Below are positions 1 to 64,000 of a DNA stretch of 64,000 nucleotides, one piece after another. The position numbers were made by a program, and so were the translations under genes. Numbering within the stretch: the stretch's first letter is position 1; each line of letters opens with the position of its first letter. The notes under the pieces were generated by a model that saw only the letters and a list, made by a program, of their open reading frames with translations, did not search any database and was not told the DNA's origin. Origin of the DNA: Candidatus Amulumruptor caecigallinarius (GTDB taxonomy: Bacteria > Bacteroidota > Bacteroidia > Bacteroidales > Muribaculaceae); the NCBI GenBank assembly GCA_944321825.1, contig CALUMU010000001.1, positions 62,001-126,000 of the forward strand, given 5' to 3'.

Positions 1-1
1 G

Positions 2-277
2 TCAAAGCAGCGCAGAGAGACGGCTGTAATATATGCCGGACAAAACCGTCAGGACCTCGCCGACAATGAGCTGGCCGAGGCTGCCGTCATCGAAGAATAC
101 CTGCCTAAACCGCTGACCCCGCAGGAGTTGGAGGCCAAACTGCGCGAAATCATCGCCCAGGTCGGGGCTACCTCGGCCAAGGAGATGGGCAAAGTCATGG
201 GCGTGGCCTCTAAGGCTCTGGCCGGACGTGCCGACGGCAAGGCCATATCGGCAAAAGTCCGCGAACTCCTCGCCTGA
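2..277 (+). CDS. GatB/YqeY domain protein, C-terminal part (cut by window start)
   Basis: The reading frame is open from the first bases to a TGA at 275-277 and gives about 91 residues. The segment contains IEEYLPKPLTPQELEAKL followed by KEMGKVMGVASKALAGRADG, which is the C-terminal helical signature of the YqeY family (GatB/Yqey domain). In GatB this domain helps tRNA-dependent amidotransferases bind tRNA; stand-alone YqeY proteins have no firmly established role. The true start lies left of the window. serS follows after 100 bp on the same strand. Confidence 0.85.
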   Translation, partial: SKQRRETAVIYAGQNRQDLADNELAEAAVIEEYLPKPLTPQELEAKLREIIAQVGATSAKEMGKVMGVASKALAGRADGKAISAKVRELLA

Positions 278-377
278 CTCGGCCCAAAATAGGGTGTCGG
301 CAAATTTTTTTCTGAACACTCTTAAGAGGTTTCCCCGATACAATTTCGTACAATAAGATTATACATATCAATAAAAC

Positions 378-1649
378 ATGCTTACCCTACAGCAGATTAA
401 AGCGGATCCCGCACTGATAGTCGAGCGGCTTGCAGTCAAGGGGTTTGACGCTAAGGAGAAAATTGACGAACTCATCGCGCTGGATGACCGCCGCCGTGCG
501 CTCCAGTTCAGCAGTGACAATATGGCGGCAGAGCTGAAGAAACACGCCGCCGCTATCGGTGCTCTCATGAAGGAGGGCAAAAAGGACGAGGCCGACAAGG
601 CCAAGGCTCTCGTGGCAGAGCTGAAAGCATCGCAGGGTGCCGCAGCCGCCGAACTCGCGGACGTGGAACGCTGCAGCCGTGAGATACTCCTCACCATCCC
701 CAACATCCCGTGTGCCGCAGTGCCCCACGGCAAGACTGCCGCCGACAACGTGGTAGAGAAGACGGGAGGCCCGATGCCCGACCTGCCCGAAGATGCGCTG
801 CCCCACTGGGACCTCGCCAAGAAATACAACCTTATAGACTTCGACCTCGGAGTGAAAATCACAGGCGCGGGCTTCCCCGTCTATGTAGGCAAGGGTGCCC
901 GCCTGCAGAGGGCGTTGATACAGTTTTTCCTCGACGAGGCCGGGAAAGCGGGCTATCTGGAAATCCAGCCCCCCTATGTGGTCAATGAAGCATCGGGCTA
1001 CGGTACCGGCCAGCTCCCCGACAAGGAGGGTCAGATGTACTACGTCAATGAGGACAACCTCTATCTCATCCCCACCGCCGAAGTCCCTGTGACCAACCTC
1101 TACCGCGATGTGATACTTACCGATGACCAGCTCCCGGTCAAAAACTGCGCCTACTCGGCATGTTTCCGCCGCGAAGCCGGAAGCTACGGCAAGGATGTGC
1201 GAGGCCTCAACCGTCTGCACCAGTTTGACAAGGTGGAGATAGTGCGCATCGAGAAGCCCGAAAACTCCTACGCGGCTCTCGAGGAGATGAAGGACCACGT
1301 GCAGGGGCTGCTTGAAAAGCTCGGTCTCCCCTGGCACATACTGCGTCTCTGCGGTGGCGACATGAGCTTCACTTCGGCCATCACTTTCGACTTCGAGGTG
1401 TTCTCTGCCGCCCAGAAGCGTTGGCTTGAGGTCTCGTCGGTATCTAATTTCGAGACATACCAGGCCAACCGCCTCAAGTGCCGCTACCGCACAGCCGACA
1501 AGAAGACTGCTTTGGTCCATACCCTCAACGGCTCGGCTCTGGCTCTCCCGCGTATCATGGCTGCGCTCCTTGAAAACAACCAGACTCCCGAGGGAATCGT
1601 GGTTCCCGAAGTGCTCCGCAAATACACCGGATTCGACATCATCAACTGA
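378..1649 (+). CDS. serS: Seryl-tRNA synthetase
   Basis: This 423-residue class II synthetase charges tRNA-Ser (and tRNA-Sec where present) with serine in the cytoplasm. Residues 1-105 form the Ala/Lys/Glu-rich coiled-coil arm that grips the long variable arm of tRNA-Ser. The core shows motif 2 (FRREAGSYGKDVRGLNRLHQF) and a motif 3-like stretch near the C terminus (LNGSALALPR). Length is normal for the family. It starts at the ATG immediately after an AT-rich stretch. pheT follows 24 bp downstream on the same strand, so the two are probably cotranscribed. Confidence 0.97.
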   Translation: MLTLQQIKADPALIVERLAVKGFDAKEKIDELIALDDRRRALQFSSDNMAAELKKHAAAIGALMKEGKKDEADKAKALVAELKASQGAAAAELADVERCSREILLTIPNIPCAAVPHGKTAADNVVEKTGGPMPDLPEDALPHWDLAKKYNLIDFDLGVKITGAGFPVYVGKGARLQRALIQFFLDEAGKAGYLEIQPPYVVNEASGYGTGQLPDKEGQMYYVNEDNLYLIPTAEVPVTNLYRDVILTDDQLPVKNCAYSACFRREAGSYGKDVRGLNRLHQFDKVEIVRIEKPENSYAALEEMKDHVQGLLEKLGLPWHILRLCGGDMSFTSAITFDFEVFSAAQKRWLEVSSVSNFETYQANRLKCRYRTADKKTALVHTLNGSALALPRIMAALLENNQTPEGIVVPEVLRKYTGFDIIN

Positions 1650-1673
1650 TTCTAAAGCCCGACAATATCAGAC

Positions 1674-4142
1674 ATGAACATATCACTCAACTGGCTGCGC
1701 CAGTATATCGACATAGACCTTGACGCGGAGAAGATTGCCGAAGTCCTCACGTCCATCGGCTTGGAAACAGGCGGGATAGAGGAGGTGGAGTCCATCCGTG
1801 GCGGTCTCAAGGGCATAGTCATAGGCAAAGTGCTCACATGTGTTGAGCATCCCGACAGCGACCATCTGCACATCACCACCGTGGACCTCGGCGACGGACA
1901 GCCCACACAGATAGTGTGCGGAGCCCCCAACGTTGCCGCAGGGCAGACCGTCGTGGTGGCTACCGTAGGCACCACGCTCTATGACGGCGACAAGGAATTT
2001 AAAATCAAGAAGTCCAAAATCCGTGGCGTGGAGTCGTTCGGCATGATATGTGCCGAGGACGAGATCGGTGTCGGCAAGAGCCACGACGGCATCATCGTCA
2101 TCACCGACGATGTCAAGCCCGGCACTCCTGCCGCCGATTACTACAACCTCACTTCCGACTATGTGATAGAGGTAGACCTCACTCCTAACCGCATCGATGC
2201 TGCCAGCCATTTCGGTGTCGCCCGCGACCTCGCCGCATGGGATGCATGTCACCGTGACGGAGCCGCGCTGAAGCGTCCGGCGGTCGACGGTTTCCACGTC
2301 GACGACCCCGACGGCGATGCCATCCGTGTCAAGGTGGAGGATGCCGAAGCCTGCATACGCTACAGCGGCGTGACCATCCGCAACGTCGCGGTCAAGGAGA
2401 GTCCCGACTGGCTCAAACAGCGTCTGACTGCCATAGGCCAGCGTCCCATCAACAATATCGTGGATGTCACCAACTACATCCTCCACGGCTTCGGCCAGCC
2501 CCTCCACAGCTTTGATGCCGACCGCATCGCCGGAGGTGAAATCATCGTCAAGACCGCCCGCGAAGGTGAGACGTTTGTGACTCTCGACGGTGTGGAGCGC
2601 AAGCTCGACAGCCGCGACCTGATGATATGCGACGCCGAGAGGTCCATGTGCATTGCCGGCGTGTTCGGCGGACTCGACTCCGGCGTGACCGAGGCTTCGC
2701 GCAATGTCTTTATCGAGAGCGCATGTTTCCACCCCACCTATGTCCGCAAGACTGCCCGCCGTCAGGGACTCAACACTGATGCTTCGTTCCGCTTCGAGCG
2801 CGGCGTGGACCCCAACGGCACCATGTACAACCTGCTTCTGGCGGCTATCCTGATTAAGGAAGTGGCAGGTGGGGAGATTGTCGGCGAGCCTGTCGACATA
2901 TATCCTCGCGAAGTGGAGCGGGCGAAGGTGCATCTTGAATACGGCTACCTCGACCGTCTCGTTGGCGCACACATCGACCCCGCCAAGGTCGATGCCATAG
3001 CCGCCTCTTTGGAGATGGAGATTGCCGGCCGTAGCGAGGATGCGGTCGACCTGCTGATACCCACCTACCGCGTGGATGTGACTCGCCCTTGCGACGTGGT
3101 GGAGGACATCCTCCGCATCTATGGATATAACAATGTGTTGCCTGGCGATGAGGTCCACTCGTGCCTGCAATACATGACCCCCACCGACAAGCATGCGCGT
3201 CTGACCGCCGAGATTGTCGCCATGCTTGCAGCCCGTGGCTTCAACGAGATAATGTGCAATTCGCTCACATCCGAGCGTTATTATGCCGACAATGAGGCTT
3301 TCCCCATGTCGCATTGCGTCAAGCTGCTCAACCCCCTCAGCTCCGACCTCGGAGTGATGCGCCAGACGCTGCTCTACGGAGGTCTGGAATCCATAGCCCG
3401 CAATGTCAACCGCCGCGAGGAGTCGCTGATGCTCGTGGAGAGCGGCAATGTGTATTTCTTAAACCCCGAGGCGGAGTCGACCGCCGAGCGGCCGCTTGCT
3501 CCTTACAGCCAGAAAGCCAAGTTGGGTATGTGGATTACCGGCAATGTGTCGCCGGGCAACTGGGTGCGTCCTGCGGCCGAAGCGACCTTCTATGACCTCA
3601 AAGCTTATGTCGAGGATGTCATGGATCTGCTCGGCATCTCTATGCGTGAACTCAAATGGGAGGTGTCGAAACATCCGCTCATGGCGGCTTGCATGACGGT
3701 CGGCAGCCGTAACGGCAAGCATCTCGCTACGCTCGGCATCGTGGCCCGCGCCCAGCTCAACATGATGGACATAAAGCAGCCTGTCTGCTATGCCGAACTT
3801 GACTGGGAGGCTCTGACCGCCATGGCGATGAAGCGCAATGTGACCGCGACCAACATAGCCAAGACCCATCCCGTCAAGCGCGACCTCGCCCTGCTCGTCG
3901 ACAAGGCCGTGACCATGGACCAGATAGCCGCCGTGGTGCGTGACAGCGAGAAGCGTCTGCTTCAGGATGTCAGCCTGTTTGATGTCTACGAGGGCAAGAA
4001 CCTGCCCGAGGGCAAGAAATCGTATGCAATATCGCTGACGCTCCAGGATGCCGAAAATACCCTCCAGGACAAGCAGATTGAAGCGGTGATGGGCAAGGTG
4101 ACTGCCAACCTCGGCAAACGCCTCGGTGCTGTGCTCCGCTGA
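1674..4142 (+). CDS. pheT: Phenylalanyl-tRNA synthetase beta subunit
   Basis: This 822-residue protein is the large subunit of the alpha2-beta2 PheRS. The order of domains is typical: an N-terminal tRNA-binding EMAP-like domain (about residues 40-150, with HPDSDHLHITTVDLG), the B3/B4 editing domain (about 210-370), B5 (about 400-470), a degenerate catalytic-like core, and a C-terminal anticodon-binding FDX-ACB domain (about 725-822, ending KRLGAVLR). Length fits the family. The alpha subunit gene is not adjacent here. It follows serS by 24 bp. Confidence 0.97.
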   Translation: MNISLNWLRQYIDIDLDAEKIAEVLTSIGLETGGIEEVESIRGGLKGIVIGKVLTCVEHPDSDHLHITTVDLGDGQPTQIVCGAPNVAAGQTVVVATVGTTLYDGDKEFKIKKSKIRGVESFGMICAEDEIGVGKSHDGIIVITDDVKPGTPAADYYNLTSDYVIEVDLTPNRIDAASHFGVARDLAAWDACHRDGAALKRPAVDGFHVDDPDGDAIRVKVEDAEACIRYSGVTIRNVAVKESPDWLKQRLTAIGQRPINNIVDVTNYILHGFGQPLHSFDADRIAGGEIIVKTAREGETFVTLDGVERKLDSRDLMICDAERSMCIAGVFGGLDSGVTEASRNVFIESACFHPTYVRKTARRQGLNTDASFRFERGVDPNGTMYNLLLAAILIKEVAGGEIVGEPVDIYPREVERAKVHLEYGYLDRLVGAHIDPAKVDAIAASLEMEIAGRSEDAVDLLIPTYRVDVTRPCDVVEDILRIYGYNNVLPGDEVHSCLQYMTPTDKHARLTAEIVAMLAARGFNEIMCNSLTSERYYADNEAFPMSHCVKLLNPLSSDLGVMRQTLLYGGLESIARNVNRREESLMLVESGNVYFLNPEAESTAERPLAPYSQKAKLGMWITGNVSPGNWVRPAAEATFYDLKAYVEDVMDLLGISMRELKWEVSKHPLMAACMTVGSRNGKHLATLGIVARAQLNMMDIKQPVCYAELDWEALTAMAMKRNVTATNIAKTHPVKRDLALLVDKAVTMDQIAAVVRDSEKRLLQDVSLFDVYEGKNLPEGKKSYAISLTLQDAENTLQDKQIEAVMGKVTANLGKRLGAVLR

Positions 4143-4204
4143 CAGGGCTTACTTATTTTAGCAACATAAACCATAAACATAAATCAGATCAACTCACCAC
4201 TACT

Positions 4205-4921
4205 ATGGGAAGAGCTTTTGAATACCGCAAAGCGCGGAAACTGAAACGCTGGGGGAATATGTCGCGTACATTTACCCGCATAGGCAAGGAAATCACTATC
4301 GCTGCCAAAGCCGGTGGTCCCGACCCCGACACCAACCCCCGTCTGCGTGTGCTGATGCACAACGCCAAGGCTGCCAACATGCCTAAAGACACCGTGGAAC
4401 GTGCTATCAAGAAGGCTACCGACAAGGATTCGAGCGACTACAAGGAAATCACTTACGAAGGCTACGGACCTTTCGGCATCGCCATCTTCGTGGAGGCCGC
4501 AACCGACAACAACACCCGCACCGTCGCCAACGTCCGTTCATATTTCAACAAACACGGCGGTTCGCTCGGCACACAGGGCTCGCTGACATTCCTCTTTGAC
4601 CACAAGAGCGTGTTTAAAATCAAACCCAAAGAGGGCGTCAGCCTTGAAGACCTCGAGCTTGAACTCATCGACTACGGTGTGGACGAATTGGATAACGATG
4701 AGGACGAAATCGTACTCTACGGTGCTTTCGAGGAGTTTGCCAACATCCAGAAGTACCTTGAGGAAAACGGCTTCGAAATCGTCAGCGCAGAGTTCGAGCG
4801 CATCCCCAACGACCTCAAGGAGGTGACGGAGGAGCAGCGCGCCTCAATCGAAAAGCTCCTCGAAAAGCTCGAAGAAGACGAAGATGTCCAGAACGTATTC
4901 CACAACATGAAAGAGGACTGA
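4205..4921 (+). CDS. YebC/PmpR family regulatory protein
   Basis: This 238-residue protein begins MGRAFEYRKARKLKRWGNMS, close to the family N terminus, and carries the conserved NMPKDTVERAIKKA and YEGYGPFGIAIFVEA segments. YebC/PmpR proteins were described as DNA-binding transcription regulators; more recent work links members of the family to rescue of ribosomes stalled at proline stretches. The C-terminal third is acidic. A hairpin with a T run follows the stop codon. Confidence 0.93.
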   Translation: MGRAFEYRKARKLKRWGNMSRTFTRIGKEITIAAKAGGPDPDTNPRLRVLMHNAKAANMPKDTVERAIKKATDKDSSDYKEITYEGYGPFGIAIFVEAATDNNTRTVANVRSYFNKHGGSLGTQGSLTFLFDHKSVFKIKPKEGVSLEDLELELIDYGVDELDNDEDEIVLYGAFEEFANIQKYLEENGFEIVSAEFERIPNDLKEVTEEQRASIEKLLEKLEEDEDVQNVFHNMKED

Positions 4922-4965
4922 CCCTTTCGGTCGGATCACACCTAAATTTAATTAAACCTTTTGAG

Positions 4966-4994
4966 GAGGCCGCATCATTGATGCGGTCTCTTTT
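4966..4994. terminator. Hairpin terminator between convergent genes
   Basis: A 10-bp stem (4966-4975 with 4981-4990, one G-U pair, 5-nt loop) is followed by TTTT on the plus strand. It lies 45 bp after the YebC-family stop and overlaps the 3' end of the convergent minus-strand gene, so it can serve both transcripts. Confidence 0.75.
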
Positions 4995-5565
4995 CGTTTG
5001 CGGAGATGTCGCCCGAGGAGCGGTGGCGGCGGGCGATGCGTTTGAGGTGCTTGAGGCGGCGGCGTCCGGCGGCAGCAGCCCGGCGTTTGACTCTGGCTGT
5101 CTCTGAGGGGACGGCAATGTCGGTGTACACCTCCTTGGGGGAGTCGGTGGACGTGCCCCTTGTTGATATGTCGGTGGATATGTATGGTTGCCCGGATGCG
5201 GTTTCCTCCATGGCCGTGGCTGGCATGGCAGGTGCCGGGGTCGGTTGAGCGGCGTTTTCTTTGGCTTGACGGCGGCGGGCGGCAGCCTCGCGGGCGCGTT
5301 GGGAGCGTTCACGGGCTTTCTTGATGTGTGGCACGAGTAGCTTGACCACGACCTGCTCCACGTCGTTGAGCGGCTTGGCGTAGACATAGCCATGGATGTA
5401 TTCGTGGAGGGCGGTCATGACTTTTGCAACGTCGATCTGCTTGCAGTATTTGCTGGCGGATTCGACCTGGCCTTTGATGCTGAGATAGAATTTGCGCGAC
5501 ACGGGTTTGTCCCACTTGGACTGGCGGCGGCGTGGTGAGGATTGGGGGTATTTCATCTGTTCCAT
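4975..5565 (-). CDS. Basic protein of unknown function, DUF6291-like
   Basis: This 196-residue protein starts MEQMKYPQ. Residues about 15-85 (a WDKPVSRKFYLSIKGQ segment, then helical sequence ending PHIKKARERSQRAREAAARRR) resemble the short helical domain of DUF6291-type proteins seen in Bacteroidales phage and replication modules. The middle is Ala/Pro/Thr-rich and low-complexity, and the C terminus is strongly basic (KRRAAAAGRRRLKHLKRIARRHR). No signal peptide is present. The basic tail suggests nucleic-acid binding, but that is inference and the family match is from memory. It is convergent with the YebC-family gene. Confidence 0.6.
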   Translation of the reverse strand: MEQMKYPQSSPRRRQSKWDKPVSRKFYLSIKGQVESASKYCKQIDVAKVMTALHEYIHGYVYAKPLNDVEQVVVKLLVPHIKKARERSQRAREAAARRRQAKENAAQPTPAPAMPATAMEETASGQPYISTDISTRGTSTDSPKEVYTDIAVPSETARVKRRAAAAGRRRLKHLKRIARRHRSSGDISANEKRPHQ

Positions 5566-5665
5566 AAAGCATTTTTGTGCAAATCTACACCTTGACTATA
5601 CTGAAACCGTGCGAAAACATCAGTGGTGATGCCATGACGCAGATATCACATCTCGCTATAAAGCA

Positions 5666-5694
5666 AAAGGCCGTGGTCGGATTCCACAGCCTTT
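5666..5694 (-). terminator. Probable terminator of the 5715-6275 gene
   Basis: A stem formed by 5666-5676 and 5684-5694 (ten pairs, one mismatch) lies just past the minus-strand stop at 5715. On the minus strand it is followed by CTTTTGCTTTA. Nothing else is apparent in 5566-5714. Confidence 0.6.
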
Positions 5695-5714
5695 GTCTTG
5701 AGAAAAATTCACCA

Positions 5715-6275
5715 TTACTGGCGCGTGAACGTGACAGTCACGCCGTCGTCGTTCAGGGTAAGTGTGGCGGGGTCTCCTTCGATGTCTACGTGGTCGAATT
5801 TGATGCCGTCGGTAGTCAGTTCTTTCTGTATGGCCTCTTCAAGCGAACCTGTGATGGCCGGCAAAAATTCGTCCATGCGTGCGGCCATGGCCACTTTCAT
5901 GACTTCGGGTATGTCAAGTTCGACTTCTTCGGCAGGGATTTTTACGGTCAGGTTCTCCGGCTTGAACGTCAGGATCAGCACGCCGTCGGCAAGCGACCAC
6001 TGCCCCGTGCCGTTGACGTGGCATTTGACATTGACTTTCATCTCCCGGCTGCCCATCTGCTGCCCTTTGAAATCTACGGTGGAGACAAAAGTGCAGTCGC
6101 CCTTCGAGGCTTCTGAGCCGAAATCTATATCATATACGGTGGTGATGGCGGCAGTGCCTTCCATTGCTTCTGCCGGAGCAGATACCCAGCGTCCTCCGAG
6201 GGTTGTGGGAACTTCGGCGACCATGGCCGACGCGCACAGCAGAGCTGCCGCAGCAAAGAAAATGTGACGTTTCAT
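5715..6275 (-). CDS. Secreted protein of unknown function (lipocalin-like beta pattern)
   Basis: The 186-residue product starts MKRHIFFAAAALLCASAMVA, a clear Sec signal peptide cleaved near residue 19-20. The mature part opens with LGGRWVSAPAEAMEG and alternates short beta-like segments (VYDIDFGSEASKGDCTFVS, VNVKCHVNGTGQWSLADGV) before ending TLNDDGVTVTFTRQ. This resembles the small calycin-like secreted proteins common in Bacteroidales. No specific family can be assigned. It lies 53 bp downstream of polA on the same strand. Confidence 0.7.
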   Translation of the reverse strand: MKRHIFFAAAALLCASAMVAEVPTTLGGRWVSAPAEAMEGTAAITTVYDIDFGSEASKGDCTFVSTVDFKGQQMGSREMKVNVKCHVNGTGQWSLADGVLILTFKPENLTVKIPAEEVELDIPEVMKVAMAARMDEFLPAITGSLEEAIQKELTTDGIKFDHVDIEGDPATLTLNDDGVTVTFTRQ

Positions 6276-6328
6276 AGTTTAAATCAGTTGCGTTGAGTAA
6301 GATAAGTATTTGTTGAAGTGACAAAATC

Positions 6329-9100
6329 TTAGTGGGCTTCGAGCCAGTTGGCCCCTACACCGGCTGAGACCTCCAATGGCACACGGCCATGGTAGGCATC
6401 CGACATGTCGGCGGTGACAATCTGTTGCAGACGCTCCAACTCCTCAGGGACGACGTTGAATATCAGCTCGTCGTGCACCTGCATTATCATCCGCGACCGC
6501 AGCCCGGCCTCCTCCATGTGGCGGTATATGTTGATCATCGCTATCTTGATGATGTCGGCGGCAGAGCCTTGCAGGGGAGCGTTGACGGCGTTGCGCTCGG
6601 CATAGCTGCGCACCACCGAGTTGCGCGAATTGATGTCGGGCAGATAGCGTTTGCGTCCCATGAGCGTAGTTACGAAGCCTCGCTCCTTGGCTTCCTCGAT
6701 CTGCTTGTCGATAAACTCGCGGATGTGGGGATAGCTCGCGAAATAGCCCTCGATAAGCCGCTTGGCCTCGGCTCGGGGTATGCCTAACCTCTCCGACAGA
6801 CCGAAAGCCGATATGCCGTAGATGATGCCGAAATTGGCGGTCTTGGCGTTGCGGCGCATACTGTCGGTCACGTCGCCGATGGGCACCTGGTACACCTTGG
6901 CGGCGGTGGAGCGGTGGATGTCTTCGCCGGCATTGAAGGCGTGGACCATGTCGGGGTCGCCCGACATGTCGGCCATGAGCCGCAGCTCTATCTGGGAGTA
7001 GTCGGCGCTCATAAACAGGCATCCCGGGTCGGCTATGAACGCCTTGCGTATCTCGCGTCCGTCATCGGAGCGAATGGGAATGTTCTGGAGGTTGGGGTTG
7101 GCCGACGAGATGCGTCCCGTGGCTGTGACAGTCTGGTTGTAGGTGGTGTGGATTTTGCCGGTGGCAGGATTGACGAGCTGGGGCAGCGCGTCGATATAGG
7201 TCACGAGCAGTTTGCGCAGTGCGCGTATTTTAAGTATCAGGTCCACTAACGGCACCGTGTGGCGGTATTTCTCCAATATCTCTTCGGTGGTGCTGTAGAA
7301 TCCGCGTTTGGTCTTTTTGGCGGCGGGGTCTATCTTCATCTCTCCGAAAAGAATCTCCCCGACCTGCATCGGGCTGGCGATGTTGAATCTGCGACCTGCC
7401 ATGCGGTATACCTCCTCCTCCATAGCTGTGAGCTGGGCGGTGTAGCGCAGAGAGAGTTCATGCAGCTCGTCGGCGTTGATCCGCGCCCCGGTCCATTCCA
7501 TTTCGGCGAGCACTCGCACCAAGGGCAGCTCTATGTTGTCGAGCAGAGGGAGCTGGTCGCGGCTGATGATTTCGCCTTTGAGCGGTTCGTAGAGCCGCAG
7601 GGCCGTCAGCGCGCTTTCGCAAAACAGCTCGCAGGCATCTTCTGTCGCCATTGGCTTGTAGCGGCGCAGCGAGCGGACGTTGTCCGTGTAGTCGATGGTG
7701 ATGTAGTTGAGGTAACGCGCGGCCACCGTCGGCAGACGGTGACCCGTCTCGGGTTCGAGGATGTAGTGGGTCACTGAGGTGTCGAAGTAGTCCGCCCTCC
7801 AGTCGATTCCCTCGCGTTTGAGCAGCAGGTAGTCCGATTTGATGTCGTGGCTTACTATGGCCACCGTCCCTTGGCCGAAAAGCGTATTGAGTGCGTCCAT
7901 CAGCTCTGCGCGGGATTTCCCTTCCGGCACAGGGATGTAGAAGCCGTCGCCGTCGGCAAAGGCGATGGCTAATCCGCGCCACAGGGCTGTCATCGCCTGG
8001 TCGCCTATGGCGTAGAAGTCTACTCCGATGCGCTCCTCTTTGGATGCCCGATCCACCACGGCGGCCACTGCAGCGGGGTCGGTGACTACGGTGAAACTGT
8101 GGGCGATGCCATTGAGGGTGTCGCCAGCAGGCAGTATGTCCGATGGAGAGCCGTCGGGATTCTCGATGTCGAACAGCGAACCCATCGAGCCTTCCTCCTT
8201 GGGCGTATCGGCCTTGGCGGATGCAGCGCGGTCGTTAAGACGGTTGAGGAACGTGCGGAACTCCAGTTCCCTGTACACCTCCTTCAGAGCGTCGACATCT
8301 TCTGGTGTGCGCACCAACGCGTCTATGTCGATGTCGAGCGGCACATCGGTCTTGATGGTAGCCAGCGTTTTGGAGAAGCTGATTTGCTCGGCATTGTCCC
8401 TGACCTTGCGACCCACAGCACCCGGGATTTCGCCGGCCTTGTCGAGCATGGTCTCTACATCGTGGTAGGCGGCTATGAGCTTCTGTGCGGTTTTCTCGCC
8501 TATGCCCGGACAGCCTGGTATATTGTCTGACGCATCGCCTTCGAGCGCGAGCAGGTCTATCACCTGCAGCGGGGAGCTGATGCCGTAACGCTCGCATATC
8601 TCCTTGGGCCCGCGTATTTCGAAGCCCTCGCCTCGCAGCGCCGGGCGGTACATCCACACATGGTCGGTCACCAACTGGCCGTAATCCTTGTCGGGTGTCA
8701 TCATGTAGGTGTCGTAGCCCTTCTTCTCCGCCATGCGGCTCAGGGTGCCTATCACGTCGTCGGCCTCGTAGCCCTCCACCTCTATGACGGGGATGTTGTA
8801 GGCGCGGATGATGCGTTTGATATAGGGTATGGCTATGGTGATGTCCTCGGGCTGGGCTTCGCGGCCGGCCTTGTACTGGTCATACATCTCGTGGCGGAAC
8901 GTCGGTCCGGGCGGGTCGAAGCATACGGCTATGTGAGTGGGGTTTTCCTTGCGGAGCACCTCGTCGAGAGTGTTGCAGAAGCCGAATATGGCCGATGTGT
9001 TGAGTCCCTTGGAGGTGATGCGCGGGGCGCGTATCAATGCGTAGTAGGCCCTGTAGATGAGGGCGAATGCATCAAGCAGAAACAGCTTTTTATTTTCCAT
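6329..9100 (-). CDS. polA: DNA polymerase I
   Basis: The 923-residue enzyme performs Okazaki-fragment maturation and repair synthesis. The N-terminal 5'-nuclease domain (LLDAFALIYRAYYA; EVEGYEADDVIGT; LEGDASDNIPGCPGIGEKTA) spans about residues 1-290. The polymerase domain carries motif A (DYSQIELRLMA), motif B (RRNAKTANFGIIYG) and motif C (MQVHDELIF). The 3'-5' exonuclease-like middle has degenerate residues at exo I (GVDFYAIGDQ near residue 355), where proofreading enzymes have D-x-E, so proofreading may be lost. The ATG at 9100 is used; an alternating AGTAACT repeat precedes it. Confidence 0.96.
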   Translation of the reverse strand: MENKKLFLLDAFALIYRAYYALIRAPRITSKGLNTSAIFGFCNTLDEVLRKENPTHIAVCFDPPGPTFRHEMYDQYKAGREAQPEDITIAIPYIKRIIRAYNIPVIEVEGYEADDVIGTLSRMAEKKGYDTYMMTPDKDYGQLVTDHVWMYRPALRGEGFEIRGPKEICERYGISSPLQVIDLLALEGDASDNIPGCPGIGEKTAQKLIAAYHDVETMLDKAGEIPGAVGRKVRDNAEQISFSKTLATIKTDVPLDIDIDALVRTPEDVDALKEVYRELEFRTFLNRLNDRAASAKADTPKEEGSMGSLFDIENPDGSPSDILPAGDTLNGIAHSFTVVTDPAAVAAVVDRASKEERIGVDFYAIGDQAMTALWRGLAIAFADGDGFYIPVPEGKSRAELMDALNTLFGQGTVAIVSHDIKSDYLLLKREGIDWRADYFDTSVTHYILEPETGHRLPTVAARYLNYITIDYTDNVRSLRRYKPMATEDACELFCESALTALRLYEPLKGEIISRDQLPLLDNIELPLVRVLAEMEWTGARINADELHELSLRYTAQLTAMEEEVYRMAGRRFNIASPMQVGEILFGEMKIDPAAKKTKRGFYSTTEEILEKYRHTVPLVDLILKIRALRKLLVTYIDALPQLVNPATGKIHTTYNQTVTATGRISSANPNLQNIPIRSDDGREIRKAFIADPGCLFMSADYSQIELRLMADMSGDPDMVHAFNAGEDIHRSTAAKVYQVPIGDVTDSMRRNAKTANFGIIYGISAFGLSERLGIPRAEAKRLIEGYFASYPHIREFIDKQIEEAKERGFVTTLMGRKRYLPDINSRNSVVRSYAERNAVNAPLQGSAADIIKIAMINIYRHMEEAGLRSRMIMQVHDELIFNVVPEELERLQQIVTADMSDAYHGRVPLEVSAGVGANWLEAH

Positions 9101-9102
9101 AA

Positions 9103-9144
9103 AGTAACTAAAGTTACTATATCGTTTTAATTTGAATAGTTACT
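9103..9144 (-). promoter_or_regulatory. AGTAACT repeats upstream of polA
   Basis: A 7-bp inverted repeat (agtaact at 9103-9109, agttact at 9112-9118) and a third copy (9138-9144) lie immediately in front of the polA start codon. A minus-strand TACTTTTG at 9158-9151 could be the -7 element, which would place the repeats in the short 5' UTR. Operator or RNA-structure function is inference. Confidence 0.4.
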
Positions 9145-9200
9145 TAAAGGCAAAAGTATAAAATATCCCACCATTTTTCAGACCTTTGGCAAAGTTTTTG

Positions 9201-9208
9201 TAATTTTG
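9201..9208 (+). promoter_or_regulatory. Bacteroidetes -7 element (TAATTTTG)
   Basis: TAATTTTG matches the TAnnTTTG consensus 18 nt before the ATG at 9227. It supports the start at 9227 over the TTG at 9206, which falls inside the element. No properly spaced -33 TTTG is visible. Confidence 0.6.
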
Positions 9209-9226
9209 TGCCGAAAAATAGCCTTG

Positions 9227-10213
9227 ATGAATCCTTTAGAGTCTATACAAGCGACTATAGCCGAACCATTGGACCTGCTCAACGCCCGTATATCCGAGGC
9301 GTTGATGTCGTCAAATGCACTCATGAACAAGGTAGTCGAAGGCTATCTTGCGACCAAAGGCAAGCAGATACGCCCCATACTCGTGCTGCTGTCGGCGAAG
9401 CTGCTCGGCGGCATAAACGACGATGTCATTAAGGCCGGCGCGGCGGTGGAGATGCTCCACAACGCCTCGCTGATACATGACGACGTGGTCGACGATACCG
9501 ACCGCCGGCGTGGACTGCCCACCATCAACAGCGTCTGGGACAACCATATCGCAGTGCTCGTGGGCGACTTCTTCGTAAGCACCGCCCTGCAGCAGGCGTT
9601 GTCAACCGGCGACATACGCATAGTCAAAGCCATGGCGGGGCTCGGCAAGATGCTTTCGCTCGGCGAGATAGACCAGATTTATAACGCACGATTCCACCGC
9701 CTGACCGAAGAAGCCTACTTCGAGGTCATATCGCGCAAGACCGCATCGCTATTCGTGGCTTGCGTGGAGATGGGTGCCTATGCGTCAGGGCTTGAGGATG
9801 ACGACCCTCGCCTGGCCGTGCTGCGAGGATTCGCAGAAGCGTTGGGACGCTGCTTCCAGATCAAGGACGATATTTTCGACTATTTCGACGACCCTCGCAT
9901 CGGTAAGCCTACCGGCAATGACCTGCGCGAGGGCAAGGTGACGCTGCCCCTGCTTTACGCCCTGTCGCGCAAGGAGCATCCGCTTGCCGAGGCCATGTCG
10001 GCTCTGTGTGCGCAGGAGGAGCTTGACAATGACGGCATCGCCGCCCTGATAGGGTTTGCCAAAGATGCCGGTGGCATAGAGTACGCCTACAGCGTGATGG
10101 AGCGTCTGCGCGACGAGGCTGTAAGCTCTCTGACAGCAGTATTCCCCGCCGATGACGAGTCGGTCAAGGCTTTTGTCTCCATTTTCGACTACATCATCCA
10201 CCGCGATTATTAA
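9227..10213 (+). CDS. Polyprenyl diphosphate synthase
   Basis: This 328-residue all-helical trans-prenyltransferase condenses isopentenyl diphosphate onto an allylic primer to make the long chain used for quinones or lipid carriers. The first aspartate-rich motif is [13 protein letters not shown] (near residue 83) and the second is [10 protein letters not shown]. The [11 protein letters not shown] segment upstream of the first motif is also conserved. The start at 9227 (MNPLESIQ) is chosen because the upstream in-frame TTG lies within the -7 promoter element. Product chain length cannot be read from sequence. trpS follows after 41 bp. Confidence 0.92.
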
Positions 10214-10254
10214 TCGCGGCAGGTGGATTACCCTCAAATAATATCCTTTCCCAC

Positions 10255-11316
10255 ATGAAGAAAATCATACTTACCGGCGACCGCCCTACCGGGCGTCTGC
10301 ATCTGGGCCACTATGTAGGCTCGCTGATGCGGCGCGTCCAGCTGCAGGAGTCGGGCGAATTTGACAAGATATACGTGATGATAGCCGATGCGCAGGCTCT
10401 CACCGACAATGCCGACAACCCCGAGAAGGTGCGCGACAACATACTCAACGTGGCACTCGACTATCTTTCGGTAGGGCTCGACCCGCAGAAGACCACCATA
10501 TTCATACAGTCGATGGTGACCGAGCTGACCGAGCTGATGTTCTACTACATGAACCTCGTGACCGTCAGCCGTGTGCAGCGCAACCCCACGGTCAAGACCG
10601 AGATAAAGATGCGCAACTTCGAGGCCAACATCCCTCTCGGCTTCTTCAGCTACCCGGTCAGCCAGGCTGCCGACATCACGGCTTTCAAGGCCACTACAGT
10701 ACCCGTCGGCGAAGACCAGGCCCCGATGATAGAGCTGACACGCGAAATCGTCAACCGCTTCAACCACGTCTACGGCCCGGTGCTCGTGGAGCCTGAGATC
10801 GTGCTGCCCGAAAACGCCACCTGCTGCCGTCTGCCGGGAACCGACGGCAAGGCCAAAATGAGCAAGAGCCTCGGCAACTGCATCTATCTCTCCGACACCT
10901 CCAAGGAGCTCAAGAAGAAGGTCAACAGCATGTACACCGATCCTCAGCACCTCAACATCGAAGACCCCGGGCATCTTGAAGGCAACATCCCGTTCATATA
11001 TCTGGACGCTTTCTGCCGCCCGGAACACTTCCAGCGTTATCTGCCCGATTACGCCAACCTCGACGAGCTTAAGGACCACTACACACGCGGCGGCCTCGGC
11101 GACGGCACAGTCAAGAAATTCGTGTTTGCAATCCTTGACGAACTCCTCGCCCCGATACGCGAAAAGCGCGCTTACTGGGAGCAGCATCCCGACGATGTGG
11201 CGGATATACTCTATAACGGCACTCAGGAGGCCCGCGCCGTGGCGGCAGAGACCCTTGCCGAAGTGCGCCGAGCCATGAAAATCGACTATTTCGACTCCTT
11301 CTTCAAGAAGAAGTGA
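10255..11316 (+). CDS. trpS: Tryptophanyl-tRNA synthetase
   Basis: This 353-residue class I synthetase charges tRNA-Trp. The HIGH-type signature appears as [17 protein letters not shown] near the N terminus and the KMSKS-type loop as [10 protein letters not shown] near residue 200. Length fits the family. It probably shares a transcript with the polyprenyl synthase 41 bp upstream. A GC-rich hairpin 18 nt after the stop ends the unit. Confidence 0.96.
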
Positions 11317-11334
11317 GCGGGCCGACATAAACAA

Positions 11335-11358
11335 GGGGGCCCGCCATAGCGGGTCTCC
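11335..11358 (+). terminator. Terminator after trpS
   Basis: A 10-bp GC-rich stem (11335-11344 with 11349-11358, two G-U pairs, loop CATA) lies 18 nt after the trpS stop and is followed by a pyrimidine-rich CTTTCTC tail. Confidence 0.7.
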
Positions 11359-11413
11359 CTTTCTCATATCTCATATTACCACCATACACAAACTTCTAAA
11401 ACCTTAAACTTTT

Positions 11414-12856
11414 ATGAAACACTTACTTGCCTTGCTGCTCGGCGGTGCGGCTCTGTCCATAGGGCTGGCATCATGCAGCAACACCAAGGCTTCGGCCGAC
11501 GACGAGGATGTAATCGTGCGCGACAGCACATTTACCGAAGTCATCCATCCCGATTGGACGCGCAATGCCGTCATCTACGAGGTCAACTGGCGGCAGTATT
11601 CTGACAGCGGCAAGATTGCCGGCGTAGCGAAAGAGCTGCCACGCCTCAAAGAGTTAGGCGTGGACATCCTATGGTTGATGCCTATCCATCCCATATCAGA
11701 GGTCAACCGCAAAGGCGAACTCGGCAGCTATTATGCCATAAAAGATTACAGGGCTGTCAATCCCGAACTCGGTACTACTGAGGATATGAAGTCGTTCATC
11801 GACAAGGCTCATGAGATGGGATTCAAGGTGATACTCGACTGGGTGGCAAACCATTCGGGTTGCGACAACGTATGGGTCACCGAACACCCCGACTGGTACG
11901 AGCGCAATGATAAAGGCGAGATGTACGGCCCGTTTGACTGGACCGATGTGTATGTGTTCGACTACACCAATCCTGAGATGCGCAAGGGCATGATCGATGT
12001 CATGCTCTACTGGCTCAAAGATATGGGCGTGGACGGTTTCCGTTGCGACGTGGCCATGGAAGTGCCCACCGACTTCTGGAACGAAGCCCGCGTGGAGCTT
12101 GAAAAGGCTAACCCGGAGGTGTTCATGCTTGCTGAAGCTTCGCAGCCCGACCTTGAGGAGAAATGCTTCGACATGGCGTACAACTGGCCGATGAAGGATC
12201 TTTTCAGCGCCATCGCTGCTACTGCCGGTCAGTACACATTCGTAGGCCCTAACGAAAAGGAACCCCGCAAATTCCCGGCTACCACGGCTGTAGCCATCGA
12301 CTCCCTGCTTGCCGCCCAGGCCAAAGACTATCCCACCGACTCCTATATGATGAACATGATTACCAACCATGACCTCAACTCGTGGGAAGGTACGGAGTTT
12401 GAGCGTCTCGGCAACCTCCAGGGCGCGTTTGCGGTGCTGACGTACACTCTGCCCGGTATGCCGCTGATCTACACCGGCCAGGAGACCGGTATGAACCGTG
12501 CATTTGAGTTCTTCGTAAAGGATGTACCTCCGACATGGGAACCGCGTAACGAATACTTCACATTCTACAAGACCCTCAACAACCTCAAACACACCGAACC
12601 GGCTCTGCGGGCAGGCGTACTCGGCGGCAAGATGGACCGTTACCCCACCACCGATCCCGACCTCTATATCTTCTCGCGCACAGCCAAGGGCCGCACCGTC
12701 ACCGTATTCACCAACCTTGGTAACGAAGAGGCTAAAATCGAATACACCGGAGCCAAACCCGCCAACACTGAAGGTCTCGACATCTTCACCGGCAAGGTTT
12801 CGGCATATCCCACGAGCCTGACCCCGGGCCAGTATGCCGTCTACACCAACAACTGA
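11414..12856 (+). CDS. Alpha-amylase family (GH13) lipoprotein
   Basis: The 480-residue protein has a lipoprotein signal peptide with lipobox LASC at about residues 18-21, so it should be anchored in a membrane facing the periplasm or surface. The (beta/alpha)8 GH13 motifs are visible: region II DGFRCDVA with the nucleophile Asp, region III EVFMLAEAS with the acid/base Glu, and region IV ITNHDLNSWEGTE. A short C-terminal beta domain follows. It should cleave or rearrange alpha-1,4-glucans; exact specificity is unknown. It stands alone, with no SusCD pair nearby, and ends at a strong hairpin. Confidence 0.93.
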   Translation: MKHLLALLLGGAALSIGLASCSNTKASADDEDVIVRDSTFTEVIHPDWTRNAVIYEVNWRQYSDSGKIAGVAKELPRLKELGVDILWLMPIHPISEVNRKGELGSYYAIKDYRAVNPELGTTEDMKSFIDKAHEMGFKVILDWVANHSGCDNVWVTEHPDWYERNDKGEMYGPFDWTDVYVFDYTNPEMRKGMIDVMLYWLKDMGVDGFRCDVAMEVPTDFWNEARVELEKANPEVFMLAEASQPDLEEKCFDMAYNWPMKDLFSAIAATAGQYTFVGPNEKEPRKFPATTAVAIDSLLAAQAKDYPTDSYMMNMITNHDLNSWEGTEFERLGNLQGAFAVLTYTLPGMPLIYTGQETGMNRAFEFFVKDVPPTWEPRNEYFTFYKTLNNLKHTEPALRAGVLGGKMDRYPTTDPDLYIFSRTAKGRTVTVFTNLGNEEAKIEYTGAKPANTEGLDIFTGKVSAYPTSLTPGQYAVYTNN

Positions 12857-12895
12857 TTTTTTCAGTCCTATAGAGTCTAAGACTTTCGTAGCATA

Positions 12896-12954
12896 AAAGA
12901 GCCGTATCGCAGACATCTCCCCCGAGAGGGAGGGCGTGTGTGATACGGCTCTTT
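12896..12954. terminator. 13-bp perfect stem, bidirectional terminator
   Basis: The arms 12896-12908 and 12942-12954 are perfect 13-bp complements around a 33-nt loop. AAA flanks the left arm and TTTC ends the right, so either strand could be terminated. It lies 40 nt after the GH13 stop. Confidence 0.7.
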
Positions 12955-12960
12955 CCTGTG

Positions 12961-13229
12961 GAGCATTGCCAACAACGTTATTACTAAGAACATTGTTACT
13001 AATAAAGTCCTTAGCAATGACCGTATTGCTCACACGACGGTAACCGTTGGCTTTCCTGTATGGAGCCGGGTGAGAGATGTGGAGACTGTAAGGGCTCTTT
13101 AGAGGCCGGATAAGTCCACTTTGTAGAAAGTCGGAGCGGTTTGCAGTCAAGGACGCACGAGCCGTGCGTCCCTACAGGGAAGATGGTGTCCCGAGGTTCT
13201 GCAACACCACACGCGCAGAAAGGGCTGGG
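12961..13229. repeat. Intergenic stretch with a 9-bp palindromic repeat unit
   Basis: No convincing gene is seen. The perfect stem 13151-13159/13163-13171 (3-nt loop) followed by CCTACA resembles an interspersed 'TGTAGGGACGCACG...' repeat that I recall from several bacterial phyla; this is memory, not a search. 12973-13015 contains imperfect direct repeats of the type AACATTGTTACTAA. Confidence 0.45.
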
Positions 13230-14309
13230 TCAGGGGTTGGCCGGAGGGCAAAGCTCCATTATCCGGGATACGACAGCGGAGGGCTGGATGCGGTGGAGGC
13301 ACGGATAGCCGCCGATGCGGCACGGCTTGTCGCCGAACACCGAACATGGACGGCACTCCAGTCCATCGACTTGGATATACTCGTTGGGGCGAGGGCTGTC
13401 GGGTGATTGGTAGGGGGCGAAGCCCGTCACGGGCGATGTCGCGCCCCAGATGGATAGGGTGGGGGTGCCTACGAGCGAGGCGAAGTGCATGTTGGCGGAG
13501 TCCATGGTGACCATCAGGTCGAGGTGGCTCATCAGCGACAGCTCGGCTTCGAGGCTGAGTCCGCTTCCGGCGAGCGATATGACGTTGCCGTGGTCTGCCG
13601 CCCAGCCGCCGAGGATTTCAGCCTCGCGTCTGCCGCCCCCGAATAGGTATATGCGAGTGTCACTTTTCGCTGCGAGGAGGTCGATTACCTGCTTCATCAG
13701 CTCAGGGGGGTATATTTTGCCCTCGTGGGCGGCGAATGGAGCTATACCTATCCAGCGTTCGCCCTTGTGGCGATGGCCTGTCAGATGCTCGAACAGGGTT
13801 TTGTCGCCCTTGCCGTCAGGAAATACCGAACGGAACGCGGCGGCAGGCTTGATCCCATGTATTCGGGCGAACGGCGCGGCGTAGCGTATGAAATTGGACG
13901 AGACTTCGCGTGGAGCTTTAGAACTGTGACGGATGATGTCGCGCTTGGCCTTGCGCGCCTTGTCGAAACGCAGTGTCTTGTAGCCCCGCAATAGGCATAC
14001 CAACGACAACAGACGCGACCGCATCACGTCATGGAGATCCACGAAGTAGCGTCCGTCGTTGCCGTCGCCTTTATCTTTGACGGCATCCACAGCATCGGCA
14101 AGGGTGCGGTAATCGCTAAGCGGATTGCCTTTGAAGTCGAGACCTATGACTTCGAGATTACGTGGCGGATTGACGAATATGCGCGTCATGCCCCGTTTGG
14201 TCAGCATGGTGAAGCGGTAGCTCGGATTGGCCTGTGCCAGTCCGTAGACGACCGGGATGGTCATCGCCACGTCGCCGATGGCTGAAAAGCGGGATATGAT
14301 GATGTGCAT
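13230..14309 (-). CDS. Glycosyltransferase family 9 (heptosyltransferase-like)
   Basis: The 359-residue protein starts MHIIISRFSAIGDVAMTIPV, the N-terminal GT9 signature of ADP-heptose:LPS heptosyltransferases (GT-B fold). The C-terminal half has the nucleotide-sugar binding segments IGIAPFAAHEGKIYPPE and TMDSANMHFASLVGTPTLSIWG. It probably adds a core sugar to lipooligosaccharide. It is the last gene of a minus-strand run DUF4199-GT2-DUF4254-GT9, 56 bp downstream of the DUF4254 gene. Confidence 0.9.
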   Translation of the reverse strand: MHIIISRFSAIGDVAMTIPVVYGLAQANPSYRFTMLTKRGMTRIFVNPPRNLEVIGLDFKGNPLSDYRTLADAVDAVKDKGDGNDGRYFVDLHDVMRSRLLSLVCLLRGYKTLRFDKARKAKRDIIRHSSKAPREVSSNFIRYAAPFARIHGIKPAAAFRSVFPDGKGDKTLFEHLTGHRHKGERWIGIAPFAAHEGKIYPPELMKQVIDLLAAKSDTRIYLFGGGRREAEILGGWAADHGNVISLAGSGLSLEAELSLMSHLDLMVTMDSANMHFASLVGTPTLSIWGATSPVTGFAPYQSPDSPRPNEYIQVDGLECRPCSVFGDKPCRIGGYPCLHRIQPSAVVSRIMELCPPANP

Positions 14310-14365
14310 TGAGCCGTATGTGTGGGTGCGGGGCTTGGTGTATGTGGGTATCGACAGGGCAGCCC

Positions 14366-14971
14366 TTATTTCTTCTGGTAGAGGACGGGGTTGGTGTCGG
14401 TGTCGTTGTACATCTTCATCTGGCGGTAGACTTTCATGTACTTGCGTCCGGCGGCGATATCGTCAAGGAGGGCATCGATGGCTGTGGTGAGGTCCACGCG
14501 CTGCTCGAGGAGGACGTTGAGTTTGGCGCGGCATTTGGCGACGTGTTCTGGAGTGGCATCGGTGCGGTTGACTTCGCACTCCATGTGGTATATTTTCAGT
14601 GCGAGGATGCTCAGGCGGTCAAGCGCCCAAGCGGGGCTCTCGGTGTTGATGGTCGCATCGGCTACGGGCTTGACACCGGCGTATTTCGTGCGGAAAAATG
14701 TATCGATTTCCTCTACCATGTCGGTGCGGTCCTGGTTGGAGCGGTCGATGCGGCGTTTGAGCGCGAGGGCGGCCACGGGGTCGATGTCGGGGTCGCGTAT
14801 GATGTCCTCGAGGTGCCACTGCACAGCGTCGATCCAGTTTTTCTCAGCGAGGGTATGCTCGATCGATCCGGCCTCGAAGGGGTTGTCGAATTTGGCGTCG
14901 ACATCGTCGGTGATGTGGTATCGTGAAGTGGTGTCGGCAAAGATGCGGTCACATTTTTCTGCAAATTTCAT
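14366..14971 (-). CDS. DUF4254 family protein
   Basis: This 201-residue soluble helical protein contains EKCDRIFADTTSRYHITDD and EHTLAEKNWIDAVQWHLEDIIRDP, and LSILALKIYHMECEVNR, typical of DUF4254. The biochemical function is unknown. Members are found beside LPS glycosyltransferases in Bacteroidetes, as here, so a role in core-glycan synthesis is a context inference. No signal peptide. Confidence 0.85.
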   Translation of the reverse strand: MKFAEKCDRIFADTTSRYHITDDVDAKFDNPFEAGSIEHTLAEKNWIDAVQWHLEDIIRDPDIDPVAALALKRRIDRSNQDRTDMVEEIDTFFRTKYAGVKPVADATINTESPAWALDRLSILALKIYHMECEVNRTDATPEHVAKCRAKLNVLLEQRVDLTTAIDALLDDIAAGRKYMKVYRQMKMYNDTDTNPVLYQKK

Positions 14972-15030
14972 AGTATGGTCGGTAGGGTTTTATGGGTAAT
15001 GTTATATATATGGAGATTGATAATGGTTGG

Positions 15031-16035
15031 TCAGAATTCCTGTCTGATTTCGTATTCGTTGCGCCGGGGGGAGTTACGTACCACCAATTCGCCGACGAAG
15101 CCCGCCAGAAAGAGCTGGGTGCCGAGAATCATGGTGGTCAGCGATATGTAGAAGTAGGGTGAGTCCGTGACGAGGATGTAGTGGTTGCCGTGGTACATGT
15201 TGTAGAGCTTGATGGCTCCTACGGCTATGACGGCGATAAGGCCGATCAGGAACATCAGCGAGCCGAGGAGTCCGAAGAAGTGCATCGGTTTTGCCCCGAA
15301 TTTGCCGGTGAACCAAAGCGTCGCCAGGTCGAGGTAGCCGTTGACGAAGCGGTCGAGCCCGAATTTGCTTGTGCCGTATTTGCGGGCTTGGTGGTGCACC
15401 ACTTTCTCACCTATGCGGGTGAACCCTGCATTTTTGGCCAAATATGGCACATAGCGGTGCATGTCGCCGTAGACTTCGATGTGCTTGACGACCGTGCTGC
15501 GGTAGGCTTTGAGTCCGCAGTTGAAGTCGTGGAGGTTGTGGATGCCGCTGACACGCCGGGCTGTGGCGTTGAACAGCTTTGTCGGTATGGTTTTAGACAG
15601 TGGGTCGTAACGTTTTTGCTTCCATCCGCTGACGAGGTCGTAGCCATCCTCGGTAATCATGCGGTAGAGCTCCGGGATTTCGTCGGGCGAATCCTGCAGG
15701 TCGGCATCCATGGTGATGACCACCCGTCCGCGGACGCGTGCGAAGCCGGTGTTGAGAGCCGGCGATTTGCCGTAGTTGCGGCGGAACGACACTCCGCGGA
15801 CATTGGGGTTGGTGTTGCTCAGACGCTTTATCACGTCCCAGGAGCCGTCGGTGGAACCGTCGTCGATGAAGAGTATCTCGTATGAGAAATTGTTGTCGGC
15901 CATTACGCGGGCTATCCAGGCTTCAAGCTCGGGCAGCGACTCGGATTCGTTGTAGAGGGGTACTACTACGGAGATGTCGGGGGCGGCTGAGGCCGGAGTG
16001 AGGGTGCCTGTATCGGGGGATGCTGATGTCGCCAT
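15031..16035 (-). CDS. Membrane glycosyltransferase family 2 (DPM1/ArnC-like)
   Basis: The 334-residue protein opens its GT-A domain with ISVVVPLYNESESLPELEAWI, carries the DADLQDSPDEIPEL metal-binding motif, and has a C-terminal pair of transmembrane helices (LIGLIAVIAVGAIKLYNMY and YISLTTMILGTQLFLAGFV). It is the class that transfers sugar or aminosugar to a polyprenyl phosphate carrier at the inner membrane. The ATG at 16035 (MATSASPD) is chosen because the longer frame starts inside the upstream DUF4199 gene, which ends at 16079. Part of the DUF4199-GT2-DUF4254-GT9 run. Confidence 0.9.
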   Translation of the reverse strand: MATSASPDTGTLTPASAAPDISVVVPLYNESESLPELEAWIARVMADNNFSYEILFIDDGSTDGSWDVIKRLSNTNPNVRGVSFRRNYGKSPALNTGFARVRGRVVITMDADLQDSPDEIPELYRMITEDGYDLVSGWKQKRYDPLSKTIPTKLFNATARRVSGIHNLHDFNCGLKAYRSTVVKHIEVYGDMHRYVPYLAKNAGFTRIGEKVVHHQARKYGTSKFGLDRFVNGYLDLATLWFTGKFGAKPMHFFGLLGSLMFLIGLIAVIAVGAIKLYNMYHGNHYILVTDSPYFYISLTTMILGTQLFLAGFVGELVVRNSPRRNEYEIRQEF

Positions 16036-16078
16036 CGCGGGTGTCGTTAGAGAGTGGTATTGTTTGTTTTTTGTGCGG

Positions 16079-16624
16079 TTAACGGATGCCGGAGGTCTGG
16101 CGGGGTCTGATGACCCTGACAATCAGGGTGGCGAGGAGCGAGATTACCGAGCCTGAAAATATTTCAAACCACAGCATCTGGATTACCATCTGTATGGGTG
16201 AGGGGAGGAGTCCCTGGGTCAGTATCGACTGGAGTATGTCGGCTACCTGCTGACCGTTTTCGACCGACTGGTAGAGGTCTATCATGTGGCGAACCTGGGA
16301 GCTTAGCCAGTCGGGGTCGATCCAGCGGATGTAGACGTAGGCGACGAGGCCGGAGATGATGCCTCCGCAGGCAAAAGCCATGATGCCCTGCATCCACAGG
16401 CTTGAGAACTGCGACATGCCGCGGTCACGGATCCATGTGCGCCTGAGCATCATGAACACCATGACGGGTATGGCGGCAATCAGGCATGTGGACAGTATGC
16501 CGAGCATCGGCACTTCGAGGGCGAATGCCGTGGTGAAAAACAGGACGCTCAGATATGCTCCGAGTATAAATCCGTTGTCGGCACCCTGTTTGTACGGGTT
16601 GGTTAGTCGTTGGTCGGTTTCCAC
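16079..16624 (-). CDS. DUF4199 family membrane protein
   Basis: The 181-residue protein has four predicted transmembrane segments (about residues 20-40, 43-62, 80-100 and 145-170) with RRTWIRDRGMSQFSSLWMQG between the second and third, which matches DUF4199. It is found next to GT2 genes in Bacteroidetes. Function unknown; it may partner the membrane GT2 44 bp downstream. Confidence 0.8.
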   Translation of the reverse strand: METDQRLTNPYKQGADNGFILGAYLSVLFFTTAFALEVPMLGILSTCLIAAIPVMVFMMLRRTWIRDRGMSQFSSLWMQGIMAFACGGIISGLVAYVYIRWIDPDWLSSQVRHMIDLYQSVENGQQVADILQSILTQGLLPSPIQMVIQMLWFEIFSGSVISLLATLIVRVIRPRQTSGIR

Positions 16625-16697
16625 AAATTTAATCGGCGTTGTAAGCGGGTATCGGGATAAGGTTATTGCTACCCACTCACAAAGATACGAAAAAAAA

Positions 16698-16731
16698 CAG
16701 AGTGCGGCACACTAATTTGCGCGGCACTCTG
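16698..16731. repeat. Stem-loop in the 16625-16977 intergenic stretch
   Basis: An 8-bp stem (16698-16705 with 16724-16731) follows an A8 run. It may insulate the DUF4199 promoter. The rest of 16625-16977 holds a repeat copy at 16752-16779 and the hairpin at 16913-16956, but no gene. Confidence 0.4.
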
Positions 16732-16751
16732 CCTTTGCATAATTCCCGGAC

Positions 16752-16779
16752 GGGTGCAGTTCAGTTCAGGTGCAGCCCT
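16752..16779. repeat. 28-bp interspersed repeat, copy 1
   Basis: The same 28-bp sequence (GGGTGCAG...TGCAGCCCT) recurs exactly at 39957-39984, 23 kb away. Internally it has two direct GGTGCAG units. Both copies are intergenic. Function unknown. Confidence 0.7.
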
Positions 16780-16912
16780 GCAATTTGCCTATGAGGGTTG
16801 TGGATTGATATCCTCTTGTCGTCATGCCCAGTTCCATTCTCCAATATAGCGGATGGTTTCCAAATGATTTTGTGAAGCCGAATGTGACATCATATCCGAT
16901 ATTGGATTTGAA

Positions 16913-16956
16913 ACATAGGATTTATAGGAGTCCTAAGACTCCTATAAATCCTATGT
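16913..16956 (-). terminator. 20-bp perfect hairpin after the M23 gene
   Basis: The arms 16913-16932 and 16937-16956 are perfect 20-bp complements around CTAA. The hairpin lies 21 nt past the M23 stop codon on the minus strand and is followed there by TTTC. It is unusually long and AT-rich for an intrinsic terminator, so it could also be a palindromic repeat element. Confidence 0.65.
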
Positions 16957-16977
16957 CATATGTGGTGTGTGGTAGTG

Positions 16978-17823
16978 TCAGCGGCGGGCTTTGCGGCGGG
17001 TCGCTTTCTTTTTGCCGGACTTGGATTTGGATTTCGCTGCGTATTTCGCTTTCTTGTTTTTGCTGTAGGCTGGCGCGTAGTTGACGGCTTTTTCGCAGGT
17101 CTTGCGGTCGAAGGCGAATACGTCGCGGTGGGTGGTGTAATTTTCAAAGTCGATGATGGCGCGGGGGTTGATGGCTATGCCCATGTAGCGGGTCTCGAGG
17201 TGGAGGTGCGGGCCGGTGCTGCGGCCTGTGTTTCCGCCTTTGCCTATGAGCTGTCCGGCTTTGACTTGCTGTCCGGGTCGCACGAGGTATTTCGACATGT
17301 GTCCGTAGACTGTCTCAAGGCCGTTGTAGTGGCGGATCACTACATAGTAGCCGTAACCTCCGCGGTTGTAGCGGGCGATGCGGACTACGCCGTCGAAAGC
17401 TGCTTTTATAGAATCGCCGATGTTGAGCTTTATGTCGATGCCCTTGTGCATACGGCGGAACTGCCTGCGGTAGCCGAATTCGCTGGTGACCTTGCCTTTG
17501 ACGGGGGCTACGTATGAGCTGACATCGATGTCCTTATGGTCGGGGATTGAGACTTTGCTTCCGTAGGGGTTGATCGACTGGTTGTCCCAGAATTGCGATG
17601 TGAGTTCATCGGCATCAAGAGCTTCACGGGCTTCGATTTCCTGAATGAATCTCTGGGTGTTTTCAAGCTTGAGGTGCTCCATCAACGGAGTCTGGCTTGC
17701 AAGAAGGTCGCGGTGCTGGAATTCGTGGTTTTCGGGGATGTGGTATGTCTGTGCTGCGAGTCCTGCATAAGTAAAGGCCGCAGCTGCAGTTAGAAGGAAT
17801 TTCCGGACGCTGGAGGGTTGCAT
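16978..17823 (-). CDS. M23 family metallopeptidase (secreted, basic tail)
   Basis: The 281-residue protein has a signal peptide (residues 1-24) and an LytM/M23 domain with zinc-binding HKGIDIKLNIGDSI and GPHLHLETRYMG plus RGGYGYYVVIRHYNGLETVYGHMS. M23 enzymes cut peptidoglycan cross-links or, when degenerate, activate amidases. The catalytic ligands appear present. The last 30 residues are almost all Lys/Arg/Ala/Ser, which may hold the enzyme on acidic envelope polymers (inference). A canonical promoter lies upstream. Confidence 0.93.
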   Translation of the reverse strand: MQPSSVRKFLLTAAAAFTYAGLAAQTYHIPENHEFQHRDLLASQTPLMEHLKLENTQRFIQEIEAREALDADELTSQFWDNQSINPYGSKVSIPDHKDIDVSSYVAPVKGKVTSEFGYRRQFRRMHKGIDIKLNIGDSIKAAFDGVVRIARYNRGGYGYYVVIRHYNGLETVYGHMSKYLVRPGQQVKAGQLIGKGGNTGRSTGPHLHLETRYMGIAINPRAIIDFENYTTHRDVFAFDRKTCEKAVNYAPAYSKNKKAKYAAKSKSKSGKKKATRRKARR

Positions 17824-17911
17824 TGGTAAGAGATGTTGTGAGCTGGAAGGGAGGATTAGAGAATAGAGGAGAATGTGTTAAGCAATTTTTACACTTATTG
17901 CGTTTATGCTA

Positions 17912-17943
17912 CAAAGGTAGTGAAGCATAGGTTTTTGCGCAAA
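17912..17943 (-). promoter_or_regulatory. Canonical Bacteroidetes promoter of the M23 gene
   Basis: On the minus strand TTTG (17943-17940), a 20-bp spacer and TACCTTTG (17919-17912) match the -33/-7 consensus. The start codon is at 17823, giving a 5' UTR of about 80 nt. The remaining 17944-18143 shows no gene. Confidence 0.8.
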
Positions 17944-18143
17944 TGTAAACGTTTTGTCGGTTGCACATCGCGTGTTGCGTTTGTGCAACTGCTGTTGTAT
18001 TGGAACTGATTATCAATGGTTTATGAACCGGGGTTAAATTCGGTTAAATAAAATGTCGAAATCTTACCCATTAAATCAATGTTTAAAATGTGTAAAATAT
18101 TGTATTTTATTTAATCTGAATTTTAACGTTTGTCCATGCCGTG

Positions 18144-19304
18144 TCAGAGCTGGACGGCGAGGGCGCGGGCTATGGTCGGGGCCATGTCGTAATAGCGGTA
18201 TTCGGCGAGACGGCCTCCGAATATCACGCCCGGGGTGGCATCGGCGAGGGCTTTGTAGCGGTCGTAGAGGGCGGAGTTGCGGGAGTCGTTTACAGGGTAG
18301 AACGGTTCGGCTCCGTCGTGCCACTCGGCGGAGTATTCGCGAGAGATGACCGTAAGAGGGTTGGAATAGACATCGTCGCCGAACGCCTCGAAATGCTTGT
18401 GCTCGATGATGCGTGTATAGGGGACATCGGCAGATGTGTAGTTGATGACGGCGTTGCCCTGGAGGTTGGCTTCATGGATGGTTTCAGTCTCGAAGCGGAC
18501 GGTGCGGTAGTCGAGGTGTCCGTAGCAGTAGCCGAAATACTGGTCGATGCAGCCGGTGAATACGACCTTGTCGGCCATCTGCTCCCACCGGGTGCGGTCG
18601 GCGAAGAAGTCGGTGCCGGTAAGCACGTCGCTTCCGTCGAGGAGTGCGTCGATCAGGGGGTTGTAGCCGCCTATGGGGATGCCCTGGTGGGAGTCGTTGA
18701 AGTAATTGTTGTCAAAGGTCAGGCGGACCGGGAGGCGGCGGATGATGAACGCCGGGAGCTCGCTGCACGGCCGTCCCCACTGCTTTTCGGTGTAGCCTTT
18801 GATGAGCTGGAGGTAAATGTCGCGGCCTATGAGTGCGAGGGCCTGCTCCTCGAGGTTGCGCGGCTCTGTCACTCCGGCTGCTTTCATCGCCTCCAAGGCT
18901 TCCTGCCGCTGCTCGCCGAGCCTGGCTTGGGCCTCGCCGGGGGTGCGCACTCCCCACATCTGATAGAAAGTGTTCATGTTGAAGGGGAGATTGTACATGC
19001 GTCCGTCGGGGGCCACGGCTACGGGGCTGTTGGTGTAGCGGTTCATCTCCACGTAGCGGTTGACAAACTCCCACACCGCCTTGTCGGAGGTATGGAATAT
19101 GTGTGCGCCGTAGCGGTGCACGTTGATGCCGTGGACGTTTTCGCAGTAGATGTTGCCGCCGGTGTGGGTGCGTTTTTCGAGCACCAGGCAGCGCAGTCCG
19201 GCATCTGTGGCGCGGCGGGCCACCGTGGCTCCGAAAAGCCCGGAGCCTACTATCAGATAATCGTAACGGTCAGCGATGCCGTCGGGGTGAGTGGATGTTG
19301 CCAT
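18144..19304 (-). CDS. glf: UDP-galactopyranose mutase
   Basis: The 386-residue flavoenzyme converts UDP-galactopyranose to UDP-galactofuranose, the donor for galactofuranose in O-antigen or capsule. The FAD-binding Rossmann motif is VGSGLFGATVARRATDAG; GGNIYCENVHGINVHRYGAHIFHTS, PFNMNTFYQMWG and KGYTEKQWGR are strongly conserved family segments. Its presence implies galactofuranose in a surface glycan of this organism. Confidence 0.96.
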   Translation of the reverse strand: MATSTHPDGIADRYDYLIVGSGLFGATVARRATDAGLRCLVLEKRTHTGGNIYCENVHGINVHRYGAHIFHTSDKAVWEFVNRYVEMNRYTNSPVAVAPDGRMYNLPFNMNTFYQMWGVRTPGEAQARLGEQRQEALEAMKAAGVTEPRNLEEQALALIGRDIYLQLIKGYTEKQWGRPCSELPAFIIRRLPVRLTFDNNYFNDSHQGIPIGGYNPLIDALLDGSDVLTGTDFFADRTRWEQMADKVVFTGCIDQYFGYCYGHLDYRTVRFETETIHEANLQGNAVINYTSADVPYTRIIEHKHFEAFGDDVYSNPLTVISREYSAEWHDGAEPFYPVNDSRNSALYDRYKALADATPGVIFGGRLAEYRYYDMAPTIARALAVQL

Positions 19305-19338
19305 GATGGATGTAAGTTTTGATTAGACCTCTGGCACT

Positions 19339-19653
19339 CTAATATAACGCTGCGATATGGCGCAGTTTGGTCAGTCGTTCCATGAACGATTTGTCTTGTT
19401 TTATGGAGCGCATGTTGTATTTTGTCTGAAGGCGCATCAGTGGTTCGGAGTCAATCCCTAATGCGGCTTCAAAAAGCAGTGCGGTCTTTTCGGTCAACGG
19501 ACGATGGCCGTTGAGGATTTCGTTGAGAATCGTATAGCTTATCCCCATATCCTCGGCCAATTTGCGTTGCGACATCCCACGACATTCAAGCTCATCTTTA
19601 AGAATCTCGCCTGGATGTGTCGGAAAGGCAGGTGTAAGATTATTTGCCATCAT
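19339..19653 (-). CDS. higA: HigA-type antitoxin (XRE family)
   Basis: The 104-residue protein begins around FPTHPGEILKDELECRGMS, the hallmark of HigA/VapI antitoxins, followed by a helix-turn-helix (QRKLAEDMGISYTILNEILNGHRPLTEKTALLFEAAL). It neutralises the upstream HigB-like toxin and should repress the shared promoter. Order toxin-then-antitoxin with a 40-bp gap is typical of higBA. Confidence 0.9.
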   Translation of the reverse strand: MMANNLTPAFPTHPGEILKDELECRGMSQRKLAEDMGISYTILNEILNGHRPLTEKTALLFEAALGIDSEPLMRLQTKYNMRSIKQDKSFMERLTKLRHIAALY

Positions 19654-19693
19654 ATTTTTGATGTTTTTCGGGGTTCAAAACAGTTTCTTAATG

Positions 19694-20008
19694 TCATTTA
19701 TAATGATTTGACAAATCTGTGATGTTGCAGATAGAAGCGATGACTTCATCACCATTTAAAATCTCCTTGAACTCGATCCGATATTGGTCGTTTACCCTCA
19801 CAGAAGATAGACCAGCCTTATCTCCGCTCAATTTCTCATACCGTAGGGAGTTATATTGAAATAGCGAAAGCACATTGGGGAGTTCGGTCATAAGGTCGAT
19901 GACTCGGATATAACGTTTGATGATCTGTGGCTGAAAACGGTGTTTTTTGCCAGCATCGCCTTCGACATATAGGTCTCTGAGATATGGTTTGTCAAACCGG
20001 ATTTCCAT
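19694..20008 (-). CDS. higB: HigB-type toxin (RelE/ParE superfamily)
   Basis: This 104-residue protein starts MEIRFDKPYLRDLYVEG. It carries the RelE-fold pattern (LPNVLSLFQYNSLRYEKLSGDKAGLSSVRVNDQYRIEFKE), the region used by HigB-type ribosome-dependent mRNA interferases. The start at 20008 is chosen because the promoter -7 element lies at 20030-20037; the longer frame to 20032 would overlap it. It is cotranscribed with higA. Confidence 0.88.
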   Translation of the reverse strand: MEIRFDKPYLRDLYVEGDAGKKHRFQPQIIKRYIRVIDLMTELPNVLSLFQYNSLRYEKLSGDKAGLSSVRVNDQYRIEFKEILNGDEVIASICNITDLSNHYK

Positions 20009-20029
20009 GTCTGCAACGTAGGTACAAGG

Positions 20030-20071
20030 CAAAGTTACGAAATGTTTGCATATTCACAAAAAAGTGAATAT
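20030..20071 (-). promoter_or_regulatory. higBA promoter with overlapping palindromic operator
   Basis: On the minus strand TTTG (20060-20057), a 19-bp spacer and TAACTTTG (20037-20030) form a canonical promoter. A perfect 8-bp inverted repeat ATATTCAC-N6-GTGAATAT (20050-20057/20064-20071) covers the -33 element. HigA binding here would block transcription, the usual autoregulation of these modules (inference). Confidence 0.8.
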
Positions 20072-20080
20072 GAGAGTTGG

Positions 20081-21177
20081 TTATCGGGGAATATGGATCT
20101 TTTCGGGATGTTTGTTGCGCATGAGGATACGGGAGAATATGTTGCCGTAGATGAGGTGGAGGAAGGTTTCGAACTTTGAAAGCGGCCATCGGCGGGTCCG
20201 TCTCTCCACGTGTGAGTTATTCATCTCTGCATAAAGTTTGTAGCAAATCTTACGATATGGCTTAAGTATGAGCCGGGTTATGGCAGGGAAGTGGCGGTAA
20301 AACTCGTTGCGGATATTGACATGCTGGAATGTGCAACCATTGATAGTCTCGTCGCTCAGTGATACGTTGACGAGTATGCGGTAATAGGCTATAGGCTCTG
20401 AGAGAATACGTATGATTTCGACACCGCTCAATAAGCACTTGATATAGAATGCCTGGTCAATAGGGGGATAGTATGTCGCGTCGAAGCCGCCTAAATGGAT
20501 GGCGGTCTCGCGCTTTACGCACATCCCGACAGGTGCACCTATGTAGTTGCGGCTCACGAAATGCCATTTGCGTACTTTCTCCAAGGTGACTTCCGTGATT
20601 TCATCTGTTTTGGCGAAGGTGTCATAATCCATGGTAAAGGTCGGGAATATGAGCCGTTGGCGGTCGGAGCTGCGGATTACTTCCGACATTATTTTTAGGA
20701 ACGCAGGCGAGAGCATGTCGTCGTCATGGAGCATCACCATCCATTCGCCTTTTGCCAGTTGGCATAGCCTGTTCCAATTTCCAGCCATGCCGAGGTTGCG
20801 TGAGTTTTTGTAGTAACGCAGGTTGGGGATGGAGCGGTATGCGTCCATCAACGTTTCGGTTTCATCGTGCCGGACTGGATTGTCGTCGCAGACGACAATT
20901 TCATAGTCGGAGTCTCCACGCTGGTTTATGATGCAATCTACTGCATCTTTCAGTGTCGATGCCCGGAAGCATGTCGGTATTATAAAAGTGATGAGGGGTG
21001 CCGGACGTGCCTCATCTCCGAAAATCAGGATTGTCGGATCGTCGGCTATTTCAAGGAAGTTGTTTTTGAAGAAGTCAGAGTAGGCTCTTCTCGATGGTTT
21101 CTTTAGTTGGGAAGCTGAATCTTTTGGCGAAATGGGGGGGGGTAAACGCCTGATTTACACTGGGTTGTAGCTGTCAT
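20081..21177 (-). CDS. Glycosyltransferase family 2, start separated by a C9 tract (frame OFF)
   Basis: The frame from about 21154 to 20081 encodes a GT-A glycosyltransferase: PLITFIIPTCFRASTLKDAVD, EIVVCDDNP, GMAGNWNRLCQLAKGEWMVMLHDDDML. It has no ATG of its own before the fold. The only suitable ATG (21177) lies in another frame, and the two are joined at a run of nine C (plus-strand G 21134-21142). As read, translation from the ATG stops after 24 codons at 21103; ten or seven C would give a protein of about 365 residues. This is the layout of a slipped-strand phase-variable gene, with a one-base consensus error as the alternative. A minus-strand TACTTTTG at 21257-21250 suits as promoter. 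Confidence 0.78.
21134..21142. repeat. G9/C9 homopolymer at the start of the GT2 gene
   Basis: Nine consecutive G on the plus strand, lying 12 codons into the minus-strand reading frame that starts at 21177. A change of +1 or -2 joins this start to the glycosyltransferase frame. The tract is followed by TAAAC, as is the G8 tract at 22415. Confidence 0.9.
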
Positions 21178-21249
21178 GGAGATTGGTGTAGATAGATGTG
21201 ATAATGCCGGGCATCGGCCGAGGGGAGATGACGGCAAATGATGGTGATG

Positions 21250-21257
21250 CAAAAGTA
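21250..21257 (-). promoter_or_regulatory. -7 element (TACTTTTG) of the GT2 gene
   Basis: TACTTTTG on the minus strand, about 72 nt upstream of the ATG at 21177. No good -33 match at 19-20 bp, so confidence is modest. Confidence 0.45.
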
Positions 21258-21335
21258 GCAAAAATATCCGATGAAAAGAAACTGGGGCGGAGCGGCTATA
21301 CTGGAACACGTGGAGCGGCGGATAAATCGGAGGGG

Positions 21336-22429
21336 TTATATGGAGTTGTGCGGTGTCTTGTGGAGGGGGCTGGGGCTTCCCATGAGCAGCCAGGCGGTCC
21401 AGCGGTTGCTTTTTGAGAGCTTGGTCAGGGCGATGCTGGCTGCGAGAAGCAGTATGGAGAGAAGGGGTGTGTAGAAGAATGTGAAAGCCGGCGTGTCTGC
21501 TTCGCCGGCGAAGGGCAGCAGATGGGCATACTTGCGCAGGGCTATGAAGTGGAAGGCGTAGATGCCAAGGGTCATCTGCCCCCATACGGCGAGCAGGCAC
21601 GCAACTTTGCGGGGCTGCTTCGAGTCGAAAAGGCAGATGAACAGGGCTATGAAAAAGACCGACCCCGAGAGTCCTGTCAGAATCCGATAGGCGCGATAGA
21701 GATAGAGTGTCGGGAATCTGACGATTTGGTCCCAATGGTATGTCAGGGTACATTTTATATAGACTTCGCCCGACAGGAACATCAGCGTCGCCAAGAAAAC
21801 CAAGCCGGAAGCGACGGCTATGGTCAAGGAGTGGCGATTGAAGATGTCAGAGTACCAGCTTACGAGTCCTCCTGCCAGAAAGAAGGGCAGCATGTAGACG
21901 TAGTGCAGCACCGGGGTCTCGGGGATGAATTGGGATGCCAGTGCAGCGAGTACAATATATAAGGTGGCGTGCCGGCCTTTATATGCGAAGAATGGATATG
22001 CTACAAGGCAGCAGACGAAAGCGCTTTTGAGAAACCAAAGCTGGTTCCAGAATGTTTTAAGGAAATCGGGTTCGGATCCGTAGGATGCGTTGATGTCAAA
22101 CGTTATGTTGATTGCGGCGATGATGAGTCCGAGGGTTATCGCAGGGAGCATCAGTTGCCGGAATTTCTTTTGTGCAGTGGTCAGGAAGCCGCTTTTAAGA
22201 GTCATGGCATATATCATCCCCGTAAGCATCATGAACAGCGGCATGTGGAAGGAATAGATATATCGCAATGTGGCATTGCCGGTCCAGGCGGCATCTTCGT
22301 TCACCCGACAGCACAGCAGGGTGTGTCCCCAGACGACAAGGAAGCTTGTGAAGAATTTAAGCAGGTCGAGCCAGACGATCCGCGATGATCGGGCTGCTTG
22401 CGTCTGAGTGTTTCGGGGGGGGTAAACAT
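21336..22429 (-). CDS. Acyltransferase family 3 membrane protein, start separated by a C8 tract (frame OFF)
   Basis: The frame from about 22440 to 21336 encodes an integral-membrane acyltransferase (IVWLDLLKFFTSFLVVWGH near the start, SFHMPLFMMLTGMIYA, some ten hydrophobic helices) of the kind that O-acetylates surface polysaccharide. No ATG lies in this frame upstream of the first helix. An ATG at 22429 sits four codons before a run of eight C (plus-strand G 22415-22422). With nine or six C it reads directly into the enzyme (about 364 residues); with eight it stops after 40 codons at 22301. A GTG at 22304 is in frame but would delete the first helix. Phase variation or a consensus error explains this. 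Confidence 0.8.
22415..22422. repeat. G8/C8 homopolymer at the start of the acyltransferase gene
   Basis: Eight consecutive G on the plus strand, immediately after the minus-strand start ATG-TTT-ACC. A single added base restores the enzyme frame. Confidence 0.9.
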
Positions 22430-22445
22430 GTTGGTTTTCAGTGTG

Positions 22446-23942
22446 TTACTGGTGGCGTGAGGGGCGGAGGTAGGCGAGGGCTTCGCGCTGGACTTTGCTG
22501 CCGAGGAGGGTGTTGAGGAGGAGGTAGACCCCTGCGCCTGTGATGCCTTGGATGGCGAGGACGGCTACGGGGTGGGAGGGCCACGAGGCGTGGGGGAGTG
22601 CGGAGGCGACCTGTGCCGGCATCCACCATGCGGCGGCCATGGAGAGGGCTGTCAGGAGGATGTAGGGCGCGACATCCCACAGCATCAGCCAGACGCTGCG
22701 GCGGATGTAGCGGGCGGCTATCGCCATGGTGGCAATGCATCCGACGGCTGTGGCCGCGACCTGCCCCCAGAGGAATATGCGGATGCCGAGGGTGATGTCG
22801 GCCCCGGATGTGAGGGCGAGTGAGCCGAGGGTGGGGATGATGGCGGCTATGGCTACACCGTCGCGCAGGGTCTCGCTGATGATGAGCATCCGCGAACGGC
22901 CGAGGGCGAGGATGTAGTTGTTGTAGACCATCGACATGACGGTGAACACTCCGCGCAGCAGCAGTATCTGGAAGAGGACTATGGAGGCGTCCCATTTGGT
23001 GCCGAAAAAGAGGTGGAAGATGGGGGCTGCCATGACGGCGAGCAGTCCGAGGGCCGGGAAGGTCAGGTATGCCGCGCAGCGGTTCATCTTGGCGGTGGCA
23101 TGGGCAAATTCGTCGGGACGGTCCTGGATCTGCGAAAGGGGCGGCAGGAACGCCTGCACGAGCGACTGCCCGATGGACATCACGCCCATCTTGCTCCATT
23201 TGTCGGCCTGGGTGTAGAGTCCGAGGGATGCCATGCCGGCGCGGTTGCCGATGAAGAAGCTGTAGATGTTGAGAAAGACGGTGTTGAGCAGCGATGCCCC
23301 CATGACACCCATTCCGACCGAGAAGAACGACCGCAGAGCCTTCCACGAGAAGCTCCACAGCGGCCGCCATGAGGTAGTGGCCCAGAGGACCGCGCTTTTG
23401 ACCGCCGAGAGGGTGATGGTCTGCCATACGATGGCCCATGCGCCGTAGCCGCAGACGGCAAGCCATATGCCAGTGACCGCTCCTGCTGCGAGGGCTGCGC
23501 TGTCGGCCACGGCTATCATGCGCACATCCATCTGCTTCATCAGGCGGTTGGTGGGGACGATGGCTGTGGCCGTCAGGATAAACGACAGGAACATCACACG
23601 CGAGAGCGGGATGAGGCGCGCATCGCCCTGAAACCAATCGGCTATGAGCGGAGCGCAGAAGTAGAGGAGCGCGTAGATGCCCACCGCCATGGCGATGTTG
23701 AACCACATCACCGTGGAGTAGTCGAGGCGTGTGGGGGCTTTGCGCTGGATGAGGGCGGATGAGAAACCGCTGTCGACAAAGAGGTTGGCGAACGCCTGGA
23801 ACACCATGACGGCTCCCACGAGCCCGAAGTCGTCATGGGAGAGCATACGCGCCAGCACTATGCCGGTGACGGCATAGAGAATCTGGGTCGCCACTTTGTC
23901 GATGAGCGACCATTTGATAGTGTCGGCAACCTCGCGCTTCAC
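22446..23942 (-). CDS. Polysaccharide flippase (Wzx/WzxC-like, MOP superfamily)
   Basis: This 498-residue membrane protein has 12-14 hydrophobic helices and begins KREVADTIKWSLIDKVATQILYAVTGIVLARMLSHDDFGLVGAVMVFQAF, typical of lipopolysaccharide-biosynthesis flippases that move lipid-linked repeat units across the inner membrane. It belongs with glf, the GT2 and the acyltransferase in a surface-glycan region, all on the minus strand. Its start is 7 bp after the DUF2807 stop. Confidence 0.9.
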   Translation of the reverse strand: MKREVADTIKWSLIDKVATQILYAVTGIVLARMLSHDDFGLVGAVMVFQAFANLFVDSGFSSALIQRKAPTRLDYSTVMWFNIAMAVGIYALLYFCAPLIADWFQGDARLIPLSRVMFLSFILTATAIVPTNRLMKQMDVRMIAVADSAALAAGAVTGIWLAVCGYGAWAIVWQTITLSAVKSAVLWATTSWRPLWSFSWKALRSFFSVGMGVMGASLLNTVFLNIYSFFIGNRAGMASLGLYTQADKWSKMGVMSIGQSLVQAFLPPLSQIQDRPDEFAHATAKMNRCAAYLTFPALGLLAVMAAPIFHLFFGTKWDASIVLFQILLLRGVFTVMSMVYNNYILALGRSRMLIISETLRDGVAIAAIIPTLGSLALTSGADITLGIRIFLWGQVAATAVGCIATMAIAARYIRRSVWLMLWDVAPYILLTALSMAAAWWMPAQVASALPHASWPSHPVAVLAIQGITGAGVYLLLNTLLGSKVQREALAYLRPSRHQ

Positions 23943-23949
23943 CCTATAA

Positions 23950-24684
23950 TTATTCGGCTTCGAGTTGCTCTATGGGTTTGAGCTTCACCCCGAGGGTGCG
24001 TGATTTGATGTCTTTGGGGTTTCCACCGAAATAGACCGTGCCGCTCATGCCGGTGACCGACAGGGTGCCTGTGGCGTGGCAGTATATGGAGCCTGTGCCG
24101 ATTACGTTGCATTTGGCATCCTGCGACAGCAGTGACGCGCAGTTGACCGAGCCGGTGCCGGTGTTGCCTATGGATGCGGTGGTACATTCGCCTTCGACGG
24201 CGATGGTGCCACGGCCAGTAAACTTCTTCACGTTGACCTCCGGGGCGCTTACACCGGCGACGATGAGGCTTCCGTTGCCTTCAAGCCTCGCCTGGAATTT
24301 CGGCACACGCACATTGCCGGTGTTGGCTGTGACGGTGGAGTCGCCGTTGTTTTGTATTTTGACCAGCATCGTTGACGACACGTGTACTGTGGGGATGCTT
24401 TTGGCATCCATCATCTCTTCTGACAGGCGGATTGTCAGGCGGCTGTCTTTCTGCTCGAAGCGTATTGCCGAGGCCATGTTGTCGGGGGCTTCGAAATGTG
24501 CCTGCACGCTGTCGGCTGACGGTGCGATGGAGTAGTCCACGTTGATGCCGTCAAGAACCTTAAGCTCGGTGAAGTCGTTGAGTTTGAGGCTGTAATCCTT
24601 GACGGTCTGCGCACAGATGGCGGAATCTGTAGCCATTGTGACGGCCATGGCTGCGCAGAGGCTTGCTATCTTCAGATTTCTCAT
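23950..24684 (-). CDS. Secreted DUF2807 (head GIN domain) protein
   Basis: The 244-residue protein has a signal peptide (cleavage near residue 25, ICAQ) and a right-handed beta-solenoid-like body rich in short G/T/S/N turns (VQNNGDSTVTANTGNVRV, EGNGSLIVAGVSAPEV, EGECTTASIGNTGTGSV), the pattern of DUF2807 putative auto-transporter adhesin heads. Function unknown; surface or periplasmic location. A TAATTTTG -7 element lies upstream at 24722-24715. Confidence 0.85.
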   Translation of the reverse strand: MRNLKIASLCAAMAVTMATDSAICAQTVKDYSLKLNDFTELKVLDGINVDYSIAPSADSVQAHFEAPDNMASAIRFEQKDSRLTIRLSEEMMDAKSIPTVHVSSTMLVKIQNNGDSTVTANTGNVRVPKFQARLEGNGSLIVAGVSAPEVNVKKFTGRGTIAVEGECTTASIGNTGTGSVNCASLLSQDAKCNVIGTGSIYCHATGTLSVTGMSGTVYFGGNPKDIKSRTLGVKLKPIEQLEAE

Positions 24685-24714
24685 GACGATTGGTTGTTAT
24701 GATGGGTTAGTCCA

Positions 24715-24722
24715 CAAAATTA
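24715..24722 (-). promoter_or_regulatory. -7 element (TAATTTTG) of the DUF2807 gene
   Basis: TAATTTTG on the minus strand about 30 nt before the ATG at 24684. No clear -33. Confidence 0.5.
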
Positions 24723-24795
24723 GTCATATATATCACTAAATCAGTCATCCACCTTGATTTTTGTTGACTGGCTTATGCTGTGATTGCGTGATGCG

Positions 24796-25815
24796 TCAGG
24801 GTTGCGGAGATTTGCCGGGAGTATCGGCGAGAGAGGGTATGATGTCATGCTCAATGTGGTGCAGGATTTCCATCAGGGCTGCGTTGGTGTCGGCGCGGAG
24901 CATGGCTATGCGTGTTTCGCGGAAGTTGGGGATGCCTTTGAACAGCGGCGATGCCGCCAGATGCCGGCGGATGTGGAGTATGCCGCGATACTCGTCTATG
25001 CGGTCGATGCTCTCGGCAATCTGCCGGTGGATGAGGGCGAATTTCGCGGCTACGGACGGTTCGGAGGGCTCGAGTCCGAGAGCGGCGGCTTTGAGCGGGC
25101 GGAATATCCATGGCGCACCGATAGATGCTCGCCCCACCATCACGCCGTCGACACCGTAGCGGTCGAAGGCATCGCGTATCTGTGACGGTGTGCGGATGTC
25201 TCCGTTGCCTATGAGGGGGATGGTCAGGCGCGGGTTTTCCTTGACGCGGGCTATCATCTCCCAGTCGGCTTCGCCGGTGTACATCTGCGAGCGTGTGCGA
25301 CCGTGGACAGTCAGGGCTTGTATGCCGCAGTCTTGCAGCTGCTCGGCGAGGTCAACGATGATTTTGCTGTTGTGGTCCCAGCCGAGGCGAGTCTTGACCG
25401 TCACCGGGATGTTGACCGCCCGGACCACGGCGGAGGTGATTTCGAGCATACGCGGGATGTCGCGCAGCATCCCTGCTCCGGCTCCTTTGCCGGCTACTTT
25501 CTTGACCGGGCATCCGAAATTGATGTCGATGATGTCGGGATGCGCGGTCTCCTCGACGATTTTCGCCGCCTCGACCATCGGGCCGACTTCGCGTCCGTAA
25601 ATCTGTATGGCTGTGGGGCGTTCGGCAGGGTCGATGGCGAGTTTGCGCGTTGTCGCGGCGATATTGCGTATCAGGGCATCGGCCGACACAAATTCGCTGT
25701 ATGTCATATCGGCTCCCTGCTCCTTGCATATGAGCCGGAAAGAGCGGTCGGTCACATCCTCCATCGGAGCGAGCATCACCGGGCGGTGTCCTATATCGAG
25801 TGTCCCTATTTTCAT
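24796..25815 (-). CDS. dusB: tRNA-dihydrouridine synthase (DusB type)
   Basis: The 339-residue flavoprotein reduces specific uridines in the tRNA D-loop. Conserved segments: LAPMEDVTDRSFR near the N terminus, the catalytic-cysteine motif INFGCPVKKVAGKGAGAGML, VKTRLGWD, LTVHGRTRSQMYTG and the FMN phosphate-binding GVMVGRASIGAPWIF. The ATG at 25815 (MKIGTLDIGHRP) is preferred over the frame extension to 25842. It is 45 bp downstream of the sulfatase gene. Confidence 0.94.
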   Translation of the reverse strand: MKIGTLDIGHRPVMLAPMEDVTDRSFRLICKEQGADMTYSEFVSADALIRNIAATTRKLAIDPAERPTAIQIYGREVGPMVEAAKIVEETAHPDIIDINFGCPVKKVAGKGAGAGMLRDIPRMLEITSAVVRAVNIPVTVKTRLGWDHNSKIIVDLAEQLQDCGIQALTVHGRTRSQMYTGEADWEMIARVKENPRLTIPLIGNGDIRTPSQIRDAFDRYGVDGVMVGRASIGAPWIFRPLKAAALGLEPSEPSVAAKFALIHRQIAESIDRIDEYRGILHIRRHLAASPLFKGIPNFRETRIAMLRADTNAALMEILHHIEHDIIPSLADTPGKSPQP

Positions 25816-25860
25816 TGAGTTGTTTCGTTGAGATGTTTGCATAAAATGGCGGCTGCGGGG

Positions 25861-27576
25861 TTATTCCAGACCCGGAGGTAGCGGTTCGCGGTAGCGCAGC
25901 AGCAGCTCCTTGAGCGGCACGGAGGTATTGTGGTCTGTCACATACATGGGTGTGCGCGGAGCGTAGGTAGGGCTTGCCAGCGACAAGGTGGCATCAAACC
26001 GAGGGGTGGCGATGCCGGCGAGCTGCAATGCCGTGTGGAAATACGATGACGACGATGACACGAGGCTGTCACGATGGGATGCGATTGTGTCCCACATGCC
26101 GGGGTATAGCTCGCGGTAACGTGGACTGAGCCACGCTATCATCGGGACGTGGATCTGCATGGCTGTGGGGATGGGCGAAGCGTGCATGAACCGCTCGTCA
26201 TCGGTGTCGTAGAGGTCTTCGCCGTGGTCGCTGGTATAGAGCATGGCGGCCGGGATGTCATGCCGCAGAGCCATTGCGACGATGCTGTCGAGCATGTAGT
26301 CCTCGGCTACGATGGTGTTGTCATAAGCGTTGAGCATCAGCGGACGGAACTTGGCTTTGGCTTCAAAAGGGCCGTCGGGGGTGAAGCGGCGTATGGATGC
26401 CGGGTAGCGGTCGCGGTAGTCGAAATGCGAGCCGTAGGCATGGATGACTATCAGCTGCCGTGGTGCGCGGCTGTCGATGCGGTCACGCACGTAGGGCAGG
26501 AGATCGAGGTCGGTCAGCGGATGGCCTGCCACCTTGTCGGCTATGTAGCAGGTGGTGTCGGCTTCGGCGCAGAAAAACTCCACGTAGCTGTGGTTAGGTT
26601 TCTGTGCAGTGATGACTGCGGTGGCGTATCCGGCTTCCTTGAAAGCTGTTATGATGCTCTTGGCCGTGGGTAGGCAGCTGTAAGTGTCGGCATCGACGGC
26701 ACTGAGGAGCATCGGCACGCTCTTGTGGGTGGTGTTGCTCGAAGTCAGTACGCGGGGGAATGCCACAATGCCGTCGCGTCGGCTCAGACGGGGATTGGTG
26801 GGGCGGTCGTAGCCGAGTAGCTGCCAGTTGTGGGCGCGGGCGGTCTCTCCGACGACTAATATCACCAAACGAGGTATGGAGTCGTCGTCGGCGGTCATCC
26901 GAGCGTCGAAGGTGTAACCGGCCGAGGTATGGGCGTAATTGGCCAAGTCGGAGGCTACGCCGGCCGCGTGTCCCATGTTGTAAGCCACATTGACGGGATA
27001 GAGGTCGTTGGATGCCTTGTAACCCGGCGAAAACAGGTATGCCGCGCACAGCGACAGCACTCCGAGAGACATGGCGATGTAGCTCATGGTGCGTGAGCGG
27101 GCAATCCATCGTTGCGGCAGGATGACGCGGCGCACTGTGGCGACGATGCCTCCAGCGATGCCTCCGCCGTAGACGACTGCCACCACGACGACTATGACCA
27201 TCAGTCCGGCAAGCATCTCTCCGGCTTCATCGGGGTTGGTGGTCAGGAGGTTGAGGAACATGTCGGAGGCTATGACCGAGCGGCCGTAGAGATAGAGCAG
27301 CACGAGCTGGAACGCTGCGAAAAACATCAGGGGTAATGTCCATAACGTCACCCGGCCTATGCGTCGCGACAGGGTCATCAGCCATAGGTAGACACCTCCG
27401 GGGAGCAGCGTGTTGGCAAGGATGCCCCAGAAGCCGAGCGGCTCGGTGATGCACAGGGCAACGTTGGGGGTGAGCAGGGATGCGTAGACTGCCAGCGCAA
27501 ATGCTCCCCACAGGGCGGTTCCGCGCCGTCCGGCAGGTGGAGATGAGTGTATGTCGAGATTGTCGTTTGCTGTCAT
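25861..27576 (-). CDS. Phosphoethanolamine transferase-like sulfatase (EptA/CptA family)
   Basis: The 571-residue protein has five N-terminal transmembrane segments (to about residue 190) and a periplasmic alkaline-phosphatase-fold domain. VILVVGETARAHNWQLLGYDR provides a metal ligand, SNTTHKSVPMLLS the Thr nucleophile and YTSDHGEDL further ligands. Such enzymes move phosphoethanolamine from phosphatidylethanolamine to lipid A or core sugars, reducing negative charge. Substrate is inferred from the family. Confidence 0.9.
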   Translation of the reverse strand: MTANDNLDIHSSPPAGRRGTALWGAFALAVYASLLTPNVALCITEPLGFWGILANTLLPGGVYLWLMTLSRRIGRVTLWTLPLMFFAAFQLVLLYLYGRSVIASDMFLNLLTTNPDEAGEMLAGLMVIVVVVAVVYGGGIAGGIVATVRRVILPQRWIARSRTMSYIAMSLGVLSLCAAYLFSPGYKASNDLYPVNVAYNMGHAAGVASDLANYAHTSAGYTFDARMTADDDSIPRLVILVVGETARAHNWQLLGYDRPTNPRLSRRDGIVAFPRVLTSSNTTHKSVPMLLSAVDADTYSCLPTAKSIITAFKEAGYATAVITAQKPNHSYVEFFCAEADTTCYIADKVAGHPLTDLDLLPYVRDRIDSRAPRQLIVIHAYGSHFDYRDRYPASIRRFTPDGPFEAKAKFRPLMLNAYDNTIVAEDYMLDSIVAMALRHDIPAAMLYTSDHGEDLYDTDDERFMHASPIPTAMQIHVPMIAWLSPRYRELYPGMWDTIASHRDSLVSSSSSYFHTALQLAGIATPRFDATLSLASPTYAPRTPMYVTDHNTSVPLKELLLRYREPLPPGLE

Positions 27577-27610
27577 GGCAGGGTGTCTGTGGTGGTGTGA
27601 TTAGCGGCGG

Positions 27611-28822
27611 TCAGAATGCCTCGTTGATACCGAATACGAAGCCGTTGCAGTGCTTGCCGAATCCGATGTCGATGCGGACATTGGAGTTTTTCTTGAACTC
27701 CCAACGGTAACCTACGCCGACGTTGGGGAGTGTCTGGCTCAGGCGGAAGCCGCCGAGATTGGGGGCGATGTAGCCCACTCCTCCCCAGACTACGAGGCTG
27801 TTGCGCCGCCATACGTGCTGGCGCAGCTCGACGGTGAGATCCATCTCGCACTTGTCGCGGTACTGGCCTTCGTAATACCCACGTAGGTTGTTGCTGCCGC
27901 CGAATGTCGAAAGCATGTTCCAAGGTACATTGCCGTAGGAAAAGCGGCCGTGGATGCGCTCTGCCAAGATGCCGCCGCGCCACACTCTCTGGTAGGCGCG
28001 GGCGGTCAGGGCTGTGACGCTGAATGAGTGAGACGTGTTGCCCATGAAGCGCGGGTAGAACAGCTGCTCGAACTCCACAGTGACTCCGCGTGTCGGGGCG
28101 GTAAGATTGTCGCGTGTGTCAAACATGCCCGACACTCCCACGCCAAACGAGGTGACGCGCTGCGGTTGCGTGGCCCATACCGCCGAGTCGGTGATGTTGG
28201 TGGCTTTGACACGGGAGAAAAGCAGTCCGGGACCGACGAAGATGTGCCGGCCTATGCGCATGAGACCGTCGATGCGGGTGGAGAAGTATATCTCGTTGTA
28301 TTTCGACTTGAAGTCGTCGTTGACGGCTCTGTCGTAGCCTATACCCCAGTAGTCGGTGGGGCAATAGTAGTAGTCAAGAAGATAGTTGATGCGGAAGCGG
28401 TCACGGGGGAATATGTTGGTACCTTCCAGCCCGGCTTCGACGAACCCTGAGGTGGAAATCTTGCCTTTGATGGCCACGAACGAGCGCGGTATCAGGGAGT
28501 CCGGTTCGCCGAGGGAGTATGAGCCTGTGGCCACTACGCCGAGGGCGAGTTTGACCTCGTTGGAGTAGAACGGGCCTCCGATGACACCGATGTCGAATGC
28601 TTTGGGGTCTTTCTTGGGCTTGTTGGAGTCGTCGAAGTATGCCTTGATGCGTTCGATGATGTTCTTTTTCGCCGGGAGAGAGTCCGCAGGGGCGGCGATG
28701 CTGTCGACGGGGAGCGGTGTGGCCGGTATGGAGTCCTGTCCGGCGGCGCATAGGAAACATGCCGCCAGCATGGCTGTGGCGGCAGTGCATCTCCACCAGA
28801 AAGCTTTAATCGTCTGAAACAT
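27611..28822 (-). CDS. BamA/TamA-family outer-membrane protein
   Basis: The 403-residue protein has a signal peptide (MFQTIKAFWWRC...CFLCAAGQ), a short linker with a KKNIIERIKAYFDDSNK helix, then a 16-strand-type barrel with the family segments GVVATGSYSLG, VGVSGMFDTRDNLTAPTRGVTVEFEQLFYP and the RG(Y)YEGQYRDK loop (GGSNNLRGYYEGQYRDKCE). It lacks POTRA repeats, so it is probably an autonomous surface-antigen barrel, not BamA itself. Start 28822 is chosen because TATCTTTG ends 5 nt before it. Confidence 0.88.
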   Translation of the reverse strand: MFQTIKAFWWRCTAATAMLAACFLCAAGQDSIPATPLPVDSIAAPADSLPAKKNIIERIKAYFDDSNKPKKDPKAFDIGVIGGPFYSNEVKLALGVVATGSYSLGEPDSLIPRSFVAIKGKISTSGFVEAGLEGTNIFPRDRFRINYLLDYYYCPTDYWGIGYDRAVNDDFKSKYNEIYFSTRIDGLMRIGRHIFVGPGLLFSRVKATNITDSAVWATQPQRVTSFGVGVSGMFDTRDNLTAPTRGVTVEFEQLFYPRFMGNTSHSFSVTALTARAYQRVWRGGILAERIHGRFSYGNVPWNMLSTFGGSNNLRGYYEGQYRDKCEMDLTVELRQHVWRRNSLVVWGGVGYIAPNLGGFRLSQTLPNVGVGYRWEFKKNSNVRIDIGFGKHCNGFVFGINEAF

Positions 28823-28827
28823 GGCCA

Positions 28828-28835
28828 CAAAGATA
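28828..28835 (-). promoter_or_regulatory. -7 element 5 nt before a start codon (leaderless)
   Basis: TATCTTTG on the minus strand is followed by five bases and then the ATG at 28822. Transcription starting 5-7 nt after the element would make an mRNA beginning at or next to the ATG. Confidence 0.6.
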
Positions 28836-28912
28836 GCAAAAAAGCCACAAACAGCCGGTGTGGCGGCATCGCATAAAGTGCCTTATGGGTGGTAGAAACT
28901 TCCAAGGCAGGT

Positions 28913-29011
28913 TCAACTGGCAAGTGCAAAATTAGCGATATGTTTGAAGAATTCTTCTTTTGGGGTTGAAAAACCGAGCCTTTTGCGAGGGTGGAGGTTT
29001 TGTATTTGTGG
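28913..29011 (-). pseudogene. C-terminal remnant of an IS30-like transposase
   Basis: The minus strand reads NLHPRKRLGFSTPKEEFF followed by KHIANFALAS and a stop at 28915-28913. A PRKRLGF-TP-E-F motif close to the C terminus is typical of IS30-family transposases. No upstream transposase sequence or inverted repeats remain. The promoter of the kinase-like gene now overlaps the remnant. The family call is from memory of the motif. Confidence 0.6.
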
Positions 29012-29030
29012 GGAAAACTGTTTAACTTTG
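28999..29030 (+). promoter_or_regulatory. Canonical promoter of the pseudokinase gene
   Basis: TTTG (28999-29002), a 20-bp spacer and TAACTTTG (29023-29030) match the Bacteroidetes consensus. The start codon at 29109 gives a 5' UTR of about 70 nt. It should drive the pseudokinase, GNAT and cdd genes. Confidence 0.8.
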
Positions 29031-29108
29031 TGAGGCTGACGAGGATGCAGCGTGGAGTGTGTTAACCTTGAGACATGCTCTTGGAGCCTCTTAACCTGGA
29101 TAACTTCT

Positions 29109-29852
29109 ATGGCTGATAACGAGAAATGGACTGAAATCGAGCACTTGCCCCTGTGGGACGAGGAGTTTTATGACGTGTACACGGCCAAGAAATATGGCAA
29201 ATGGGTGATGCTCAAGACGCTTAAGGAGCAGTATCGCGACGACCCGGCGATGCGCGAGATGATAGAGCGCGAGTTTGACGTGCGTTACAACCTGTGCCAC
29301 CCCAACATCGTGATGATCAACGACTTCGAGGAAGTTCCCGGGCTTGGGATGTGCATCATCACCGACGACGTGTACGGCGACTCTCTGCGCAAGCTCATCG
29401 ATGAAAAGAAAGTCACAGAGGAGCATCTGCGCAAGGTGTGCCACGAGCTTGTCGAGGCTATGGAGTATATCGAGGCCAACCATCTCGTGCACCAGTCTAT
29501 CAGGCCGGAGACCATACAGTTTACCGAAAATATCGGCAACCTCAAGCTGATAGATGTGGGTTTTGACCAGAAACAGTCGCTCAAGCCCGACGATGTGGAG
29601 GAGGATATACGCCAGTTCGGCAGGGTGCTTACGGAGACGCTCGATGCCATGGGCAGCCACAATCCACGTCTGCGCCTGATAGCCCGGCAGTGCCTGAGCA
29701 AGGGCAAGCCGCATTTCCGCTCGGCCAACGACCTGCATATGGCGTTGCAGGGGCGCAACAACAGCCGTCTGCTCGTGTGGATTCTCGCCTTTCTCGTGGT
29801 CATGCTTGCTGTGCTCGCTTGGCTTTCGTCAGGTTACGCCCCACAGCCATAA
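29109..29852 (+). CDS. Membrane-anchored protein pseudokinase
   Basis: The 247-residue protein has a Ser/Thr-kinase-like fold: the ATP-lysine is at residue 36 (VMLKTL), followed by a helix C Glu region and an HPNIV segment. The catalytic loop reads HQSIRPETIQF (residues 128-138) where active kinases have HRDxKxxN, so the catalytic Asp is Ser and the Asn is Thr. The DFG motif is DVG (149-151). A transmembrane helix (222-240) ends the protein, leaving the kinase domain in the cytoplasm. It is therefore predicted to be inactive or atypical. The start at 29109 (MADNEKW) is chosen over an upstream ATG at 29052. It is 35 bp before the GNAT gene. Confidence 0.82.
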   Translation: MADNEKWTEIEHLPLWDEEFYDVYTAKKYGKWVMLKTLKEQYRDDPAMREMIEREFDVRYNLCHPNIVMINDFEEVPGLGMCIITDDVYGDSLRKLIDEKKVTEEHLRKVCHELVEAMEYIEANHLVHQSIRPETIQFTENIGNLKLIDVGFDQKQSLKPDDVEEDIRQFGRVLTETLDAMGSHNPRLRLIARQCLSKGKPHFRSANDLHMALQGRNNSRLLVWILAFLVVMLAVLAWLSSGYAPQP

Positions 29853-29887
29853 CAGATAGAAAAACAAGAAGCATAAGTATACAACCA

Positions 29888-31018
29888 ATGTCAGTAGAAA
29901 TCAGAGAGATACCCAAGACGCGCCAGGCCTTGAAGAAGTATGTCGAATACGGCATAGACCATTACAGGGGCAATGACTGCTTCGTGCCTCCGCTGGTGTT
30001 TGATGAAGTGGCTACGCTGCGTCCGGAGGGCAACCCCGCGTTCGAGTTCTGTGAGGCGCAGTCTTTCATGGCCTACCGTGACGGCAAGCCCGTGGGACGC
30101 ATCACCGCGCTCATCAACCGCAGTGTCAACGAGCGTTCGGGCCGCAAGGAGGGCCGCTTCGGCTGGGTGGATTTCATAGATGACGAGGAGGTGGCGGACG
30201 CGCTTTTCGCCGCAGCGTCGGATTGGCTGCGTCAGCGCGGTATGGAAAGCATCGTAGGACCTATGGGATTTACCGACATGGATCACGAGGGGATGCTTGT
30301 CGAGGGGTTCGACGAACTCGGCACCATTGCCACCATATATAATTATCCGTATTATCCGCGCCATATGGAGCGCATGGGGTTTGTCAAGGACACCGACTGG
30401 GTGGAATACCGTATGACCGTACCCGACAAAGTCCCCGACAAATACCAGCGTATCTCCGACATCGTCAGCAAGAAATACGACCTGCACGTGGCCGAAGTCA
30501 AGAGCCGCAAGGAGCTGAAACGCCGTTACGGACGAGCGTTTTTCGACTTGGTCAATGAGGCGTATGACCAGCTGTACGGCTATTCGCCACTGACTCCGGC
30601 ACTGATCGACCATTACATAGACATGTACCTCGGTGTGCTCCGCCTTGACGACATCTGCATCATAGTCGACAAGGATGACAACCTGGTAGGTGCAGGCATA
30701 TCGCTGCCATCGCTTTCGAGGGCGCTCCAGAAGAGCCGGGGGCGGCTGTGGCCGTTGGGGTGGGTGCACATCCTCCGTGCACTCTACTGTCACAACGACA
30801 TCGTGGATCTGATGCTTGTCGCCATCAAGCCGGAGTTTCAGAACAAGGGAGTCAATGCGATGCTCTTCTCGCACCTGCTCCCCAACTATATAGCCAACGG
30901 CTACAAATGGGCCGAAAGCAATCTTGAACTCGAAGACAACCATGCCGTGCAGCTCCAGTGGCAGTATTTCGAGCGTCGGCAGCACCGCCGCCGCCGTGCC
31001 TACCGCCGAGATCTGTAA
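29888..31018 (+). CDS. GNAT-like N-acetyltransferase family protein
   Basis: The 376-residue protein starts MSVEIREIPKTRQALKKYV. It contains the family segments CFVPPLVFDEVATLRPEGNP, GFTDMDHEGMLVEGFDE and, near the C terminus, LMLVAIKPEFQNKGVNAMLF, which resembles the acetyl-CoA pyrophosphate-binding Q/R-x-x-G-x-A loop. In Bacteroidetes such proteins are annotated as GNATs without known substrate. The start at 29888 follows the pseudokinase stop by 35 bp; a longer in-frame extension overlaps that gene and is rejected. Confidence 0.8.
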   Translation: MSVEIREIPKTRQALKKYVEYGIDHYRGNDCFVPPLVFDEVATLRPEGNPAFEFCEAQSFMAYRDGKPVGRITALINRSVNERSGRKEGRFGWVDFIDDEEVADALFAAASDWLRQRGMESIVGPMGFTDMDHEGMLVEGFDELGTIATIYNYPYYPRHMERMGFVKDTDWVEYRMTVPDKVPDKYQRISDIVSKKYDLHVAEVKSRKELKRRYGRAFFDLVNEAYDQLYGYSPLTPALIDHYIDMYLGVLRLDDICIIVDKDDNLVGAGISLPSLSRALQKSRGRLWPLGWVHILRALYCHNDIVDLMLVAIKPEFQNKGVNAMLFSHLLPNYIANGYKWAESNLELEDNHAVQLQWQYFERRQHRRRRAYRRDL

Positions 31019-31041
31019 GTAAAATCACAATATACCTAACC

Positions 31042-31515
31042 ATGAAAGACATGACCATCACCACTACGGTAAAGGTGGCGCGATATTCAGAGCTTGACGA
31101 GGCTGACCGCCGCTTGGTGGATGCAGCGCGTGAGGCTTCCCACCGCGCCTACGCACCCTACAGCCATTTCAACGTAGGGGCTGCGATACTGCTCAGTAAC
31201 GGGCAGACGGTCAGCGGAGCCAACCAGGAAAACGCGGCTTTCCCATCGAGTATGTGTGCCGAGCGGACCGCCGCCTATTATGCACATGCCGCCTATCCCG
31301 ATGCGCGGTTTGAGTGCATAGCCATTGCGGCCATGGGGACCGACGGTCGGGAGGTCGCCGAGCCGGTGTCGCCATGCGGTGCCTGCCGTCAGGCGTTGTT
31401 GGAATACGAGCATATAGGGGCAAAGGATGTGAAAGTGCTTCTCGTGGGTCGCGATGAGATATACGTGCTGCCGTCGGTGCGTTCGCTGCTTCCGCTTTCG
31501 TTTACGGAATTTTGA
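31042..31515 (+). CDS. cdd: Cytidine deaminase
   Basis: This 157-residue enzyme deaminates cytidine and deoxycytidine in pyrimidine salvage. The zinc and catalytic motif is FPSSMCAERTAAYYA (C-A-E) with the second motif VSPCGACRQALLEY (P-C-x-x-C). The N-terminal APYSHFNVGAAILLSNG is also conserved. The ATG at 31042 is used (MKDMTITT). It lies 23 bp after the GNAT gene and may be cotranscribed. Confidence 0.95.
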   Translation: MKDMTITTTVKVARYSELDEADRRLVDAAREASHRAYAPYSHFNVGAAILLSNGQTVSGANQENAAFPSSMCAERTAAYYAHAAYPDARFECIAIAAMGTDGREVAEPVSPCGACRQALLEYEHIGAKDVKVLLVGRDEIYVLPSVRSLLPLSFTEF

Positions 31516-31577
31516 GGATAGAGGCTGCAAAATCGTCGCTCTGATTCAGCCGGCTAACTTATGTCGCGAAAAATGCG

Positions 31578-31585
31578 TATCTTTG
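31578..31585 (+). promoter_or_regulatory. -7 element 4 nt before a start codon (leaderless)
   Basis: TATCTTTG is followed by CGGC and the ATG at 31590, so the transcript of the exonuclease gene probably has essentially no 5' UTR. Confidence 0.65.
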
Positions 31586-31589
31586 CGGC

Positions 31590-32252
31590 ATGTTTGACTT
31601 AAGAGACTTTCACATTGCCATAACCAAAGACTGTCTGGCAGCGATGCCGATGGTTACTTTCGCCGGCAAAATAAGTCTTGTCGACACTGTGGAGAAGGCC
31701 GCCGATGCGCTTGCATACCTCAGAACGCAGTCTCGTGTGGGTTTCGATACGGAGACACGCCCGTCGTTTCGCAAAGGGCAAATGAACGAGGTGGCCTTGA
31801 TGCAGGTGGCGACGCTTGACCGTGCGTTCCTGTTCCGCCTCAACAACATAGGTATAGACCCTGTCAGGGATTTCCTGCAGGACGGGGACATACTGAAGAT
31901 AGGTCTGTCGCTGCGCGACGATTTCCAGATGCTTCACCGTCGGGGCGAGTTCGAGCCTTCCGGCTTTGTTGAGCTTCAGGAACTGGTCAAGCAGTACGGC
32001 ATCACCGATGCGAGCCTCCAGAAAATCTACGGCATAATGTTCGGCGGGCGCATATCCAAGTCGCAGCGCCTGAGCAACTGGGAGGCCGCCGAGCTCACCC
32101 AGTCCCAGCAGGTATATGCCGCTATAGATGCCTGGGCGTGTCTTAGGATATACAATACCCTCGAGGCCGGCGGATTTGACCCCGACGAGTCCGAGTTCAA
32201 GCAACCGGTAGTAGAGGAAGCCCCGCAGCACCTCCATGCCGCCGGCGGATGA
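31590..32252 (+). CDS. 3'-5' exonuclease (RNase D/WRN-like DnaQ fold)
   Basis: The 220-residue protein has the DEDD motifs: exo I VGFDTETRPSF (D-x-E), exo II around KIGLSLRDDFQML, and exo III QVYAAIDAWACLRIY (Y-x(3)-D). This is the single-domain 3'-5' exonuclease typical of Bacteroidetes, acting on RNA or DNA 3' ends. It lacks HRDC domains, so RNase D identity is not certain. Confidence 0.88.
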   Translation: MFDLRDFHIAITKDCLAAMPMVTFAGKISLVDTVEKAADALAYLRTQSRVGFDTETRPSFRKGQMNEVALMQVATLDRAFLFRLNNIGIDPVRDFLQDGDILKIGLSLRDDFQMLHRRGEFEPSGFVELQELVKQYGITDASLQKIYGIMFGGRISKSQRLSNWEAAELTQSQQVYAAIDAWACLRIYNTLEAGGFDPDESEFKQPVVEEAPQHLHAAGG

Positions 32253-32346
32253 CCGGGACGTACTTGTCATTCGCACCATCGCTCCTCCTCTCCGGCTCGC
32301 TTTTTCTTATTTTTTCTTGACCAATCAGTCACATCTTAATCAATAC

Positions 32347-32547
32347 ATGAAACGCTCAACCTGGATTCCGCTACTGCTGCTTATATATCTTGCCGTGATG
32401 AGTTATATCGGACGCGGCGAGCTTGCCGCAGGCAACTATCTGTATTATTTCGGCCTGATATCCCTCACATTGGTGTGCATACTGCTGTTGCACCTGCATC
32501 TGCGCCGCGTGGCGCGTCAGAAGGGCGACAAGCACATCACCAAATAA
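32347..32547 (+). CDS. Small two-helix membrane protein
   Basis: A 66-residue product starting MKRSTWIPLLLLIYLAVMSY with a second hydrophobic segment (LYYFGLISLTLVCILLLHLHL) and a basic tail (RRVARQKGDKHITK). The start at 32347 is the ATG directly before the first helix. No family recognised; many Bacteroidales carry comparable short proteins. Confidence 0.7.
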   Translation: MKRSTWIPLLLLIYLAVMSYIGRGELAAGNYLYYFGLISLTLVCILLLHLHLRRVARQKGDKHITK

Positions 32548-32584
32548 ATTGTGGGGCGACTTCATCCTCTTTGTGAATATTTAG

Positions 32585-32592
32585 TAACTTTG
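32585..32592 (+). promoter_or_regulatory. -7 element 5 nt before a start codon (leaderless)
   Basis: TAACTTTG, then TGGGC, then the ATG at 32598. A GTG at 32592 is inside the element and is unlikely to be the start of the ABC-transporter gene. Confidence 0.65.
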
Positions 32593-32597
32593 TGGGC

Positions 32598-34427
32598 ATG
32601 AAAGACTTTTGGCAGCTGCTGATACGGTTTGTACCTCCCTACAAAAAGTACTTCATCGGCAATATACTATGTAATATACTGACGGCGTTTCTGACGCTGT
32701 TCTCGTTTGCGGTAATCATCCCCATACTCGAGATACTTTTCGGCATCAACAAAGCCGAATATACATTTCTGCCCCTTGGAAGCGCGAGCCTCAAGGATGT
32801 GGTGGTCAACAACTTCTACTACTACACCACTATCTGCATAACGGAGTGGGGTGCGAGTGCGACATTGGCATTGCTGGCTCTGCTTCTTGTGGTGATGACC
32901 GGTCTCAAGACGGGTACCGCCTATTTGGCATCATATCTCATCATACCGATGCGTGCCGGAGTGGTGAGGGATTTGCGTAACTATGTGTATGACAAGGTCA
33001 CGACGCTGCCGATCTCGTTTTTCACCTCAGCTCGCAAGGGCGATGTGATGGCGCGTATGAGCGGCGATGTCGGAGAGATAGAGAACTCCATCATGGCATC
33101 GCTCAATATGATGTTCAACAACCCTGTGATGATTATCGCGTGCTTGGTGATGATGATAGTCATCTCGTGGCAGTTGACGCTGTTTGTGCTCATACTCCTT
33201 CCGTTGGCCGGATTGGTCATGGGGCGTGTTGGCAAGCGCCTGAAGCGCAACTCGCTTGAGAACCAGCAGCAGTGGGGTACGATACTCAGCAATATCGAAG
33301 AAACCCTCGGCGGTCTGCGCATCATCAAGGCTTTCACTGCAGAGGAGAAGGTCAAGGAACGGTTTCACCGTGAGAACCAGCAGCTCTACAAATTGTCGTG
33401 CCGTCTGGCCCGCCGCCAGAGCCTTGCCCATCCGATGAGCGAGTTTCTGGGTACGATTACCATCGCTATAGTGTTGTGGTTTGGCGGTACGCTTATACTC
33501 CATGGCTCGTCGTCGATTACTGCGCCCTCTTTTATATATTATATGGTGATATTCTACAGTATCATCAATCCGGCCAAGGATCTGAGCAATGCCGCTTATA
33601 ATATACAGCGCGGACTGGCCTCTATGGAGCGCGTGGACCTTATCATGAAGGCCGAAAACAACATCAAAGACCCGGAGCATCCCGTAGATGTCAATCCGCA
33701 GGGGGGCATGGTGGAATACAGCGGGGTGAAATTCGGCTACGACCCGTCGACCCCTGTGGTGGAGGACATCAGTTTTTCGATCAAACCGGGCGAGACGGTG
33801 GCTCTCGTGGGGCAGAGCGGCTCAGGAAAATCCACTCTTGCAGACCTGTTGCCACGCTTCTATGATGTCGATGCCGGGCATATCGCTATTGACGGCACTG
33901 ACGTGCGCGACCTGCGTGTCCAGGACTTGAGGTCGCTGATGGGTAATGTCAATCAGGAGGCCATATTGTTTAACGACACCATATATAACAACATAACATT
34001 CGGTGTCAAGGAGGCTACACGTGATGAGGTCATAGCCGCCGCCAAGGTGGCTAATGCCCACGATTTCATCATGGCTACAGAGGACGGCTACGATACCTGC
34101 ATCGGTGACCGTGGATGCCGCCTGTCGGGCGGTCAGAGGCAGCGTATATCCATAGCCCGCGCCATACTCAAAAATCCGAAAATCCTCATACTCGACGAGG
34201 CCACTTCGGCTCTCGACACCGAGAGCGAGCACCTTGTACAGGAGGCTCTCGACCGCCTTATGAAGTCGAGGACCACCCTCGTCATAGCCCACCGTCTCTC
34301 CACTATCCGCAATGCCTCGCTTATATGTGTGCTGCACGAGGGGCATATAGTGGAGAAGGGCACCCATGACGAGCTGATGGCTCTCGGCGGCTACTACAAG
34401 CGGCTTGTTGAGATGCAGTCGTTCTGA
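32598..34427 (+). CDS. ABC exporter with fused membrane and ATPase domains (MsbA-like)
   Basis: The 609-residue half transporter has a six-helix type I exporter domain (about residues 15-330) and an ATPase with Walker A GQSGSGKSTLADL, Q-loop VNQEAILFNDT, signature LSGGQRQRISIARA and Walker B ILILDEATSALD. It acts as a homodimer. MsbA homologues flip lipid A core; drug or lipid export is equally consistent. The ATG at 32598 is preferred because the GTG at 32592 overlaps the promoter element. Confidence 0.93.
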   Translation: MKDFWQLLIRFVPPYKKYFIGNILCNILTAFLTLFSFAVIIPILEILFGINKAEYTFLPLGSASLKDVVVNNFYYYTTICITEWGASATLALLALLLVVMTGLKTGTAYLASYLIIPMRAGVVRDLRNYVYDKVTTLPISFFTSARKGDVMARMSGDVGEIENSIMASLNMMFNNPVMIIACLVMMIVISWQLTLFVLILLPLAGLVMGRVGKRLKRNSLENQQQWGTILSNIEETLGGLRIIKAFTAEEKVKERFHRENQQLYKLSCRLARRQSLAHPMSEFLGTITIAIVLWFGGTLILHGSSSITAPSFIYYMVIFYSIINPAKDLSNAAYNIQRGLASMERVDLIMKAENNIKDPEHPVDVNPQGGMVEYSGVKFGYDPSTPVVEDISFSIKPGETVALVGQSGSGKSTLADLLPRFYDVDAGHIAIDGTDVRDLRVQDLRSLMGNVNQEAILFNDTIYNNITFGVKEATRDEVIAAAKVANAHDFIMATEDGYDTCIGDRGCRLSGGQRQRISIARAILKNPKILILDEATSALDTESEHLVQEALDRLMKSRTTLVIAHRLSTIRNASLICVLHEGHIVEKGTHDELMALGGYYKRLVEMQSF

Positions 34428-34448
34428 TAACCTATACGTTTTACGCCG

Positions 34449-35966
34449 ATGGTTAACGTCACGCCGCTGCTCAGACCGTATTTCCGGCATGTGTCGCTGA
34501 AAGCTCTCAGGACTCATGATGATGTGGAGGAGTCTCAGATGCGCGTACTGCGCACTTTAGTAGGTAAAGGTGCGGCGACGGTCTACGGCCGGCGATACGG
34601 CATCACGCGCCTGATGACTTACAGGGAGTTTGCCAGCCGTGTGCCGTTGGTCGGTTATCCCGACATCAGGGTCGATATAATGGATGCCGTGGCAGGGCGA
34701 AAGGATGTGCTGTGGCCCGGAGTCACGAAGCGTTTTGCCCAGTCGTCAGGCACTACCGACGGCAAGAGCAAGTATGTGCCACTGACCGACGACTCGCTGC
34801 GGCTGAACCATTACCGTGGAGGGCTTTACAGCGTGGGGCATTATCTGCGTTTCAACCCTCAGAGCCGCATTTTCGGTGGCAAGGCGTTTATACTCGGCGG
34901 TTCGTTTGCCAACGAAATCTCCGGGCTGGCGGCCGGTGTGAAAGTTGGCGATCTGTCGGCGCATCTGATCGACAATATCAATCCGCTTGTAGAGCGGCTG
35001 CGTGTGCCTTCGCGCGATACCGCACTCATGGAGTCGTGGGTCGACAAGCTGCCACGGCTCATAGCAGAGTCCATCCGTGAGGATGTGACCAATATTTCCG
35101 GGGTGCCGTCATGGTTTCTTACGGTGCTACGCGGAGTGCTCAGGCAAGCCGGAGCCAGTTCGATCCACGATGTGTGGCCAAATCTTGAAGTCTTTTTCCA
35201 CGGAGGCATCTCCTTTGCCCCTTACCGCGAGCAGTATGAAGCAATCACCGACGCAGGGCGGATGCACTATCTTGAAACCTACAATGCTTCGGAGGGATTC
35301 TTTGCCGTGCAGGATGATCCCGCCATCCGTGCCATGTTGCTGATGATATCCGACGGGGTGTTTTACGAATTTATCCCGGTGGCGCGGTCGGCTGAAGCGT
35401 CTCCTGTCGCAGTCCCTGGGTGGGAGGTTGCTGACGGAGAGGTGTATGAGTTGGTAATCACGTCGTGCAACGGTCTGTGGCGTTACCGTCTTGGCGACAC
35501 GGTGCGCATCCATGGCACATCGCCTCTGCGTGTCACCGTAGAAGGCCGTACCAAACAGTATATCAACGCTTTTGGCGAGGAGCTGATGGTACATAACGCC
35601 GATGCCGCCATGGCTAAGGCATGTAGCCTGACGGGGGTATCGGTGGCAAATTATACCGCAGCCCCGGTCTACACTACCGATCGGTCGAAGGGGCGGCACC
35701 AGTGGCTTGTGGAATTTGAGACCGCCCCTGCCGACATCCCGGCGTTTGCAGCCGTGCTCGACGAAGCCCTACAGAGCGTCAACAGCGACTACCAGGCCAA
35801 ACGTTCGGGCGACATATTCCTGTCGCGGCTGACCATAACTGTGGCGCGTCGCGGACTGTTTGACGACTGGCTCGCGTCCACAGGCAAGCTCGGAGGGCAG
35901 CGCAAAGTGCCGCGCCTCTGTCCCGACCGCCACATCATCGAGCCGATGCTTACATTCAACCGCTGA
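34449..35966 (+). CDS. GH3 auxin-responsive-like acyl-acid-amido synthetase family protein
   Basis: The 505-residue protein has the GH3 family ATP/AMP-binding segments FAQSSGTTDGKSKYVPLTDDSL, FHGGISFAPYREQYE, YNASEGFFAVQDD and YRLGDTVRIHG. Plant GH3 enzymes adenylate carboxylic acids and couple them to amino acids; the bacterial substrates are unknown. It follows the ABC exporter by 21 bp and is likely cotranscribed. Confidence 0.9.
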   Translation: MVNVTPLLRPYFRHVSLKALRTHDDVEESQMRVLRTLVGKGAATVYGRRYGITRLMTYREFASRVPLVGYPDIRVDIMDAVAGRKDVLWPGVTKRFAQSSGTTDGKSKYVPLTDDSLRLNHYRGGLYSVGHYLRFNPQSRIFGGKAFILGGSFANEISGLAAGVKVGDLSAHLIDNINPLVERLRVPSRDTALMESWVDKLPRLIAESIREDVTNISGVPSWFLTVLRGVLRQAGASSIHDVWPNLEVFFHGGISFAPYREQYEAITDAGRMHYLETYNASEGFFAVQDDPAIRAMLLMISDGVFYEFIPVARSAEASPVAVPGWEVADGEVYELVITSCNGLWRYRLGDTVRIHGTSPLRVTVEGRTKQYINAFGEELMVHNADAAMAKACSLTGVSVANYTAAPVYTTDRSKGRHQWLVEFETAPADIPAFAAVLDEALQSVNSDYQAKRSGDIFLSRLTITVARRGLFDDWLASTGKLGGQRKVPRLCPDRHIIEPMLTFNR

Positions 35967-35983
35967 CCGCTGCTTGCACCGCC

Positions 35984-36070
35984 AGCCCCTGCAGGGCTAA
36001 ATCCATGTGGCGCATCCTTGCAACGGGGCTTGCGCCCCGCCCTACTGCTTTTACGCTCCTGCGGAGCTTT
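35984..36070. repeat. Three consecutive short palindromes after the GH3-like gene
   Basis: Stems at 35984-35988/35994-35998, 36024-36029/36034-36039 and 36055-36059/36063-36067 follow one another within 90 bp. The last is followed by TTTA and may terminate transcription. The arrangement resembles a REP-like intergenic unit. Confidence 0.55.
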
Positions 36071-36220
36071 AGCGGACACGGATGGTGCCATGTGTTCGCG
36101 CTGTGGCATAGGCTTCATCCACTAACAGGTGCGTTGCATGTTGGCGAAACCTTGTAGGGAGATGGTGTGGGAGGATTTGAATGGGCGCGGGCGGGGAGTG
36201 AAAATGTCGTGAAAAAATCA

Positions 36221-36228
36221 TATCTTTG
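36221..36228 (+). promoter_or_regulatory. -7 element (TATCTTTG) upstream of the phosphatase
   Basis: TATCTTTG lies 224 nt before the phosphatase ATG at 36453 and 13 bp before the left arm of a 19-bp inverted repeat. Transcription from it would put both arms into the 5' UTR. Confidence 0.55.
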
Positions 36229-36241
36229 CGTAAGACACAAT

Positions 36242-36435
36242 GAACTGATTTAAACTTATTCCAAAATGTTAAATCCAGAACTGATGCAACCTGTTGTGTT
36301 AACCTTTCGGTCTGTTTCCGGCCGTTTTCTTCTCTTTTATCGGTCACGATGGGACCCCATCGCTCCCTCAGAAAGCTCAAAAACGACTCGTAATCAGCCA
36401 CGAAATGTTAATTCGCAATAAGTTTAAATCAGTTC
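36242..36435. repeat. 19-bp perfect inverted repeat around 156 bp, upstream of the phosphatase
   Basis: The arms 36242-36260 and 36417-36435 (GAACTGATTTAAACTTATT) are exact reverse complements. AAATGTTAA occurs just inside both arms in the same orientation. The right arm ends 17 nt before the ATG. It may be a long-range stem in the 5' UTR, an invertible segment or the ends of a small element. No recombinase gene is in the window. Confidence 0.75.
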
Positions 36436-36452
36436 GATATAGTATCCCGGAT

Positions 36453-37850
36453 ATGAGAAAGAGCAGTTTCCTCAAATCATCAGTGGTGGCGGCCGCGATG
36501 TGCAGTGCGGTCGCGGCGATGGCAGGTGATGCCAAGTATATATTTTATTTTATCGGCGACGGCATGGGCGCTGGACATGCCATGGCCACCGAAAGCTATA
36601 TGCGTGACATCCGCAAGGCCGACATGCCGCTTATGCTGACGTTCCCTGTCACGGGGTTGGTGTCGACATACTCGGCATCGAGTCCTGTGACCGACTCCGC
36701 TGCCGCCGGGACTGCCTTGTCTACCGGGTCGAAGACCCGTAACAGTATGCTCGGCATGGCTGCGGACACTACCGAGGTGTATTCCATAGCCCGTGCCCTC
36801 AAGCAGGACGGCTACGGCATAGGCATCGTGACAAATGTCGCTCCCGATGATGCTACCCCAGGGGCGTTCTACGCCCATGTGCCTGAACGCCACATGTATT
36901 ACGAGATAGGGTGCCAGGCCGCAGCAAGCGGATACGAGTTTATAGCCGGGAGCAACTGGCGCGGACTGCGGGGCAAGGACGGCAAGCCTACCGACCTGCC
37001 TGAGCGTTTTGCCTCGGCCGGTTATGTCACCGTGCGCGGCACCGCCGGGCTTGACACTGTCACGTCGGGCAAAATCGTGATGCTCTGCACGGACAGCATC
37101 GCCTCCGACCTCGGTTACACCATAGACCGCAAAGATCCGCAGGCTACGACGTTGGTGGATATGACCCGTGCCTGTCTCGCTCAGATGCAGCGCGTCAGCC
37201 CCGACAAGTTCTTCATGATGGTCGAGGGCGGCAATATCGACTGGGCCGGACATGCCAACGATGCCGCCACAATCATAAAAGAGGTGGCGCATTTCAATGA
37301 CGCGCTTGCCTTGGCATATGAATTTTACGAGAAGCATCCCGACGAGACGCTGATAGTGGTCACCGCCGACCACGAGACCGGCGGCATGGGTCTCGGCACG
37401 ACATTTACCGGCTATAACATGCGTCTGGACCTGATCGACCACCAGAAGAAGTCAAAGGATATATTCAACCAGGAGATAGAGGCTATGATAAAGTCGAGGC
37501 GCATCTACACTTTTGACGACATCAAAGAGAAGCTGACCGAGGATTTCGGCATGTACACCGCTATCCCTGTCAACGAGGAGCAGGACGGCAAGTTGCGCGA
37601 GGCGTTCAATCAGACGTTCGTCGACCGCAACAGTGGCAAGCGTACCGTCACCTATTATAAGAGCTATTCGCCTTTCGTTATGGAGACATTCCGCATACTC
37701 GGCGACCACTATGGCATCGGATTCACCACAGGCGAGCATACGGGATGCTTCGTGCCTCTGTATGCTGTCGGTGTCGGGGCGCAGAGCTTTACGGGATTCT
37801 ATGACAACACGCAGGTTCCTGTGAAGATTCTCAACCAAGCCGAGCGCTGA
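36453..37850 (+). CDS. Alkaline phosphatase
   Basis: This 465-residue periplasmic enzyme has a signal peptide (MRKSSFLKSSVVAAAMCSAVAAMAG). The alkaline-phosphatase superfamily motifs are present: FIGDGMGAGHA, the nucleophile SSPVTDSAAAGTALSTGSKT, EGGNIDWAGHANDA, VTADHETGGMG and TGEHTG. It hydrolyses phosphomonoesters, zinc- and magnesium-dependent in the family. The start at 36453 is chosen for the signal peptide; the frame runs back to 36405 through the inverted-repeat arm. Confidence 0.93.
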   Translation: MRKSSFLKSSVVAAAMCSAVAAMAGDAKYIFYFIGDGMGAGHAMATESYMRDIRKADMPLMLTFPVTGLVSTYSASSPVTDSAAAGTALSTGSKTRNSMLGMAADTTEVYSIARALKQDGYGIGIVTNVAPDDATPGAFYAHVPERHMYYEIGCQAAASGYEFIAGSNWRGLRGKDGKPTDLPERFASAGYVTVRGTAGLDTVTSGKIVMLCTDSIASDLGYTIDRKDPQATTLVDMTRACLAQMQRVSPDKFFMMVEGGNIDWAGHANDAATIIKEVAHFNDALALAYEFYEKHPDETLIVVTADHETGGMGLGTTFTGYNMRLDLIDHQKKSKDIFNQEIEAMIKSRRIYTFDDIKEKLTEDFGMYTAIPVNEEQDGKLREAFNQTFVDRNSGKRTVTYYKSYSPFVMETFRILGDHYGIGFTTGEHTGCFVPLYAVGVGAQSFTGFYDNTQVPVKILNQAER

Positions 37851-37899
37851 TTGTTATAACTGATAGTAGGGGATGCCCCTGCTGTTAATTGGATCATAT

Positions 37900-38535
37900 A
37901 TGACTATCAAGAAATTAATCGTCGCATCGCTCGCATTAGTGATAGGATGCGGCGCGGCAATGGCTGCCGATCGCATAAAGGTTGACCGCAAGGCCATAGA
38001 GTCGACCGTAGTCAAATCGCCCGAGAAGCGTAACGCCCTTGTGGCGAAGTATGAAAAGGGAGAACCCCTTACCCCGGCAGAGATGGCGGTGGTGTACTAT
38101 GGCCAGGCATATGTGCCGGGACACAAGCCGGCGGCATCGTATCCCGACGTGGATGCTGCATACGCCCGCAAGGACTACCCCGCCACGTTGGTATTGGTCG
38201 ATGCAGTGCTCAAGGAGAATCCCGTGGCATTGAACCAGCTTTTCAGAGGCTATGTGGCTGCTGCCAACAGCAGCGAGCCGCGCATCAAGGCCCGCGCCGA
38301 CAATTTCCAGAAGCGAATCGATGCCATCTGTTCGCTGATATTCTCGTCGGGCAGCGGTGTCACCGGGGGTGACCCGTTTGTCGTGCTTACCTCGGAGGAT
38401 GCCATGGCGTTTGTGCGCAACTATCTGCAACCCACCGAGATACTCGGACAGGCGCAGATCGACAATATGGATGCTATCAAGGTGACGTGGCCCGACCAGC
38501 CCGAACCTGTGATATTTTATTTCGCACGTCCCTGA
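37900..38535 (+). CDS. DUF4919-like secreted protein
   Basis: The 211-residue protein starts MTIKKLIVASLALVIGCGAAMAAD, a signal peptide. The mature protein has the pattern LTPAEMAVVYYGQAY, FRGYVAAANSS and ICSLIFSSGSGVTGGDPFVVLTSEDAMAFVRNYL, matching DUF4919-type proteins of Bacteroidetes. Function unknown. It is 49 bp after the phosphatase and 15 bp before the GT4 gene. Confidence 0.8.
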   Translation: MTIKKLIVASLALVIGCGAAMAADRIKVDRKAIESTVVKSPEKRNALVAKYEKGEPLTPAEMAVVYYGQAYVPGHKPAASYPDVDAAYARKDYPATLVLVDAVLKENPVALNQLFRGYVAAANSSEPRIKARADNFQKRIDAICSLIFSSGSGVTGGDPFVVLTSEDAMAFVRNYLQPTEILGQAQIDNMDAIKVTWPDQPEPVIFYFARP

Positions 38536-38550
38536 TGATGTTTTTGGCGG

Positions 38551-39693
38551 ATGGTTATAGGATTTGATGCCAAAAGGGCGGTTAGCAACTTCACCGGCTT
38601 GGGCAACTACAGCCGGCTTGTCATCGAGGCTCTGGCTTCGCGCCTACCCGATGACCGACTGCTGCTGTACGCTCCGCGTATGCGTCAGTCCGCGAGGCTT
38701 GCTGCGGTATTGGAGCATCCTAATGTAGAAATCCGTCTGCCACGAGGTGCTGTATGGCCTCGCCTGTCGGGGCTGTGGCGTGTGCATCGCGGGCTGACAT
38801 CCGATGTGATGGCTGACGGTGTGGAGCTGTTCCACGGCCTGAGCAATGAGTTGCCCCTTGACATCGCCCGGGCAGGAATCCCTACAGTGGTCACCATCCA
38901 TGACCTGATATTCAAGCACTTCACACGCGGCTACAAGCCTATCGACAGGCTGATATACGACTACAAATTCCGCCGTGCCGCCGAGACCGCCACGCGCATT
39001 ATCGCAGTTTCGGAGGCTACCCGCCGTGACATCATATCGTCATACGGCATTTCTCCCGACAAGATAGATGTGGTGTACCAGGGGTGTGATGCGCGGTTTC
39101 TGCGGCGTGTCACCGATGAGGAGTTGTCGGCTGTGAGGCGGAAATATGCTCTGCCTGAGCGGTATATCATAAGCGTGGGGACTATAGAGCCGCGCAAAAA
39201 CCAGATGCTGACGCTTGCAGCCCTACCTCAGCTGCCGCATGATGTAAAGGCCGTCATCGTAGGGCGCGCCACTCCGTATATGGATGAGCTGACGCGGTTT
39301 GTCAGGGCAAACCGTTTGGCCGACAGGGTGGTGTTTGTCCATGATGCACCGTTTGATGACCTGCCTCCGCTGTATGCCGCAGCCACTGTGGCGGCATACA
39401 CATCACGCATGGAGGGCTTCGGGATTCCTGTCATCGAGGCCATCAACTGCGGCACTCCTGTCGTGGCATGTACAGGGACATGCTTGGAGGAGGCCGGGGG
39501 GCCGGGGGCATTATATGTGCATCCTGATGATGCGGAGGAGATGGCTTCGGCAGTATGCCGTCTGCTCGACGACCCGGCTTTGGGGGCATCGATGGTCGAT
39601 GCCGGGCGTGGGTATGTGGCGCGGTTCACTCCGGCGCAGTTCACGTCAGACCTGCTGCGGGTCTATCGCAGAGCCATGGCGGAACATCGGTGA
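38551..39693 (+). CDS. Glycosyltransferase family 4 (group 1)
   Basis: This 380-residue GT-B enzyme has KRAVSNFTGLGNYSRLVIEAL at the N terminus, HDLIFKHFTRGYKPIDRLIYDYKF, SEATRRDIISSYGI and the C-terminal donor-site E(x7)E motif in SRMEGFGIPVIEAINCGTPVV. It transfers a sugar from a nucleotide donor to a glycolipid or polysaccharide precursor. Substrate unknown. It is 15 bp downstream of the DUF4919-like gene. Confidence 0.92.
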   Translation: MVIGFDAKRAVSNFTGLGNYSRLVIEALASRLPDDRLLLYAPRMRQSARLAAVLEHPNVEIRLPRGAVWPRLSGLWRVHRGLTSDVMADGVELFHGLSNELPLDIARAGIPTVVTIHDLIFKHFTRGYKPIDRLIYDYKFRRAAETATRIIAVSEATRRDIISSYGISPDKIDVVYQGCDARFLRRVTDEELSAVRRKYALPERYIISVGTIEPRKNQMLTLAALPQLPHDVKAVIVGRATPYMDELTRFVRANRLADRVVFVHDAPFDDLPPLYAAATVAAYTSRMEGFGIPVIEAINCGTPVVACTGTCLEEAGGPGALYVHPDDAEEMASAVCRLLDDPALGASMVDAGRGYVARFTPAQFTSDLLRVYRRAMAEHR

Positions 39694-39956
39694 GGGCAGG
39701 GCTTGCCGGACGGTGTCGCCTGAAAGGATAGATTTGATGTATGCGTGGAGCGTGAAATTGCCGGTCGAACATCGCTGCATTTCCGTCATGTAAGGTGTTG
39801 TATACCATTGCTTTTACATGTTCTACCGATAAATCGGTCGTGTCCATTTATGGGAATCCTTTTTCCGTGGTTTTCACCCACGTCGATTAGGTTTGTCCCC
39901 TAACGTGGAGGTTGTTTGTCGGCGGAGTCCTGTATAGTGGCGCGGCGGCTGCACCG

Positions 39957-39984
39957 GGGTGCAGTTCAGTTCAGGTGCAGCCCT
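39957..39984. repeat. 28-bp interspersed repeat, copy 2
   Basis: Exact copy of 16752-16779. It directly precedes a tandem repeat array. Confidence 0.7.
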
Positions 39985-39990
39985 ACAATA

Positions 39991-40061
39991 TATATCGTCG
40001 GGTGTATATCGTCGGGTATATATTGTTGGGGGGTATATCGTCGAGTCTATATCGTCGGATC
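39991..40061. repeat. Five imperfect 14-bp tandem repeats (TATATCGTCGGGTN)
   Basis: Units at 39991, 40005, 40019 (15 bp, TATATTGTTGGGGGG), 40034 and 40048. No gene explains the array; it lies in the 657-bp gap before the secreted-protein operon. Such arrays may vary in copy number. Confidence 0.75.
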
Positions 40062-40188
40062 CGTGTGTCTGCTGGCTTGGGGAAAACGATAAGATGGTAT
40101 TGGGGCGTTTTCCAAACAAATATGCCGGGCAGCATACGCAAGCGGCAATGTTTTATGATTATGTGTGATTTTAATAAAAATTAACAAT

Positions 40189-40197
40189 GGGGGGGGG
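40189..40197. repeat. G9 homopolymer in the -33 region of the secreted-protein operon
   Basis: Nine G follow ATTAACAAT and lie 18 bp before a TAATTTTG -7 element, where the -33 element should be. No convincing reading frame uses it. Confidence 0.8.
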
Positions 40198-40215
40198 TAA
40201 GTATTAAATTATATT

Positions 40216-40223
40216 TAATTTTG
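40216..40223 (+). promoter_or_regulatory. -7 element (TAATTTTG) of the secreted-protein operon
   Basis: TAATTTTG, about 128 nt before the ATG at 40351. The TTTG -33 element is absent; the poly-G tract occupies its place. Confidence 0.5.
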
Positions 40224-40350
40224 CACGTGTATCGGGCGTGCTGAGGATGTGTACGCTTCGATACGACCAATCATGAAGTATAAATGTTGTTCTGTCTTAC
40301 AGACCGATAAAATTCTAATTATTAACATTAAAACCATAGAAACATTAACC

Positions 40351-41280
40351 ATGATGATTTTGCAAAAAACAGTCAGTGCTATCGCGCTTGCAATGACGCT
40401 TGCCATGCCTTTCTGTGCATCGGCTCAATCCGGCGTTGAGGAGATGGAAACGAAAGGGAAACCCAATGTCCTCGTAGATTATTTTTGGTTTACTAAGAAC
40501 ATGAGGTATGCGTCATTAGCAGCCACGCAGCTTCGAGGATATGCGATAGAGAGCTTGATGAACACCAAGCGTGCGGAAATCATGGACGTTGAGACTCTGC
40601 CGGCCCTGCAAATTGAAGCCGAGCGTCGTGAAGAGGGAGTAAATGCCGGAGATGATGCCGAACGTATCAAGGTTATGGCTCAGGAAGGTGCTAACGCCAT
40701 CTTGACCGCCAGCGTTACAAATGTCATCGTAGAGAAAAAGAAATTGGATGACGGAAGCATATATTATGAGGCTCAGGTAGCTTATACAATCAAAACCATC
40801 AACCCCAATAACGGCAAGGCAATCCTGTCGCGTAATTTCACCCATGGAGGCACAATGCTTGGTGATGATACAGGCAGCACTCCTGAAGAAGCTCTTGCCA
40901 ATACCTGTAAGCAGGCACGTGGCGGACTGACAGGATTCTTCCAAGAGGCATTCCCTCTGTTCGGTCTGCTGCTTGAAACCGGCGAAGTCAAAGGCGACAA
41001 ACTCAACTCGGCATATATAAGCCTTGGCGATAATCACGGCGTAGCCAAGAAGGATAAATTCGATGTATGCGTTGTACGCGAAATAGCTGGCAATAAGTCG
41101 ACCAAGGTTATCGGCGAGGCTGAGGTTGATGCCGTGGAGGGTGACAACATCTCTTTGGTAAAAATCAAGAAGAACCAGAAAGAGGTCAAGGCGGCTATCG
41201 ACGCTGGTCAGACCATTGTATTCAAGTCCAAACCTAAAGGCGAGAACCTTAAGGATAAGTTAGGTAAGTGGGGATTTTAA
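40351..41280 (+). CDS. CsgG-like secreted protein, first gene of an envelope operon
   Basis: The 309-residue protein has a signal peptide (MMILQKTVSAIALAMTLAMP...CASAQ). The region about residues 60-190 follows the CsgG plan: a conserved helix (ATQLRGYAIESLMNTKRAEIMDVE), AQEGANAILTASVTNVIVEKK and YEAQVAYTIKTINPNNGKAI. CsgG forms the curli export pore; there is no lipobox Cys here, so it may be periplasmic. The last 80 residues (GDKLNSAYISLGDNHGVAKKDKF) form an extra domain. The start at 40351 is chosen for the signal peptide. The CsgG relationship is by pattern only. Confidence 0.7.
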   Translation: MMILQKTVSAIALAMTLAMPFCASAQSGVEEMETKGKPNVLVDYFWFTKNMRYASLAATQLRGYAIESLMNTKRAEIMDVETLPALQIEAERREEGVNAGDDAERIKVMAQEGANAILTASVTNVIVEKKKLDDGSIYYEAQVAYTIKTINPNNGKAILSRNFTHGGTMLGDDTGSTPEEALANTCKQARGGLTGFFQEAFPLFGLLLETGEVKGDKLNSAYISLGDNHGVAKKDKFDVCVVREIAGNKSTKVIGEAEVDAVEGDNISLVKIKKNQKEVKAAIDAGQTIVFKSKPKGENLKDKLGKWGF

Positions 41281-41307
41281 TCTTAACAAACAAACCAACA
41301 TAATCAC

Positions 41308-42594
41308 ATGAAGCACTGCAGGCTCATGTGCATCGTATCGCTCATTCTGTGTCTGGGCCAAGCCCGGGCACAGAATTTCGGCGATGATGTGCAGTACATT
41401 TCGGGAAACGAATATGCCGTGACGCTCCAAGCTACCGGGGTCGACGCGAAGAAGAAGGAAGCCGAGGCGATGGCCATCAAGTCGGCGTTCAACGCCCTTA
41501 TGCACACCGGCGTGGATGGGCTTAAGGGCGGACAGCCGATACTCAGCGAGAAGAAGGCGGATTACGATTACCGCTTCTTCTCCGACGAGCGTTATGTCAA
41601 TTACATCGTCGGCCAGCCCAAGACCCTCGAAACCAAGAAAATCGGGAGCAAACAGAGAGCCACTGTAGTGGTGTCGATCAATCTGCGCGGTTTCCGAGCC
41701 GAGCTGCAGCGCAACAAGCAGGTGATTTCGCCATCATGGGCCGATGCCAAGCAGACCGAAGCGACATCAGCCCTCAACCCTACGATAGTCGTCGTGCCAT
41801 ATACCGACAGCAATGACGGCTACAGCTTCGAGGCGATGCGCCGCCGCGTAGAGGCGCATCCGTCGGAGCGATATGCAGTGGAGCGCGTGGCTGAGACTTT
41901 CCAGAACCACGGATTCAAGACCCGCGATTTCGTCAGGATGCTCATGAACGACAAAACCGGCGACCTGCTCCGCTCAGGCACCCAGACCGACGACGCCACG
42001 CTCGTGGTGCAGCAGCTTCCGGGCGACATCGTGGTGACTGTGGGCATCAGTGCGCAGCGCAACGGCAACACTACCCGCATCAGCCTCGAAGCCAAAGCCG
42101 TGGAGCGTCAGACCGCCGGACGGCTTGCCACGAAGACATTTGCCAGCGGTTATTACCACACCACCGACACTACAATGCTGGTGCGCGAGGCCGTCAAGCA
42201 GATAGAGAGCGGATTTTTCAAGCAGCTGCAGGCCTCGTTCGAGCAGATGATTAACAAGGGTCGCGAGGTGCAGCTCACATTCAGCCTGTCGGAGACGGTG
42301 ACGGACTGGGACTTCGACCAGGACTCTCCCGAGACTGGCGACTACTTCAAGGATGCCCTCGATGAGTGGCTGCGCGACAACGCTTTCCATGGCATATACG
42401 ACATGAGCCAGAGTACCGACAAGTACATAAGGGCCTCGGTCAATGTGCCGCTGTGGAATGCCGCGCGTAACCGCTCCTATACACTGTCGAACTTCAGCAG
42501 CGACCTGCGCAAATTCTTCAAAAAGCAGCTCGGAGAGAATTATAAAGCTAATGTGACCTCTATGGGTCAGAGCATGAGCATAGTGATAGAATAG
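41308..42594 (+). CDS. DUF6175-like secreted protein
   Basis: This 428-residue protein has a signal peptide (MKHCRLMCIVSLILCLGQARA). Residues about 25-130 contain an LPP20-like helical-beta unit (YISGNEYAVTLQATGVDAKKKEAEAMAIKSAFNALM). From about residue 150, NPTIVVVPYTDSNDGYSFEAMRRRVEAHPSERYAVERVAETFQNHGF and its continuation match DUF6175-type proteins. Function unknown. It is 27 bp after the CsgG-like gene. Confidence 0.75.
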   Translation: MKHCRLMCIVSLILCLGQARAQNFGDDVQYISGNEYAVTLQATGVDAKKKEAEAMAIKSAFNALMHTGVDGLKGGQPILSEKKADYDYRFFSDERYVNYIVGQPKTLETKKIGSKQRATVVVSINLRGFRAELQRNKQVISPSWADAKQTEATSALNPTIVVVPYTDSNDGYSFEAMRRRVEAHPSERYAVERVAETFQNHGFKTRDFVRMLMNDKTGDLLRSGTQTDDATLVVQQLPGDIVVTVGISAQRNGNTTRISLEAKAVERQTAGRLATKTFASGYYHTTDTTMLVREAVKQIESGFFKQLQASFEQMINKGREVQLTFSLSETVTDWDFDQDSPETGDYFKDALDEWLRDNAFHGIYDMSQSTDKYIRASVNVPLWNAARNRSYTLSNFSSDLRKFFKKQLGENYKANVTSMGQSMSIVIE

Positions 42595-42628
42595 AGGTGT
42601 AAGTTCCCATTTAATACTTACCAGAACC

Positions 42629-43792
42629 ATGAAACGATATATGCTGATTAACAGGCATTTGTGTGTATGTTTGATGACGTTGATTGCAGCTTTTGTCCCC
42701 GCCTCGACTCTGGCGGGCGACAATGCTGTGAAGTTTTACTTGGACAATATCAGTGTTACAGGGATGCCGGCGGATGTAGCTGCAGCCATAGAGGATAAGT
42801 TGCTCGCGGCATTGAGCCGCACCGAGGCCGTGGACATGTCGCAACACAATGTGTTCCATATCATCCCGACCATCGACTTCACCGAGGCGGCTGAGACCGA
42901 GGGGATGATAAGGGAGGTGGCAAGAGTGCAGGCCGACCTGAAGCTCGCGGCATGTAATCCTGTGGACGGCACGGTGTACCACATGGTGACCATACCCCTG
43001 AAGGGGAGTGCGGCGGGCGGCAAAGATGCCGCCATGCGCAAGTTGGCAAATTCGCTCAAGCCCACCGACCCGGTGTTTGTGAGGTTTGTGCGCACGAGCC
43101 GCCAGCGCATACAGGACCACTATGCCGAAAATTGCGGCAACATCATCGCTCAGGCGCAGCGTCTTAAAGGGATGGGCCGCTATGCCGAGGCTGCAAGCTA
43201 CCTCTCTGCCGTATCGCCGTCCGTGGCATGTTTCGACCAGTCGGAAGCCTTGTTAGGCGAGCTTATGCCATACCTGTCTCAGAAACCCGATACAGTGGTG
43301 GTTGTGGAGCAGGTGGAGGTGCCTGTGGAGACAATCGTAGAGGTGCCTGCGCAGCCTGACACCGTAGTGGTGGAGAAGGTCGTGGAAGTCCCTGTCGACA
43401 CGCCTAAACGGAAGAATCCTGTAGGAGGTGGACACGGCATTGTGACCATCGAAGGGCAGGACTTGGAGTTTGAGATACTCAGCTGCGTGGGCGACATGAC
43501 CCGACATGCCATCAATATCTCGGCCCGTGTGACCAATACCTTGTCAGACAACCCTAAGCCGTATGTCTATCTTGTGAACGCTTTCACGCCGTCGGGAACC
43601 GAGCTGACCAAACTCAGCTTGGACGGTCAAAGCGGCCGTTCGCGCAACATTTCGATGCCTTACGGAGTGCCTGTGACCGTGAAGTTCTCCATCACGGATG
43701 TCCGCGACCGCATAGACATGCTGACATACTTGGAGCTGTCGATACGAAGCATCCGTGTATCCGTGCGTGAGCTTCCTGTCCGCTGGCGTTGA
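42629..43792 (+). CDS. Secreted protein with Val/Pro/Glu repeat linker
   Basis: This 387-residue protein has a signal peptide (to about residue 30). The N-terminal half (VKFYLDNISVTGMPADVAAAIEDKLLAALSRTEAVD) has the beta-alpha pattern of TolB-N/LpoB-like domains. A linker with repeats of the type VVEQVEVPVETIVEVPAQ and VVEKVVEVPVDT (residues about 222-258) leads to a C-terminal beta domain (IEGQDLEFEILSCVGDMTRHAINISARVTN). No family recognised. It lies in the same operon, 34 bp after the DUF6175-like gene. Confidence 0.65.
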   Translation: MKRYMLINRHLCVCLMTLIAAFVPASTLAGDNAVKFYLDNISVTGMPADVAAAIEDKLLAALSRTEAVDMSQHNVFHIIPTIDFTEAAETEGMIREVARVQADLKLAACNPVDGTVYHMVTIPLKGSAAGGKDAAMRKLANSLKPTDPVFVRFVRTSRQRIQDHYAENCGNIIAQAQRLKGMGRYAEAASYLSAVSPSVACFDQSEALLGELMPYLSQKPDTVVVVEQVEVPVETIVEVPAQPDTVVVEKVVEVPVDTPKRKNPVGGGHGIVTIEGQDLEFEILSCVGDMTRHAINISARVTNTLSDNPKPYVYLVNAFTPSGTELTKLSLDGQSGRSRNISMPYGVPVTVKFSITDVRDRIDMLTYLELSIRSIRVSVRELPVRWR

Positions 43793-43832
43793 GGCCGAGT
43801 TGAGAGAGTATAACCCCCCAAAAAGATGAGTT

Positions 43833-45152
43833 ATGAAGTTATCACGTATAGCGGCAGTGCTTATGGTCATGGCGGCTACGGCATTGCAGATGCAAGCAGA
43901 TACGAAGGTGGTGGAAAAGAGTGCCAAAAAGCCGCCCGAGTGGCTCGGCGGTGCACCTGACGGCTACCTGATAGTCACCGTGGAGGCTCCGACGCTGTCG
44001 GAGGCTCAGCGCAGGGCCACGGCCGAAATCACCGAGCGGATCATCCACTCCGTAGCCAGCAATGTCACCGTGGAGCAGTCGAATGTGGCTACCGAAACCA
44101 TCACCAACGGTAGCGTATCGGAGTCGAGCGACACCTACCATCGCTCGTCGAGCATCCGCACCGCCAATCTCCCCTTTATCAAAGGCATCTCCCTGTCAAA
44201 GGCTGCCGACATATACTGGGTGAAGCTGCGTGACAAGAAAACCAAGGTGGAACACTACCAGTATTCCGTCCAGTACCCCTATACGCGTCTTGAGCAGCAG
44301 ATGCTCCAAGCCGATTTCGAGGAGCTTGACCGGCAGAAAGTCGCCGAGTTGGAGAGCCTTGAAGCGCAGGTGGGCGAGATTACCGCATTTGAGCAGATAG
44401 CCGCCGGCATAGCGCGGCTCGACGCTCTTGCCGAATACTTTTTCGACAAGCCGCGTGCCGCCCGGGTCAAAGGGCTAAGGACGCAGTACAACGACCTCTA
44501 TAAGTCGCTCGGAGTGGCAGGGCAGATAGTCCAGCCGGGAGTGATAGAGTGTGTGCTGACCGTGCAGAGCCGCCCTGTGAGCTGCGGCATGGCGCCTGTC
44601 GCCACATCCAACTGCGCCAACAACCTGCAGGTGTCGCCGGAGCAGGGCAAGTTCAAAGTGTATTACGAGACTGCCGACTGCCTTGACGATGGGGATAATT
44701 ACGTGGATGTAACATTCCGCATCAAGGGCAAGAGCGTGTCGAGGCACTTTGTCATCAAAGCCGGAGCTGACGGCGCGGACGGAGGGAAGTTCGCCGTGGT
44801 GCCGTGTGACCGCGTGGTGTTGGTGGCAGGGACAATCGATGTTTCGGCTGCTACTGTCGGGGATGTGGACATCACCATGACGCTTGACAACCGTGGCGAT
44901 ACCGACTTCGGCGTAAAAGCCCTCCACATGTCTGTACCCGGACTGGCTACGCCGATCGATGTTGAGAATATCGATGCGATATACACCTCACGCGGCATAA
45001 TCAAGCTGCGCTGCAAGGTCATGGGGACTCTGCGTGTCATCTCGGCCGGACAGGCAAGCACGGTGACAGGAACAGTCGATGTGGTCAATCCGCTCACCGA
45101 GCGGGTGGAGCGCATACGGTTCGCGTTGCCGTTTACGGTCAACTGGAAGTAG
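43833..45152 (+). CDS. LPP20-like secreted protein
   Basis: The 439-residue protein has a signal peptide (MKLSRIAAVLMVMAATALQMQA). Residues about 30-150 (KPPEWLGGAPDGYLIVTVEAP, then TLSEAQRRATAEITERIIHSVASNV) follow the LPP20/FlgT-like pattern of envelope proteins: a short beta strand then a long helix with regularly spaced Ala. A helical region (residues 160-220) and a C-terminal beta-sandwich-like domain (PVSCGMAPVATSN, VDITMTLDNRGDTDFGVKALHMSVPG) follow. Function unknown. 40 bp after the previous gene. Confidence 0.65.
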   Translation: MKLSRIAAVLMVMAATALQMQADTKVVEKSAKKPPEWLGGAPDGYLIVTVEAPTLSEAQRRATAEITERIIHSVASNVTVEQSNVATETITNGSVSESSDTYHRSSSIRTANLPFIKGISLSKAADIYWVKLRDKKTKVEHYQYSVQYPYTRLEQQMLQADFEELDRQKVAELESLEAQVGEITAFEQIAAGIARLDALAEYFFDKPRAARVKGLRTQYNDLYKSLGVAGQIVQPGVIECVLTVQSRPVSCGMAPVATSNCANNLQVSPEQGKFKVYYETADCLDDGDNYVDVTFRIKGKSVSRHFVIKAGADGADGGKFAVVPCDRVVLVAGTIDVSAATVGDVDITMTLDNRGDTDFGVKALHMSVPGLATPIDVENIDAIYTSRGIIKLRCKVMGTLRVISAGQASTVTGTVDVVNPLTERVERIRFALPFTVNWK

Positions 45153-45242
45153 GCCATATTACCTGGTACATAGAGTAGGTCGCATGACCGTCGTTTTGTT
45201 ATACTGAACTTTTACATTAACCTAATTAATAATTGACGAGAC

Positions 45243-45902
45243 ATGAAAAAGATTATTGCAATTTTCGCCACATTCATGATGCTGATATCCGGCGGCATGG
45301 GCACAATCGAAGCCCAGCAGCTCACCAAGTCGCAGGAAAAAGCCATACAGAAAGATGCCAAGAAGCGCGCCAAGGAGCTTAAAAAGGCCGGTTGGGAACC
45401 GCTTGCAAGCTCTCAGACCATGGAGTATGCGCTTATCAAGTACCGCACATACATCGAGACGGACGAGGAAAACCGCATCCCCATCACCGGCATCGCCCTT
45501 GGTCAGAACAATAAGATAGGTCGTGACAATGCCACACACGCCGGTATAGCCAACTATGCTGCCCGCGCCAAGGCCCAGATTGTAGGCAAACTCAAATCGG
45601 TAGCCTCATCCGATGCCAACAAGACATCGCAGGAGGAGATAGACCGCTTCGGCGAGGCTTACGAATCTGCTGTGAACACGAGCATCGGCTCGCTTGCCAA
45701 AGAACACTTCACACTTGTTCGCATCCCCAAGAAAAAGGAGGGTGATACAAAGGAGTACAATGTGTTCATGTCTATTGACGAGACTGCTGCCCGCAAAGCC
45801 CGAGAAGAAGCTGCCCGTGAGGCCCAGCAGCAGGCATCGCTTGGCAGTCTGAGCGAGATGGTCGAGGAATTTATCGGAGAGCCTGTAGCCGGCGAGGAGT
45901 AA
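45243..45902 (+). CDS. Secreted LPP20-like helical protein
   Basis: A 219-residue protein with a signal peptide (MKKIIAIFATFMMLISGGMGTIEA). The mature N terminus is rich in Lys and Ala (QLTKSQEKAIQKDAKKRAKELKKAGWEPL), then NATHAGIANYAARAKAQIVGKLKS resembles the repeated-Ala helix of LPP20-like proteins, and the C terminus (DETAARKAREEAAREAQQQ) is a likely coiled coil. No family recognised. It shares the operon, with a 90-bp gap upstream. Confidence 0.65.
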   Translation: MKKIIAIFATFMMLISGGMGTIEAQQLTKSQEKAIQKDAKKRAKELKKAGWEPLASSQTMEYALIKYRTYIETDEENRIPITGIALGQNNKIGRDNATHAGIANYAARAKAQIVGKLKSVASSDANKTSQEEIDRFGEAYESAVNTSIGSLAKEHFTLVRIPKKKEGDTKEYNVFMSIDETAARKAREEAAREAQQQASLGSLSEMVEEFIGEPVAGEE

Positions 45903-45958
45903 TTCCGGACCGTGATCAGTTTTCCCAAGTCTCTAAGCTCACTTAAACCTCTACGCCT

Positions 45959-47632
45959 ATGAAATGGCATAGACTTATCATAATGGCAACGCTGCTGTGT
46001 CCGCTACCGGGCATGGCGGCGGATGCCCCTGATGATTTCGATGACTTCATGAACGAGAGCATGAAGGGTTTTGACACGTTCATATCCGATGCCAACCGTG
46101 ATTTCATCGACTTCATGCGTCATCCGTGGAAGAAATATGAGGGTAAAGAGCCTGAGAAGAAGCGCGTGGTGCCCGAACCTCCCCAGATGCCAGTCTATGA
46201 CCCTAAAGCCCCGGAGTCTAAAGAGCCTCCGAAACAGCTGACAATCAAGGAGATTCTCGACTTGACTACCAAGGAGGGCAAGCAGGGCGGCTCGACCACC
46301 GCACAGGGCGGCGAGCCTGTCACTCCGGCACCGGCACCTGAACCGAAGCCTGAGCCCAAACCGACCCCGACACCTACGACACCTACGGTTCCTAAGACTC
46401 CTACAACACCGACACCAGATTCTAAGCCGGCTCCCAAACCCGACACAGTAAAGGTGGTAAAGCCTACACCTACGACACCTACGCTTCCTAAGACTCCTAC
46501 ATCACCCACCACTCCCTCGACGCCTACAAAGCCGTCGACATCGCCGCTCTACAGCGGTGGGGCAGGACGAACGAAAATCACCTTCATGGGCATCGACTAC
46601 CATGTCAGCAATGCGCTCGACAAAGTGGTGACGCTCAAGGGTATCGATGAAAACTCGCTTGCTGACGGACTTGAAACTCTCTACAAGAGCAACTACAAGC
46701 CGCTGCTTGACGACCTCCGCACCATGCGCAGCAAGGATCTCGGCAATGACTGGGCACTGTATTTGGTGGTCAAGAAGATTGCCGAGCAGTTTGGGGGCAA
46801 GAATGAGAGCGTGTTGATGAGGCAGTTCCTCCTCAACAACCTCGGATTCCGTGCCCGTATGGCCAAGGTGATACAGAAAAACGCTCTGACGCTCCTCGTG
46901 GCTCCGGCATCGCAGCTCTACGGCTGCGCGTTTATAGCGGAGGGCGACGCGAAGTTTTACGATGTGGAGTCGGATCAGCCGTACTCCTACAAGATGTGCT
47001 CGCGTGAAGCCCCCGATGCCAAGAACAAGATAGACATGAGTATGCGGCAGACTCCGCGTTTTGCCGGAGGGCGTAAGTCGTCGTCGCATCAGGGCAGCCG
47101 TTACAAGGCAGCAGCCTCGGCATCGGTGCCTGTGGAGCTGATGGAGTTTTACAACCAGTTGCCGCAGTGTGACTATGGCGTGTACGCTACCGCCAATGTC
47201 GACCAGAAGTTTTCTGACGAGTTGCTCGACGCTCTGCGCCCCGCCATCAAGGGCAAGAGCGAGCGCGAGGCGGCCAATATACTCTTGGATTTCGTGCAGA
47301 GCGGCTTTGACTATGCCACCGACCCCGAGCAGTTCGGCTACGAAAAGCCTTTCTTTGTCGAAGAGCTGTTCTACTATCCCAAATGCGACTGCGAAGACCG
47401 CTCGATGCTCTACCGCTATTTGGTCACCAAGCTCTTGGGGCTGGATGTCATATTGCTCGACTACCCCAACCACATAGCCACGGCTGTCCGCTTCAACGGC
47501 GACGTGCCGGGTGATTTCGTGGTAGGTGGCGGCGGCAAGTATATCGTCTGCGACCCCACATTTATCGGTGCTCCCGTAGGCATGGCGATGCCGCAGTTTA
47601 AGAACGTGGCCGCCGACCTGCTGAAATACTGA
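45959..47632 (+). CDS. Secreted transglutaminase-fold cysteine enzyme with P/T-rich linker
   Basis: The 557-residue protein has a signal peptide (cleavage near residue 20, GMAA), an acidic helical N terminus, and a P/T-rich linker (residues about 105-205). The linker includes a 40-bp DNA duplication (46370-46409 and 46466-46505). A C-terminal domain follows with the transglutaminase-type triad: Cys in YYPKCDCEDRSMLYRYLV, His in LDYPNHIATAVRF and Asp in KYIVCDPTFIGAP. Such domains act as proteases, peptide ligases or cross-linkers. Its place at the end of a run of six secreted proteins suggests it processes or cross-links them (inference). Confidence 0.75.
   Translation: MKWHRLIIMATLLCPLPGMAADAPDDFDDFMNESMKGFDTFISDANRDFIDFMRHPWKKYEGKEPEKKRVVPEPPQMPVYDPKAPESKEPPKQLTIKEILDLTTKEGKQGGSTTAQGGEPVTPAPAPEPKPEPKPTPTPTTPTVPKTPTTPTPDSKPAPKPDTVKVVKPTPTTPTLPKTPTSPTTPSTPTKPSTSPLYSGGAGRTKITFMGIDYHVSNALDKVVTLKGIDENSLADGLETLYKSNYKPLLDDLRTMRSKDLGNDWALYLVVKKIAEQFGGKNESVLMRQFLLNNLGFRARMAKVIQKNALTLLVAPASQLYGCAFIAEGDAKFYDVESDQPYSYKMCSREAPDAKNKIDMSMRQTPRFAGGRKSSSHQGSRYKAAASASVPVELMEFYNQLPQCDYGVYATANVDQKFSDELLDALRPAIKGKSEREAANILLDFVQSGFDYATDPEQFGYEKPFFVEELFYYPKCDCEDRSMLYRYLVTKLLGLDVILLDYPNHIATAVRFNGDVPGDFVVGGGGKYIVCDPTFIGAPVGMAMPQFKNVAADLLKY
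46370..46505 (+). repeat. Internal 40-bp direct repeat in the P/T-rich linker
   Basis: 46370-46409 and 46466-46505 are nearly identical (repeat distance 96 bp, in frame). Slippage here would change the linker length without breaking the frame. Confidence 0.7.
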
Positions 47633-47649
47633 TAAAGCTAACGTTGAAT

Positions 47650-47792
47650 AAGAGCCTGTCTTGGATTAACGTTTGAATTTCTACAAGTTATTTCGGAGGG
47701 CTTTGCTTCTTGCAGACGAGCGAGTGTGGCAGCCACCTTACCGACTCAAAAGGAGCAAAGCACCCGAAAGAACGCAGCCGAGACAGCCTCTT
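47650..47792. mobile_element. 143-bp MITE-like element
   Basis: The ends 47650-47664 and 47778-47792 are 15-bp inverted repeats with two mismatches (AAGAGCCTGTCTTGG). TA flanks both ends as a possible target duplication. A third related arm at 47914-47932 matches 47651-47669 inversely (18 of 19). There is no coding capacity. The gap 47633-47939 otherwise holds no gene. Confidence 0.6.
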
Positions 47793-47939
47793 ACACCTTT
47801 ATAATACGGCATCTTTGGGCCCTCAGCCACAGCCTTACTCGTTATAATAGCCCGCTATGTGCCTCGTCAGACTATGGCATATGACTCAAATCCTGCCTAT
47901 AAAAATTTAACTGTTAATCCAAGACAGACTCTAAAGATT

Positions 47940-48551
47940 ATGAAAATTAAAGTATTCATAGTCGCAAGTATGATGTCTCTGGGTGTCGCTATTGGCACCC
48001 AGGCTTCATCTTGCGAGCCGTCCGTTGCCGTAGGCGCGTCATTAGCTCCTGCGGCAAGTCAAACCACAGCAAAACGAACAACTGTCTCAAACATGTCTGA
48101 CGGCTATGTTATGACAGCCAAAGGTTTTGGCCCGATAAAGGTGGGGATGTTGTCAACCGCGATTCCCAAAACGCTTTCGGGTGTCTATGATAAACTCGTG
48201 TATCATAGGAATACCAATAATAAGCCCACCGAGACGTGTGAACGTTCATATCCACACATTAAAGGGTTTTATATCGGCACTCTCGGGACTATACAGACAG
48301 TCATACTCTATGTAGATAAGCGGTCTAAATTGTGCGGTGCGGTGGTTTATTCACCCAAAGTAAAATCGGAAGCCGGAGTCTATCCCGGTATGCCTGAAAG
48401 CCAATTAAAAAAGGTCAAGGGTATACAAAGCGATGTGGATGTAATGAGCGGAGAGACCGCTTATTGGGATTCTAACCACATAGCATATTGGCTGACATGG
48501 GAAGGACCCTCAAAAGTTGCCGGCATGGCTTTCGGAGACTACATGGAGTGA
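47940..48551 (+). CDS. Secreted protein of unknown function
   Basis: This 203-residue product starts MKIKVFIVASMMSLGVAIGTQA, a signal peptide; a cysteine follows soon after cleavage (SSCEPS). The mature part includes MSDGYVMTAKGFGPIKVGM and GVYPGMPESQLKKVKGIQSDVDV, which are reminiscent of small repeats in Bacteroidales secreted proteins. The start at 47940 is chosen for the signal peptide over an in-frame ATG at 47859 inside the repeat area. No family recognised. Confidence 0.7.
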   Translation: MKIKVFIVASMMSLGVAIGTQASSCEPSVAVGASLAPAASQTTAKRTTVSNMSDGYVMTAKGFGPIKVGMLSTAIPKTLSGVYDKLVYHRNTNNKPTETCERSYPHIKGFYIGTLGTIQTVILYVDKRSKLCGAVVYSPKVKSEAGVYPGMPESQLKKVKGIQSDVDVMSGETAYWDSNHIAYWLTWEGPSKVAGMAFGDYME

Positions 48552-48618
48552 CGCTCCGACACTTATCATAAACCAAATACCACCAATCTATAAATTATTA
48601 ACTATCAAAAAAATTACA

Positions 48619-49769
48619 ATGAAAAAGGTATCTAAGATTGTTGCCGTCATGCTGTGTATGACGGCGATGGCTATGACCTCATGCAAAAGTGATGACGAAC
48701 CCGAAGTCCCTGTGAATACTTCAGGTATTCCAAGCGATGACTTGCATCGGAAAATCCATCCATCGGCAGTGCTACTACCTCAATCCCCAACATGCAGTAC
48801 ACCGTGGAGCCAGACGGCGATGACGCAATCATCCGTTTAGACATGACCGGCATACAACAGGCCGGCAGTTATGACTGGATGCGTCTGGTCGGGACTGCTC
48901 AGGACGGCCAGAACGTATGGCTGTCGGTTGACGGAAAGCCTAAAGGCATATCGGTCTACAACAATGCGGATGACAACGCTAACGCACAGGTGCTTTCAGC
49001 TGATTTGGTGTTCCTTGTCGACAACTCTGGCAGCATGAGTCAGGAAGCTAATGCCATAGCCCGCGACATCAAGGAATGGGCGGTGAAACTTGCTGCGTCA
49101 AGCCTTGACATCAAATTTGCCTGTGTAGGTTACTCGGAGTATGGCACAATCAACGGCGCTATCAATTTTACCGACGTAGAGTCGCTGAGTGCTTTCCTTG
49201 ACCGTTATACTGGGACAAGTCGCACGACAGGCTTTGTGGGCGAGGATGCAGAAATACTTAAAAATGCGGCTGATGCCATGCAGAGAGTCTATGACGAATG
49301 TGGCGGCATGGCTCTGCGTTATGCTGATGCCAATCTGACTTTCCGTCCGGGTAGCAACCGCATATATGTCAATTTCACCGACGAACCCAATCAGCCGAAC
49401 AGTAATGAGGATTATTCGGTAGAGTTCTTCGCCGACCAGGCTAATTGGAGTACAAACCAGGGTACGGTGCATACGGTATATAGCGCCAGTCCATCATTTA
49501 CCGAACGGCCTCTGTATCGTGAGTATCCATGGCGTATCTCCGAATACACAGGCGGTACTATCCTGTATGCTTCGTCGAATTTCTCAGGTGTGACATTGGA
49601 TAGTCTTCCTGTGACAGGAGCCATGACCAACTCATACGTGATACGTTTCACCAATGTGCGCGAATTTATGGACGGCAACGACCATGAGGTGAAGATTACC
49701 GTGCTTTCGACCGATGGCGAGACTCGTGCCGAACGCATATTCTATATGAATTTCGGCGTAGCGCAATAA
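48619..49769 (+). pseudogene. VWA-domain lipoprotein with a frameshift near 48751
   Basis: The frame from 48619 encodes a lipoprotein signal with lipobox MTSC and KSDDEPEVPVNTSG, then runs out of frame. From about 48742 another frame, open to 49769, reads GSATTSIPNMQYTVEPDGDD and a von Willebrand A domain with the MIDAS motif VDNSGSMSQE (D-x-S-x-S), followed by a C-terminal domain. One added A in the AAAA run at 48751-48754 would join the two (RKNPSIGSATTS). VWA domains bind metal and mediate protein contacts, so this was or is a surface or periplasmic adhesin-type lipoprotein. Whether it is a real mutation or a consensus error cannot be told. Confidence 0.75.
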
Positions 49770-49817
49770 CACACATATTGATATGAAACACGGCTGTCAG
49801 AATACAGCCCATTAAAG

Positions 49818-49854
49818 ATAATAGCCATGGAGGTATCTGTGGCTATTATTTTTT
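49818..49854. terminator. Bidirectional intrinsic terminator
   Basis: A 10-bp perfect stem (49818-49827 with 49840-49849), followed by TTTTT on the plus strand. It closes the plus-strand VWA gene and overlaps the end of the convergent znuB-like gene. Confidence 0.8.
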
Positions 49855-50646
49855 ACTGTGGCGGAGGGGGTAGGAGATGGCGTAGGCTGCGGCCTGGAAG
49901 ATGACTATTAGTGCGGAGCAGGGTACGTCTGCTACGGTGCTGAGAAACAGTGCCGAGTAGGAGGTGACGAGGCTGATAGCCACTGCATAGAGAGCCATCG
50001 GGGCGTAGCGGCGTGTGAGGTTTTCGGCTGCAAGAGCCGGCAATGCGAGAGATGACATGAGCAGCATCACTCCGATGAGGCGGATGGTCAGGACTATGCC
50101 GATGCCTACGAGCATGGTCATCATCAGGTTGATGGCGGAGACTTTCAGGCCGCTGACACGGGCGAAGTCGGGGTCGAACGCGCAAGCCATGATGTGGCGG
50201 TGCCCGATGACGAGAACCGTCAGCAGCACGGCGGCATATACAGCTTCCATGATGAGGTCGGCGGTGCTGATGGTCAGGATGTTGCCGAAAAGAAATGTGG
50301 TCAGTTCGGGGACATAACCCGGTGTCATGAATACGAACAGTACGCCTATCGCCATGCCTATCGCCCACACCACTGCTATGGCCGAGTCGGAACGGACGCG
50401 GCCGCTTGCCGACATCCTCTCCACAATCAGCGACGACCCTATGGCAAATGCCATCGCCGGCCACAGTGGGTTCCAGCCGAGGAAATAGCCGAGGCCAAGA
50501 CCGCCGAAACATGCATGGGTCACACCCCCTGCCAGGGCAGCCATGCGTCGGCATACCACGTAGACCCCTATAAGGGCTGCAGTGATGCTGATGAGTCCTA
50601 TGCCCCAAAGGGCGTTTTGGAAGAAACCGTATTGAAGCAAATCCAT
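49846..50646 (-). CDS. Metal ABC transporter permease (ZnuB/MntB family)
   Basis: This 266-residue membrane protein has eight or nine hydrophobic helices and the family signature CRRMAALAGGVTHACFGGLGLGYFLG plus PDFARVSGLKVSAINLMMTMLVG. It is the permease of an ABC-3-type importer for zinc or manganese. The binding protein and ATPase are not in the window. It is the last gene of the thr operon run, 6 bp after the preceding gene. Confidence 0.92.
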   Translation of the reverse strand: MDLLQYGFFQNALWGIGLISITAALIGVYVVCRRMAALAGGVTHACFGGLGLGYFLGWNPLWPAMAFAIGSSLIVERMSASGRVRSDSAIAVVWAIGMAIGVLFVFMTPGYVPELTTFLFGNILTISTADLIMEAVYAAVLLTVLVIGHRHIMACAFDPDFARVSGLKVSAINLMMTMLVGIGIVLTIRLIGVMLLMSSLALPALAAENLTRRYAPMALYAVAISLVTSYSALFLSTVADVPCSALIVIFQAAAYAISYPLRHSKK

Positions 50647-50652
50647 TGGAGT

Positions 50653-51120
50653 CTATTGTTGCGCCTTGCTTATGGGCGTGTCTGTGTCGTGTTCACGCAT
50701 ACGTAGCAGCAATTCGTCGCGCACGGCTTCGGGAAGCATCAGATGCCGCATACCTATGCAACGCGCCCACAGACCCAGCTCGTCAGCCGGGACCGACATC
50801 ATTACATCGCGAAACTCCTCTATCTCATCATTGGTGTAGTCGGCAGGCTTCTTGCCTTGGAACCGGTCAAGCTCCTCGTCGTCGAAGTAGAGGTCTTCGG
50901 CTGACTTGGGAAGCCCTTTTTCGCATATGGCGTGGAGTCCGCAGCAGAGTCCCGATGACGAGTGGCAGCTGTCAGCGGAGGCGGTGTAATCGTCGTTGGT
51001 GGATGTGACCTTAGACACCGGTCGGTTAGCTGCCACACGGCGTTTGCGCCACTGCGAGTAGCGGTAAAATATATAGAGAGTGAGTGCTATCCAGACTATG
51101 AGCAGTAAAAAGGGCAGCAT
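50653..51120 (-). CDS. Small membrane protein with a Cys-rich segment
   Basis: A 155-residue protein with an N-terminal membrane helix (MLPFLLLIVWIALTLYIFY) followed by a cytoplasmic tail containing CHSSSGLCCGLHAICEKG, four Cys and a His that could bind a metal. The C-terminal half is acidic then helical (DDEELDRFQGKKPADYTNDEIEEFRDVMMSVP). The start at 51120 is 13 bp after aroA. No family recognised. A role with the metal permease 6 bp downstream is a guess. Confidence 0.7.
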   Translation of the reverse strand: MLPFLLLIVWIALTLYIFYRYSQWRKRRVAANRPVSKVTSTNDDYTASADSCHSSSGLCCGLHAICEKGLPKSAEDLYFDDEELDRFQGKKPADYTNDEIEEFRDVMMSVPADELGLWARCIGMRHLMLPEAVRDELLLRMREHDTDTPISKAQQ

Positions 51121-51133
51121 GGCGTGGGGCTGG

Positions 51134-52405
51134 TTACTTATCGTCAGCGTCGTTCTCGGAGGGTTCTGAAGCGTCAATGACAGTGAATCCTGCGCTGCGC
51201 ATGTCGTCCCAAAATGTCGGGTAGCTCTTGCTGACCACTTCGGCATCGTTGATGACGATGCCCGGGATGAATATGCTTACGGCGGCGAGAGCCATGGCCA
51301 TGCGGTGATCGTCATACGTGTCGAAGCGGGGCATCTCGAATATCGGAGTGCGCCGTCCGTCCCATTCCATCAGGTCGTCGCCGGTAACCGCGACATTCAC
51401 TCCGATTTTGAGCAGTTCGCGGCGCATCGCCTCTATGCGGTCGGTCTCTTTGATGCGGAGCGAGTGGAGTCCAGTGAACTTGAACGGTATGCCGAGCAGC
51501 GCACATGTGGCTATGACTGCTTGCGCCAGATCGGGGCAGTCGGAAAAGTCATAGTTGATACGCGCATCCTGGTCGGGAGATGCCAGCAGGTCAAGGTCGG
51601 CATCCTCGCCGTCGGCGGTGTTGATGCCGAGGTGGGTGAATATTTCGCTTACCACGGAGTCGCCTTGCTTACTCGGAAGTTTGAGACCGTCGAGCCCAAC
51701 AAATCCGCTGCTTACGGCTGCGATTTCGTACCAGAACGCTGCCGCGCTCCAGTCGCCCTCAATGGTGAAATCGCCCGGGCGGTAGGATGCTGCCGGGACT
51801 GTGATGGTGTTGCCTGTGAAATCGGCCTCCACGCCGCGCTCTGCCATCATGGTGAGTGTCATAAGTATATAAGGGCGTGAGGCTATTTCGCCTTCCAGCG
51901 TGAGTGTGAGGCCGTTGGTCATCACAGGACCTGTCATCAGCAGGGCGGATATGTATTGCGAGCTGATGTCGGCTTTGACTTTCACCTCGCCGCCTGCGAG
52001 TTTGCGGCCACGTATGCGCAGCGGAGGGAATCCATCTTCAGCGACATACTCTATGTCGGCTCCGGCCTGCCGCAGGGCATCAACGAGGGCATGGATAGGG
52101 CGGTGGCGCATACGGTCGCTGCCGTCAAGCACGATGTCGCTGCCATCCGTTGCTGCATAGTAGGCTGTCAGAAAACGCATGGCGGTGCCGGCAGCCCCTA
52201 TATTGACTTCGCGGGCATCCCGACCTTGGGTGAGCGCAGCCGACAGGACATCGGTGTCATCGCACTGCGCCAGATTGCTAATCGTACCCTCTCCGTCGGG
52301 GGTAAGGGCTCGGAGTATGAGTGCCCGGTTGGAAAGGCTTTTTGACGATGGGAGCGAGATTGATGCTTCCAGTATGCCGTCGGGCGGCGTTATGCGCAGA
52401 TTCAT
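51134..52405 (-). CDS. aroA: 3-phosphoshikimate 1-carboxyvinyltransferase
   Basis: The 423-residue EPSP synthase joins phosphoenolpyruvate to shikimate-3-phosphate in chorismate synthesis. LPSSKSLSNRALILRAL and the segment GTAMRFLTAYYAATDGSDIVLDGS carry substrate-binding residues; KADISSQYISALLMTGP and DDHRMAMALA are conserved. The start codon overlaps the thrC stop by 4 bp, indicating translational coupling. It is unusual, though not unique, for this gene to sit in a thr operon. Confidence 0.95.
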   Translation of the reverse strand: MNLRITPPDGILEASISLPSSKSLSNRALILRALTPDGEGTISNLAQCDDTDVLSAALTQGRDAREVNIGAAGTAMRFLTAYYAATDGSDIVLDGSDRMRHRPIHALVDALRQAGADIEYVAEDGFPPLRIRGRKLAGGEVKVKADISSQYISALLMTGPVMTNGLTLTLEGEIASRPYILMTLTMMAERGVEADFTGNTITVPAASYRPGDFTIEGDWSAAAFWYEIAAVSSGFVGLDGLKLPSKQGDSVVSEIFTHLGINTADGEDADLDLLASPDQDARINYDFSDCPDLAQAVIATCALLGIPFKFTGLHSLRIKETDRIEAMRRELLKIGVNVAVTGDDLMEWDGRRTPIFEMPRFDTYDDHRMAMALAAVSIFIPGIVINDAEVVSKSYPTFWDDMRSAGFTVIDASEPSENDADDK

Positions 52406-53724
52406 TGCTGTGAAAGGAGTAATTTCTTGAATGGGGCGAAATGTCGCTGCATCGGTATCGACTGCTTCTCCCCTTTGAGGAATGCGTTCAGGCGGTCAGG
52501 AATAGCGACTTCTTCTCCGATTATGGACTCCACGGTGTCTTTGAACTTGGCCGGGTGGGCAGTTTCAAGGAATATGCCAGTTTCATCGGGGGCGAGACCT
52601 TCAAGCAGGCTTCGGTATGCTACAGCTCCATGAGGGTCAAGCAGGTAGCCCTCCTTAGCGAACGTGTCGCGCAGGGTCTCGGCTATCTGTTCGTCGGTGT
52701 ATGTGCAGCCTGAGATTTCGGCAGTGATGCGCGAGTGGTCGTGGCCGTAGAGGTCAAGCACCCGGGCGAAATTGCTCGGGTCGCCCACATCCATGGCGTT
52801 GGCTATGGTGGCTATGGATGGCCGGGGGTTGTATTTGGCAGTCTGTAGATACTGATAGAAGATGTCGTTGGCATTGTTTGCCGCAATGAATCGTTTGATA
52901 GGCAGGCCCATACGTTTGCCGATAAGTCCGGCGGTGATGTTGCCGAAATTGCCGCTCGGCACTGACACTACGACATTGTCGGTGCGCATACCCTTTGCTG
53001 CAAGCTGGGCGTAGGCATGGAAGTAGTAGAACATCTGGGGCAGGAAGCGGGCCACGTTGATGGAGTTGGCAGAAGTCAGCTGCATGGCCTCGTTGAGTTC
53101 GGCATCCATAAATGCCTGCTTGACAAGAGCCTGGCAGTCATCGAAAGTGCCGTTGACTTCAAGCGCGGTGATGTTTTGGCCGAGCGTGGTAAACTGTGCC
53201 TCCTGTATGGGGCTTACCTTGCCTTCGGGGTAAAGGACGAATACACGCACACCCTCCACACCGAGGAATCCGTTGGCGACGGCACTGCCTGTGTCGCCCG
53301 AAGTGGCTACCAGCACATTGACCATGCGGCCATTGCCGCGCTTGGCATTGAAGTAGCCGAGCAGACGGGCCATGAAGCGAGCGCCTACATCCTTGAACGC
53401 CAGAGTGGGCCCGTGGTACAGCTCAAGAGCATAGCGGTTTTCATCCACATGCACCAAAGGTATGTCGAAATTGAGCGTTTCGCTGACTATGCGTTTCAGC
53501 TCCTCGCTTTCTATGTCGCCGCCAAATAACGTGTTGGCTACGACATATGCTATGTCGGTGAGGTTCATCTCGCCGATGTTGTTGAAAAACGCCTGCGGTA
53601 GCACACCGATTGTTTCAGGCATGAACAGGCCTTTGTCAGAGGCGAGGCCGTGTACCACCGCCTCTTCGAGAGTCGCCATCGGGGCTTTGCCCGACGTGCT
53701 GTAATATTTGATATGCTGGCTCAT
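52402..53724 (-). CDS. thrC: Threonine synthase
   Basis: The 440-residue PLP enzyme converts O-phosphohomoserine to threonine. GPTLAFKDVGARFMARLLG contains the PLP lysine in FKD; the N-terminal YYSTSGKAPMATLEEAVVHGLASDKGLFMPE and ATSGDTGSAVANGFLG are family landmarks. It lies 24 bp after apgM and overlaps aroA by 4 bp. Confidence 0.96.
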   Translation of the reverse strand: MSQHIKYYSTSGKAPMATLEEAVVHGLASDKGLFMPETIGVLPQAFFNNIGEMNLTDIAYVVANTLFGGDIESEELKRIVSETLNFDIPLVHVDENRYALELYHGPTLAFKDVGARFMARLLGYFNAKRGNGRMVNVLVATSGDTGSAVANGFLGVEGVRVFVLYPEGKVSPIQEAQFTTLGQNITALEVNGTFDDCQALVKQAFMDAELNEAMQLTSANSINVARFLPQMFYYFHAYAQLAAKGMRTDNVVVSVPSGNFGNITAGLIGKRMGLPIKRFIAANNANDIFYQYLQTAKYNPRPSIATIANAMDVGDPSNFARVLDLYGHDHSRITAEISGCTYTDEQIAETLRDTFAKEGYLLDPHGAVAYRSLLEGLAPDETGIFLETAHPAKFKDTVESIIGEEVAIPDRLNAFLKGEKQSIPMQRHFAPFKKLLLSQQ

Positions 53725-53748
53725 CAGTGTATATGAGTATTATTGTCG

Positions 53749-54960
53749 CTATTTTAGAAATTCGCGGATGAATTCATCGCCCTGCATCAGGCCGTAATAA
53801 CCGTTGGCGGCTTCGGCCTCGGTGTAATGCTTGACACCGTCGGGTGTGATGTCGGGACGGTAAATCAGGAAAGGCACAGGGTGGTTGGTGTGTGTGCGAA
53901 GATGACACGGAGTGGGATGGTCGGGCAGCACTGCAATGGCTACCTCTTCATCCATCTCATTTACTGCATCAAGCAGGGGGCGCAGCACTCGCTGGTCGAG
54001 GTATTCGACAGTGCGTTTTTTCAGCACTGCGTCACCTTCGTGTCCGGCCTCGTCGCTCGCCTCTATGTGGAGGAATACGAAATCGGCATCTCCTTTGAGA
54101 GCGTCAATGGCAGCCTGTACCTTGCCCTCGTAGTTGGTGTCGGCAAGACCTGTGGCACCGGGGACTATGACAGGGGTAAGACCGGCGTACACTCCTATGC
54201 CACGGATGAGATCTACGGCTGAAATCACTACACCTTTCTTTATGCCGAAGAGCGTCATCATCGTCTCCATCGAAGGTTTGTAGCCCGGACTCCACGGCCA
54301 TATGCTGTTGGCGGGGTCTTTGCCCTCGGCTATGCGGCGGATGTTGACAGGGTGGTCACGCAGTATCTCTTGCGAATCGAGGATGAGGGCGTTGAGGTAG
54401 TCGGCTGTCTCCTCCGCTTCGGGTACGTCGGCTTTTATCATCACATCCATCGACTGCGCACCCGGCACATCGTGGGGTGGAGTACATGATATGCGTTTGT
54501 CGGCATCCTTGACCTTGAGGAGATGCCGGTAGCTTACGCCTGTGTATATTTTGAAACGACCGTCGGCGAGACGGGTGTTGAGTGTTTTGATGAGTTCGTC
54601 GGCCTCCTCGGTGGATATATGTCCGGCTGAATGGTTCTTGATGGTGCCGTCGGGGTTAAGGCATATCAGGTTGCATCTGAGAGCCATTTCGTCAGGGTCG
54701 ATGTCTATGCCCATGCTGGCGGCTTCGAGAGACCCGCGCCCCTCAAATACCTTGGGAACGTCGTAGCCTAATAATGACAGGTGGGCGATTTCGCTGCCCG
54801 GGTGCATCCCGTCGGGGACAGTGGAGAGCAGTCCGAGACGGCCATGCTCCGCCATCATGTCGAGAGTGGGAGTTTCGGCGGCTTCAAGCGGGGTCATGCC
54901 ACCTAAAGCGTCGCAGGGTTCGTCGGCCATGCCGTCGCCGAGGACTATTATATGTTTCAT
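53749..54960 (-). CDS. apgM: ApgM-type phosphoglycerate mutase, likely homoserine-kinase substitute
   Basis: The 403-residue alkaline-phosphatase-superfamily enzyme begins MKHIIVLGDGMADEPCDALGG and has GMHPGSEIAHLSLLGYDVPKVFEGRGSLEAASMG, typical of archaeal-type cofactor-independent phosphoglycerate mutases (ApgM). In several lineages that lack a GHMP homoserine kinase, such a gene sits between thrA and thrC and has been proposed to do the homoserine phosphorylation step. The same arrangement is seen here and no thrB-like gene is present in the window. Phosphoglycerate mutase activity is also possible. Confidence 0.85.
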   Translation of the reverse strand: MKHIIVLGDGMADEPCDALGGMTPLEAAETPTLDMMAEHGRLGLLSTVPDGMHPGSEIAHLSLLGYDVPKVFEGRGSLEAASMGIDIDPDEMALRCNLICLNPDGTIKNHSAGHISTEEADELIKTLNTRLADGRFKIYTGVSYRHLLKVKDADKRISCTPPHDVPGAQSMDVMIKADVPEAEETADYLNALILDSQEILRDHPVNIRRIAEGKDPANSIWPWSPGYKPSMETMMTLFGIKKGVVISAVDLIRGIGVYAGLTPVIVPGATGLADTNYEGKVQAAIDALKGDADFVFLHIEASDEAGHEGDAVLKKRTVEYLDQRVLRPLLDAVNEMDEEVAIAVLPDHPTPCHLRTHTNHPVPFLIYRPDITPDGVKHYTEAEAANGYYGLMQGDEFIREFLK

Positions 54961-55009
54961 GCGTTTGAAAACTTTTCAGAATGTGGTGTTTCCTCTTAGG
55001 AGGAGAGGC

Positions 55010-57445
55010 TTATCGGATGTTGGCTATGCTTATTATGTCGGCAAATACCCCGGCAGCTGTCACTTCAGCACCGGCTCCGTAGCCTTTGATGACCATGGGG
55101 TACTCCTTGTAACGCTCGGTGGTGAGCAGGATGACGTTGTTGCTGCCTTCGAGGGAATAGAACGGGTGGTTGTGGCCTACGCGTTTGAGCCCTACGCTGA
55201 CAGCTCCGTTTTCGAGGGTCGCGACGAACCGGAAATGCTCATCCTTGGCCTCAGCCTCGGCACGCTGGCGTTCAAACTCGCCGTCGAGCGACTTGATGTT
55301 TTCGAAAAACTGCTCTATGGTGCCTTCAAAATATTTTTCGGGAACGAACAGATTGCGCACCACATCGGTCTGGTCGACCTTGTAGCCGGCTTCACGGGCG
55401 AGTATGACAAGTTTGCGGATTACGTCCTTGCCCGAAAGGTCGATGCGCGGGTCGGGTTCGGTATATCCTGCATCCTGAGCCATGTGGATGGCTTGGCTGA
55501 GAGGAACATCCTTGCTCAGGACGTTGAATATGTAATTGAGGGTGCCCGATACTACAGCCTCGATTTTGAGAATCTTGTCGCCGGAGTTGATGAGGGAGTT
55601 GATGGTGTTGATGATGGGCAGACCGGCACCGACATTGGTCTCAAACAGGAATTTGACATCCTTTTTGCGGGCTATGGTTTTGAGCTGCTTGTAGCTCTCG
55701 TAGTCGCTAGATGCTGCTATCTTGTTGGCTGCCACGACATTGACGTTGTGTGAAAGCAGAGTGGGGTAGAGGGCGGCAATCTGCTCGCTGGCGGTGCAGT
55801 CGACAAACACGGAGTTGTAGATGTTCATTTTCAGCACCTCGTCAACGATGACCTGCGGTGTGGCATCTATCCCTTTATCCTTAAGTAGTCGGGGTGCGTC
55901 GGTTGTCTCAAGACCGTTGCGGTCAAAGATGGCACGTTTGCTTGACGCAATGCCCACCACGTTGAGCCGCAGGTTTTTATTGCGCAGCAGTTCGGTCTGC
56001 TGCTTGCTTATCTGACTGAGAAGGCTGCGGCCGACGTTGCCGATACCCACGAGAAACAGGTTGAGCACCTGGCTTTCGGAGAGGAAAAACGAGTCGTGTA
56101 TCACGTTGAGAGCCTTGCGGAGGCTCTTTTTGTCGATTACAAATGAGATGTTGGTTTCCGAAGCACCCTGGGCGCAGGCTATGACGTTGATGCCGTTAGA
56201 GCCGAGGGTGTTGAAAAGTTTTCCGGCGATGCCTGTGGTGTGCTTCATCTTTTCGCCCACCACAGCCACGGTCGCCAAATCCGGCTCCGCCTTGATGCTG
56301 TTGAACATGCCGCTTGAAAGTTCCTCGGCAAACTCCTCGCTGAGCACCTTGACGGCGAGGTCGGCATCGGCGTTGCGCACGGCTATTGATGTGTTGTTTT
56401 CGCTCGCCGCCTGAGAGACGAGGAACACGCTGACACCGTTGCGTGACAGCGCGGTGAATATACGTGCATTTACACCTATGACACCCACCATGCAGAGGCT
56501 CGTGATGGTGACGAGACATGTGTCGTTGATTGACGAGATGCCTTTGATGAGCTGTCCGTCGCTCCCGCTCTCGTTGCTGATGCAAGTGCCGGGAGCGGAT
56601 GGGTTGAAGGTGTTTTTGACTAATATGGGGATATTCTTGTGGTAGACAGGATAGATGGTGGGGGGATAGATGACCTTTGCGCCGAAATTGCACAGCTCCA
56701 TAGCTTCGGTAAACGACAGATGGTCAATCACGTAAGCCGAATTGATAACCTTGGGGTCGGCGGTCATGAATCCGTCCACATCCGTCCAGATTTCCAAGAC
56801 CTCCGCATCGAGAGCTGCTGCCATGATGGAGGCAGTGTAGTCGCTGCCACCGCGTCCGAGGTTGGTGACATCGCCTTTGGAGTCTGAGGCAATGAAGCCG
56901 CCCATGACGGCAGTGTTCCAGTCGTCGCCGTCAAAAGCTCCGTGGATAAGTTCCTGTGTCAGCTCGTTGTCAAGGATGTGCTGGCCGTAGGCGTTGGTTG
57001 TTGTCTTGATGATGTTGCGTGAATCGAAATGCGTAGCACCCGTGATGATGTTGCTGATTATCACGCTTGAAAGCCGTTCGCCGTAGCTGACGATGATGTC
57101 GAGAGCGCGGGGCGACAGGTCGCGGAGCAGGGTCACGCCGCGATATATGTTGGCGAGTTCGTCAAGCAGCAGCCGGGTCTTGTCCATGGTGTCGCTGCGG
57201 CGTGATTCGGGTACGATGCCCTCGATTACGTCCACGTGGCGTTGCACTATCCGTGCGTATGACTCCAGATAGGCTACATCGTCCTTGACAGCCAGATTGG
57301 CAGTGGCGATAAGCTGGTCGGTGATGCCGCCGAGGGCAGAGACCACCACGACCTTACGTCCGGGGATGCCTTCGACTATGCTTTTGACATTACGCAGACT
57401 CTCTACAGTGCCTACCGAAGTGCCGCCAAATTTCAGAACTTTCAT
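55010..57445 (-). CDS. thrA: Bifunctional aspartate kinase / homoserine dehydrogenase I
   Basis: The 811-residue protein makes the first and third steps of the threonine branch. The aspartate kinase domain (1-285) begins MKVLKFGGTSVGTVE and contains YGERLSSVI and GRGGSDYTASIMAAALDAEV. Tandem ACT domains (about 300-460) permit feedback control by threonine. The homoserine dehydrogenase domain (about 465-811) shows LVGIGNVGRSLLSQI, GVASGTLNY-type VSGTLNYIF and DPRIDLSGKDVIRKLVILAREAG. Start at 57445 with a canonical promoter and a hairpin leader upstream. Confidence 0.97.
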   Translation of the reverse strand: MKVLKFGGTSVGTVESLRNVKSIVEGIPGRKVVVVSALGGITDQLIATANLAVKDDVAYLESYARIVQRHVDVIEGIVPESRRSDTMDKTRLLLDELANIYRGVTLLRDLSPRALDIIVSYGERLSSVIISNIITGATHFDSRNIIKTTTNAYGQHILDNELTQELIHGAFDGDDWNTAVMGGFIASDSKGDVTNLGRGGSDYTASIMAAALDAEVLEIWTDVDGFMTADPKVINSAYVIDHLSFTEAMELCNFGAKVIYPPTIYPVYHKNIPILVKNTFNPSAPGTCISNESGSDGQLIKGISSINDTCLVTITSLCMVGVIGVNARIFTALSRNGVSVFLVSQAASENNTSIAVRNADADLAVKVLSEEFAEELSSGMFNSIKAEPDLATVAVVGEKMKHTTGIAGKLFNTLGSNGINVIACAQGASETNISFVIDKKSLRKALNVIHDSFFLSESQVLNLFLVGIGNVGRSLLSQISKQQTELLRNKNLRLNVVGIASSKRAIFDRNGLETTDAPRLLKDKGIDATPQVIVDEVLKMNIYNSVFVDCTASEQIAALYPTLLSHNVNVVAANKIAASSDYESYKQLKTIARKKDVKFLFETNVGAGLPIINTINSLINSGDKILKIEAVVSGTLNYIFNVLSKDVPLSQAIHMAQDAGYTEPDPRIDLSGKDVIRKLVILAREAGYKVDQTDVVRNLFVPEKYFEGTIEQFFENIKSLDGEFERQRAEAEAKDEHFRFVATLENGAVSVGLKRVGHNHPFYSLEGSNNVILLTTERYKEYPMVIKGYGAGAEVTAAGVFADIISIANIR

Positions 57446-57474
57446 ATGTTGTTGTATCGATACGGGGTTGGAGC

Positions 57475-57563
57475 ATCCTGCCAGCCGGTTGATTGTTTTG
57501 CAGATTATGTAGCCGTAAGAAGCTGTTTAGATTTAAAAACAGCTTCTAAGCCTCATGCAGGAT
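57475..57563 (-). promoter_or_regulatory. Folded leader of the thr operon
   Basis: In the transcribed leader (minus strand), GCAGGAT at 57557-57563 (plus coordinates) can pair with ATCCTGC at 57475-57481, enclosing an 11-bp perfect stem (57518-57528 with 57537-57547, 8-nt loop). No Thr-rich leader peptide is evident. A regulatory role is inference. Confidence 0.45.
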
Positions 57564-57604
57564 ACCGAAAATGATATGTAAGTTGCTTATAAGCTTTCAA
57601 TCTA

Positions 57605-57636
57605 CAAATTTAGCAAATTCCCCCCAACCGCCCAAA
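57605..57636 (-). promoter_or_regulatory. Canonical promoter of the thr operon
   Basis: On the minus strand TTTG (57636-57633), a 20-bp spacer and TAAATTTG (57612-57605). The start would be near 57600, leaving a leader of about 150 nt before thrA. 57637-57750 shows nothing else. Confidence 0.8.
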
Positions 57637-57754
57637 TCCCCCTGGAATCCCAATCCCAAATCAATCACAAGTATATGCAGATTGTTTGAAATGAGCGATT
57701 GTCGCATCAATGCAGAGGGTAAAAGAGGGTAAATACAAGACTATAGGTATAAAA

Positions 57755-57793
57755 ACGGTTATCCATCTTTTATTATGAAGCGGATAACCGTTA
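57755..57793 (-). terminator. Intrinsic terminator of the 57808-60928 gene run
   Basis: An 11-bp perfect stem (57755-57765 with 57783-57793) lies 14 nt past the minus-strand stop at 57808 and is followed on that strand by TTTTTATA. Confidence 0.85.
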
Positions 57794-57807
57794 TGATATT
57801 GAATATG

Positions 57808-58098
57808 TTAGTATGCGAAAGGGTCGGGGACTTCTCCCCAATCACCTCGTTGGTGGTGTTCAATCGCGCGGACTCTAGCAGACTCAAATAGCTTATCCAT
57901 GTAGAACTCAGGATAAACTTCTTTTATTTGAAAAACGGCATAGTCAAACAAGACTACTAATATGGCGGAGCAATGTTTAACGCACCAATCAAGATAGGAT
58001 GGGTTTATGTCCAGTACATCCGCTAAAGAAAGGCCTTTATATCTTCCAAAATTAAATTGGTCTTCGATGGTTTCAAAAGTGCAAACAGGTGCCATCAT
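57808..58098 (-). CDS. Small protein with a DUF3820-like fold
   Basis: A 96-residue protein with FNFGRYKGLSLADVLDINPSYLDWCVKH, which matches the F-G-K-Y-K-G...Y-L-x-W pattern of DUF3820 and of the C-terminal module of some exonuclease X-like proteins. It has no signal peptide. Function unknown. Its start overlaps the stop of the upstream 197-residue gene (4 bp), implying translational coupling. Confidence 0.7.
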   Translation of the reverse strand: MMAPVCTFETIEDQFNFGRYKGLSLADVLDINPSYLDWCVKHCSAILVVLFDYAVFQIKEVYPEFYMDKLFESARVRAIEHHQRGDWGEVPDPFAY

Positions 58099-58688
58099 GC
58101 CTCGATTTTTACTTCTTCGGGATTGTAAACCTCATATATGACTTGGTCGGACACTTTAGAGACCCTGCGTGTAATGACCGCAAAACTTGAAGCCATGCCA
58201 CGGAGTTTTGAAGATGACTGGAAATACAAATCGTTTTCCCGCGGATAGTAAAAGGCTTGCCTTTCGCCAAATGCGCCTTCAATTTTTACGTTTCCATATG
58301 AGGTAACTTTTGATTCCACAGATTCGCCTGTAAATGCTTGCCAATATGCGTTACGCCAACTGCCATATTTACTGTCTTGATAATAAGATGATAAAAAGTG
58401 TGGCACGTGGAGCTGGTACAGATTGTATTTCTCCTCACAAGCTTTTTGTACAGACGTTAAAATCGGGAAAGCACGAGATTCATAGACTACACGGTTGGAG
58501 AGTACCTTTGCCTGTCCGAGTGCTGGCATATCGATGTCTACATCCAATGCTCGTCCTTGCGTAGCTACAAAGCCATAGATATATGCTTTGTAATCAAATA
58601 AAGGCAGTTTTACTTCCATTCCTTTGGTTAATTCTTTGCCATTAGCTACGGCTTCAAATAAATTCATTGTTGAAGTTTCAATCATCAT
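58095..58688 (-). CDS. Cytoplasmic protein of unknown function
   Basis: This 197-residue protein starts MMIETSTMNLFEAVANGKELTKGMEV. It has mixed alpha/beta sequence and no signal peptide, and ends near VIYEVYNPEEVKIEA. No family recognised. Base composition (AT-richer) differs from the housekeeping genes and agrees with the neighbouring unknown genes, suggesting an acquired segment. It overlaps the downstream 96-residue gene by 4 bp. Confidence 0.6.
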   Translation of the reverse strand: MMIETSTMNLFEAVANGKELTKGMEVKLPLFDYKAYIYGFVATQGRALDVDIDMPALGQAKVLSNRVVYESRAFPILTSVQKACEEKYNLYQLHVPHFLSSYYQDSKYGSWRNAYWQAFTGESVESKVTSYGNVKIEGAFGERQAFYYPRENDLYFQSSSKLRGMASSFAVITRRVSKVSDQVIYEVYNPEEVKIEA

Positions 58689-58702
58689 AAATACTTAATT
58701 AT

Positions 58703-60928
58703 TTATTTTGAAAATACTTTAAGGTATTTTTCTCCTGCTTTAATAATGAATAATCCATTACCAATAAAAATATCTCGTGGAATACCGCTGTATATTACGC
58801 ATCCATCTGCTCTAATTATTTCGATATTCTTTGCTGTCAAATTAGAACCTATCAAATAGCCATTGTCTATATGAAGATTGGATTTGAGGTCATCGAAAAT
58901 TGTTTCTGATGATGCGTCGTCAGGTATAACAAATGTTTTGACTACACGCACCGCAGGGTTGTAATTAATGTTGCCTTCTTGTGTTGCTCGTATAGTTACT
59001 TTTCCAGGTGCTAAACAATCGATAAAAGTTCTATTCCCGGACTTATACTCTGAAACATTTCCCGATATGATGTAATCAATTTCAAGACCAGAATCAGTGG
59101 AAGCTAAAAGTTCTATTTGATCTCCTGATGAAACATTGTTAAAATCTTGCTCCCAAGTTATTGTCTGATTTATTTTGGTGATGGTAAGCATACCCTTAAT
59201 ATAATTAAAGGAATAGTTTGTGGCATCTGCGTTGCCGATGTTAATCTCATACTCGCCACAGTCTGACAGCAATGTCGCTTCTGTGCTTATAATCGGGGCT
59301 GATTTTAAATTTTGCGCCGATTCATTGTTTACAAAACCGCTTATTGTATATGTCAACTCAGGATTTTCTGTTTTATAAGGTCTTTCCTTGTCATCTGCTT
59401 TTATTGTCAGAGTCCTTTTGCCAATGGATAGGTTTCCATTAACATAATTGATGGTATAGTTGGGCGATTCTGCTCCAGAGATAGCAATAGAATAATTCCC
59501 CACTTCGCTATTTTTTACGGCGTTGGTTTGCAATGTCGGTTGCACAGTCAAACAATTTTTATCATCTCCATTAACAAAGCCAGACGCTTTGTAATCTAAG
59601 GGAGGGTTATCTTCAAAATATAGCTTAGATGCATCGTTAGCTTTTAAGATAAGATTCTTTGGGAGGATGCTTAAAATGCCATTGTTAATTCTTGAAATCA
59701 TGTAATTTCTTGCCTCAAAATCAGTTGCAGAAACAATATAATCTCCAACTGTCGATGCAGAATTAGCATCAGTTACAAACTTTGGGACTGATACCCAATA
59801 GGGAGAAGTTTCTTCATTTTTTAAGCCTTCATATGTCAGAGAAAATTGGGGGTTGTTATCTCCATAGATTTTTTCCGTATTGTTGATTGACGCATTTAAA
59901 GCGGCTTTTGTAATAATAAGGCATGCATCATCATATTCAAACTTATAGTTAGGACTTTCTGCGTCTTTAAGTGCAATAGGATATGTCCCGACATTAGATT
60001 TGCGAGATGCTTGAATCTCATATGAAGCTGCTTTTGTCAAAACTTCTTCATTTTCACCATTTTTAAATCCACTGTAATGTATTTCTGGTATTGGATTATC
60101 TTCCCCATATTCTCGCGTAAGGTCAGGGCAAGATACAAGTATTGGTGCAGCTGTGATACTTAAAGTGCCTGGTCGATATCTTTTAATCTCATATCCATCA
60201 ACATTGCCATCACAACTAACTTTTATGGGATATGAGCCAATGCTGGAATATCTGGTAGCTTCACACTCATAACTTGCATGATACCCCTCTGCTAAAAGTG
60301 ATTCGTCACCAGGAATTACCCCATTAAATTTAGTTTCAAAATTAGGATTTTCATCCCCATATTCCTTGTCGCATGATATAGCTTCGGGTTCCAAAAAAGC
60401 TAATTCGCGAGTAAGTCTGCAGTCAGAGATGGATAAGGTGTATGATTTCTGTGTTTGCATACTTAACAGGAACATTACATAAGATTCTTCGAATATAGTG
60501 AATGAGTATTCTGAAGCAAAGGGTTTATTGGAACCTCTTGTCTCGTTTATTAAGTAATCATCGGAAGTATCAATTATATCATCGGTGGAAACGATTATTC
60601 GAAATATTTTCGTAAATCCACTGCCATAATCTGGATCCGGTCCCCCATTATAGTTGAAGGAACATTTATATTTACCGGGGTTTAATTTCATCGTTTGAGT
60701 TATGGCGCAGGTATAATAGCCCCAACTGGCGCTACTACCACCAGCCTTGAGATAACATACGCCATCCTCAACCCAAACTTTTGAGAAATTTGGATTATCT
60801 GATGTCCTTGTCTCCCAGCCATCTAATCCCTCAGTAAAGTCTCCATTAGAAAGGAGGTTTTCGTTTTTATTATAACCAAATGCATATATGGTCCAAATGG
60901 ATAATAAAGTAAATATGATTGCTCTCAT
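58703..60928 (-). CDS. Secreted MBG-repeat protein with T9SS-like C terminus
   Basis: The 741-residue protein has a signal peptide (MRAIIFTLLSIWTIYAFGYN) and an N-terminal carbohydrate-binding-like domain (NLLSNGDFTEGLDGWETRTSDNPNF). From about residue 185 there are five tandem repeats with the MBG pattern: Y-G-D-x-N-P, then GLKNEE/GFVNGD, VGxY, S-P-N-Y, G-x-L-T-I. The C-terminal 70 residues (LTAKNIEIIRADGCVIYSG, GLFIIKAGEKYLKVF) resemble a type A sorting domain of the type IX secretion system. Probably a surface adhesin. Low GC relative to neighbours suggests transfer. Confidence 0.8.
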   Translation of the reverse strand: MRAIIFTLLSIWTIYAFGYNKNENLLSNGDFTEGLDGWETRTSDNPNFSKVWVEDGVCYLKAGGSSASWGYYTCAITQTMKLNPGKYKCSFNYNGGPDPDYGSGFTKIFRIIVSTDDIIDTSDDYLINETRGSNKPFASEYSFTIFEESYVMFLLSMQTQKSYTLSISDCRLTRELAFLEPEAISCDKEYGDENPNFETKFNGVIPGDESLLAEGYHASYECEATRYSSIGSYPIKVSCDGNVDGYEIKRYRPGTLSITAAPILVSCPDLTREYGEDNPIPEIHYSGFKNGENEEVLTKAASYEIQASRKSNVGTYPIALKDAESPNYKFEYDDACLIITKAALNASINNTEKIYGDNNPQFSLTYEGLKNEETSPYWVSVPKFVTDANSASTVGDYIVSATDFEARNYMISRINNGILSILPKNLILKANDASKLYFEDNPPLDYKASGFVNGDDKNCLTVQPTLQTNAVKNSEVGNYSIAISGAESPNYTINYVNGNLSIGKRTLTIKADDKERPYKTENPELTYTISGFVNNESAQNLKSAPIISTEATLLSDCGEYEINIGNADATNYSFNYIKGMLTITKINQTITWEQDFNNVSSGDQIELLASTDSGLEIDYIISGNVSEYKSGNRTFIDCLAPGKVTIRATQEGNINYNPAVRVVKTFVIPDDASSETIFDDLKSNLHIDNGYLIGSNLTAKNIEIIRADGCVIYSGIPRDIFIGNGLFIIKAGEKYLKVFSK

Positions 60929-60938
60929 AAGATGTGTG

Positions 60939-61174
60939 TTAAATAATTGTAATGGATTTTATATCGTGTGATGATATGAGAATTTCTTCTCCGTCCTCTG
61001 TAATCATGCCAACGATGCTACGCTGAGGACAATCAGCTTGAACTGCTTTTATGAAATTTCTTACAGTAACGTCTTTTTTGTGCCATTGACATATTCAATG
61101 GTCACGGTCTTTCCATGGAATAGCTTGATAATCACCTCATCATTTTCATTTTCTAAAATTTCAAGATTGGTCAT
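60939..61174 (-). pseudogene. Small ORF with a one-base frameshift in an A6 run
   Basis: From the ATG at 61174 the frame reads MTNLEILENENDEVIIKLFH and GKTVTIEYVNGTKK, then shifts out at the A6 run (plus-strand T 61074-61079). One added A continues as DVTVRNFIKAVQADCPQRSI and on to a stop at 60941-60939, giving about 78 residues. It lies directly after a structured RNA leader and 10 bp before the MBG gene. Real frameshift or consensus error cannot be told. No family recognised. Confidence 0.6.
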
Positions 61175-61217
61175 ATTATCATGTGTTTTGTAACCAAGCA
61201 GCCCGACTTGGAATGAA

Positions 61218-61252
61218 TAAAAAAGAGGCGTGGGCTGTTATGCCACGCCTCT
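61218..61252 (-). terminator. Intrinsic terminator at the 3' end of the structured RNA
   Basis: A 10-bp perfect stem (61243-61252 with 61224-61233) with a 9-nt loop, followed on the minus strand by T6 (61224-61219). It lies 44 nt before the ATG of the small ORF at 61174. Confidence 0.85.
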
Positions 61253-61440
61253 ATGAGTAGGTGCTTAGGAATACCTTTATGCGAAGATGTGGAAATAACA
61301 GCTCCACGCCTGTATGGACGTGGAGACAGTCATGACATTCTCTTGCGCATCGAGTATAGGTTCCTAAGCTTTACTCATACAAGCAGAAGACATAACGTCT
61401 CTTGTGTTAACTATGTAGTGAACGGGCCGCTGCCCGTACA
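61219..61440 (-). ncRNA. Structured RNA: riboswitch/attenuator-like leader, or 6S-like RNA
   Basis: A minus-strand TAACTTTG (61452-61445) is followed by a folded region of about 220 nt. The 5' end has a 6-bp hairpin (61422-61427/61432-61437). A long rod is closed by 61372-61379 with 61252-61259 and 61361-61369 with 61263-61271. An apical hairpin is formed by 61319-61325 and 61302-61308. The segment 61311-61295 is complementary, with one bulged base, to 61241-61226, that is, to the terminator loop and 3' arm. Terminator and antiterminator are therefore mutually exclusive. This is the logic of a riboswitch or attenuator. A rod with a central bubble also fits a 6S RNA. Confidence 0.55.
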
Positions 61441-61444
61441 ATCG

Positions 61445-61452
61445 CAAAGTTA
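61445..61452 (-). promoter_or_regulatory. -7 element (TAACTTTG) of the structured RNA
   Basis: TAACTTTG on the minus strand, immediately upstream of the first hairpin of the RNA. The -33 TTTG is not visible in the AT-rich upstream DNA. Confidence 0.55.
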
Positions 61453-61546
61453 ATATATTTTTCTATTTATTGACATTTTTACATCAATAAAAATTTGGTC
61501 TTCATGGAACAAATGTGGGTGAGAATCGGAGTTGCGTAAAAGTGTT

Positions 61547-61554
61547 TAACTTTG
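61547..61554 (+). promoter_or_regulatory. -7 element (TAACTTTG) of the 61580 gene
   Basis: TAACTTTG lies 25 nt before the ATG at 61580. GGGGGTAAACC follows, similar to the bases after the poly-G tracts at 21134 and 22415. Confidence 0.55.
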
Positions 61555-61579
61555 TGGGGGTAAACCAATAAATAGAAGT

Positions 61580-62361
61580 ATGATGAAGATGAGAAAGATG
61601 CTGCTGGGGGCGACGTTGATGGTCGCTGCGGCTGTGGGCGGTGAGGAATATGTGAGCATATCGGGGCGCGTGACAGACTATCGGGGCGAGCCGGTGGATT
61701 CGTGTGCGGTATGTGTGTCAAATCCTGATTTCTCCACGGCGTATATGACGATGACGGACGCTGCGGGTTCTACAGGATAGACAGCGTGGCGCGAGGGGCG
61801 TATGCCAATGTCTGCGCTATGCGCCCGGAGGAGTATCCGCGCCAGAAAGCTGTCAAACCCGAAGACATGAAATTGGAGTTTTGGGCATGGAACGTCATAG
61901 CCGACAGGGACTTGACATTGAACCTGCGTTATGACAAATTAGAACTGTACGGCACTACTGCGTTCTGCGAATACGGCGGACGGCCTGAAATGTTCATCTA
62001 CACCCGTCCGATGAGCGTCACGAAAGTGCTGAGCTATGAGGACTATATGGATAAGGCTGTATGGGAAAAACATAGCAATGTGACCGTGGAGCCTGAATAT
62101 ATGGAGTTTGAGGTGTATGTGGACGGGAAGAAGTACGAGATTATCTCAGTGCAGCATCTGTCGTTGCCCAATACTAACGGCAATCCTGTCAACGACGACT
62201 GCTATCTGATTCAAGTGCCGATGCCTGAGGATGTGCATTACCGCAAGGATGGCAATTATGAGGTGAGAGTGGTGGGGCATAACACCCAATATGACGAATG
62301 GGGCGAGAGCGTCTGCTATCTGCGTCCCTTTGCCTACCGCTGGGGCGAAGCAAGGAAATAA
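61580..62361 (+). pseudogene. Secreted carboxypeptidase-regulatory-like protein with a frameshift near 61768
   Basis: The first frame gives a signal peptide (MMKMRKMLLGATLMVAAAVG) and ISGRVTDYRGEPVDSCAVCVS, the start of a carboxypeptidase regulatory-like beta domain, and ends at 61780. One added T near 61768 would continue as DAAGFYRIDSVARGAYANVC into the second frame, open to 62361 (about 260 residues in total, with a C-terminal domain of unknown function ending LRPFAYRWGEARK). It looks like a single gene broken by one base, real or by sequencing error. Confidence 0.7.
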
Positions 62362-62386
62362 TAAACCATGTCCATCGTTTAACAAA

Positions 62387-63361
62387 TTAAGAGGCGAACA
62401 CTTTATTTCGTATCAAAATCCTGAAATAGGGACATTTCCCATTGATGGCTAAATCACGGGCGTCGTTTCCTTTCCTGAATCTCACAATCTCAAATTGATG
62501 AGGGTTGTATTTGTGAAGGAATGTTATCGGAACGCCCATCACTCCAGGATAATCCTTGGGTATGTCTTGTGTGCGGTTCACGTTTATACCTTCGTAGTTG
62601 TCGTATTTGGGATAATACATCTCATTTCCGGCATAGACCTTGCTTAAATTTATGAACTCTCTCCGTGAGGGCGTTTCTAAATTGGTCAGCCAAAGGCAGT
62701 TGTTGGGGGAGATTATTTTATTGCCCATTTCATCGGTCCTCGTCTCTGTCCCATACAAACTGTATGATTCGGGAACGATGAAACCTGAGATGCCGCGTCC
62801 TAAATTCACTCCAAGCCATGCTTTGTTTTGCTGAATGAGCTTGAATATGTCTTTGTATGTGATGGCATTGATATTGCCGATGATAAGAAAACTTTTATGA
62901 TGACTGGTAATCACAGATACAAATTCCCTGAATAATGAAAAAGGAGGGTTCGTGACTATAATGTCGGATTGCTGTAGAAGGGCGATACATTCTTGGCTGC
63001 GAAAATCACCGTCACCTTTGAAAAAAACGATATGGGGGGGGGCTGATGGGTCTGCCTCGTAGCCGTCAAAAACGGTATAATACCCTTTTCCGCATGTGTA
63101 TGGCTGGAATAAATCGTATGTCGACGGCCTGTAGCATGACGCAATAAGGCGCTTCAGGCCGAGACGCTTGAAATTGTCATGGAAGTATTTGTAAAAGTTG
63201 CTGATATAAGGGTCGTCGCAGTTGCAATAGACGGTTTTCCCGTTAAAATCCGATTCGTAATGCACCAGTTCTCTCTCGATGTCGTCAAGCAAGGTGTAGA
63301 ACTCATCGCTTTTTGCCCCCTTGGCTTTATGCAGCAGGGCGTTAGAAGCATTTCTTGCCAT
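62387..63361 (-). CDS. EcoRI-family adenine-specific DNA methyltransferase with an internal C9 tract
   Basis: This 324-residue protein aligns from memory along its length with M.EcoRI: the start MARNASNALLHKAKGAKSDE, VYCNCDDPYISNFYKYF, the motif IV NPPFSLF, LGVNLGRGISGFIVPE, ISPNNCLWLTNLE and GKCPYFRILIRNK. It should methylate adenine in GAATTC and so protect host DNA. The gene contains nine consecutive C (plus-strand G 63034-63042) coding SAPP just before the GDGDFRS segment. In the sequence given the frame is intact. It lies 4 bp after the endonuclease gene. Confidence 0.92.
   Translation of the reverse strand: MARNASNALLHKAKGAKSDEFYTLLDDIERELVHYESDFNGKTVYCNCDDPYISNFYKYFHDNFKRLGLKRLIASCYRPSTYDLFQPYTCGKGYYTVFDGYEADPSAPPHIVFFKGDGDFRSQECIALLQQSDIIVTNPPFSLFREFVSVITSHHKSFLIIGNINAITYKDIFKLIQQNKAWLGVNLGRGISGFIVPESYSLYGTETRTDEMGNKIISPNNCLWLTNLETPSRREFINLSKVYAGNEMYYPKYDNYEGINVNRTQDIPKDYPGVMGVPITFLHKYNPHQFEIVRFRKGNDARDLAINGKCPYFRILIRNKVFAS
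63034..63042. repeat. G9/C9 homopolymer inside the methyltransferase gene
   Basis: Nine consecutive G on the plus strand within the minus-strand coding sequence. Slippage would truncate the protein before the NPPF catalytic motif. Confidence 0.9.
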
Positions 63362-63365
63362 AGTC

Positions 63366-64000
63366 TTACTCTTGCTTGTGGGTTGTTAACTGCTTAAAGA
63401 GCCGACTCCCCAACGCCGTAAGTGCGGAAGTGGCGATATCCAGCATTATCTTCATCATTTCGTTGACGCTCCAATCCTCGCCGTCCCCTTGTGTGTAAAT
63501 GGATGCAGCTTGCAGCATTATTGTTTTGTCGTCATGATGTACGAATTTGTTAAGGCAGAGGTTTGTGTTTATGGGCATTCCATAATTTGCCGCCGTCAGT
63601 CTGTCAAGCCGGTTTAACATCCCTGAATCATATTCGAGGACTACCAGCCTCCCATCAGGACGCATGACTTTAATGGTTTCTGTAAGGAAATTAGAACCTG
63701 CGAGGAATAAGACGTATGGGAAATAAGACTCCCCAAGCATATAGTTGGCAATTTCAGAAATGTTTTTGTGTGACCGTTCTATGGCATTTCCAGCCGCCAT
63801 TAAATCCTGATTGTTGTTTTTGCCGACAAGAATCCCGGATTTGATGTTTTCAATATCCCGGCCTTGGTATTTGGCTTCTGATACTAAAATGACATGCCAT
63901 ACACCCATGTCGTCTTTGACTTCAATCAATCCTCCATCTGGAATAATGCTTGAATTGGGAACAAATAATGTCTGCCCCAAGCTGGAGTCGATTCTTTTTA
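63366..64000 (-). CDS. EcoRI-type restriction endonuclease (cut by window end)
   Basis: The frame is open to the last base of the window and gives at least 210 residues of a protein that matches R.EcoRI from memory: LFVPNSSIIPDGGLIEVKDD, SEAKYQGRDIENIKSGILVG, DLMAAGNAIERSHKNISEIA, LDRLTAANYGMPIN and LQAASIYTQGDG. The catalytic P-D-x(n)-E-x-K residues are in PDGG and SEAKYQG. The N-terminal part (about 65 residues) is beyond the window. It cleaves GAATTC in the family. The TTG at 63980 is not the real start. Gene order R then M is that of the EcoRI plasmid. Confidence 0.93.
   Translation of the reverse strand, partial: KRIDSSLGQTLFVPNSSIIPDGGLIEVKDDMGVWHVILVSEAKYQGRDIENIKSGILVGKNNNQDLMAAGNAIERSHKNISEIANYMLGESYFPYVLFLAGSNFLTETIKVMRPDGRLVVLEYDSGMLNRLDRLTAANYGMPINTNLCLNKFVHHDDKTIMLQAASIYTQGDGEDWSVNEMMKIMLDIATSALTALGSRLFKQLTTHKQE

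Follow-up and report, generated by a model that had tools for sequence, protein, structure and literature searches.

Structured mRNA leaders in which a closing helix and a terminator exclude each other, and in which long-range contacts connect the loops, are represented by the SAM-I and HMP-PP 'thiS' RNA riboswitches, the aptamer of the latter being embedded in the terminator (PMC6478431). T-box leaders likewise combine a terminator with a competing fold and with contacts between distant parts. In B. thetaiotaomicron, dRNA-seq analysis assigned a 5′ UTR of more than 100 nt to 13.5% of mRNAs, and a riboswitch was predicted in only about 2% of these long 5′ UTRs (PMC7366714). Rod-like RNAs with their own promoter include 6S RNA and 6S-Flavo, and terminal inverted repeats, end hairpins, sharp ends and presence at many loci are features of MITEs and IS200-IS605 derivatives.

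The element described here was found in a 64,000-nucleotide stretch of DNA from Candidatus Amulumruptor caecigallinarius (the window). It resembles each of these systems in the features listed, but differs from the riboswitches in having no Rfam class and in preceding more than 80 gene families instead of the genes of one pathway, and from T-box leaders in that neither the window nor six diverse homologues gave an Rfam T-box match and that the downstream genes are diverse, mostly for secreted proteins. Unlike 6S RNA and 6S-Flavo, it is multi-copy, lies ahead of genes and has no match to their models in the window's genome; unlike MITEs and IS200-IS605 derivatives, it is fixed in orientation and position before genes, and covaries at the RNA level with G-U pairs. 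Supplementary lists aside, the study of Bacteroides long 5′ UTRs (PMC7366714) does not name this class, and PMC10994844 and PMC8040213 do not describe it; the supplementary tables might list it.

Layout of the leader element in the window

The element and its surroundings comprise the following features.

61445-61452, minus strand: Bacteroidetes −7 promoter box TAACTTTG (TAnnTTTG)
61422-61437, minus strand: H0, predicted variable 5′ hairpin just 3′ of the putative start site
61401-61219, minus strand: leader element, folded RNA of about 175 bases ahead of a small gene
61395-61401, minus strand: P0 5′ strand GAGACGU, starting at the first base of the apparently exchanged module; pairs with 61231-61225
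61381-61403, minus strand: hairpin H1, loop GUUAU, exclusive with P0
61252-61379, minus strand: rod, P1-P4
61379-61373/61258-61252, minus strand: rod helix P1, with compensatory changes
61369-61361/61271-61263, minus strand: rod helix P2, with compensatory changes
61350-61341/61287-61279, minus strand: rod helix P3, with compensatory changes
61331-61318/61309-61297, minus strand: rod helix P4 (apical)
61225-61250, minus strand: terminator-like hairpin T (61250-61243/61233-61226), the 3′ arm doubling as P0 3′ strand (61231-61225)
61219-61224, minus strand: U tract UUUUUU, directly 3′ of T
61194-61211, minus strand: hairpin D, loop UCGGGCUG, in kissing contact with the T loop
61061-61174, minus strand: first downstream reading frame, 37 aa, ATG at 61174
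58703-60928, minus strand: downstream MBG-repeat surface protein gene, 741 aa (Pfam MBG_2, E 8e-81)

With the −7 box at 61452-61445, transcription is expected to start near 61438. H0 is kept in position across homologues; its sequence varies, and the columns of this region covary. The H1 loop has two alternative partners, 61334-61330 (contact PK-A) and 61243-61240 (contact P0b), and GGGCUG of D (61204-61199) is complementary to CAGCCC of the T loop (61237-61232), which makes up the kissing contact. The 222-nt strand has a fold energy of −87.4 kcal/mol, as compared with −53.9 ± 4.6 kcal/mol for shuffled sequences (z −7.2), and this level was reached by none of 200 shuffles.

Behind the leader, the 37-aa frame resembles the 78-aa product of locus L042, and since the similarity resumes in another frame (about 60950-61063, minus strand) after an A6 run (plus strand, a run of T at about 61075-61080), the small gene appears to be either frameshifted in the window copy or read by slippage. 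On the other side, an EcoRI-type adenine methyltransferase (62387-63361, minus strand; Pfam E 5.5e-119) and a neighbouring frame that by eye is like EcoRI endonuclease (63366-63998, minus strand) form an apparent restriction-modification pair, and a divergently oriented gene (61580-62361, plus strand), possibly coding for a secreted protein, is split into frames of 66 aa and 191 aa, suggesting a frameshift.

Distribution of the element and its status in Rfam

A DNA search of 60 relatives yielded 13 places, 11 of which were aligned for a covariance model. Using this model, with E-values that are rough due to short calibration, matches were identified in 149 of the 198 genomes of the same family (Muribaculaceae), in 44 of the 295 Bacteroidales genomes, a survey that the first-pass annotation had proposed as a check, and in three of the 247 genomes of a phylum sample, one being the window's own genome. 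Four copies are present in the latter and up to 11 in one other genome. Outside the order there is a single clear homologue (L342), which is laid out in the same way, with P0 and D. An exact-pattern scan of named genomes identified the element in Bacteroides, Phocaeicola, Parabacteroides, Prevotella, Xylanibacter, Alistipes, Butyricimonas and others. The scan gave 80 loci, a few of them truncated by contig ends, and the model also matched nearly every one. Plasmids of B. uniformis, B. finegoldii and Parabacteroides distasonis also carry the element, as do, by pattern match, ten IMG/VR (phage-like) contigs. A truncated core (model positions 44-137) without both ends is located in Bacteroides rodentium (L202, 3606-3695). 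Presence of the element in E. coli alongside blaMUN-1 was considered and rejected, as the E. coli collection gave no match.

The element is an uncatalogued structured RNA, absent from Rfam. Against Rfam 15, the window had no match at gathering level and no credible one even at E up to 10; at E up to 1 the six diverse homologues had none either, in agreement with the first-pass annotation, which had recognised no known riboswitch class.

Position between promoter and gene

In 169 of the 183 homologues, the 90 nt upstream of the core contain the sequence TAnnTTTG, mostly 41-48 nt before the core, against a background of 4% of 90-nt windows. In 159 of the 183, a frame of 60 aa or more opens with ATG 30-80 nt downstream, as compared with 8 of 179 on the mirrored side taken as control, and in the general layout the start codon lies about 50 nt 3′ of T. 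Both positions bear out the earlier description of this RNA as a leader, and on this basis the element is judged to be a cis-acting mRNA leader rather than a free-standing RNA.

The downstream products, of which 126 out of 175 are signal-peptide- or lipoprotein-like by a crude rule, belong to 83 sequence families (largest, n = 34) with diverse Pfam names. Ribosomal protein genes, which would mark a ribosomal protein leader, were not seen among the products listed (25 of 66 Pfam families). Within the largest downstream gene family, close homologues carry the leader and distant ones were found without it. On plasmid pBUN1 of B. uniformis, the element (L326, 4043-4214) is flanked by mobV and by blaMUN-1, which codes for an extended-spectrum beta-lactamase; it lies directly ahead of blaMUN-1, with the start codon 51 nt past the element. 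D is missing in a few members, such as the leader before a DUF4433 gene on a plasmid of Parabacteroides distasonis (L327, 4048-4217), where the spacer is about 20 nt. Tandem leaders, each before its own gene, were observed at two loci (L193, 1420-1593 and 2869-3039; L159, 1439-1609 and 2254-2424).

Covariation of helices and loop contacts

Among 91 diverse homologues, 86.1% of cells were paired, as compared with 77.5% after shuffling and less than 46% with the partners slid, and both the covariation score and the percentage paired of the rod exceeded all 500 shuffles, although the shuffle and swap controls used throughout ignore kinship and thus overstate significance for related homologues. 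Strong covariation was detected in P1-P3, with many independent double changes on the tree. The contact PK-A between the H1 loop and the 5′ strand of the apical helix was paired in 95.4% of cells, with 14 double-change cells against 2.6 after shuffling and a swap z of −8.2; the corresponding z was −6.3 for P0b, between the H1 loop and the T loop, and −9.1 for the kissing contact between the T and D loops. Compensating variants were found for the loops, GUUUUGC going with the partner ACAAAGC instead of GCAUAGU, and for the T and D loops, UUGGCUC with GAGCCAA instead of CAGUUCC with GGAACUG. The helices P1-P3, the loop contacts, the T-D kissing contact and P0 (see below) are all supported by covariation.

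Two mutually exclusive folds

P0 is formed between the first seven bases of the core, GAAGCGU, and the last seven, ACGCUUC. In the window it consists of 61401-61395 with 61231-61225, and is extended by P0b (61393-61390 with 61243-61240). All seven positions are paired in 201 of the 229 homologues and 98.0% of cells are paired; three of the seven pairs show changes on both sides (partner-swap z, 8.3), and the compensatory types include GAGGCGU:ACGCCUC, GGAGCGU:ACGCUCC and GAAACGU:ACGUUUC. Because H1 loses its 5′ strand and T its 3′ arm when P0 forms, P0 is mutually exclusive with H1 plus T. C61228 is conserved though it stands opposite A across T in most homologues, a conservation attributable to its pairing with G in P0. 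This conserved A-C mismatch (61248/61228), with only 40% paired at this place, makes T weak in many homologues.

A U tract (at least five T in eight) directly after the T/P0 strand was found in 71% of homologues and in 14% of control windows, a five-fold enrichment, and a clear tract is absent in 29%. Since T is often weak and this 29% is without a clear U tract, control may be translational in some members of the class. In terms of nested fold energies, which leave out pseudoknots and protein factors, P0 and T are separated by at most 5 kcal/mol in 152 of the 180 homologues, with P0 favoured in 133 of the 180. In the window copy T is lower by 4.2 kcal/mol; with an A-C mismatch in P0 and a strong T, this copy should lean to termination. 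A hairpin with a U tract, its stem weaker in many members, is conserved between promoter and gene as in attenuators, and a conserved leader domain is combined with exclusive folds of the expression-platform type as in riboswitches, albeit with no match to a known aptamer family in Rfam. Judged from these alternative pairings, P0 and T constitute a terminator-with-antiterminator architecture.

A terminator in exclusive competition with an antiterminator had been proposed in the first-pass annotation, and both the terminator-like hairpin, T followed by six U in the window, and its competition with another helix were recovered; the competitor that shows compensatory changes, however, is P0 and not the helix then named, between 61311-61295 and 61241-61226. 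This helix exists as described, with 15 standard pairs and one bulged base (A61303), its first segment being the 3′ strand of the apical hairpin (61325-61318/61309-61302) and its second the loop and 3′ arm of T, the hairpin before the six U. In the 91 homologues 86.8% of its cells are paired, and its double-change cells exceed the shuffled level (27 versus 14.1; covariation score, 0.155 versus 0.136). The pairs changed on both sides, however, number five, equal to the shuffled mean of 4.9, little compensatory change for pairs in which the annotation itself had called for it, and exchange of partners between homologues caused no weakening (−7.46 kcal/mol for real and −7.67 kcal/mol for swapped partners). 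Part of the complementarity is automatic, because both hairpins share a CGUGG/CCACG stem. Invasion of the T loop and 3′ arm by the apical 3′ strand as the antiterminator is thus very improbable, and the helix was rejected as the main switch, its compensatory change being weak and P0 being better supported, though it may form as an intermediate.

Near-identical cores ahead of unrelated genes

A total of 180 core pairs are at least 92% identical despite unrelated downstream genes, and a stricter set of 110 pairs (86 elements) is at least 94% identical with both unrelated genes and unrelated upstream flanks. Within the latter set, identity is about 95-100% at either end of the module and is down to near background a few bases beyond P0. 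The cores of L064 and L066 match perfectly throughout; their promoters and genes differ. The near-identical cores are mostly located in different genomes, and concerted evolution within one genome was rejected, as only one of the 113 same-genome pairs from different gene families reached 0.9 identity. The sharp ends coincide with 7-nt inverted repeats, GAAGCGT/ACGCTTC, as in MITEs, but insertion is not independent of gene and orientation, the place being fixed from promoter to start codon.

Discussion

The cis-acting mRNA leader probably functions as a two-state attenuator. Two alternatives exist for the 5′ strand of the core, GAAGCGU...UAUGC: it can pair with the 3′-end GGCAU...ACGCUUC to form P0, or it can form H1, in which case the 3′ strand forms T. 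In the H1-plus-T state, RNA polymerase is predicted to halt at the U tract and the genes to be off; upon formation of P0, T would be disrupted and the polymerase would read through, and D would then pair, close to the start codon, with the T-loop segment. The choice of the H1 loop between docking on the apical helix (PK-A) and joining P0 (P0b) is the likely point of signal action, for which a metabolite, a protein, an RNA or transcription speed are candidates. With 83 families, the downstream genes give no hint of a ligand.

A leader acting on translation or mRNA stability instead of termination, in which P0 and D shape access to the start codon or shield the 5′ end and the U-rich stretch simply belongs to the spacer, is a reading of lower but appreciable probability. 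It agrees with the covariation of D and the kissing contact next to the start codon, with the weakness of T in many members and with the energetic preference for P0, but the enriched U tract directly after T, and the resemblance of T plus U6 in the window to a good terminator, argue for termination. The long rod, the own promoter and the terminator-like end are also what a discrete, trans-acting small RNA of 6S or other type would have. This reading is extremely improbable, since genomes have several copies, almost all of which precede a reading frame at a constant spacing. 6S identity in particular was rejected: the window's genome gave no match to RF00013 or 6S-Flavo (RF01685), the control genomes being matched by these models, and with four copies here and up to 11 elsewhere the element is unlike a free-standing 6S gene with one or two copies.

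The sharply bounded identity of cores before unrelated genes, with L064 and L066 as the extreme case, raises the possibility of a mobile or recombining module, a P0-to-P0 unit with 7-bp inverted-repeat ends spreading by its own or helper machinery or by repeated gene conversion, with regulation being secondary. This is unlikely, considering that place and orientation are fixed between promoter and start codon, that covariation links the T loop to the D hairpin at the same locus, and that selection could also give whole-unit exchange. The spread might be due either to a specific mechanism or to gene conversion kept whole by selection; selection may act in this way because P0-P3 join both halves of the module. 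It is conceivable, albeit tentative, that the leader is a self-contained exchangeable RNA switch, a P0-bounded module of 165-175 nt transferred whole from gene to unrelated gene in Bacteroidales and their plasmids and mobilizable elements, so that genes mostly for secreted and envelope proteins, and some for resistance, come to respond to a single shared signal.

The presence of the same RNA before hundreds of unrelated, mostly secreted-protein genes of gut Bacteroidales suggests a widespread gene switch. If so, a major order of human gut bacteria would have a common RNA switch, missing from Rfam, before many of its accessory genes, and one signal, which can now be sought directly, would unite in a regulon secreted proteins and lipoproteins that are mostly uncharacterised, together with cargo such as blaMUN-1. 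For a regulatory RNA, evolution by such sharply delimited exchange of a module between genes would also be unusual.
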